A DNA stretch of 25,622 nucleotides from positions 1 through 25,622 of the IMG/VR virus record IMGVR_UViG_3300037961_004635; one strand, 5' to 3'. The DNA is from a virus. Below the pieces are notes generated by a model. It was given only the letters and a program-made list of their open reading frames with translations. It did no database searches and was not told where the DNA came from. This document shows, in pieces, positions 1 through 25,622 of the stretch. The translations under genes were made by a program, and so were the position numbers. Positions within the stretch are counted from its first letter, which is position 1; each line of letters starts with the position of its first letter.

Positions 1-584
1 AAAAGGGTTCTGACCGGATCATTGCTGCGTCTGATCAGTACCGTGAAGACATTGAAGGTGTCTTTGATGAGTACGAAGATCGAACTGCTGAGCAGATGTC
101 TTCTGTTGCGCTTGGCATGCAGCGGAATGCTGAGGCTCAGTCTAGGTACATTGAAAATGGAATGAACCCAGACGGCACTCGAATGACCCCCCAGCAGCAG
201 CAAGCTGCACGGGAAACAGCTCAGTTCCAGAACAACCAGCAGCGACAGGTTGCCCTTGGTCAGATGGCAAACCAGTTCAATGAGTCTCGATCCCAGATGA
301 AGATGGCTGGATACGGACAGGCTGCTGCATTCGGTACTGCTGCGGCACAGGCTGCATCCCAGTATGAGCAGATGGCTCTGAGTGAAGCCACCAAGTACCT
401 GTTTGATGGGAGGCAGGCCGTGTACAACATGGTCGCAGCCAACCCCCACACAGTTGTGTCCAAGTTCGATACGTATGCAAACCTGTATGCTCTCCAGCTG
501 AGCTCACCGGGTATCTTCAACCAGCCCGGTATGATGAGCGAAGAGTTTATCCAGCGGTCACGCGCCGGTCAGATTCCAGTCTAA
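1..584 (+). CDS. 3' part of Gln/Ala-rich virion-associated protein (5' end outside window)
   Basis: The reading frame is open from base 3, so the gene runs in from the left; an internal Met codon at 96 is not the start. About 193 residues are visible. They are rich in Gln, Ala, Met and Asn, with a long Gln-rich segment (QQQQ, NNQQRQ) and an Ala-rich helix-like stretch (AAAFGTAAAQAA), and no transmembrane segment. Such Gln/Ala-rich helical proteins just before larger internal proteins are typical of phage internal core or ejection proteins (compare the small T7 internal virion protein), but this is judged from composition and position only; I recognise no specific family. It is followed after 8 bases by the next gene, which uses an AAGG site placed across this gene's stop codon, so the two are probably co-transcribed and co-translated. 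Confidence 0.75.
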   Translation, partial: KGSDRIIAASDQYREDIEGVFDEYEDRTAEQMSSVALGMQRNAEAQSRYIENGMNPDGTRMTPQQQQAARETAQFQNNQQRQVALGQMANQFNESRSQMKMAGYGQAAAFGTAAAQAASQYEQMALSEATKYLFDGRQAVYNMVAANPHTVVSKFDTYANLYALQLSSPGIFNQPGMMSEEFIQRSRAGQIPV

Positions 585-592
585 GGTAACCC

Positions 593-2440
593 ATGAGCCG
601 AATCCCCCAGCCTAACTCTCCTGTTGTCTCCGCCGTTAGTGGAGGAGCAACTGATGCTGTCAATCGTGCGGTTGCTGCAGGCAACACGGAACGATCACTG
701 AAGGCCCAGAAGGAAGCTCAACAGGCTGCCGCTGAGTCTCGTGAAAAGCAGCAGCTCCTTCAGCTTCAGCAGAATCGAGATCTTGCTGAACAAAAAATGT
801 CGTTTGATCGGGATCAAGCTGCTGTAAGAAATCAGCTTAGCCGAGACCAACTTTCCTTTGAGCAAGACCAAGCCAGAATTGCCAATCAAAGAGCACAGCA
901 GCAGACTGAACTAACTAATGCAAGAACTCGACTTCAGCTGGAGCTCGACAATCTTGACAAGGAAAAAACTAAGCTAAGAGGAAAAGTTACTGCAGAGCAT
1001 TTACAGAAAGTAGAGGATCTCACAACTCAAATTGCGGATCTTGATTCTAAAAATGCAGTTGTAGGTACGTTTCTTGGGCAAGCCACCGAGAATCTCGACG
1101 GCCTAGTTAAGATGCTAGAAGAAAAACAAGAAGAAGATGTAGCGTCGGAAGCTGGTCAAAGAGAAACAGGAGCTGAAATAGGTCGCACAGTTGCCAGTAA
1201 CATTACCTTTAGTCCTGACACAAACCTTGAAGGTATTGACAGAAACAACTTTAGAGGGCCAATACTTCTTACAAAGATTCTCATTGACACTGACGAGGTT
1301 TCAAGAAGAGATAACACTCTTGAGCTTGCTCGGAGTCTGGGTGTTAAAACAATCTTGAATAAAGACGGTGAGCCTGTAGACATCTCTAGTGTTGGGGGAC
1401 GTGCTGCACGTGAAGATGCTATCAGAGCTAGAGAAGGTTTCGGAAATCCTGAAGACTTTGAACTGCGGGGATACTTTGATTTGCCTTTTGGGATTGGTGA
1501 TTTGGGAGAAGAGTTTAGTGCTGAAAGCATTTTGAGAAGCCCTGAGTTTCAAGAGAAGTACCAGAAGAGAGTTCAAAGAGAAATTAGAACTGGTCTTGTT
1601 GAAGTCTTTAGAGGTGTAGCTGATAAAGACTTCAATGAAGCGGCTCTTGAAGCAGCCATTACCGCCGTTTACAGTGGGGGGACACCACAAGAAGTCACAA
1701 AGCTTGTTCGCATGTCGGGGGTTAGTGACCTGACTTTTGGTTCAGCTCTAAACCAGTTGGGTGAAACGCTGAGGCAACAAGCACTTGAGTTGCGGGGAGA
1801 AGCTGCGGATTTTGCGGGAGAGGCAGTACCTAGTGCCCTTGGAAGATTTTTTGACACTGAGTTGGACATTTCCGATGTCGACATTACAAAGGGTCCTCAG
1901 CAAAAATTTCTTGCTGCACAATACGCAGACGCAGCTACAGAACTTAGTGTCTTTGGTAATGCTGTTACAAGAGAAAACGATATTTCACAAAGGGCATTTA
2001 CTAGTGCAGTTAATGCACTAAAGCGCGGGCTTGAAAGTCAAAACCTTTTGGAGCTTGATGTCAGATCTCTTGTTGGTTTTGATGGAGATCCCGATGAAGG
2101 TCCTCCACTTCCTCTTGATATGCTTATTGCGGACGACCCCATTCTCAGTCAGCTTAGCCCTGAAGAAATAAGCGAGCTTCAAGATCGTACAAGCAGAGTA
2201 AGAGAAGTGATGCGTGAGGCTTCAGGTGTTGATGAAGGTCCTCCGCAATTTACTACGATGGATCAAATGACAGATCTAATTGGCGAACAAACGATTGACC
2301 GAGCACGACTTGAGGCTGAGAAAGAGCTGATGGACGGTCGGCTTGACGCGATTATTGAAGGTCTTTCTGGTGACCCAAGGCTTCAACCTAGTCAATCTAA
2401 CGTTGATGCAGCCACAAACGTTCTTAGGAATCTTCTCTGA
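593..2440 (+). CDS. Large coiled-coil virion-associated protein, 615 aa
   Basis: The start at 593 has AAGG seven bases upstream. Residues from about 35 to 190 form a long charged heptad-like region rich in Gln, Glu, Arg and Lys (AQKEAQQAAAESREKQQLL and following), a strong coiled-coil prediction by eye. The rest is mixed and acidic without a signal peptide or membrane segment. Position between a Gln/Ala-rich virion protein and other virion genes suggests an internal or tail-associated structural component; I recognise no family. The gene uses more A-rich codons (AGA, ACA, AAA, GAA, CTT) than the genes on either side, which use more C/G-ending codons, so it may have a different origin or be under different expression constraints. 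It ends two bases before the next start. Confidence 0.8.
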   Translation: MSRIPQPNSPVVSAVSGGATDAVNRAVAAGNTERSLKAQKEAQQAAAESREKQQLLQLQQNRDLAEQKMSFDRDQAAVRNQLSRDQLSFEQDQARIANQRAQQQTELTNARTRLQLELDNLDKEKTKLRGKVTAEHLQKVEDLTTQIADLDSKNAVVGTFLGQATENLDGLVKMLEEKQEEDVASEAGQRETGAEIGRTVASNITFSPDTNLEGIDRNNFRGPILLTKILIDTDEVSRRDNTLELARSLGVKTILNKDGEPVDISSVGGRAAREDAIRAREGFGNPEDFELRGYFDLPFGIGDLGEEFSAESILRSPEFQEKYQKRVQREIRTGLVEVFRGVADKDFNEAALEAAITAVYSGGTPQEVTKLVRMSGVSDLTFGSALNQLGETLRQQALELRGEAADFAGEAVPSALGRFFDTELDISDVDITKGPQQKFLAAQYADAATELSVFGNAVTRENDISQRAFTSAVNALKRGLESQNLLELDVRSLVGFDGDPDEGPPLPLDMLIADDPILSQLSPEEISELQDRTSRVREVMREASGVDEGPPQFTTMDQMTDLIGEQTIDRARLEAEKELMDGRLDAIIEGLSGDPRLQPSQSNVDAATNVLRNLL

Positions 2441-2442
2441 TT

Positions 2443-2793
2443 ATGGCTCAGTGGAAAGAAATGTCCAAGCTCCTGACTGAGATGGTTGCCGACTTCGGCA
2501 AGGGGGCTGTGACATTCGAGGGTGAGAATGCTTTTGGTCTTGCAGTGGACAAGGGGCTCAAGTTCAAGGACCTCGGTCTTGAAGACCACGAGGTTACTTG
2601 GGACAAGCCCGTCACACCCAAGATGGTGAGGCGGTGGCTCTGGTCGCTCCGCAAGGAGAAGGCACTCGAAACCCCGAATGTGTTTGTGTGGGCCCTCAAG
2701 GGAGAGGACACCACAGTGGGGGGACTTGGCTCCCTCGTAGACTCAGACGACAATACCGGAATTGCTATTGAGGTGACCGATGGCGAAGCGTAA
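2443..2793 (+). CDS. Small virion-region protein of unknown function, 116 aa
   Basis: The start ATG lies two bases after the preceding stop; the upstream bases (CTCTGATT) carry no good ribosome binding site, so translation probably depends on coupling to the previous gene. The protein is soluble and mixed alpha/beta, with a Trp-containing basic helix (RRWLWSLRKEK, about residues 61-71) and an acidic C-terminus. I do not recognise the family. Its last 14 bases overlap the start of the next gene, the compact coupling expected in a virion operon. A head-tail adaptor or scaffold-like role is possible from position but nothing in the sequence supports it directly. Confidence 0.8.
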   Translation: MAQWKEMSKLLTEMVADFGKGAVTFEGENAFGLAVDKGLKFKDLGLEDHEVTWDKPVTPKMVRRWLWSLRKEKALETPNVFVWALKGEDTTVGGLGSLVDSDDNTGIAIEVTDGEA

Positions 2794-3883
2794 AAATCAG
2801 CCAACATCACGACAGATGGACTTGCGTTTTAGGGGCCAAAGAAAGACGTTTTCTCGCTCAACTCAAGCTGAGGTAAAAAAAGATCTTGCTGGTTTGATCA
2901 AAAAGCATGGATCGTTTGCTGACATTCCTGATGGTGAACGCCAGAAGTTTTTGTCTAGGCACAAGGGCTCCGAACTTCTTGAGGGTCTTAAGAACACTTC
3001 TCGTGCTACTAGATCTGCTTCCATATCCAAGCTGGCAGATAAGCTGGGGCTCAAGCCTAAGCCCACTCCCGCTAAGGAAGTTGCTGTAAAAGCAGCTCAA
3101 GCCAAGCGTGCAGATCGCAGGCAGGGCAAGCTGGCTAGTGAGGCCAAGGAAGCTGGGGGGAGAAACCTTCCTGATGAGAAGGAAGTGGCTGCTGGCCGTG
3201 AACGAGCTGCTAAGCGCAGTCTTCGAGGACGACCCGCACTCCGACCTCAACCCACCCAAAAGAAGGCTAAGAAAAAGACTAGGAAGAAAACACCTAGGTC
3301 TGGAACTCTGAAGCCCACCCCTGAGCAGATGAGAGATGCGGGCGTTGGTGTTTTCCCCAAGTCAGAGGAAAAGTCCAAGTCCAAGTCCAAGTCTTCTTCT
3401 GGCAAGATGAAGGGTAAGAAGGTCTCCAAAGGTGCGAAGGCTGCGAAGACTGCGAGTAATGTTGCTAAGGTTGGGCGCATGGCTGGGCTGGCTCGTGGAG
3501 CTGGTGCTCTGGCTGGCGGTCCTATTGGCATTGCTCTTACTGCTCTCGCTGCCCTCCCCCTACTAGCTGCAGAAAACGTGGGCCGAAGGCAGACTCAAGA
3601 AAAACAACGTAGAGCTGCATCTAGCTTTTCAGAGTTTGAAAAGATGGCAGCTATGAACCGGCTGCTTTCTGGTCAGAACCAACGACTTGCAGATGAGTCC
3701 TACAACCAACGTCTCAAGGGCGGCATTGAAACAGCAAGAACAAATCGTGCGGTTGATCGTCAACGCCAGATGAGCCCTCAACTCCAAGCTCTGTTGGCAG
3801 GAGAAGAAAGTAGACTGGCTAGTATGCGGGGCGGAAGAAGTTTGTCTTCAGCCGACATAGCTTCAATGTTCGGGGGTAACTAA
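2780..3883 (+). CDS. Basic Lys/Arg/Ser-rich virion-associated protein with hydrophobic segment, 367 aa
   Basis: The frame starts inside the previous gene (14-base overlap). The first 230 residues are very basic: repeated Lys/Arg clusters (KKAKKKTRKKTPR near 155) and a KSKSKSKSSS stretch made by tandem AAGTCC hexamers. A Gly/Ala/Leu hydrophobic segment follows (about residues 235-262, AGALAGGPIG then TALAALPLLAA), then a charged helical tail with Met/Gln/Arg. A basic DNA-binding-like part plus an amphipathic or membrane-active Gly/Ala helix would fit an internal protein that contacts packaged DNA and helps genome delivery, but this is inference from composition. No family recognised. The next gene starts with GTG on the base right after this stop codon. 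Confidence 0.8.
   Translation: MAKRKNQPTSRQMDLRFRGQRKTFSRSTQAEVKKDLAGLIKKHGSFADIPDGERQKFLSRHKGSELLEGLKNTSRATRSASISKLADKLGLKPKPTPAKEVAVKAAQAKRADRRQGKLASEAKEAGGRNLPDEKEVAAGRERAAKRSLRGRPALRPQPTQKKAKKKTRKKTPRSGTLKPTPEQMRDAGVGVFPKSEEKSKSKSKSSSGKMKGKKVSKGAKAAKTASNVAKVGRMAGLARGAGALAGGPIGIALTALAALPLLAAENVGRRQTQEKQRRAASSFSEFEKMAAMNRLLSGQNQRLADESYNQRLKGGIETARTNRAVDRQRQMSPQLQALLAGEESRLASMRGGRSLSSADIASMFGGN
3371..3394 (+). repeat. Tandem AAGTCC hexamer repeat in basic protein gene
   Basis: Three copies of AAGTCC followed by AAGTCT, in frame, encoding alternating Lys-Ser. This is a short coding microsatellite that could change copy number without breaking the frame. Confidence 0.9.
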
Positions 3884-4444
3884 GTGGCTATTCCAGCGGC
3901 GTTTGCTTCGATTGGTAGAGGTCTTCTTGGCGCAGGCAAAGGCGTAGGTACCGCTGCTCAGTACGTTACTGCTGGGGGGAAGTACAAAGACGTTGGCCGT
4001 GCAATGATGAACCCTTTTGCCAAGGTGAAAGAGGGTGAGCGCAACCCGCTGAGCTACATCGGGGGTGCTGGTATTGGTGCTGGCTTCCTTCTTCCCATGT
4101 TCTTTGGGGACAGGCAACTTACTGACCAGCAGCTACTCTCAGAGTTCCCTGAGCTTGAGCTTCAGCGTAGACAGGCAAGAGCCCAGCAACGGGCGGCAAA
4201 GATCCAGCAGATCAGAAACCGTGAGCGGCAGCGCGACATTGAAAAAAATGAGCGCAAGCTTCAGCAAATGGCACCTGACCTGTATAATCGCATCTCAGCA
4301 GGAAGGTACCTACCCTCCGGTGCTGTCGTAATTGGTGGGGTTCCGCGTCGGGATCTCATTCGAGAACTTGCCGAAGCCATGGGCGACGGCGCATTTACTC
4401 CCCCCACTGAGGGGCAGGTCGGGGTCAACGACCTTCTTACCTAA
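3884..4444 (+). CDS. Virion-region protein with Gly-rich hydrophobic segment, 186 aa
   Basis: It begins with GTG directly after the upstream TAA; a GGGGG run seven bases upstream can serve as ribosome binding site. The N-terminus is Gly/Ala-rich (GRGLLGAGKGVGTAAQ), a hydrophobic stretch follows at about residues 58-75 (YIGGAGIGAGFLLPMFFG), then a strongly charged Gln/Arg/Glu helix (about 90-135). One membrane-seeking segment plus a coiled-coil-like helix again resembles small internal or ejection proteins, but there is no recognisable domain. It is followed by an 11-base gap and the decoration-like gene. Confidence 0.8.
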   Translation: MAIPAAFASIGRGLLGAGKGVGTAAQYVTAGGKYKDVGRAMMNPFAKVKEGERNPLSYIGGAGIGAGFLLPMFFGDRQLTDQQLLSEFPELELQRRQARAQQRAAKIQQIRNRERQRDIEKNERKLQQMAPDLYNRISAGRYLPSGAVVIGGVPRRDLIRELAEAMGDGAFTPPTEGQVGVNDLLT

Positions 4445-4455
4445 GGATTAGACAC

Positions 4456-4902
4456 ATGGCAGACGGCGAAACCATCCTTCCAGCATCTGAGTGCCCGGAC
4501 TTCTTCCAGTACGTAAGCGTCACTCTGGGTGCTGACACAGTGGATACCACTGGAACTCTGGATGCATACATCATGTATTGCGACAGGGATACTGTTGTTG
4601 ACGCAGCATTCATCTCGTTCACTACGGTTGATGCCTCCAACGATGCTACCTTCCAGCTTCAGTACGTTCCTTCCGGCCTGCAGGACACCGCTGGTGTGAC
4701 TCCGGTTGGCCCCGAAGGTTCGGGCACTGCAATCACCAGCACCACTACTTCGGGTGCTACGGCTGATGCTTCCATCTCATTCACCATGACTGAGAGTGCC
4801 AACGTGGTTCCTGCAGGTAACCGCATTGCGCTGAAGGTTGCAGGTACTTCTGACATTGAAGGTGTGAACATCACCCTCCGTATCCGTACTCGGCGCAAGT
4901 AA
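4456..4902 (+). CDS. Beta-rich decoration-like virion protein, 148 aa
   Basis: Start is supported by AAGGA about eight bases upstream. The protein is acidic, Thr/Ser/Val/Gly-rich and low in Lys, with alternating hydrophobic patterns typical of beta-sandwich phage surface proteins (for example SFTTVDASNDATFQLQ), and ends with a short basic strand (RIRTRRK). No signal peptide. Head decoration or head-fibre proteins often look like this, and it sits in the virion block, so that is the preferred reading; the family is not recognised. Its overall character resembles the 201-residue leftward protein at 15730-16335, although I see no clear sequence match between the two. Confidence 0.8.
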   Translation: MADGETILPASECPDFFQYVSVTLGADTVDTTGTLDAYIMYCDRDTVVDAAFISFTTVDASNDATFQLQYVPSGLQDTAGVTPVGPEGSGTAITSTTTSGATADASISFTMTESANVVPAGNRIALKVAGTSDIEGVNITLRIRTRRK

Positions 4903-4914
4903 TGAAGGGGTAGG

Positions 4915-7900
4915 ATGTCTTCCCTTCCCCAGTCATTTGATCCGATCCGGTCATACGACAAACCGGATGTGTTTCTCACGCAGTTGTCTGATGGTGAGGC
5001 TTCGTTCGAGTCATTGCGTCGAACGATCCTGAGCCCAGATGACTTGTCCCTTGAAGAAAGGGACTCCTATGTCAATGACATCAAAGATGCTCTTGGCAAC
5101 AATATGCTTACGAACACCATGGTGGACATTGCCACCAATCCGTTCGTGCTGCTGTCCTTTCTTGTGACTCCCCCCGCAGGGAAGGCTTTGCGTTCCACAG
5201 GTCGGTTGTTCTCCACCCAGAACTGGAACCGATACCTAGAAAACGAAGGACTGTCATTCCGCATCCTTCATGCCATGAGGCTTGCCCCCACAACCAGTCA
5301 GCTTCATGGCACCCCTGCTGGTCCAATCATGCAGGAGATGGCTACTGTCCTTGAGGACCTTCAGAGGTTGGAACTCAAGACTGTGTCTCCTGCAATGGAG
5401 AATGTGATTGACCGCATTGAAAGAGCAACAGGTTACCGAGTAAAGACTCTGGACCCTGACCTCGAAAAGAACCCACAGATCAAGCAAATCCTCCACGAGA
5501 TCAACGATGCGATGAGCATCAAGATGCAGAAGTGGGACGTACCTGACCGTGTAGTCACTCGGGCTGACTTGACTCCGTTTGGCGAAAAAGATGTGCGCCT
5601 CAAGTTTGCACGCATTGAAGACATGTCTCCTGACGGATCACGAATCGGTCAGTTTGCAGAGCCCACTACTTTGGGCCGCAAGGAGATACGTCGTCTTGCT
5701 GAGATCAACAACAAACGAGACAGGGCAATAGACAGGATTTACGCTAAGTTCGGATCAGAAGACCCTGACGATCTCAGGCGCATACTGGAAGCTGAAGTTA
5801 CAGACCCCAAGTACCTAACCAGAATACAAGACAAAAACAGATGGGACGTTAGGGATCGCATTGTTGAAGATGCTGAGATTGCAAGAGATCCTGATCAACG
5901 CCTGCACTATCACTCGTTGACTCAAGGTAAGTTTCTCACTACATCAACAAAGGGACATGCCCGAGAGCTCATGGAGGGTAGGACTCCTGAGTTGGTTGAA
6001 GAGTCTGACATACTTCCCAATCTGTTTACAAGCCCCCAACAAAGGGCAAAGCTTGATCAGATAATCAACGACTACGGTCTGGATGAATACATTGATGCAA
6101 TGAAGGAGTTCAGGAAGGACCGCCTGATCAAGTTGTTTGGCAAGGAAGGTCTGGACAACTTCGTAGTTGACCCCAACAAAGTGACGCGAATAGGTCATGC
6201 AGTAGCCAAAGCAGAAAGTGCGGGCGAAGCTGTAGGCTTGTTCAAGATGATTGATGATGTTGTCGGCAACTTCTTTGACGATGATGTCATGAGTTTCATG
6301 AGGACATCTAGAAGTGCTGACCCTGAAGCAGACGTTTCAATAAAGGCCCGAGAGCTCTGGAACAAAATGCAGGGCAAGTTGGCTCAGTTTACTGAGCGGG
6401 GTCTTAGTGACAGGGAAGCATACGTACCTAGAAACATCATCAAGACCATAGACAGAAGTGGTCAGGAGATTCCTGTCGAAGAGTTGGGCTTTGAAAGAAA
6501 GCAGGGAGATTACTTTCTTGGTAGGTCAGCCCAGACTCGAAAGCGGTTTGTTGGTTTTTGGGATCCTGATGATCTGAGGAGAATGCGGGATACCTTTGGG
6601 TCAACTGACGATCTCGACACAATGATCAACGATCACGAATCTCAAATAGCAGCACTTCTTGATCGCCCAGAGAAACGAGCCTCTACTTACCGCATCAACT
6701 TCCAAGAACAGTTTAGGCGGTACTCTCACCGATCTGCTCTGACCTACACGATGCACGTTGCTCGTCCGCGTAGAGGTGTGTTTGCTGCACTTGAGGACAC
6801 CCTTACCCCCGAGGTCATCGAGGCCAAACGCAATCAGACCAGACAAAGCGGAAAACTGGCAGGGTGGGCAAACATGAGGCAGGGTCTTGATAAAGAACCT
6901 GCAACTCTTGCCGATCTTTACGACAAGGTAACTCCTTCGGGACTCCCCGGTGTCGCCGCTGATGTCGACCTTGTTACAAAGCTTGAACCGTTGGGGGGAG
7001 TAAGCCTGCTCGACTTGCTTGAGGGTTCAGTCGAGTCCTTGGCTGACGCACGAACTCGTAGGCTCATTACGGAAAACGTGCTTCCAACCATCACAGGTCG
7101 AAGGCATGTTTCTGATGTGGTCAACGAGGCCGTGACCAAGTTCATGGAGAAGTCTATTGATGGTCTTGCCAACAGTGCTTTGGGTCGGGCCATAGAGAAG
7201 ACTGGTGACCCCGGTAAGAAGTTCATTGGGCAGATGAAGGAGTGGGTTGATGACCCCACCCGAAAAGCCCTGAGGAAGAATGCAAACTACACAGGTGGTC
7301 TTTCGCGTGGACTGTATGCATCCCACCTCGGTCTGAACTTGGGCAGTATCCAGCTCAACATGCTGCAGCCTCTGACCATGGGTATGCCCTTGGTTGGGGT
7401 GGGTCCGACCGTAAAAGGTTATGTCGACGCATTCAAGCAGATGGTGAACTACGCGAGTGACCGGGCAAGTATGCCTGCTCGGATGACGGATGCTCAGCGT
7501 GCGGAGCTGATGAGAAAGCACTTCACCGAACGCATGACAGTGGGGGGTGTGGAAAGAGACGTGGACTTCAGCGAACTTGCTGACATCGGCAAGTCTGCGT
7601 TCCACATGGTGGATGAAGCCAACCTCCGCAGTGGTTATCGGCAGAAGGAGGGTGGGCTCAAGTACTGGTTGTTCGAGGGTACGATGAAGCCATTCGAAAA
7701 GGCTGAGTGGTTCAACCGACTCACCATGGCTCACGCATCCAAGCACGCACGCATTAGCGCAGGCAAGCTGAACAGCCTTGAAGACTTGGGTCGAATGAAG
7801 GATGACACCATAAGCTTGGTTCAGAGAACCCAGTTCGGTAGTGATCCAATCAACCGCCCTGAGATCTTCTACTCAGCGTACATGAACAACCCTCTGGCTC

Positions 7901-8838
7901 GTCAGTTCCTGCAGTTCCCGATCCGTCAGATCACGGGAACCCTGCTGAACCCCGGCGAGATGGGGGGAAGCGCATTCCAGCATGTGATCAAGGCGATGGG
8001 ATACAGTGCCATTGCATACGAGATCGGCAAAAACGCACCCTTTATTGGGGGCCTTGACCTGTCTCGTGGCCTGTTTGCCGGGTCCATCGTTGACACGTTC
8101 GGGGGGGACAGGTTCTTCCGAGAAAGAGACCCAACGGGTGCTCTGGTTTCGAACTTCGTTCCCCCCGCGTTGGACGTGGTGATCAATGCAGCACAGGCCA
8201 TCGGCACTCAAGACTTTGAGTTGCTTGGTGAAACCATCCCTCGTGTGATTCCGGGTGGTGTTGCCGTGAGTCGTGCGCTGGGGGTTGCCGGTCAGGTTCC
8301 GGCTGCGATTGGATTCCAACGTGAGTTCGCCAACTGGAGCAAGATGGAGAATGGTCAGGTCCCCGTGTACAAGGCGGACGGACGATTCGTTGGTGGCTTC
8401 GACCCGACCACCCTGCTGCTCCGCTCACTGGGTACGGATCTCCGGTCAGTAAAGGAGCCACAGCAGTTGAGTGGTTTCTTGCTCCGCAACCGAGAACAGA
8501 TAAGAGAGTACAGGCGGAAGTGGATTTCATCTGTGCTGGGTAACAATGTAGGCGAGGCTGAGCAGGTCAAGGCAGAGTTCGAAGGCCGGTTCGGTATGCC
8601 CCTAACTGTTACTAAAGCTCAAATGAAAAATGCAATCAAGCTAAGGGAGAGGTCTGTGGTGTCGAGAATTGCTGATACCATGGAAGTTGCAGCCAAAGAA
8701 CGGTACAACCAGTTTATTCCTGACAACTACTTTGACAAGGCTCCCGAACCTGAGGTGGATGCTCAAACCGCTCGGTATATCTGGAGTACTCTGCAAAGCA
8801 GTAAGGCACCAAAAATCGGGGAGTCAGGAATCCAGTAA
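4915..8838 (+). CDS. Giant internal virion (ejection-type) protein, 1307 aa
   Basis: The largest gene here, with AAGGGG five bases before the ATG. Length, position as the last big gene of the virion block and composition (helical, rich in Asp, Arg, Leu, many Met) match the large internal core proteins of podoviruses, which leave the capsid with the DNA and line the channel through the cell envelope. Recognisable stretches are a Gly/Leu-rich helix pair near residues 793-825 (LYASHLGLNLGS, then a Met/Leu/Pro-rich part), FEKAEWFNRL near 927, and a Phe/Gln/Asn-rich conserved-looking segment near 971-1018 (NNPLARQFLQFPIRQ). Comparable segments occur in large phage internal or polyvalent-type proteins. 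I see no lysozyme or transglycosylase motif. The assignment is to a class; a precise family is not claimed. Confidence 0.85.
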   Translation: MSSLPQSFDPIRSYDKPDVFLTQLSDGEASFESLRRTILSPDDLSLEERDSYVNDIKDALGNNMLTNTMVDIATNPFVLLSFLVTPPAGKALRSTGRLFSTQNWNRYLENEGLSFRILHAMRLAPTTSQLHGTPAGPIMQEMATVLEDLQRLELKTVSPAMENVIDRIERATGYRVKTLDPDLEKNPQIKQILHEINDAMSIKMQKWDVPDRVVTRADLTPFGEKDVRLKFARIEDMSPDGSRIGQFAEPTTLGRKEIRRLAEINNKRDRAIDRIYAKFGSEDPDDLRRILEAEVTDPKYLTRIQDKNRWDVRDRIVEDAEIARDPDQRLHYHSLTQGKFLTTSTKGHARELMEGRTPELVEESDILPNLFTSPQQRAKLDQIINDYGLDEYIDAMKEFRKDRLIKLFGKEGLDNFVVDPNKVTRIGHAVAKAESAGEAVGLFKMIDDVVGNFFDDDVMSFMRTSRSADPEADVSIKARELWNKMQGKLAQFTERGLSDREAYVPRNIIKTIDRSGQEIPVEELGFERKQGDYFLGRSAQTRKRFVGFWDPDDLRRMRDTFGSTDDLDTMINDHESQIAALLDRPEKRASTYRINFQEQFRRYSHRSALTYTMHVARPRRGVFAALEDTLTPEVIEAKRNQTRQSGKLAGWANMRQGLDKEPATLADLYDKVTPSGLPGVAADVDLVTKLEPLGGVSLLDLLEGSVESLADARTRRLITENVLPTITGRRHVSDVVNEAVTKFMEKSIDGLANSALGRAIEKTGDPGKKFIGQMKEWVDDPTRKALRKNANYTGGLSRGLYASHLGLNLGSIQLNMLQPLTMGMPLVGVGPTVKGYVDAFKQMVNYASDRASMPARMTDAQRAELMRKHFTERMTVGGVERDVDFSELADIGKSAFHMVDEANLRSGYRQKEGGLKYWLFEGTMKPFEKAEWFNRLTMAHASKHARISAGKLNSLEDLGRMKDDTISLVQRTQFGSDPINRPEIFYSAYMNNPLARQFLQFPIRQITGTLLNPGEMGGSAFQHVIKAMGYSAIAYEIGKNAPFIGGLDLSRGLFAGSIVDTFGGDRFFRERDPTGALVSNFVPPALDVVINAAQAIGTQDFELLGETIPRVIPGGVAVSRALGVAGQVPAAIGFQREFANWSKMENGQVPVYKADGRFVGGFDPTTLLLRSLGTDLRSVKEPQQLSGFLLRNREQIREYRRKWISSVLGNNVGEAEQVKAEFEGRFGMPLTVTKAQMKNAIKLRERSVVSRIADTMEVAAKERYNQFIPDNYFDKAPEPEVDAQTARYIWSTLQSSKAPKIGESGIQ

Positions 8839-8855
8839 ACCGGGAGTACCAAGGG

Positions 8856-8878
8856 TCTCTCTCCTTTATGGGGGGAGA
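8856..8878 (+). other. Stem-loop between virion block and phosphoesterase gene
   Basis: CTCTCTCC (8857-8864) pairs with GGGGGGAG (8870-8877), two G-U pairs, loop TTTAT, with an extra T-A pair outside. There is no T tract after it, so it is at best a weak terminator or an RNA-processing or stability element. It lies between the stop at 8838 and the AGAAGGA site of the next gene. Confidence 0.5.
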
Positions 8879-8907
8879 AAGACAATAAAGAGAAGGACTA
8901 CATTGGA

Positions 8908-9678
8908 ATGTCTGGTCTCGCCAAAATAGCGGTCATCTCCTGCACCCACTGTCCTTTCATGCCCGAGGAAACCAAGGACTGGATCCTCAATACATTATCG
9001 GACATCAAGGGGCTCACCCACTTCGGACATCTGGGAGATCTGTTCGAGGCGGGGGCTGGGTCGATCCACGCCAATGAGTACAGCCACACCCTGCAGGATG
9101 AGTACGAATCTGGCTACAAGCTCCTGAAGGCCCTGAGAGGCGTTCTCCCGGCTTCCACCAAAAGGTGGTGCAACATGGGGAACCACGACGACAATCTCCT
9201 TACAGAGGATCCTAGGCGGGTTCCAAGGGAATTCAGGGATTTGGTGGACTGGAGGAAGCACCCTGAGTTCGGCGAGGAGTTCAGATCGTGGGAGTGGACC
9301 CCCTACGAGAAGTCCCCAGCGGGGTGCTACAAGGTGGGTCAGTGCATCTTCTACCACGGGTTTGATGCAGGCCAGTCCTCAGACGAGCTGGAGGGTCTCC
9401 AGTTCATGAACTTCATGGGTGGGTACTCGAACCTGCTCATGGTCCGTGGGCATACTCATCGCCCTGTTCCCCCCACTCAGATGCGGAGGACGGCTAGGAT
9501 TCCTCTGCCGTGGTGGTATGCGAATGTGGGGACAGCTGGGCCGCTCAATCCGGGGTGGATGAAACGCAAGGACACCAGCCAGTGGGGCACCGCTATGTTG
9601 GTGGTGGAGTGCAAGCCCGGTCGCTTGTCTCGACTCAACGGTGTGAACTGGAGTGCCGAGCTTCTGGAGATGAAATGA
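8908..9678 (+). CDS. Calcineurin-like metallophosphoesterase, 256 aa
   Basis: The five metal-site motifs of the calcineurin-like phosphoesterase superfamily are present in order: CTH at residues 12-14 (position of the usual DxH), GD at 43-44, GNHD at 91-94, H150 in FYHG, and GHTH at 181-184. These enzymes hydrolyse phosphomono- or phosphodiesters with two metal ions; the phage substrate is unknown (nucleotides, DNA or RNA ends are possible). The first metal-binding Asp of motif I is Cys, which is odd and could change metal preference; similar variants may exist in phage relatives, but I cannot check. Length is normal for a stand-alone domain. Start has AGAAGGA about ten bases upstream. The stop overlaps the next start as ATGA. 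Confidence 0.9.
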   Translation: MSGLAKIAVISCTHCPFMPEETKDWILNTLSDIKGLTHFGHLGDLFEAGAGSIHANEYSHTLQDEYESGYKLLKALRGVLPASTKRWCNMGNHDDNLLTEDPRRVPREFRDLVDWRKHPEFGEEFRSWEWTPYEKSPAGCYKVGQCIFYHGFDAGQSSDELEGLQFMNFMGGYSNLLMVRGHTHRPVPPTQMRRTARIPLPWWYANVGTAGPLNPGWMKRKDTSQWGTAMLVVECKPGRLSRLNGVNWSAELLEMK

Positions 9679-9863
9679 GTGAGCGAAGAGACCCGGCGGA
9701 GATGTTGGCTGACCATCTCGTCAAGCAGATAAACGGCTGGGCTGTCGAGTGGAACCTAGACAAGTTCACAATCATCGGGGTGCTCGAAGAGGTCAAGCAC
9801 GAAGTTGTCTGGGAAAGCTGTGACTTTCAAGACAACGACGACGACGATGATGACGAGGACTAA
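9675..9863 (+). CDS. Small acidic-tailed protein, 62 aa
   Basis: The ATG overlaps the phosphoesterase stop (ATGA), the signature of translational coupling. A longer version starting upstream would lie inside the phosphoesterase gene and look random, so 9675 is chosen. The protein has a helical body (EMLADHLVKQINGW) and ends in a nearly pure Asp tail (NDDDDDDED) encoded by GAC/GAT repeats. Acidic tails in small phage proteins can mimic DNA or bind basic partners, but no function can be assigned. It is the last rightward gene; its stop codon overlaps the stop of the first leftward gene. Confidence 0.75.
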   Translation: MSERRDPAEMLADHLVKQINGWAVEWNLDKFTIIGVLEEVKHEVVWESCDFQDNDDDDDDED

Positions 9864-10120
9864 CTTTCTTCCACGTACTCTCGAAGATCCTCGTACTTGT
9901 CGGGAAGATCATCTACTCGCACGGGGACCTCAAAAGTATTCGTCGGATCCTTTGACGAAGTAATCCTCATGAAAACAGTCGGGCTGCCCTTCACTGCGGT
10001 TACTGAAACTGTTCGATTGAAGATTGTGTCTGTCATCATGATATGTCGTTCCACTGTTAGGTCTCCGACCCGCCAGTCTACAACGGAATCCATATCTGAA
10101 GAACTCTTTCTGGATTCCAT
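9860..10120 (-). CDS. Hypothetical protein, 86 aa, last gene of leftward block
   Basis: The frame looks like a real protein: Arg/Asp/Val-rich, beta-strand-like (TVSVTAVKGSPTVFMRITSS) with an acidic end, no low complexity. Start ATG at 10120 lies inside the 3' end of the preceding gene (43-base overlap) and has only a weak upstream site. Its stop codon overlaps the stop of the rightward 62-residue gene, so the two transcripts converge here with no intergenic space and no visible bidirectional terminator. Family not recognised. Confidence 0.6.
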   Translation of the reverse strand: MESRKSSSDMDSVVDWRVGDLTVERHIMMTDTIFNRTVSVTAVKGSPTVFMRITSSKDPTNTFEVPVRVDDLPDKYEDLREYVEES

Positions 10121-10569
10121 CTGATTGAGGCCGGAAATAATCTTGGGCTAAAACGAGAGAGCAACCACAGCGTCTCATCTTCCGTAGATGGAAACTGCAA
10201 CGCTTGTTTTATGTGGTTTTTTCTTATGTCGAATCTAAGCTGAACTAGGTTCGACATATTAGTTTGGTTTATCTTGCAGTCACCAAGCCAAAGGACAGGA
10301 TGAGTATCCCCCTCATAATGGGATACCCATCCATCGTGGCTGCCTTGGAAGACTGAGCTTGCGAGAAGCCAAGTCCTGTAGCGGTCTGTGTCTTGGGAGG
10401 ATAAGAGGGGCTCCCGGAACAGACCTAAGGCGGAGTGCTTGAACTTGGAGGGGAGCACCTCAACAAGTTTCTTGACTCCACGCCGAAGAGAAACCCGAAG
10501 GCCATCTCCAACTTGCCACTGGTCCTTTTGGGCTTGAAAGTGAGCCAGTGATTTGACTTCACTACCCAC
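10078..10569 (-). CDS. Hypothetical protein, 163 aa
   Basis: Leftward frame starting with GTG that overlaps the stop of the preceding gene by 8 bases. Composition is natural: many Trp, Arg, Leu, with several Trp-containing motifs (KDQWQVGDG, DGWVSHYEGD, ETLWLLSRF). No membrane segment, no recognised family. The last 14 residues overlap the next gene and look less constrained. The start is set by the tight overlap rather than by a strong ribosome binding site, which lowers certainty about the N-terminus. Confidence 0.6.
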   Translation of the reverse strand: MGSEVKSLAHFQAQKDQWQVGDGLRVSLRRGVKKLVEVLPSKFKHSALGLFREPLLSSQDTDRYRTWLLASSVFQGSHDGWVSHYEGDTHPVLWLGDCKINQTNMSNLVQLRFDIRKNHIKQALQFPSTEDETLWLLSRFSPRLFPASIRWNPERVLQIWIPL

Positions 10570-10810
10570 TAAACTTCACGGGCTTGTAGATCTTGTCGAT
10601 GTTGTCCAGCCCGTACATGATGAACATCTTGATCAGGGCATTGCGGCTGAGCGGTGGGATGTACTTCCCCCCACTCTCGTTGATCTTGTCGAGCATGGTA
10701 TCGAGGCGAGTGAAGAGTTCGCCGTCGTTGCCGAGGTTCAGGTTGATCGCCTGATACTTCCGCTGGTCCGGGGACTTGCGGGGCCTACCCACGGGTGCAA
10801 TCTGAGTCAT
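10562..10810 (-). CDS. Small putative DNA-binding protein with GRPRKSP motif, 82 aa
   Basis: ATG at 10810 is preferred because GGAG lies six bases upstream; an earlier in-frame ATG at 10837 has no such site. The N-terminus carries an AT-hook-like GRPRKSP followed by basic residues, then a predicted strand (YQAINLNLG) and two helices (FTRLDTMLDKIN and ALIKMFIMYGLDNID). A strand-helix-helix order with a basic leader is reminiscent of ribbon-helix-helix regulators, a tentative reading. It is the first gene after the terminator at 11043-11081 and the structured non-coding stretch, so it may have its own promoter and could regulate the two genes that follow. Confidence 0.75.
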   Translation of the reverse strand: MTQIAPVGRPRKSPDQRKYQAINLNLGNDGELFTRLDTMLDKINESGGKYIPPLSRNALIKMFIMYGLDNIDKIYKPVKFSG

Positions 10811-11042
10811 GTTATCTCCAAATGAGGTTTGAAACAAAGGGTGTTTTCTGATGTCGATAGGGCTAGTCGTAGAAAACGGTACAACTGAAAGGAGTCACCA
10901 ACTGCGAGAGCAAACGCAGTCACCTGCAAGTATGACTATGGCAGGCGCAACACCACGTCATGTCGCGTGGTGCGTGATAACTTCGGGCCGTAGTTGACCC
11001 TCTGGCTACTAGCCATTCCCAAGGCTCTGACAACTTACCTGT
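10811..11042. other. Structured non-coding stretch with tandem small stem-loops
   Basis: No credible gene. On the plus strand, successive inverted repeats can be read: ACTGCG...CGCAGT (about 10903-10922), CCTGC...GGCAGG (about 10924-10946), CACCACG...CGTGGTG (about 10951-10972), GGCT-ACT-AGCC (about 11002-11012) and CTTAC-CT-GTAAG (about 11034-11045). They do not fold into a tRNA cloverleaf. As inverted repeats they would also form on the minus-strand RNA, where they would make a long structured 5' leader for the gene at 10810. A non-coding RNA, a leader or a replication signal are all possible. Confidence 0.45.
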
Positions 11043-11081
11043 AAGAAAAGACTCCGGGGTCCGTGTTAGGGAACCCCGGAG
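11043..11081 (-). terminator. Intrinsic terminator of the replication/lysis operon
   Basis: A 9-bp perfect GC-rich stem (CTCCGGGGT at 11052-11060 with ACCCCGGAG at 11073-11081) is followed on the minus strand by CTTTTCTT (11043-11050). This is a classical Rho-independent terminator for leftward transcripts, 36 bases after the last gene of the operon. Confidence 0.85.
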
Positions 11082-11116
11082 CCGAACAGTGGGGGGAGCT
11101 CGGTAGGGTCGGAGGC

Positions 11117-11644
11117 TCAGGAAGAGAGATTCTTCGTGAGGAAGTCCTTCCGATATGTTCTCCCGTTGCGAGTATCATACTGGCACTTGCAGGAAACCAC
11201 AACACTGCGCTCGGGGTCAGAGAGGATATTCTCCAGATCCTGCAGGGCGGCACCAAGGTCGTTGGTGGACTTGTTCAGGCAAGTCTCGATGTGGCCCTTG
11301 AGGCGACGGGTCTCGATCTCGCAGCGCATCTTGGACTTGTCGTCGGTGATGCGGGAGGGGTCTCCGGGGAGGGTGAAGGGTGCGCCTTGGAACTTGCGGG
11401 GCTCCTCGGGGCTGCCCGCGTCTTCGAGAAGCTGGTACTCGAACTGGGCGGTGAAGCCCTCGATCTCCATACCGTCGCGCTGCTTGAACACGCTGGGCTC
11501 GATGCTGAGGTTGGTGACGAAGACCTGATGCTCACCAGCGTCGGGCCACCAGCCGAGACTGCCCATACCGTTGTCGGCCTGAGCGGTTTCGTATTGCGCC
11601 TGAAACTGAGAGAACATAGACTTCACAGAGGTGTCGATAGCCAC
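11117..11644 (-). CDS. Putative single-strand DNA-binding / recombination accessory protein, 175 aa
   Basis: GTG start at 11644 with a strong AAGGAG eight bases upstream. The protein is acidic and beta-rich with a conserved-looking core (GWWPDAGEHQVFVTNL, about residues 31-46) and a basic C-terminal part (RNGRTYRKDFLTKN). Position directly after the Sak4-like ATPase and the overall strand-rich make-up fit a phage ssDNA-binding or annealing partner protein; phage RecA-like ATPases are usually encoded next to such proteins. No OB-fold motif can be proven by eye. It is the final gene of the operon before the intrinsic terminator. An alternative is a DUF669-type protein of unknown role. Confidence 0.75.
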   Translation of the reverse strand: MAIDTSVKSMFSQFQAQYETAQADNGMGSLGWWPDAGEHQVFVTNLSIEPSVFKQRDGMEIEGFTAQFEYQLLEDAGSPEEPRKFQGAPFTLPGDPSRITDDKSKMRCEIETRRLKGHIETCLNKSTNDLGAALQDLENILSDPERSVVVSCKCQYDTRNGRTYRKDFLTKNLSS

Positions 11645-11689
11645 GGGATTATCTCCTTGGTGTTAGGTGGCAGTAGTGGGAGGCGGACC

Positions 11690-11709
11690 AGCCCGCCCGT
11701 CAGCGGGCT
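11690..11709 (-). other. Stem-loop around the stop of the ATPase gene
   Basis: AGCCCGC pairs with GCGGGCT (7 bp, 6-base loop); the ATPase stop codon lies in the loop and no T tract follows. It sits upstream of the AAGGAG of the next gene and may set the expression ratio between the two. Confidence 0.45.
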
Positions 11710-12605
11710 GTGTTCGCCCGAACAAACTCGGATTCGATAGCTCCCCAAGGATTGTCCTCGGGTAGTTCGACCGTTGTCATCCGAGAAAGCGTTCGGGTTT
11801 TCACGATACCCTCAAGCTTCTCATTCTCGAATGCTGCGATGTGCTTCCTGACCTTGACGGACTGGGGCACCTTTCGCTTGACTTGCTTACCACCGACAGT
11901 GGTGGTTGTTTCGATGATCTTTTCTTCTGTTCGCCATTGCGCCATGACGGGGATAACCACGTCGAACATCGGGAAGAGTCTGGCATACAGGCCATCGGAA
12001 AGCATGATGCGGAATTCCTCAACGTGCTGGTTCTCAGCCATTGGGATGTGCTTTCGGGCCAGATGACAGATGAAGAAGACACCATAGCCGTGCCGCCTGA
12101 GAGTGACCGCGAAATCAATCAGGGTCTCAAAGAGGCGTTCCCATCCAAGTCTTCCGTCTACGTCTGTAAACTTCTCCCGGTTGTACATCTTGGCGATGTA
12201 GGGCCGGAGCAACCTGAGTGAGTCGCTGATGGTATCCAAGACAACAGTGGCCGGTCTCGGCTTGTTCTCATTGGCAAGCTCACAGAGGAGCTTCTTCTTC
12301 TGCTCGACGTGGTCCCACGTCATGACTATGGGGTTGCCATTCTCATCGACGGGCCTTCCATCTGATCCCGCCACAGGAAACATGCAGGCTGGACTGTCTG
12401 GGTAGACCGCTGCAGTTTCGTCCACGTTGATGATGTATGCGTCCGGGTTGGACTGCATAATGAATGACTTCCCCGAACTCGACTCTCCCACCAACAGGCC
12501 GAACATCTTACCCAGTGGGTATTGAGTGTTGCCTGCTACAGAGCCGAGTGAAGGGTACTTGTTTGCGACTGTTGACCCTGTCGCAAGGGTGTGTGTATTC
12601 GACAT
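11700..12605 (-). CDS. Sak4/RecA-like P-loop ATPase, 301 aa
   Basis: The Walker A motif GESSSGKS is at residues 40-47 and a Walker B-like strand ending in Asp (TVVLDT, D124) follows at a RecA-fold distance. A further strand (GVFFICHLA, about 175-183) fits the sensor region. This is the pattern of small phage Sak4-type single-strand annealing recombinases and RecA-fold ATPases, which bind ssDNA with an SSB partner. Start ATG has AGGA five bases upstream and lies 8 bases after the previous stop. Genes for an exonuclease and a putative ssDNA-binding protein flank it, giving a coherent recombination module (resection, annealing, ssDNA protection). A replicative helicase is unlikely at this size. 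Confidence 0.85.
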   Translation of the reverse strand: MSNTHTLATGSTVANKYPSLGSVAGNTQYPLGKMFGLLVGESSSGKSFIMQSNPDAYIINVDETAAVYPDSPACMFPVAGSDGRPVDENGNPIVMTWDHVEQKKKLLCELANENKPRPATVVLDTISDSLRLLRPYIAKMYNREKFTDVDGRLGWERLFETLIDFAVTLRRHGYGVFFICHLARKHIPMAENQHVEEFRIMLSDGLYARLFPMFDVVIPVMAQWRTEEKIIETTTTVGGKQVKRKVPQSVKVRKHIAAFENEKLEGIVKTRTLSRMTTVELPEDNPWGAIESEFVRANTAR

Positions 12606-12613
12606 ATTCCTAC

Positions 12614-12979
12614 CTAGCTAAGTTCTTTGAAGACCTCATCTTCGATGTCATTTGAGTCAACTGTTTCTTGTTGGGCTCGAATAACCCGCTGTTTGATGAC
12701 GGGCTTTCTCATGCCTTCAGGAAGGTTGACTTTGGTTACTCGTTCGAAGGTGATGCCAAGGTCTGACAACCATTCATCAAAGGTTGTCATTGATACCCCA
12801 CTGTTATGGGTTTCCTTGAATCGGAGAAGGAGGTCGGTCTTGGACTTCACATCGTCCATTTCTACAAGTTCAAGGATCTTCGGGTAGATCACCAGCTGCA
12901 GAATCTCCAGTCGAAAGGGCGCGAAGGGATTCCGACTCCATACCTGCTTGGCTGGTGTCTCTTCTGGTTCGTCACTCAT
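12614..12979 (-). CDS. Small protein of recombination operon, 121 aa
   Basis: ATG at 12979 has GGAG seven bases upstream; the in-frame ATG at 12985 is only one base from that site and is rejected. The protein has a helical middle with many Leu/Ile (LEILQLVIYPKILELVEMDD), a helix-turn-helix-like piece (TTFDEWLSDLGITFERV) and an acidic C-terminus. It is placed between the exonuclease and the ATPase with gaps of 21 and 8 bases, so it probably works with them, perhaps as an accessory DNA-binding protein. No family recognised. Confidence 0.8.
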   Translation of the reverse strand: MSDEPEETPAKQVWSRNPFAPFRLEILQLVIYPKILELVEMDDVKSKTDLLLRFKETHNSGVSMTTFDEWLSDLGITFERVTKVNLPEGMRKPVIKQRVIRAQQETVDSNDIEDEVFKELS

Positions 12980-13000
12980 GAGCATTCTCCATTGAGGAGC

Positions 13001-14266
13001 CTACTGATCAGTGTCCGGATGGTTGAAGGAAGCATGGACCCCATCGACGAGCTCCGAGTTATCCCTGTCTCTTATGACGAAGTGCTCGTCCTTCATGACA
13101 TCCAACCATCTGTTGACCGGGGCCATGATAAAAGAGGAATACGTGGGGAGCTTGTTGTGTTGGGCGACTACTTCTCCAACTGGGAACTGGTCTGGCTGGC
13201 ACGGGGCGTACCTGTAGGCTCGCAGTTTCTTGAGCCGCTCATGATACATCGAGTCCATGGATTGTTCAAGGAGCATAGCCCGTGGAGTGAAAGAAATATT
13301 CACGGGCGGGTCGATTGCTCGCTCGGGTGCCAAGTGTTCGTAGTCGTCAAGGCCGTGGTACCAAGACATGCACCTGTCTTGGTAGATCTCTATGCAGGGC
13401 TCTCCCTCATACTTCTTGGTATTACGCGGCTGTCCCTTGCGTGGCCCTGACTTGAAGGGGGTCGTGTCCAAAGTATACATTCTGTCGTTCATACCGAACT
13501 GGATAGTCGGCTTGGCTACGGCAATGTGCATCACCCCGCCAATCTCTGTGTTGGAGGGCAGGTCCAGCACCTGAAGAAGGTCATCCCTGAGGGCCTGCTT
13601 TCTAATCGTGTGGAAGTAGTGCTGAGTCTGGAACTCCCACGGGCATGTCTGCAACCGAAGATGGGGGGAGCCAGCGCACGTCTTGAAGTCTACTATCCAC
13701 AACTTGTTGCTTAGTTTGTTGTACAGCAGGAGGTCGGGCTGAACCACACAATCGCCGTGCTTGATCAGGAGCTCTTGTCCAACATGCTCCCACTGGTCGT
13801 TATTGAGCAGCCAGTCCTTGAGGTTGTGCTTGTTGTCCACACAGGGCACGGTGAGGGCAGCTTCGAACCACGCCGAGGTAACTTGGAAGTCTCTCTCTTC
13901 CCGGAACAGGATGTCAGAGGTTGCGTCAGGGGATGCCTGTGAGTCCTTCAGAGACTGCCTGAGTTCTTTGAGGCGTGCATCCAGCAGCCCGTACATCATG
14001 GAGGTGGCTTCCTCTTCCGGCAGCGTGATCATGGCGAACCGATGGTGGACCCACGTACCTCGGGACAGAGCCTCGCTGTACCTGAGCTCCTTGATAAGGC
14101 CAAGCCTCCGGCACAGGTAGTAGGTGAATGGGCAGCGTCGGATCATGCCGTAGTCTGAGGACCTGAGAAAAGGCTTCCTGTCAACAAGTCCGTGGACTGC
14201 AAGCCATTCGGCTGCGTCCTTTCCCATGGTTTTAGGCAAGTCAACAGGCTGAATCTCAGGTGGCAT
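13001..14266 (-). CDS. PD-(D/E)XK exonuclease (RecB/Cas4-like), 421 aa
   Basis: ATG at 14266 with AAGGA eight bases upstream is taken as start (a TTG just before it is less likely). Recognisable motifs are an N-terminal SSDYGMIRRCPFTYYLCR segment (about 37-54), a His in GTWVHHRF (about 70-77), Asp178 in QPDLLLY, the core VDFKT with D193 and K195, and a following Q213-x3-Y217. These are the motifs of the RecB/Cas4 nuclease superfamily, which degrades one DNA strand to give ssDNA for annealing. There is no clear C-terminal cysteine triplet, so an FeS cluster of the Cas4 type is not supported. Length is somewhat above a minimal nuclease, leaving about 200 residues of unassigned C-terminal sequence. 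It sits in the recombination operon. Confidence 0.85.
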   Translation of the reverse strand: MPPEIQPVDLPKTMGKDAAEWLAVHGLVDRKPFLRSSDYGMIRRCPFTYYLCRRLGLIKELRYSEALSRGTWVHHRFAMITLPEEEATSMMYGLLDARLKELRQSLKDSQASPDATSDILFREERDFQVTSAWFEAALTVPCVDNKHNLKDWLLNNDQWEHVGQELLIKHGDCVVQPDLLLYNKLSNKLWIVDFKTCAGSPHLRLQTCPWEFQTQHYFHTIRKQALRDDLLQVLDLPSNTEIGGVMHIAVAKPTIQFGMNDRMYTLDTTPFKSGPRKGQPRNTKKYEGEPCIEIYQDRCMSWYHGLDDYEHLAPERAIDPPVNISFTPRAMLLEQSMDSMYHERLKKLRAYRYAPCQPDQFPVGEVVAQHNKLPTYSSFIMAPVNRWLDVMKDEHFVIRDRDNSELVDGVHASFNHPDTDQ

Positions 14267-14281
14267 CAAAGCGATCCTTTC

Positions 14282-14653
14282 TTACGAAGCTGAGAAGTTT
14301 GAACCGTGGGCAAAGTCGTCAAGACCAAGACCATCGACCTCGTGCTGAAGTTGTTGCTTGGCGTGCTCGACGATGAAGTCGATCAACGACTGGGTGATGA
14401 TACTGTTTGGGATGTCATCGGTGGTGCATGACAGGCCATTGATCTTGCACTTTTCACCGAGCTGAATGTCATCGAGGTCAATGGTGTCTTCGCTCTTGGT
14501 ACCCCTGTCGGTGGATACCTCGTCGCTGTACAGATGGGCTGAACCCCAGACGCTACCCGAGAAGTAAGTAGGCTCGACTTCGGTGCCGTCAAGGAACAAG
14601 GTGATCTCGAAAGGAACGGAAAGCTCGCGGGTGGCGATGTACTGTGATGACAT
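14282..14653 (-). CDS. Hypothetical protein, 123 aa
   Basis: ATG at 14653 with CAGGAG six to seven bases upstream. The first part is strand-rich (LSVPFEITLFLDGTEVEP), followed by an acidic segment and a C-terminal helix (LIDFIVEHAKQQLQHEV). No membrane segment, no recognised family. It follows the small membrane-protein cluster across a strong stem-loop (14672-14709) and precedes the exonuclease by 15 bases, so it probably belongs with the DNA-metabolism genes. Confidence 0.8.
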   Translation of the reverse strand: MSSQYIATRELSVPFEITLFLDGTEVEPTYFSGSVWGSAHLYSDEVSTDRGTKSEDTIDLDDIQLGEKCKINGLSCTTDDIPNSIITQSLIDFIVEHAKQQLQHEVDGLGLDDFAHGSNFSAS

Positions 14654-14671
14654 GATTGTCTCCTGATAAAT

Positions 14672-14709
14672 GGCGGTAGGGCTGGGGCCACACGGCCCAG
14701 CCCTACGCC
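14672..14709 (-). other. Long GC-rich stem-loop between lysis and recombination genes
   Basis: Sixteen base pairs with two single-G bulges and an ACAC loop (left arm 14672-14689, right arm 14694-14709). It lies after the stop at 14739 and before the CAGGAG of the gene starting at 14653. Only ATTTAT follows on the minus strand, so full termination is doubtful; attenuation or protection of the lysis mRNA end is plausible. Confidence 0.6.
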
Positions 14710-14738
14710 AGAAAGAAAGAGAGTTTGTGGGGTTGGGT

Positions 14739-14879
14739 TTACTTCTGCCAACGACCGCCGGTAATAAGCTTCAGGAAGTGATCCTTGAAGATCACACCTG
14801 CACCGAAGGAACCAGCGCAAAGCAAAGCCATAAACCAAACGGTACCAAGAAAGCTTGAAAACGAGGCAAGGGTAATCAT
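14739..14879 (-). CDS. 46-residue single-span membrane protein (putative lysis gene)
   Basis: The ATG overlaps the stop of the upstream lipoprotein gene as ATGA. The protein has one clear membrane segment (about residues 10-32, FLGTVWFMALLCAGSFGAG) and a short basic tail ending KLITGGRWQK. Size and topology fit a small holin, pinholin or antiholin, and three other small membrane proteins lie directly upstream. A longer version of the same frame starting upstream would lie across the lipoprotein gene and look random. GGAG is present 11 bases upstream. Confidence 0.7.
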   Translation of the reverse strand: MITLASFSSFLGTVWFMALLCAGSFGAGVIFKDHFLKLITGGRWQK

Positions 14880-15241
14880 TTTGATTTCTTCTCCAGAAGA
14901 ATTTGACGGACAGTCTTGAATGTCCATGCCCCTGAAATCAGGGCAGTGAAAGTCACGAGGGGGACAAACAGCCAGTGACTGTACTGAGCCACTACGTAGT
15001 TCAGCACTACAAGAACTAGGCCCCCGATCACAGGGTACCAGCCTCTTGCTCCTCGTGTCACAACGAGCAGGACCATCCCCGCTATCAGGCAGAGTCCCCC
15101 CACTGCACTGAGCACTGAGAGGTTTCCCGTTCCCGTCGTCTCGGTGACATAGCTCAGTCCCTTGCTTGCGCTCGGGACTCCCACAAAAGGGGCGGTTTGG
15201 CACCCAGACAAAAAGATAAATGCAATGAGATACTTCAACAT
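14876..15241 (-). CDS. Putative lipoprotein with two membrane segments (lysis cassette), 121 aa
   Basis: The N-terminus is a signal peptide with a lipobox, LIAFIFLSGC, so Cys14 should be lipidated after cleavage by signal peptidase II. Two or three hydrophobic segments follow (about residues 44-62, 71-87 and 91-106) and then a Lys-rich tail. Lipoproteins encoded beside holins are often outer-membrane spanins, but spanins normally lack extra membrane segments, so this one is unusual. An inner-membrane lipoprotein or superinfection-exclusion protein is the main alternative. It sits nine bases after the stop of a small membrane protein and overlaps the next gene by ATGA. Confidence 0.75.
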   Translation of the reverse strand: MLKYLIAFIFLSGCQTAPFVGVPSASKGLSYVTETTGTGNLSVLSAVGGLCLIAGMVLLVVTRGARGWYPVIGGLVLVVLNYVVAQYSHWLFVPLVTFTALISGAWTFKTVRQILLEKKSK

Positions 15242-15250
15242 ACGATCAGC

Positions 15251-15445
15251 CTACTTCCTGATCGTAAATGCTTTGTCGAAATGACTGTGAAGCTGAGTGC
15301 TGTTTCGAGATATTCGTTGCTCGTGAGCCTCGATCATCTTTTCAGCAGCGGTCAGTCTTGTGTTGACTTTCCACAGGTATCCAAAGATTCCAAGTATTGT
15401 TGGCACAGCCAATCCCACGGCTATCGTGGTCAGATGCTCTTCCAT
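15251..15445 (-). CDS. 64-residue membrane-anchored coiled-coil protein (lysis cassette)
   Basis: One N-terminal membrane segment (about residues 6-24, TTIAVGLAVPTILGIFGYL) followed by a charged helix (RLTAAEKMIEAHEQRIS). This is the architecture of small holins and of inner-membrane spanins, although it is short for a spanin that must cross the periplasm. It lies 18 bases after the preceding membrane-protein gene and 9 bases before the lipoprotein gene. Ribosome binding site weak. Function inferred from topology and company. Confidence 0.7.
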   Translation of the reverse strand: MEEHLTTIAVGLAVPTILGIFGYLWKVNTRLTAAEKMIEAHEQRISRNSTQLHSHFDKAFTIRK

Positions 15446-15463
15446 TGTTGACTACCCAATTAG

Positions 15464-15727
15464 TCAATTTTCAAGTCGATCCAGACGTACAAGCATCTCA
15501 TTGAGGCGGCGTTCAAGTTCCTGATCCTTTGCGGTGGACAGGACTTGAAACTTCAAAAGGTCGGTTGAGACTCCAGTCAGAGCCTTGATATCCACACTGT
15601 TCAGTTCAAGCTGGTGGGTTTGCTCCCCCACCTTCATAAACATTCCGGCTACAGCGGCAACAAGAAGGGCAGTCTGAAGCCACCCGATGATCATTGCCCA
15701 CGGCGTTGTGTCGTCAGGAGTGCCCAT
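15464..15727 (-). CDS. 87-residue membrane-anchored coiled-coil protein (lysis cassette)
   Basis: A single membrane segment near residues 10-30 (WAMIIGWLQTALLVAAVAG) is followed by a helix ending in a strong coiled coil (AKDQELERRLNEMLVRLDRLEN). It starts two bases after the stop of the virion-like gene at 15730 and shows no clear ribosome binding site, so translational coupling is likely. It resembles the next gene product in layout (N-terminal anchor, C-terminal coiled coil), so the pair could form a hetero-oligomer. Holin or inner-membrane spanin are the candidate roles; no endolysin is visible beside it. Confidence 0.7.
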   Translation of the reverse strand: MGTPDDTTPWAMIIGWLQTALLVAAVAGMFMKVGEQTHQLELNSVDIKALTGVSTDLLKFQVLSTAKDQELERRLNEMLVRLDRLEN

Positions 15728-15729
15728 TG

Positions 15730-16335
15730 TTACGCAATGAACTGGCCGAGGATAACACCACCATCACCGTTGGTGGCTTTGTGGACGTAAGCTGAGACCT
15801 TCAAGGTTCCAGAGCAGTCGACGATGACACCGGGAAAAGTCAGAACGTCCGTTCCCCCGGTGGCAATGCCTACGTTGGCAACCGCAGCAATCGCTCCCGT
15901 TGCAACTGCAGAGTCTGCACCATTACTGATGATCGAGCCTGTTGTCTTTGGTGAGGCTGCGCTGACGATCTCACCTGAGTTCTCACCGACAGCTGGACAA
16001 GGAAGCCAAAGGTCTTCAGCATCAAACCCTGCATCAGCAGCAGACACGTTTGCTGTCTTGATCTGACCGGAAACAAAAGGTCTCTGGCCGAAGATGGAGT
16101 AGAAAGCTTGAAGCTCTCCATTAGCAATCTCGGCTACGGACCAAACCAGAAGTCGAGAGTAACCATCCGATGCTACCTGAAATGCGGTGCCGTCTGCAGC
16201 TGGGGTGGCCCAACCCGAAGCACTTGCGGTTTCAAGTTCAGTGTTGAGGGTGAAGACTTCGCTGGTCTTGTTGCCACCAGCCATTGTCTTTAGGACCTTG
16301 GGGGTGATAACAGTTGAGTTGAGTACGGCTGCCAT
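15730..16335 (-). CDS. Beta-rich virion-like protein, 201 aa
   Basis: ATG at 16335, five bases after the nuclease stop, gives MAAVLNST; an earlier in-frame Met lies inside the nuclease gene and is rejected. The protein is Ala/Gly/Thr/Ser/Val-rich and nearly Lys-free, with repetitive strand-like stretches (ATGAIAAVANVGIATGG), typical of phage capsid decoration or fibre-like surface proteins. It is encoded away from the main virion block, on the opposite strand, between a nuclease and the lysis genes, which suggests late expression together with lysis. No family recognised; a role outside the virion cannot be excluded. Confidence 0.75.
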   Translation of the reverse strand: MAAVLNSTVITPKVLKTMAGGNKTSEVFTLNTELETASASGWATPAADGTAFQVASDGYSRLLVWSVAEIANGELQAFYSIFGQRPFVSGQIKTANVSAADAGFDAEDLWLPCPAVGENSGEIVSAASPKTTGSIISNGADSAVATGAIAAVANVGIATGGTDVLTFPGVIVDCSGTLKVSAYVHKATNGDGGVILGQFIA

Positions 16336-16340
16336 GTCGA

Positions 16341-16862
16341 TTAGTCCATTAGGGCGGTGTTGATGAGGAGTCGCGCAGCCCACTCACCTGTGGCTCTACG
16401 TTGAGCAATGGTCGAGCAAGGCATGAGGTAGATAGGTACGTCGTATTCTAAAGTAAGCCGCATCAGGGAGTCAACAGCTATCCCCGGATTGAAGGGAGGT
16501 CCGGGAATGTGGATCTTGGCTGACTGGATCTTGTGTATGTCTCCCTCGAACAGGAGGTAGGGCTTGCTGAACTCGTCCCTGAGTCGCTTGAGGCAATCCA
16601 CGAACTTGCGGCGGCCATCGTTGGTGAGGCAGTTCTGGGCTATCTCGCTGATGGAACCCTTGCGTTCTATTCCCCCCACGGTGGGGTCACCTTTGAGGAG
16701 GTAGTCGGCGGTGTTGAGGCGGGCCTTCTCCGTGTGGATGCGGATGGTTGTCTGCTTCTTGTGGGTGGGCATCTTACTTGGGTCAAGGAAGACGATTGTG
16801 GAGGGGAAAGCTAGAGGCTTTTTCTCCCTGTCATCCACCACGATGGTGATCTCTTTCTTCAT
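16341..16862 (-). CDS. ERCC4-type nuclease, 173 aa
   Basis: The ERCC4 (XPF/MUS81-type) nuclease motifs are visible: VVDDRE at residues 8-13, an Asp in TADYLL (D53), and GIERKGS at 65-70 with the catalytic ERK. These enzymes cut branched DNA structures at ss/ds junctions. The protein is a stand-alone domain with no helix-hairpin-helix tail. It follows the polymerase gene after 31 bases; no ribosome binding site is visible in front of the ATG, although the N-terminal VVDDRE motif requires a start at or close to this position. It probably resolves replication or recombination intermediates before packaging. Confidence 0.88.
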   Translation of the reverse strand: MKKEITIVVDDREKKPLAFPSTIVFLDPSKMPTHKKQTTIRIHTEKARLNTADYLLKGDPTVGGIERKGSISEIAQNCLTNDGRRKFVDCLKRLRDEFSKPYLLFEGDIHKIQSAKIHIPGPPFNPGIAVDSLMRLTLEYDVPIYLMPCSTIAQRRATGEWAARLLINTALMD

Positions 16863-16893
16863 GCGGCCAAACTAGGTAGCCACAATTTACTTG

Positions 16894-19374
16894 TCAAGAG
16901 ACCTGCTCGACTTCGTAGAGCACCGGGACAGTGCGCTGAAAGATCTGCTGCAGCTGATTCCAATAACCACCACCATGAACAACCAGATCGACAGCATTCG
17001 AGATCATTTCCTCAAGGTCAGAGACCTGCTCCGTGGGGCAGTCGAAGTATACCGCGTCATAAACCTGAAGGAACATGAGGGGCCGTCTGCCTACACGGTT
17101 CATTGACCCCATCATTCTATTTAGGTTGTGCTGGATTTGAAGAAGAACATTGCCAGCTGTCGTCTGAATGGGGAAGTTTACTACCTCATTGAGCAGTGAC
17201 TTGAAGTTCTTGTTGTAGACAGGAGCCACGATTCGATTGCGATCCCACTTGGTGTGGTCAACTTCGAAGCTGGTAAAGGTGCGTGACTGTCCGGTTATCG
17301 GAAGCACGAGGGTGCCTTGGGTTTCTGCAACACAGGCAAGTTCGTACTGCCAAGAGCAGAGGCCGGGTCGTTGGAGGAACCGGGTCTTGACGATGTTCTC
17401 GAAGAAGGGAATGGGCATGAGGTCGCCACACATTTCGACGACGGTGCGCTGCATACGTGAGGCTGATGCCAAGAAGAGGTCGGCAAAGTTCAAGGTCTTG
17501 CCGATCTGTCGCCACTTGGATTTGAACTGAGGGTCGGACTGAATGTCTTCGCCAAAGACTGACACCGTTCTGTCGGTGTGCAGGTCGAGACCTTCGGTGA
17601 ATGATTGGATCAGCTTGTCATCACCTGACAGCAAGGCGGCAACACGAAGCTCGATCTGTGACAAGTCGAAGCCAATGATCGAACCGTTAGTCCAACGGGA
17701 CCTCATCGCTTTCTTGATGGGGGGAGGAAAGGTCTGAGCTGATGGACTCTTGCAGGTGATACGGCCTTGTATCGTCCCGCCTTCTGATCCTGTGTCCTTG
17801 GGCAGGGATGGAACTATGTACCACGTCGGGTGAGCTAAACCAATCTCCTTCGAGAACGGAATAAGTACCGACGACTTGTCCTGTGGTCTGTTCCTCCTGT
17901 GCTTCAGCAGAGGGTACAGGTAGGTCGAGATCAACTTCTGTGCCGAGGCATGGTACTTCACTACCTTGATCGCAGACTGCAGTCGATGATCCTTCGGCAG
18001 GTAGGATGAGAGTAGGTTGCGGTTGTCCTCGGACCATGAGATCTTTTTCGTCTTGGGTGTAAGGGAAAGCAGGGGGTGGTTGAGGATGTCGATTGAGGAG
18101 TGCTTGTCGATCTCTTCAATGATCGTGTCAATGAACTCCTGCTTTGACTTGGCTGAGCCGGTTCCTTCGAGCACAAGATTGTACTTGCTCTTGGATACTC
18201 GCGCTGCGATCTCACACTTGAAAGTCAGGTTCTTTAGCTGCTTGTTGAGCAGGTCAAAGGACATGGGGATACCCGACTCTGACATGGTGATGCATGACCA
18301 GATGGTGTCGGAGTAATGCTCGATACTTTGGGGGGAGAGCTTACTCTCTTTCGTCTCGGCTAAACTCTTCATCAAGGTTCTCGGAGATTGTGCAAGCTGC
18401 GAGTGCGATGAAGTTGAGAGTGAACTTGCTGATGTCGATGGAGGTGGCAGGCAACTCGTCGAAGATTGTGTGGTCTCCACCGATGGGCTTGGCCCAGAGC
18501 TGAGGGTGAGCGAAGACTTCCTTGAAGCACTGCTTGAGGTCCTTGGCTCTGAGTCGGAAACTTTCTCCGTTGAAGTTGAGGGAGAAGGTAATGTCTCTAT
18601 CGAAGAGATGGACTGGGTGTTGGTCGGGCATGGCTGATCTTTCAAGATTCTTTTGGCAAGCTCAGAGACACACAACATTGTATTGTGGGTGTCTTGCGCG
18701 TTGTAGGAAATAATCTCTGCGTCTTTAGGGCTCTTGAAGCGACCGTCTTTTATTGTCTGTTCGTAGGTGTGGGTGCCAAGAACCGGACCCAGAGACTTGA
18801 GTGACTTCTCTGGGCGCAGCTCGTTGTGGATGTAGTTGACGACCGACAGATCAATGAGTGTGTGTCGGCCATCAAGGACAAACCTGAAGTCTGGAAGCTG
18901 ACGAAGGTACTGGATGTCAAACTGTAGGTTCATCCCAAGGATGGTATTTGAGTGTTGGAGCCACTTCCTCAAGAGGGTCCGGTGGGATTCGACTGACATC
19001 TGGAAGACCATGCTCGTCGCGGGTGATAATGCCGCTAGTGTAGAGCAGCTCCAAGGGGCTGAGTCCTGTCTGGTTTGCTCTTGACATGAGGAAGTCTGCA
19101 ATCTGTTCGAGTCTGTCACTGACTTGGTCTTGGAAGTCGATGTCGAGTTCGTGATCGTAGTCTTCGAATCCGGGAAGGAAGAGTTGCATCGGGGGTCGTA
19201 CTCCGGCAAGGTGATTGCGACAGTGAGAACAAGATCATCTCTTGTCACACCGTCAGTGTGCATGGACCTCAAGGGATTGAACAGCTTCTGTTCGGGCAGA
19301 AGCTTGCCTTCACTGTTGGCATGGCACGCGCCATACGATTCGATGTCGAGTGAGATTACCCTTGGGCTTGTCAT
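16894..19374 (-). CDS. polA: Family A DNA polymerase with 3'-5' exonuclease domain, 826 aa, carrying two low-complexity insertions
   Basis: Start ATG has GGAG six bases upstream. Exonuclease motifs: Exo I D10-I-E12, Exo II N149...D153, Exo III Y224-N-A-Q-D228, all acidic residues intact, so proofreading is expected. Polymerase motifs: A at D570-LSQIELR, B (O-helix) R622...K626...F630, where F630 matches E. coli Phe762 and F634 replaces Tyr766, and C with V-Y-D773-A in place of the usual VHDE, keeping the catalytic Asp but losing the adjacent Glu. Residues about 64-115 and 248-338 are Ser/Thr/Pro-rich and unlike any polymerase domain; each coincides with a small same-strand frame in the -1 frame. 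The rest is continuous family A sequence. It is the main replicative polymerase of the phage, cotranscribed with uracil-DNA glycosylase upstream and a nuclease downstream. Confidence 0.93.
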   Translation of the reverse strand: MTSPRVISLDIESYGACHANSEGKLLPEQKLFNPLRSMHTDGVTRDDLVLTVAITLPEYDPRCNSSFPDSKTTITNSTSTSKTKSVTDSNRLQTSSCQEQTRQDSAPWSCSTLAALSPATSMVFQMSVESHRTLLRKWLQHSNTILGMNLQFDIQYLRQLPDFRFVLDGRHTLIDLSVVNYIHNELRPEKSLKSLGPVLGTHTYEQTIKDGRFKSPKDAEIISYNAQDTHNTMLCVSELAKRILKDQPCPTNTQSISSIETLPSPSTSTEKVSDSEPRTSSSASRKSSLTLSSGPSPSVETTQSSTSCLPPPSTSASSLSTSSHSQLAQSPRTLMKSLAETKESKLSPQSIEHYSDTIWSCITMSESGIPMSFDLLNKQLKNLTFKCEIAARVSKSKYNLVLEGTGSAKSKQEFIDTIIEEIDKHSSIDILNHPLLSLTPKTKKISWSEDNRNLLSSYLPKDHRLQSAIKVVKYHASAQKLISTYLYPLLKHRRNRPQDKSSVLIPFSKEIGLAHPTWYIVPSLPKDTGSEGGTIQGRITCKSPSAQTFPPPIKKAMRSRWTNGSIIGFDLSQIELRVAALLSGDDKLIQSFTEGLDLHTDRTVSVFGEDIQSDPQFKSKWRQIGKTLNFADLFLASASRMQRTVVEMCGDLMPIPFFENIVKTRFLQRPGLCSWQYELACVAETQGTLVLPITGQSRTFTSFEVDHTKWDRNRIVAPVYNKNFKSLLNEVVNFPIQTTAGNVLLQIQHNLNRMMGSMNRVGRRPLMFLQVYDAVYFDCPTEQVSDLEEMISNAVDLVVHGGGYWNQLQQIFQRTVPVLYEVEQVS
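18341..18631 (-). CDS. Small protein nested inside polA, -1 frame, 96 aa
   Basis: This frame runs through polymerase residues 248-345, the linker between exonuclease and polymerase domains. It has a natural composition (strand HLFDRDITFSLNFN, helix DLKQCFKEVF, Trp, Phe, Cys) while the polymerase frame here is a Ser/Thr/Pro string. By hand count about 52 of its 96 codons end in C, versus 13 ending in T. Those C residues fall at the second position of the polymerase codons and by themselves produce Ser/Thr/Pro/Ala. Its stop lies where recognisable polymerase sequence (KLSPQSIEHYSDTIWS) resumes. The ribosome binding site is weak (GAAAGA). No family recognised. It looks like an inserted small gene that both frames read through. 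Confidence 0.65.
   Translation of the reverse strand: MPDQHPVHLFDRDITFSLNFNGESFRLRAKDLKQCFKEVFAHPQLWAKPIGGDHTIFDELPATSIDISKFTLNFIALAACTISENLDEEFSRDERE
18917..19189 (-). CDS. Small acidic protein nested inside polA, -1 frame, 90 aa
   Basis: The ATG at 19189 has GGAG 11 bases upstream. The frame covers polymerase residues about 62-153, between Exo I and Exo II. Its first 60 residues look like a genuine acidic helical protein (DFQDQVSDRLEQIADFLM), with about half the codons ending in C, while the polymerase frame is Ser/Thr-rich. In the last 30 codons the bias switches: the polymerase frame (MVFQMSVESHRTLLRKWL) regains C/G-ending codons and the small frame loses them. So the first two thirds look inserted and the tail is read out of polymerase sequence. 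Same relative frame as the other nested gene. No family recognised. Confidence 0.6.
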   Translation of the reverse strand: MQLFLPGFEDYDHELDIDFQDQVSDRLEQIADFLMSRANQTGLSPLELLYTSGIITRDEHGLPDVSRIPPDPLEEVAPTLKYHPWDEPTV

Positions 19375-19377
19375 TCT

Positions 19378-19587
19378 TTACTCCAGATCAAACAGTCCTG
19401 CATCATCATTTGACTTTGCCAGCTTCTCGCTATGGAACGCCTCTTCCCAAGGGTTAACGTCATCCTCCTGAGGAAGAACGTGCTTAGGATTCTGGGGCTC
19501 TTGGCGGTACCACGGTAGGCTTGCTTGGGACTGGGATGGTTCCTTCGAGGTAGGAGTGGAGGAGGGCGAGGTGGTCTGCGACGGCAT
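19378..19587 (-). CDS. Small protein overlapping the glycosylase end, 69 aa (or frameshifted tail of it)
   Basis: The last 48 residues (from LPWYRQEPQNPKHVLP to the acidic end GLFDLE) look like real protein and end 3 bases before the polymerase start. The only ATG that gives a sensible protein lies at 19587 inside the glycosylase gene; there the first 20 residues are Ser/Thr/Pro-rich, the expected shadow of the glycosylase frame, and no ribosome binding site is seen. Either it is translated by reinitiation, or the glycosylase is extended by a +1 frameshift near its C-terminus. The long frame extending upstream to 19950 is not taken as coding. Function unknown. Confidence 0.5.
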   Translation of the reverse strand: MPSQTTSPSSTPTSKEPSQSQASLPWYRQEPQNPKHVLPQEDDVNPWEEAFHSEKLAKSNDDAGLFDLE

Positions 19588-20230
19588 GGATGAGGTTAGG
19601 ATTTCGAAGCACTGCAGCGGGATGGTAGGTGGCAAAGAGATTGCACTGTCTTCCGGCTGCTTCGAGCTGACCCTCAGCATCACGTCCGACAAGATCAAAA
19701 GGCAACGACTGAGCTTTGAAAGATCCTGACAGATTGATTCGGGAGGGCAGTAAGGCTGATGAGAGGGAGTCAACTGCTGCTGCTCCACAACACAGCCAAG
19801 CAACTTTTGCATCTCGTCGAGCACGGACGATGTTGTTTGCGTCCACAATAGTGTGCTCGAAACAAGACTTGAAATGCTTTCGACGGGGGGGACTTGCACT
19901 TGGGGTCCAACATCGAGCAGCGTTTGCAAAGTATATGCAGGCAACTTCATTGAGCTTTGATCCCTTGAGGTAAGGACCCTTGAGCAGCTGGCCTGAGGGT
20001 CCGATGAATGGTTGGTTTTTCTTGTCCTCTTGGTAGCCCGGATTCATACCGAGCACGATGAGGATGGGTACATCTTCGAATGGATCTCTTGATTCGTGCC
20101 ACCATACAGTAGGCACGCCGGGGTTGGTTGCTTCTTCGTGCAGCTCACACATGGTGCAATCTGGTCGAGAAGGAAACTGATCCAGATGTATGTTGAGTTT
20201 GTCTTCGTAGACTCTCTTCATGTACGACAT
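19484..20230 (-). CDS. Uracil-DNA glycosylase, FeS family (family 4-like), 248 aa
   Basis: ATG at 20230 with AAGGGAG six bases upstream is preferred over a GTG at 20269. Motif 1 is GMNPGYQEDKKNQPFIGPSG (residues 61-80, the family 4 GxxPGxxED...PFxGxxG pattern), motif 2 is HPAAVLRNP (203-211). Cys25, Cys28, Cys107 and Cys124 have the spacing CxxC...C-x16-C of the 4Fe-4S cluster in this family. The enzyme removes uracil from DNA, opening base excision repair. Encoding it just before the phage polymerase suggests that uracil is kept out of phage DNA or that uracil-containing host or competitor DNA is attacked. The last 14 residues (Pro-rich) overlap a different frame and look unconstrained. Confidence 0.9.
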   Translation of the reverse strand: MSYMKRVYEDKLNIHLDQFPSRPDCTMCELHEEATNPGVPTVWWHESRDPFEDVPILIVLGMNPGYQEDKKNQPFIGPSGQLLKGPYLKGSKLNEVACIYFANAARCWTPSASPPRRKHFKSCFEHTIVDANNIVRARRDAKVAWLCCGAAAVDSLSSALLPSRINLSGSFKAQSLPFDLVGRDAEGQLEAAGRQCNLFATYHPAAVLRNPNLIHAVADHLALLHSYLEGTIPVPSKPTVVPPRAPES

Positions 20231-20255
20231 GAGATCTCCCTTGTAAGCAGTGCGA

Positions 20256-20279
20256 GAAGCCGCCCACACCGGCGGCTTC
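20256..20279 (-). other. Stem-loop upstream of glycosylase gene
   Basis: GAAGCCGCC (20256-20264) pairs perfectly with GGCGGCTTC (20271-20279), 6-base loop, placed between the stop at 20289 and the AAGGGAG of the glycosylase gene. No T tract follows. Confidence 0.55.
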
Positions 20280-20288
20280 GCTGCACGA

Positions 20289-20477
20289 CTACTCGTCTAC
20301 TTCTCGAAGCAACTCGTCGGCTTCGATCTCATCGGAGGCAAGTCCAGACTTGATGAGGTGCTGAACGATCTGTTCGTAGTTGTAGCCAAGGGCAACCCGG
20401 CAGTGTTCGACCTTGGTTGTGAGGTCGTCGAGTCTTTTGTTTTCTTCAGACATAAGTCGAAGGATTTCCGATGTCAT
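20289..20477 (-). CDS. Small helical protein, 62 aa (83 aa from alternative start at 20540)
   Basis: ATG at 20477 has AAAGGAG seven bases upstream. A second in-frame ATG at 20540 also has an ideal AAAGGAGG six bases upstream and would add 21 residues with a hydrophobic beginning (MVFLFFLGGG). Body: charged helix (LRLMSEENKRLDDLTTKVEH), then NYEQIVQHLIKSGLASDEIEADELL, likely two or three helices. Family not recognised. It is the first gene after the terminator at 20618-20645 and precedes the glycosylase, so it may be a promoter-proximal regulator of the replication operon. Confidence 0.75.
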   Translation of the reverse strand: MTSEILRLMSEENKRLDDLTTKVEHCRVALGYNYEQIVQHLIKSGLASDEIEADELLREVDE

Positions 20478-20617
20478 TCCATTGCTCCTTTGAAAGCATG
20501 TGGGTATGTCCCCCCCACCTAGGAAGAATAAAAAAACCATTGCGTGCCTCCTTTGACATGATCTCAGTCTAGCAAAGAAAGGCAACGTCCTATTTTTGAT
20601 TCGCCTCTGGGCACAAC

Positions 20618-20645
20618 AAAAAAAGCCCCCACACCCGCGAGGGGC
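20618..20645 (-). terminator. Intrinsic terminator after the coupled early operon
   Basis: On the minus strand GCCCC (20645-20641) and GGGGC (20629-20625) form a 5-bp GC stem followed by seven T residues (20624-20618). It lies 29 bases after the stop of the gene ending at 20675. Confidence 0.75.
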
Positions 20646-20674
20646 ATGAGGGCCAGAGGGATGAAGATCTTTAT

Positions 20675-20956
20675 TCACACGTTGCTGGGAGTGTCATTCC
20701 CTTCTCGAATGACCTTGGCGTTGTTGACGACACTGTTCTTCTTGGCTTCCTCTGCTTCTGCCTCATCAATGAGTTCTTGAAGAGCTTCGTGCTTGGCTCG
20801 TGTGATGAGATGTTCAGTGATTGCTTCGAGGATCGTGTTGATGTGGTGCCCTGTCTTGTGGAGCTCGCTTACAAGCTCCATCCCTTCCTTGGTGTTGAGG
20901 TCACCTTGGAAGGTATCCTTGAACAGTTCAAGGATCTGGTCTCTGATGTGTTCCAT
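20675..20956 (-). CDS. Small helical protein, 93 aa
   Basis: ATG at 20956 with GAGGA five bases upstream, starting inside the previous gene (29-base overlap). The protein is acidic and almost wholly helical (RDQILELFKDTFQGD; a long Glu/Ala/Lys helix with EALQELIDEAEAEEAKK). No membrane segment and no recognised family. It is the last of the coupled early genes and is followed by an intrinsic terminator. Confidence 0.8.
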   Translation of the reverse strand: MEHIRDQILELFKDTFQGDLNTKEGMELVSELHKTGHHINTILEAITEHLITRAKHEALQELIDEAEAEEAKKNSVVNNAKVIREGNDTPSNV

Positions 20957-21245
20957 CTTGTTCCTCTTTCATTGAGAATGGTTTGATTGCTCGGATCTTG
21001 CTCCAGTCCTCAACCACGTAGCGAGTGCCCCATGCAGCAGCTGGCAGCTGGTGATGGATGAAACTTGCGACGGAGTAGATGGACTCGAGTTCTTCTGTGT
21101 TTGCACAAAGAACTGCAGATACGAAATCGTTCTTGAGTGCTCGATGCAGGAAGGCTGAAGGCTTGGTCCCAGTCTCGAACCAAGCGATCAGCTGTTCCTT
21201 GATGTGGGGAGGCATGAGCTTGTCATAGCCTTCGAAGTTCATCAT
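20928..21245 (-). CDS. Small phage protein of a widespread uncharacterised type, 105 aa
   Basis: The start overlaps the stop of the preceding gene as ATGA. The pattern MPPHIKEQLIAWFETGTKPS...LKNDFVSAVLCAN...PAAAWGT...W recalls a common uncharacterised phage family of about 80 residues in which a helix is followed by GxFLxAVLxNDL and a late CWGS-like motif. Those proteins have no established function that I know. The assignment rests on memory of the pattern and should be treated as likely, not proven. C-terminal 25 residues (after the Trp) are extra relative to that pattern and basic/polar. Confidence 0.8.
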   Translation of the reverse strand: MMNFEGYDKLMPPHIKEQLIAWFETGTKPSAFLHRALKNDFVSAVLCANTEELESIYSVASFIHHQLPAAAWGTRYVVEDWSKIRAIKPFSMKEEQDGTHQRPDP

Positions 21246-21361
21246 TGGTTGAGGCTCTCCTGCATCGTGGCGTACAGAATCGAACCGAAGAATACAACTC
21301 CGAACATCAGGAGTGCAAATTCGATGATGCTGCAGAGCTTCTCGAATGCGCTTCGTGACAT
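21242..21361 (-). CDS. 39-residue single-span membrane protein
   Basis: The ATG at 21361 is one base after the stop of the preceding gene, with GGAG ten bases upstream. A single membrane segment (IIEFALLMFGVVFFGSILY, about residues 12-30) occupies half of the protein. The longer upstream extension of the frame is Ser/Thr/Arg-rich and overlaps the previous gene, so it is rejected. Its place inside an early operon rather than the lysis cassette suggests a host-membrane function such as superinfection exclusion or metabolic takeover, but this is a guess from position. Confidence 0.7.
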   Translation of the reverse strand: MSRSAFEKLCSIIEFALLMFGVVFFGSILYATMQESLNQ

Positions 21362-21362
21362 G

Positions 21363-21557
21363 TCATCGTTCTCCGCGCTGCTTGAGCTGAGCCCAGTAGT
21401 TGAAGACTGCCTTCGACTCCTTCTTGTCCACCCAGAATTGACCCATGAGGAATTCTGGTGCAGCAAGCATGTTGATCGTGCCTGATGCCTGCAGCTTGTC
21501 GAGGAAGTTGAGCATCTTGTCGAGCTCATCCACGTCGGGCTTTGATGTTTCAGTCAT
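21363..21557 (-). CDS. Small phage protein, 64 aa
   Basis: Start overlaps the DUF932 gene stop as ATGA. The protein has a helix (ELDKMLNFLDKLQASG) followed by TINMLAAPEFLMGQFWVDKKESKAVFNYW. This resembles a small phage family with the consensus FLxxLRxSGxTNMxGAxPYLxxxFxLxxxEAxxVLxYW, common in early operons and without known function. The resemblance is from pattern memory. Together with the neighbouring 105-residue protein it suggests a conserved early-gene cluster. Confidence 0.8.
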   Translation of the reverse strand: MTETSKPDVDELDKMLNFLDKLQASGTINMLAAPEFLMGQFWVDKKESKAVFNYWAQLKQRGER

Positions 21558-22378
21558 GAGAAGTTGCCTCCACTTGTGAGTTGGGGGGTGAGCCCGACGT
21601 ACTGGTCGAGCAGCTTGGTGAGCCTGCTTGTGCGTGCAGGCTGGACGGCAGGTGATGGTCTGTTCTTTGCAACTTCAGTGAAGCAGTTGAGCAGGGACCA
21701 GTAGCTGTTGCCGGACAGTTCAGGGTGACCACCGGGTCCTTCACCTGAGATGGAACGATCCCACTCACGGATGACGTGAGGGATGTGAGTTGCAGTCACT
21801 GCCTGATACCTGAGTGCAGTGATGAGGATGTCGTTGAACGCACTGCTGTCCTTGACTGCGTTGTCGTTGTAGACTCCGTACCGTTCGTTGACTCCGTCCA
21901 TGTAGTCATGGAGCTCGGCGAAGTTGTCGTAGATGACACGGGGCAGGTCACGAAGGACGTTGCGAGTGTGTCGTCTGGTGAACTGCATCATGTCACCGTA
22001 GAAGGCCATGTTGTCACAGACGAAACAACTCTGACCGAAGACAGCAGAGGCAGGGACCTGACCGTCGTGACCGTTCCTGATCCCGAGGGTGAAGTCGTAG
22101 ATGTTGTTGCCATCGGAATCTGTGGGAACTCCACAGTTGTGGTTGCGATTTCTGATCTTGAAGTATCCGAAGTATCGCTGCTTCCTCTTCATGAGGGCAT
22201 GAGCTTCCTCGACGACCCAGAGGTTGAAGTCATCGAGAACTTCGAGGACTTGATTCACGAGGGTGGCGTGAGGCACTGGTGTGTATGTGTCACTGGTGAG
22301 GCTGTCTTCGACGACGACGCTGCATACGTCGTCCCAAGTTGCGTGGCTTGCACCGCAGTGCAGCATGAGGCCATTCAT
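21554..22378 (-). CDS. DUF932-type phage/plasmid-like protein, 274 aa
   Basis: The layout fits DUF932: an N-terminal segment with V-P-H-A, a central region with FTLGIRNGHDG (about residues 92-102, the conserved R-N-S/G-H-D motif), then CFVCDNMAFYGD (about 112-123, matching C-DNxxFxG) and a C-terminal helical part with TEVAKN. DUF932 proteins are frequent in phages and plasmids; their biochemical role is not established to my knowledge. Start ATG has GGAG nine bases upstream and overlaps the preceding stop (ATGA). Size is typical for the family. Confidence 0.85.
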   Translation of the reverse strand: MNGLMLHCGASHATWDDVCSVVVEDSLTSDTYTPVPHATLVNQVLEVLDDFNLWVVEEAHALMKRKQRYFGYFKIRNRNHNCGVPTDSDGNNIYDFTLGIRNGHDGQVPASAVFGQSCFVCDNMAFYGDMMQFTRRHTRNVLRDLPRVIYDNFAELHDYMDGVNERYGVYNDNAVKDSSAFNDILITALRYQAVTATHIPHVIREWDRSISGEGPGGHPELSGNSYWSLLNCFTEVAKNRPSPAVQPARTSRLTKLLDQYVGLTPQLTSGGNFS

Positions 22379-22638
22379 ATGTCAGACTCCAATGAGGGTA
22401 CGATGGTAGCAGTGCAACCATCTGACTTTGTTTGCTTCTGCATGGTCTGCTTCCATGCAGTATAGATGTTGAGGACTGTGACTTCATTGCCCTGTGCGAG
22501 AACCATCGGTTGTTTGATTGGAAGGCAGGAATCAAAATCGTTCCGAATGATATGGGGCATGAGGGGTGAAGCAGGCTCTACCCACATCTCGTAGAGCCTG
22601 TTGTTGATGTGGAATGCACCCTTGAGGGTAGTGGTCAT
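22375..22638 (-). CDS. Hypothetical protein, 87 aa
   Basis: ATG at 22638 overlaps the stop of the preceding gene (ATGA), which decides the start over a GTG or ATG further upstream. The protein begins with a strand-rich part (TLKGAFHINNRLYEMWVEP), suggestive of a small beta domain, and ends with a polar, Lys/Gln-rich tail. No family recognised. It is translationally coupled on both sides. Confidence 0.75.
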   Translation of the reverse strand: MTTTLKGAFHINNRLYEMWVEPASPLMPHIIRNDFDSCLPIKQPMVLAQGNEVTVLNIYTAWKQTMQKQTKSDGCTATIVPSLESDI

Positions 22639-23087
22639 GCGACTCTTTCTTTGTGGTAGCGGACACGTACTGATGTGAACCAAGTGTCCTCATCGTGAGG
22701 GTTGATGCCGTGATGTCGAACTCTGGTGATGGGCTTGCGCTCATTGACAGGGCATCGAACTTCACGGGCTGCGTGATCAGGATGTTCTCGAAGGCCAAAG
22801 CCACGTCGCCTGATGTTGGTCCGAGCGTACAAGCTGGGGGGAGATGGCAGCTTGTTGGTGGTACCAGTGAGCATTGATGCTGCATTGAGCAGCTTCTGTT
22901 CCTCAGGCGATGAGGTTTGAATCTCGAAGTCATCATCGTCAGACCAATACGCATAGTCACCAAGTGCATCGGGGGACTGCGGATTGGGGTCAGCATGGAC
23001 ATCGAAAGAATCGGTCTCAGCTACGGGTACGTTGCCGAAGGATCCGAGATCGGATGCAGCGACAGCGTGTGCTCTTCGTATGGTCAT
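22635..23087 (-). CDS. Hypothetical protein, 150 aa, first gene of the coupled early operon
   Basis: The start is uncertain. ATG at 23087 has AAGGA five to six bases upstream; ATGs at 23093 and 23102 lie within or before that site, and a GTG at 23141 lies inside the strong stem-loop at 23109-23151. The protein has an acidic middle (YWSDDDDFEIQ) and a basic, His/Arg-rich C-terminal third (TNIRRRGFGLREHPDHA and later RVRHHG, VRVRYHKE). A bipolar charge distribution may mean nucleic-acid binding. Family not recognised. Confidence 0.7.
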   Translation of the reverse strand: MTIRRAHAVAASDLGSFGNVPVAETDSFDVHADPNPQSPDALGDYAYWSDDDDFEIQTSSPEEQKLLNAASMLTGTTNKLPSPPSLYARTNIRRRGFGLREHPDHAAREVRCPVNERKPITRVRHHGINPHDEDTWFTSVRVRYHKERVA

Positions 23088-23108
23088 GGTCATCCTTGAC
23101 ATGAAAGC

Positions 23109-23151
23109 GGACAGGTCAGTGAGGTATGTGTGTACGCTCACTGACCTGTCC
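23109..23151 (-). other. Perfect 15-bp stem-loop in early leader
   Basis: GGACAGGTCAGTGAG (23109-23123) is the exact reverse complement of CTCACTGACCTGTCC (23137-23151), loop of 13 bases. It starts 15 bases after the stop at 23166 and ends about 20 bases before the next start. No T tract, so not a standard terminator. Confidence 0.7.
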
Positions 23152-23165
23152 TTGGCTGTGGGTAG

Positions 23166-23642
23166 TCAACGCTTGACTGTGAGGTTGGGCTTCTTGGTGG
23201 AGTCGTGAGGTGCAGCGGACTTGAAGGTCTCACTCTTGGCGAGAGCACGGGGCTTCTCCTTGATGTCCACGTTGCGCCACTCACCGGACTCGATGACGTG
23301 GATCCAGCACTGACCACCGATCAGGCAGCTGAAGTCGAATCCACCCTGACCGAGCATGAACTTGCTGAAGTCACGGAGCTTGTCACTCTGTCCAGTTGCA
23401 TTGAGGTATGCAACAACCTTCTGCTTGGCGATGTCACGGACTGCGTTCTTGGGATGCTCGAAGTTGAGGCGATCAAGAACCTGCTTGTTGATGCCATCAT
23501 CAACGACACTGCAGACGATGGTGATGGAGAGAGGCTCACCGGGCTTGGATGCAGTGATGTTGGAGATCTCACAGGCATAGCCACCTGCAGAGACGGGAGC
23601 ATCCACGTCGATGAACTGGGTACGGTTGAGGATCAAAGTCAT
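23166..23642 (-). CDS. DUF669-like putative ssDNA-associated protein, 158 aa
   Basis: The pattern of a beta-rich N-terminus with GGYACEI, then long strands (SITIVCSVVDDG), then VLDRLNFEHPKNAVRDIAKQKV and a Cys/Gly-rich segment resembles DUF669 proteins, which in phages are encoded with recombination genes and are thought to act with ssDNA. The last 25 residues are Lys-rich and disordered. Weak ribosome binding site (AGAAAG). It is flanked on both sides by long stem-loops and appears to be a separately regulated early gene. Confidence 0.75.
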   Translation of the reverse strand: MTLILNRTQFIDVDAPVSAGGYACEISNITASKPGEPLSITIVCSVVDDGINKQVLDRLNFEHPKNAVRDIAKQKVVAYLNATGQSDKLRDFSKFMLGQGGFDFSCLIGGQCWIHVIESGEWRNVDIKEKPRALAKSETFKSAAPHDSTKKPNLTVKR

Positions 23643-23679
23643 GATGTTGTCTTTCTGAAAGAGTAGAAAAGGTGAGAGG

Positions 23680-23721
23680 GGAATACTTCCCGCCGTCCCT
23701 TGCGGCGGCGGGAAGTATTCC
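23680..23721 (-). other. Perfect 16-bp stem-loop between early genes
   Basis: GGAATACTTCCCGCCG (23680-23695) is the exact reverse complement of the arm at 23706-23721; loop of 10 bases. On the minus strand it is followed by CCCTCTCACCTTTTC, a weak delayed T-rich stretch, so partial termination is possible. Confidence 0.75.
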
Positions 23722-23738
23722 GAAACAGTAGGAAGGGG

Positions 23739-24098
23739 TCAGAGCGGGATCTTGTCATCAGGGAAGGATTCAGAGTCCTGATTGTCCACTGTCATGTTGC
23801 ACTGGAACTGACGGAGTTCGACTACGAACTCAGGGAGTTGAGTCCATCCGATGTAGTCAAGCCATTCAAGCTGCTCATCGTCAGTGTCGTGCATGTTGAG
23901 CTTCTGAAGGAGCCACTCCTCTCGACTGCGTCGCATTGCATACCCAGCTTTGAGTGCATCGGCAGTGTTGTCGAAGATGGACATGGATGGGATCTCTTCG
24001 AAGCCATCGAACTTGGTCACTGTCTGTGTGACGTTGCGGTTCCTGAACACAGTGAGTATCACTGGCTGATAGAAGGTCTTTGATTCACGCAAAGGCAT
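23739..24098 (-). CDS. Hypothetical protein, 119 aa
   Basis: ATG at 24098 with GGAG seven bases upstream. The N-terminus is strand-rich (FYQPVILTVFRNRNV), followed by a helical region (ADALKAGYAMRRSREEWLLQ) with the ALKAG-type pattern seen in many small phage proteins, and an acidic C-terminus. No recognised family. It lies alone between two stem-loops, like its neighbours. Confidence 0.75.
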   Translation of the reverse strand: MPLRESKTFYQPVILTVFRNRNVTQTVTKFDGFEEIPSMSIFDNTADALKAGYAMRRSREEWLLQKLNMHDTDDEQLEWLDYIGWTQLPEFVVELRQFQCNMTVDNQDSESFPDDKIPL

Positions 24099-24140
24099 GT
24101 TGAGTCTCCATTGACTATTTGATTCCCCGGCCTTGGGGGA

Positions 24141-24170
24141 GGGGAGTCCAAGCGTCAGCCTGGACTCCCC
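24141..24170 (-). other. 10-bp perfect stem-loop between early genes
   Basis: GGGGAGTCCA (24141-24150) pairs with TGGACTCCCC (24161-24170), 10-base loop, starting 6 bases after the stop at 24177. No T tract follows. Confidence 0.65.
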
Positions 24171-24176
24171 GTAGAT

Positions 24177-24614
24177 TCAAGGACAGTTAGCGACCTCGAT
24201 GGAGGTGCCGTACTTCGGAACGATCTGCGTGTCGCTCGTCGGCATGAAGTCGCCGACCTGCGTGTTGCGTGCGTTGCGGTTCACGCGGTCGATGACGACT
24301 GCGATCTCGGGCTGGTCCTCGAACTGGATCTCGAAGCGGCTGCTGCCGTCCGGCTGTTCGGTGACTGCGTTCTCGTCAGCTGCGAGGCTGTTGGCGCGGT
24401 CCAAGATGGATGCCACCTGTTCGATGCGGGTGTTGAACGCACGGCGTGCGCCCGCGTGCGACTCGGGGGTGACCCAGCTGAGCAGGGCACCGCGATCGGT
24501 ACGGAGTTCGACCACGGTGGTGCCGTTGTGCTGCGCCACAGCCACGGACTGGACGATGCAGGTGGTGGCGTGGTCGGTGGTGGTGTCACGAAGTGAAGTG
24601 ATGTCGAAAGTCAT
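24177..24614 (-). CDS. Hypothetical protein, 145 aa
   Basis: ATG at 24614 with AGGAG seven bases upstream. A soluble alpha/beta protein with strands at the start (CIVQSVAVAQHNGTTVVELR), a helical middle (ARRAFNTRIEQVASILDRAN) and a strand-rich third part (FEIQFEDQPEIAVVID). High content of C/G-ending codons, clearly coding in this frame. No family recognised. Confidence 0.8.
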   Translation of the reverse strand: MTFDITSLRDTTTDHATTCIVQSVAVAQHNGTTVVELRTDRGALLSWVTPESHAGARRAFNTRIEQVASILDRANSLAADENAVTEQPDGSSRFEIQFEDQPEIAVVIDRVNRNARNTQVGDFMPTSDTQIVPKYGTSIEVANCP

Positions 24615-24659
24615 TGAAAGCTCCTAGAAAGGGGAAATGTGAAAAAAACAAGAGAGGGA

Positions 24660-24689
24660 GACGACTCCCCCGTGAACACGGGGGTCGTC
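24660..24689 (-). other. Bulged 12-bp stem-loop between early genes
   Basis: GACGA-[CT]-CCCCCGT (24660-24673) pairs with ACGGGGGTCGTC (24678-24689), a 2-base bulge and GAAC loop. It lies between the stop at 24734 and the start at 24614; the minus-strand sequence after it (CTCCCTCTCTTGTTTTTTTC) includes a T tract about ten bases downstream, so some termination is possible. Confidence 0.6.
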
Positions 24690-24733
24690 GCCCGGAGGTC
24701 AGTACGCGGAGGGACGGTTGTCAACTTACCAGC

Positions 24734-24946
24734 TCAGTCGTCCCAATCTTGCGCCTCCGCGACCGCTTCGGCCTCGGTACCGAAGGGGCCCTGAAGGCAG
24801 TCGATGCCGAACTCCTCGACCACCCAGTAGTACCACCCGGGCTTGTGGTGGTTGGGATTGGTGCCCTCGTATGTGTCACAGACCTGAGCGGCTGTGAGGT
24901 ATCCAACGGTGAGTCCGTCCATGTAGAAGTTGTGCGGGTTGTCCAT
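24734..24946 (-). CDS. Small aromatic-rich protein, 70 aa
   Basis: ATG at 24946 with AAGGAG nine bases upstream; the longer version starting upstream overlaps the previous gene in a Thr/Arg/Ser-rich shadow frame and is rejected. The protein is acidic and rich in Trp/Tyr (GWYYWVVEEFGIDC) and ends GPFGTEAEAVAEAQDWDD. The GPF-TEAEA pattern followed by an acidic tail is common to small phage proteins of unknown function. Codons end mostly in C/G. Confidence 0.75.
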   Translation of the reverse strand: MDNPHNFYMDGLTVGYLTAAQVCDTYEGTNPNHHKPGWYYWVVEEFGIDCLQGPFGTEAEAVAEAQDWDD

Positions 24947-24971
24947 GTTGTGTGCTCCTTGTGTGTGTGGG

Positions 24972-25298
24972 TCAGGACGTGGTGATGAGGTGTGGAAGCT
25001 CGAACTCAGGCATGTCGACGAAGTGCTTGACGGTGCAGTGCATGGAGAGCCACAGGTCCAGCGGCGAGGCCGGGTCTTCGTGAACCCACACGAGTGCGAC
25101 CATGCCGGTGTAGGCCGAGTCCTCGAAGTCCAGACCGAGGTCGATGATCTGCCCCTGAGTGCTGTCTGTACGCATGATGAGCATCGCGCCCTTGCCGCAG
25201 GTGGACTGCACGATCTCGAACTCGTACCAGTCGTCGGGGTGGATGTAGTTCGGGATCTTGTTGTTGTAGGCTTCAACGTAGTCGTTCAGGTTAGTCAT
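24972..25298 (-). CDS. Hypothetical protein, 108 aa
   Basis: ATG at 25298 with GGAG six bases upstream. Helix near the start (LNDYVEAYNNKIPNY), then several strands (WYEFEIVQSTCGKGAMLIMR; MVALVWVHEDP) and a final acidic/aromatic part. Soluble, acidic, no recognised family. It is the first leftward gene in the window and is preceded by a long stem-loop, so it is likely among the earliest transcribed. Confidence 0.78.
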   Translation of the reverse strand: MTNLNDYVEAYNNKIPNYIHPDDWYEFEIVQSTCGKGAMLIMRTDSTQGQIIDLGLDFEDSAYTGMVALVWVHEDPASPLDLWLSMHCTVKHFVDMPEFELPHLITTS

Positions 25299-25331
25299 GG
25301 TGTACTCCAGTAGGTGTGAGAGAAAAGGAGA

Positions 25332-25369
25332 GGGATACGGCCCCATCCGGGACGGTGGGGTCGTGTCCC
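25332..25369 (-). other. Long imperfect stem-loop upstream of first leftward gene
   Basis: GGGATACGGCCCCA (25332-25345) pairs with TGGGGTCGTGTCCC (25356-25369), 14 bp including two G-U pairs, 10-base loop. It is 33 bases upstream of the start at 25298 and resembles the other inter-gene hairpins. Confidence 0.6.
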
Positions 25370-25622
25370 GCAAGGGGTACGAGCGGGTAGTGGTGGTGGA
25401 CACGGGGTGTACAGGTGAGTGATCCGCAGAGCTCAGCCCCTGAGGTCGAGGACATCACGAAGGTACGGGGTGTGGGTGTGACCGGCTGTAGGTGTGCGTT
25501 ACGGGGTCTTCAGTTGTCAAGATTGGGTACCGCTGGCTTCTGGCGTGTAGTTGTGCCGAAAATCGTTTGAGCTATGTGTCAAGGCCCGTCGGCCCCCTGC
25601 GTGTGCGTTGTCTTTGTTGACG
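25370..25622. other. Non-coding upstream region of leftward block
   Basis: I see no credible gene on either strand. Two minus-strand TTGACA hexamers occur (25515-25520 and 25577-25582), but neither has a TATAAT-like box 16-18 bases downstream. GGCC-CGTC-GGCC forms a small palindrome next to the second. A promoter for the leftward early genes may be here or further right. Confidence 0.4.

Follow-up and report, generated by a model that had tools for sequence, protein, structure and literature searches.

A conserved RNA with a predicted pseudoknot between a terminator and the last small operon of an uncultured phage group

What is carried by some 240 gene-free bases between a strong terminator and three small genes of a phage? 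The question arises at positions 10811-11042 of an IMG/VR virus record of 25,622 bases, a fragment which was analysed over its whole length (the window). According to the ORF listing, the large genes run rightward up to ~9.9 kb and leftward beyond. In the leftward block, a 175-aa gene is followed by the terminator, the gene-free bases, and three small genes of 82, 163, and 86 aa (the last at 10120-9860; all other coordinates are given in Table 1). The start of the 82-aa gene is preceded by TTTGGAGATAAC. Among the ORFs of at least 40 aa that were listed, only two fall within 10811-11042. One encodes 40 aa on the minus strand (10929-10807, extending 4 bases beyond the edge) and the other 48 aa on the plus strand (10851-10997), and both are of chance size. 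Three longer ORFs overlap the stretch by a few bases at their ends. ARAGORN found no tRNA or tmRNA in the whole window.

Table 1 Features of the locus (positions in the window)
Feature	Position	Strand	Basis
Upstream gene, 175 aa, probably an OB-fold single-strand DNA-binding protein	11117..11644	-	ORF, AlphaFold, Foldseek, VIA-align
49-nt conserved element: C-rich single strand and terminator hairpin (11083-11050), ends the upstream operon	11050..11098	-	Terminator scan
Conserved RNA element, ~198 nt in the window	10843..11040	-	9 of 10 records; alignment
Helix A, 5' strand GUUGUCAGA	11026..11034	-	Paired with 10857-10850 by RNAalifold
Conserved GAGCC, then GGG	11018..11027	-	GAGCCT invariant in 8 of 8 rows
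Hairpin P3 (GGCU/AGCC), sequence lineage-dependent	11004..11014	-	Hand pairing
Variable P4 region; three hairpins in the window lineage	10902..10981	-	Minimum-energy fold
CUCCUUUC stretch; UCCUUUC in all lineages except L028	10887..10894	-	Alignments
Helix P5, 5' strand GUUUUCU	10871..10877	-	Pair counting
CCC and helix A 3' strand CCCUAUCGACAUC, within the P5 loop	10850..10862	-	Alignment, RNAalifold
Helix P5, 3' strand AGAAAAC	10843..10849	-	Pair counting
Ribosome-binding site and start codon of the 82-aa gene	10808..10822	-	TTTGGAGATAACATG
Small gene, 82 aa, GRPRK motif; DNA binding is a guess	10562..10810	-	ORF; Pfam and PHROGs without match
163-aa gene, function unassigned, present in 10 of 10 records	10078..10569	-	ORF; alignment; scan

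Folding of the single sequence does not distinguish the stretch from chance. The minimum-energy fold of the minus strand contains more than five short hairpins or helices, including 11014-11004, 11000-10985, 10972-10951, 10945-10923, and 10919-10902. Its z-score is -1.44, and 18 of 200 shuffles fold at least as well; for the plus strand, the values are -0.28 and 80 of 200. Across eight family sequences, z ranges from -2.15 to +1.29. As these z-scores are without significance, single-sequence folding was rejected as proof of structure. An inverted-repeat search over 10780-11120 returned just two 9-nt pairs, namely the terminator and one that was judged to be chance. The earlier note had described a gene-poor, hairpin-rich, non-coding segment, not a tRNA, between an intrinsic terminator and a small gene. 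This description agrees with the chance-sized ORFs, the fold, the ARAGORN result, and the positions in Table 1.

Related contigs were gathered from IMG/VR by two protein scans, a terminator scan, and an RNA-pattern scan, which yielded nine contigs, those of L001, L002, L003, L004, L005, L006, L014, L018, and L028. Scans with the alignment of the upstream protein and with that of the 163-aa protein each gave the same nine, and the gene-based scans found no further contig bearing the element (L009, with a 30% match to the 82-aa gene, was left aside). In nine of the ten records (eight relatives and the window), an RNA element of ~145-200 nt is flanked by the same terminator on one side and by the same small operon on the other, and is on the same strand. 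The remaining record, L004, has 26 bases between terminator and small gene (L004 3918-3943) and retains the 49-nt element, the 82-aa gene, and the 163-aa gene. L005, L006, L014, and L018 carry the RNA and lack the 82-aa gene. The RNA sequences of L005 and L006 are identical, so that eight distinct RNAs remain. The records form about five lineages: the window with L001 and L002; L003; L028; L005; and L014 with L018. Nucleotide identity of the upstream gene to that of the window ranges from 97% (L001) to 57% (L028) in the seven relatives compared. L028 represents a blind check, as it was found by the RNA pattern and had been missed by earlier scans. Its terminator element is that of the other records apart from one further change; its upstream gene also corresponds (55% amino-acid identity), and the genes downstream are of the same kinds.

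The two ends of the RNA are conserved. The eight distinct RNAs share GUUGU, two bases, and GAGCCU, later followed by GG, in the 5' part and CCC(U/A)AUCGACA(A/U)C in the 3' part. The pairing of these ends (GUUGU..GAGCC with AUCGACA(A/U)C) is designated helix A. On a plain MAFFT alignment, RNAalifold retains six of its pairs in 8/8 rows; on the same alignment, GG pairs with CC in all eight rows and the third G pairs in six. One pair of helix A is U-G in five rows and C-G in three, and U-G is a mismatch on the opposite strand. The helix hardly varies and contains no double change, and pairing by hand places a U-U mismatch at its outer end in the window lineage. Helix A is less secure than P5, as it is based on conservation without covariation.

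Helix P5 is formed by the bases directly 3' of the helix A 3' strand, which pair with a strand located 8 to 10 bases before CCC. The test alignment comprised seven rows, six of them distinct; L002 (same P5 stretch as L001) and L006 (identical to L005 over the element) were left out. Its ends were chosen by hand at the proposed stem, which favours the percentage paired. Six pairs were scored, and a seventh, which holds in the window lineage and L005 and fails in L003, L028, L014, and L018, was omitted. Pairing was found in 35 of 36 cells, with changes on both sides in five of the six pairs. The covariation score is 0.80, compared to 0.10-0.32 when the helix is slid by 1-3 columns. None of 500 shuffles reached the percentage paired, none the number of double-change cells, and none the covariation score. 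Two measures are weaker: the number of double-change pairs was reached by 17 of 500 shuffles and the number of pair types by 492.

As the 3' strand of helix A lies within the P5 loop, the two helices cross and would form a pseudoknot. In each of the six RNAs tested, P3 begins right behind GGGAAU, with differing sequences; its chance under shuffling is 0.02-0.27 per sequence, which is modest individually. The P4 region varies in length by lineage and, by inspection, has fewer hairpins outside the window lineage. A pairing P2, drawn by hand in the L005-type RNAs, has a mismatch in L014 and is not claimed. Across the alignments, a conserved RNA with a predicted pseudoknot on the minus (gene) strand is well supported, strongly for P5 and by conservation for helix A. 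The earlier note had proposed folding and covariation in relatives as a check and had named poor folding together with missing conservation as what would speak against its suggestion. Folding of the single sequence is indeed no better than chance, but compensatory change and conservation are both present in the relatives.

An Rfam search, likewise proposed at the outset, was run and gave no match at gathering score in the window (Rfam 15). At a relaxed E-value, the window stretch gave TtnuCD6 and Pseudomon-1, and five loci, among them L004 without the element, gave SNORA21 twice and Ocean-VII; all of these lie below the cut-off and were judged to be chance. No ribozyme or riboswitch family model of Rfam 15 was matched, the relaxed E-value included. 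Three RNA-pattern scans of IMG/VR returned 22 stretches with 4 elements (L013, L016, L017, and L028), 28 stretches with 6, and 21 stretches with 5. The other 18 stretches of the first scan were chance matches. The remaining pattern stretches were rejected for absence of the partner motif, and L076 and L079, loose descriptor matches, are without GAGCC. Outside this phage group, the three patterns, which are strict so that divergent copies would escape them, found no copy in IMG/VR. A gapped RNA pattern gave two matches in GTDB genomes, which were rejected as both are within protein genes.

Phage records contained no DNA match to the locus, and the L014 element gave only a 19-nt match at E 9. 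Terminase, portal, and SSB-like protein had no match among 50,697 phage records, and the DNA polymerase had distant matches in 394 phage records, all below 60% identity. The phage group is a lineage without close cultured relatives in that phage-record collection. Judged from sequence comparison, the RNA element constitutes a new family of structured RNAs in one uncultured phage group. No published report of it was found in the open-access literature searched.

The 49-nt element that precedes the RNA is present in all ten records, including L004, in which the RNA is absent. In the seven relatives compared, 47-49 of its 49 bases are identical to the window, with the adjacent gene down to 57%. 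Such conservation is far beyond the needs of a terminator. The element may form the 3' end of a small RNA that is derived from an mRNA and has a C-rich seed, or it may overlap a promoter or another DNA signal. Its 19-nt terminator core had no match in GTDB genomes. Elsewhere in the window, a second strong terminator (20654-20624, minus) is separated by ~145 bases from a likely start codon at 20477; the minus strand of 20654-20475 yielded no further copy of the RNA core. A long inverted repeat, GGAATACTTCCCGCCG / CGGCGGGAAGTATTCC, is located at 23721-23680 (minus), just past the gene 24098-23739 and before the next gene.

The neighbouring proteins were analysed via predicted structures. For the 175-aa protein, the AlphaFold model has a pLDDT of 81.7. 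The best Foldseek match is PrgE (E 3.7e-3, probability 0.91), with SSBs next, and the VIA-align comparison is weak (Z 5.8 at best, 103 residues, rmsd 4.7). The model bears a weak resemblance to OB-fold single-strand DNA-binding proteins. The model of the 163-aa protein (pLDDT 87.6) has no clear fold match in Foldseek or VIA-align. Several LAGLIDADG matches with probabilities of 0.15 or less pointed to a homing endonuclease, and this reading was set aside; the VIA-align rows shown have Z of at most 4.2 and belong to other folds, which does not exclude it. No family match was found for the 82-aa protein in Pfam or PHROGs. It contains a GRPRK motif, which we take to be AT-hook-like, and our guess is that it binds DNA. 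Farther downstream, genes of 109 aa and 79-80 aa are near-identical in L005 and L041 (the contig of L014). As the SSB-like genes of the two are much more diverged, this suggests that gene blocks have been exchanged.

The reading that we favour is that the RNA is a cis-acting 5' leader for the last operon, although we hold it to be slightly short of an even chance. It is based on the position before the operon and on one lineage in which the structure holds a ribosome-binding site. Place and strand before the same operon are constant in nine of ten records, and in L005 and L006 the GGAGG of the P5 3' strand, located 8 bases before the ATG, doubles as the ribosome-binding site of the 163-aa gene. 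Structured regulatory RNAs typically combine a conserved core with outer hairpins that vary. The element has these features and lies upstream of a gene on the same strand, as is characteristic of riboswitches. In such a leader, the two RNA ends would pair as helix A and P5 would cross it, resulting in a pseudoknot with variable hairpins in between. A protein or ligand at the invariant GAGCC and GGGAAU positions could perhaps sway the forming or opening of the pseudoknot. Access of ribosomes to the first gene would change accordingly, and the output of the last operon would be set in this way. In lineages with a distant P5, control would have to act at a distance, e.g., through a protein bound to the RNA, as for T4 gene 32, or through termination of transcription, given that a U run follows P5 in L014 and L018.

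Several observations argue against a leader. In the other lineages, P5 ends 28-39 bases before a start codon with its own GGAG, which means that masking cannot be direct in every lineage. The reading is weakest as to transcription: the element is closely preceded by a strong terminator, and no sigma-70-type promoter match was found between the two (promoter-like sites in 9-25.6 kb number 8, with 7.1 expected). L004 retains the operon without the RNA, which is dispensable in this one record. The invariance and the mismatch of helix A and the insignificant single-sequence folding count against it as well. A more far-reaching version is doubtful. In it, the RNA would belong to a new riboswitch or ribozyme class restricted to one uncultured lineage of phages; this pseudoknot (~145-200 nt, invariant GUUGU-GAGCC core) would sense a ligand or one of the phage's own replication proteins and control the last operon behind a hard transcription stop.

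A case clearly weaker than that for a leader can be made for a free-standing small RNA with its own start, which would act in trans and merely be positioned before these genes. The element directly follows the terminator, and a U run after P5 in L014 and L018 could end a short transcript. Moreover, RNA and 82-aa gene are uncoupled, given that L004 has kept the gene without the RNA and that L005, L006, L014, and L018 have the RNA without the gene. However, there is no promoter match nearby, the P5 loop is long for an intrinsic terminator, the U run is absent in the window, L003, and L005, and the element, wherever present, precedes the same operon. Processing of the transcript by a self-cleaving or otherwise catalytic RNA is unlikely. 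A pseudoknot with an invariant core and variable outer hairpins would suit it, and phage ribozymes are on record (PMC10879173), but even at the relaxed E-value none of the Rfam ribozyme models matches.

It is very improbable that the stretch acts at the level of DNA, e.g., as an origin, with RNA-like pairing by chance. Its location near the end of the replication operon and the adjoining, strongly conserved 49-bp element would be in line with this. However, the U-G pairs favour an RNA of the minus strand, and the sign of the GC skew is the same in all 1-kb bins between 9 and 15 kb, albeit in a fragment and although skew does not define a phage origin. Of the readings offered in the earlier note (non-coding RNA, leader, or origin-type region), these two results leave the origin unsupported; a conserved structured RNA on the gene strand stands, with the leader as the best reading. 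We give even less credence to ordinary intergenic sequence, in which the hairpins would be chance and the similarity due to shared descent. Single-sequence folding is close to that of shuffles, and related sequences can beat a shuffle control without any structure. Nevertheless, the double changes in P5 vanish when the helix is slid, and the core is retained in relatives whose neighbouring gene shares no more than 57-62% nucleotide identity with that of the window.

The structure model is precise enough to be tested by disruption of P5 and restored pairing, and the proposed leader can be set beside known phage RNAs. In gut phages, HDV-like theta ribozymes frequently have tRNAs next to them (PMC10879173). 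Like them, the element is a structured phage RNA; unlike them, it has no tRNA in its vicinity and no match to an HDV-like model. HDV-like folds are pseudoknotted, and the strand order of the element differs from what we take to be the HDV order. Riboswitches of marine phages are on record as well, e.g., the glutamine riboswitch of Melnitz (PMC9004378). As described there, they resemble the element in being structured RNAs between terminators and other genes, but the element matches no riboswitch family of Rfam 15. The nearest known kind in mode of action would be the gene 32 leader of T4-type phages. There, a pseudoknot precedes the SSB gene (in T4 by 67 nt, counted from the start codon) and serves autoregulation, with the SSB controlling itself (PMC3014915; PMC535899). 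Both are phage RNA pseudoknots before a gene and are linked to a single-strand DNA-binding protein. The T4-type leader lies before the SSB gene itself, whereas the element follows the SSB-like gene, precedes other genes, has several times the length, and contains variable hairpins. With a larger pseudoknotted RNA beside an SSB-like gene in unrelated phages, a wider use of such leaders among phages would become testable.

Follow-up and report, generated by a model that had tools for sequence, protein, structure and literature searches.

The DNA polymerase gene (polA) of the uncultivated phage recorded in IMG/VR as IMGVR_UViG_3300037961_004635 very likely contains a real, selected dual-coding arrangement, in which a small gene is read in the -1 frame of the DNA that encodes a spacer of the polymerase. 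The arrangement is present twice in polA, once in the linker between the exonuclease and polymerase domains (site A) and once in a loop of the exonuclease (site B), and further lineages carry it at site B. That the small genes are expressed, and that they have a function, is inferred. The window analyzed here is the whole 25,622-nucleotide stretch of that record, and positions are those of the window.

The polA gene occupies positions 16894 to 19374 on the minus strand and is an 826-codon ORF for an 826-residue family A DNA polymerase with an N-terminal 3′-5′ exonuclease fold. Membership of family A is supported by both the polymerase domain profile and the fold. The Pfam family DNA_pol_A matches residues 440-795 (2.4e-24), and the AlphaFold model (pTM 0.81, from an alignment of 40 sequences) has a Pol I fold, with Pol I, Bst and Klenow structures as its closest matches in the PDB. 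The enzyme also shares the exonuclease motifs DIE, GMNLQFD and YNAQD with the Pol I/Klenow type, but differs from it in its two inserts with nested genes and in motif C, which is YDA instead of HDE. This Tyr-Asp-Ala motif (LQVYDAVYFD in the window), in place of the usual His-Asp-Glu, is nearly invariant across the lineage. Three stretches of the model fall below a pLDDT of 50: residues 66-101, between exonuclease strands 49-57 and 118-125; residues 249-331, which separate the last exonuclease helix from the polymerase domain; and a short segment at 527-534. The two long stretches, which are predicted to be disordered, coincide exactly with the two inserts. The neighbors of polA are an upstream uracil-DNA glycosylase (UDG) superfamily gene (19484 to 20269, minus strand; Pfam UDG, 1.6e-12) and a downstream ERCC4-type nuclease-like gene (16341 to 16862, minus strand; PHROG 3490, 2.9e-5). 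The 3′ part of the UDG gene is shared, in a different frame, with a 190-codon ORF at 19378-19950 on the minus strand. The tail of this ORF (PWYRQEPQ...) is conserved in two related contigs, L004 and L005, in both of which it leads into a protein of about 90 residues (...RTHWxVT...), and the UDG gene may therefore end in a further overlap.

Gene A lies at 18341 to 18631 on the minus strand and runs for 96 codons (96 residues) from an ATG (18629 to 18631, minus strand) to a TAA in the -1 frame of polA. The polymerase frame reads the same DNA (18358 to 18633, minus strand) as residues 248-339, a lineage-specific Ser/Thr/Pro insert in the exonuclease-polymerase linker. A first-pass annotation, made without database searches, had described this 96-codon gene, the 52 of its 96 codons that end in C, and the Ser/Thr/Pro-rich residues 248-338, and its numbers were right. 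Those 91 polymerase residues include 31 Ser, 13 Thr, 11 Pro and 3 Ala, with Ser, Thr and Pro making up 60%. The annotation had also stated that the polymerase frame remains open only if the small gene has no NTA codon before A or G and no NTG codon before A. This rule is arithmetically right and is satisfied by gene A, which contains no such context; of its 29 codons whose second base is T, all have a pyrimidine in the third position except the start ATG and a single TTG. The second nested ORF, gene B, had been missed.

To place the insert in an evolutionary context, scans of IMG/VR yielded about 65 polymerase relatives, with one more in a Myxococcales MAG contig; all of these sequences are metagenomic contigs. 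In the window and in contigs L002 to L005, 131-136 residues separate the exonuclease motif YNAQDTHNT from the polymerase motif YSDTIW, compared to 41-46 residues in all others. The gap at residues 248-338 that the first-pass annotation had proposed looking for is thus found: about 60 relatives lack both the site A insert and the start codon, and no -1-frame ATG or GTG was seen at site A in the relatives examined outside the five-genome clade. Conversely, all five insert-bearing genomes contain a gene A homologue, with identities to gene A of the window of 99% (L002 and L003), 39% (L004) and 24% (L005), and residues W46, D53, F57, P61 and F70 are conserved among them. In all three lineages, the start codon falls on the opening residues of the insert and the stop falls where conserved polymerase sequence resumes, so that insert, start codon and ORF co-occur exactly. 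The annotation would have been refuted by a small frame broken by stops beside a persisting Ser/Thr/Pro stretch, which was not observed; the frame is open and homologous in every polymerase with the Ser/Thr-rich stretch. In a tree built without the insert columns, the five insert-bearing genomes form one clade with full support, and a single gain of gene A is therefore the simplest history. Gene A is nevertheless known from five contigs only, three of which are about 98% alike, and the direct count of changes is small (7 changes). A different insert of about 45 residues, between RRNKP and PTWY, is present in the polA of nine other relatives (L007, L008, L010, L036, L038, L041, L045, L064 and L071); its composition in the polymerase frame is ordinary, in contrast to the low-complexity inserts with nested genes.

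Given that all sequences are metagenomic contigs, an assembly or sequencing artefact, in which paired indels make a false frame, must be considered. This explanation is all but excluded, because five contigs, with polymerase identities of 98%, 68% and 59%, share the insert and its ORF, and because relatives have no sequence at all at the insert, leaving no true frame to be restored.

The arrangement is repeated in the exonuclease loop. Gene B (18917 to 19189, minus strand; 90 codons, 90 residues) begins in this loop and is likewise in the -1 frame of polA. Its DNA is read by the polymerase frame as a Ser/Thr-rich insert between two exonuclease beta strands (residues 62-117; 19024 to 19191, minus strand), and its last 35 or so codons extend into conserved polymerase sequence. 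A GGAG Shine-Dalgarno-like site (19201 to 19204, minus strand; -6.1 kcal/mol), located within the LPEYDPR codons of polA, is conserved in the window, L002, L003 and L004, and the gene B homologue of L004 is 43% identical. The site B insert is a gap in L005 and most relatives, and an in-frame ATG at this site occurs only in insert-bearing genomes and in a 5-codon remnant in L005. There (polymerase residues VTLPKEETCIS), a Shine-Dalgarno site, the ATG and a 5-codon ORF remain while the insert is absent, and this short ORF could be the relic of a lost gene or the seed of one. The exonuclease loop is also enlarged, with -1-frame ORFs, in L030/L061 and in a set of eleven loci that we call group iii (L048, L050-L058 and L063). 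In group iii, site B encodes a protein of 57-61 residues behind an invariant AAGGA(N6)ATG or GTG. Profile comparison detected no homology among the site B ORFs of the three groups. Within group iii, identity between the polymerases of L048 and L058 is 93% over part of the exonuclease and 63% over the C-terminal part; this contrast points to recombination within polA, and L048, L055, L057 and L058 are likely mosaic polymerases.

Two sets of recoding experiments indicate that the openness of both frames is not incidental. When gene A was recoded synonymously, using corrected or own codon usage, the probability that the polymerase frame was open was 0.06-0.07 for the window, 0.037 for L004 and 0.002 for L005. 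When the polymerase frame was recoded, in a test that had one reference gene out of frame, the probability that gene A was open was 0.005, 0.003 and 0.023, respectively. Both frames are therefore open over the overlap beyond the expectation from synonymous recoding. The length of the ORFs was not used as evidence, since long -1-frame ORFs arise by chance in these genes: another -1-frame stretch in the same polA is open for 142 codons (residues 420-562), and in the GC-rich polA genes of L016 and L032 the -1 frame is open for 349 and 555 codons.

Substitution patterns identify the frame under constraint. Among the window, L002 and L003 (the trio), variable sites were divided into those that are silent in polA and alter the nested frame (NS) and those that are silent in the nested frame and alter polA (SN). 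The NS:SN ratio was 1:5 in gene A and 2:5 in gene B, compared to 49:6 in the polA flanks (Fisher p = 4e-4 and 1.2e-3, respectively; p = 6e-6 for both genes combined). Changes that alter gene A and are silent in polA are depleted relative to the flanks, indicating that the small frames are the constrained ones. The claim of the first-pass annotation that the small frame is under constraint is thereby supported, both by this pattern and by codon usage, as the nested frame is closer in codon usage to the host polymerase than the overlapping insert is in nearly all sequences. The contrast with the flanks was used because NN/SN on the close pair alone was unspecific, with the control ORF at residues 420-562 also giving 0.11 (p = 0.03). 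In group iii, the nested dN/dS over the first 44 codons at site B is 0.05-0.19 (p 4e-5 to 2e-7), with weaker constraint in the polymerase frame (0.11-0.41), while the -1 frame in the polA flanks of the same pairs has a dN/dS of about 1. The divergent gene A pairs are near saturation; the nested-frame alignment gives them a nested dN/dS of 0.62-0.73 (p 0.015-0.045), but the result is not significant on the polymerase-frame alignment. The selection test was also not significant for gene B between the window and L004. Third-base identity at conserved four-fold polA codons was uninformative, as matches inside the insert are mostly chance.

The main alternative is that the low-complexity Ser/Thr/Pro linker is the only real feature and that the -1-frame ORF is its by-product. 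In its favor, Ser, Thr, Pro and Ala codons open the -1 frame and give it a normal-looking composition, as codons with C in the middle never produce a stop there, and long spurious -1-frame ORFs are common in these genes. However, recoding that preserves the polymerase leaves the nested frame open in just 0.3-2% of trials, polA-silent changes are depleted in gene A, the start and stop lie at the insert borders in all three lineages, and the nested homologues align across lineages. In addition, a control ORF lacks this pattern. This ORF, in L006/L011 (site C, polymerase residues ~320-415), was considered as a third nested gene and rejected, as its substitutions follow the polymerase frame (NS 16 to SN 5.5). 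Together, these observations disfavor the linker-only reading and make it very unlikely.

Our favored reading remains a nested gene overlying a polymerase spacer, and the composition of that spacer reflects both frames. The first-pass annotation had proposed that the C bias of gene A mechanically creates Ser, Thr, Pro and Ala in the polymerase frame, and this held in part. Recoding gene A with its own codon usage predicts 49% of these residues in the window insert, compared to the 62% observed (p ~0.002), and the proportion of gene A codons ending in C is 0.54 compared to 0.41 expected under recoding (p ~0.002). In L004 and L005, the excess of these residues is not or barely significant. The C bias of gene A thus accounts for most, but not all, of the linker composition. 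The difference between 62% and 49% suggests that the C bias of gene A is strengthened by the polymerase frame, and the likely, though inferred, cause of the remaining excess is that the polymerase frame is kept open and hydrophilic.

What genes A and B encode remains a matter of inference. The gene A protein, modelled alone (pLDDT 75, pTM 0.60), is predicted to form a beta hairpin, a helix and a long C-terminal helix, and fold searches with this model returned no match at E <= 1e-3. Searches of Pfam, PHROG, NCBIfam and PADLOC families gave no significant match for either gene, with few weak hits, and neither the insert nor the nested ORF matched an intein or homing-endonuclease domain in Pfam, NCBIfam or PHROG. 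Homology between A and B was not detectable by profile comparison. The search for stand-alone homologues that the first-pass annotation had suggested for the 96-residue protein found none for A or B in the fetched loci, IMG/VR or the phage collection. Two candidate matches were rejected: a tblastn match of the L004 gene A to MT837777 falls on a protein that is nucleotidyltransferase-like by sequence and is a chance match, and a match of gene B to MT837010 covers only the C-terminal 28 residues (E 0.07), with no polA-like ORF seen there. It is possible, with low confidence and as a default guess, that A and B are small proteins expressed early alongside the replication genes, with an accessory or host-modulating role.

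How the nested frames would be translated is suggested by their start sites. All nested starts have Shine-Dalgarno energies between -5.4 and -8.8 kcal/mol except gene A of the trio, which in the window genome is preceded by a weak AAAGA-type site (-0.9 kcal/mol); several other gene starts in the window are as weak. The gene A homologues of L004 and L005 have AAGGA/AAAGGA sites (-5.4 to -6.1). A different route, programmed -1 frameshifting that yields an exonuclease-A fusion, could be proposed because every nested ORF studied is in the -1 frame. This is very unlikely: reading of the upstream DNA revealed no conserved slippery heptamer, most nested starts have Shine-Dalgarno-like sites, and both L004 gene A and the group iii gene B have a -1-frame TAA just 1-3 codons ahead of their start. 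Internal initiation is favored because of these upstream TAA codons. In the resulting model, one mRNA would carry two or three start sites. Initiation at the polA ATG would produce a polymerase with one or two disordered loops, and initiation at the internal sites of the same mRNA would produce B and A. Gene A would be a small orphan gene with its own ATG, held by purifying selection, and the polymerase frame would be its passenger, needing only to stay open and hydrophilic and forming a disordered tether of about 90 residues between intact domains. The polymerase frame would be kept open because C or T nearly always occupies the third position of gene A codons whose second base is T. Gene B would repeat this arrangement in the exonuclease beta-hairpin loop. 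We consider this dual-coding explanation, of orphan genes in the -1 frame with the polymerase spacer as passenger, very likely, though there are no expression data; translation in vivo and the tolerance of the enzyme for the tether are inferred.

The origin of gene A is less certain. The first-pass annotation had inferred that a small gene was inserted into the linker, but with no stand-alone source gene detected, insertion cannot be told apart from growth in place. One variant is that the linker grew first and gene A then originated de novo within it by overprinting, instead of arriving ready-made. The lack of a stand-alone homologue in anything searched favors this variant, as does site B of L005, whose Shine-Dalgarno site, ATG and short ORF are a possible relic or seed. 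Codon usage speaks against it, as the nested frame fits better than the insert does, the reverse of what is expected for a young overprinted gene (PMC8227390), and on balance we lean slightly away from it. A bolder reading of the whole is that surface loops of the polymerase are recurrent cradles for new genes. The same exonuclease loop would have acquired out-of-frame small genes, by birth or by capture, in at least two to three independent events, and the inter-domain linker once. Each event would have forced the polymerase to develop a disordered spacer as a side effect, which inverts the usual course of overprinting. We offer this reading tentatively, as the evidence falls just short of favoring it.

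The polA lineage provides a natural series in one conserved enzyme, from no insert, through a 5-codon remnant start, to one and then two nested genes. As this series has clear outgroups, it makes it possible to trace how overlapping genes are born or captured and how disordered spacers originate. It also exposes phage coding content that is missed by gene callers that forbid nested ORFs.

Nested genes are well known in phages, including B in A and E in D of phiX174 and Rz1 in Rz of lambda; the phiX174 overlaps also appear in the reference list of PMC8227390. As in these cases, a small gene with its own start lies in another frame of a larger gene. The overlapped genes of phiX174 and lambda are not known to have gained an insert to hold the nested gene, whereas polA did. 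To our knowledge, no insert harboring a nested gene is known in a phage DNA polymerase, and no nested gene in such a polymerase was found in the literature searched, which was open-access only. The closest likeness is to the P/S overlap of hepatitis B virus (HBV), in which a variable spacer separating functional domains of the viral polymerase is also translated in a second frame. The polA overlap shares this defining feature, lying in a predicted disordered spacer between domains (pLDDT <50, residues 249-331). In the modular model of HBV, preS1 is ancestral and the polymerase spacer is the de novo frame (PMC9093120, PMC8227390), and this direction, with preS1 older, matches the reading given here for polA and gene A. 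Membership of the hepadnaviruses is ruled out, as the polymerase matches Pfam DNA_pol_A and neither A nor B matches any family. Unlike HBV, the enzyme is a phage family A DNA polymerase and not an animal-virus reverse transcriptase, the small ORFs are unrelated in sequence and fully nested, and two separate sites in one gene are involved. By analogy, then, the arrangement would work like the HBV polymerase spacer/preS overlap without homology to it. In HBV, the direction was argued from codon usage because both frames share the same phylogenetic distribution (PMC8227390), whereas in polA the many relatives without the insert make the direction of change visible.
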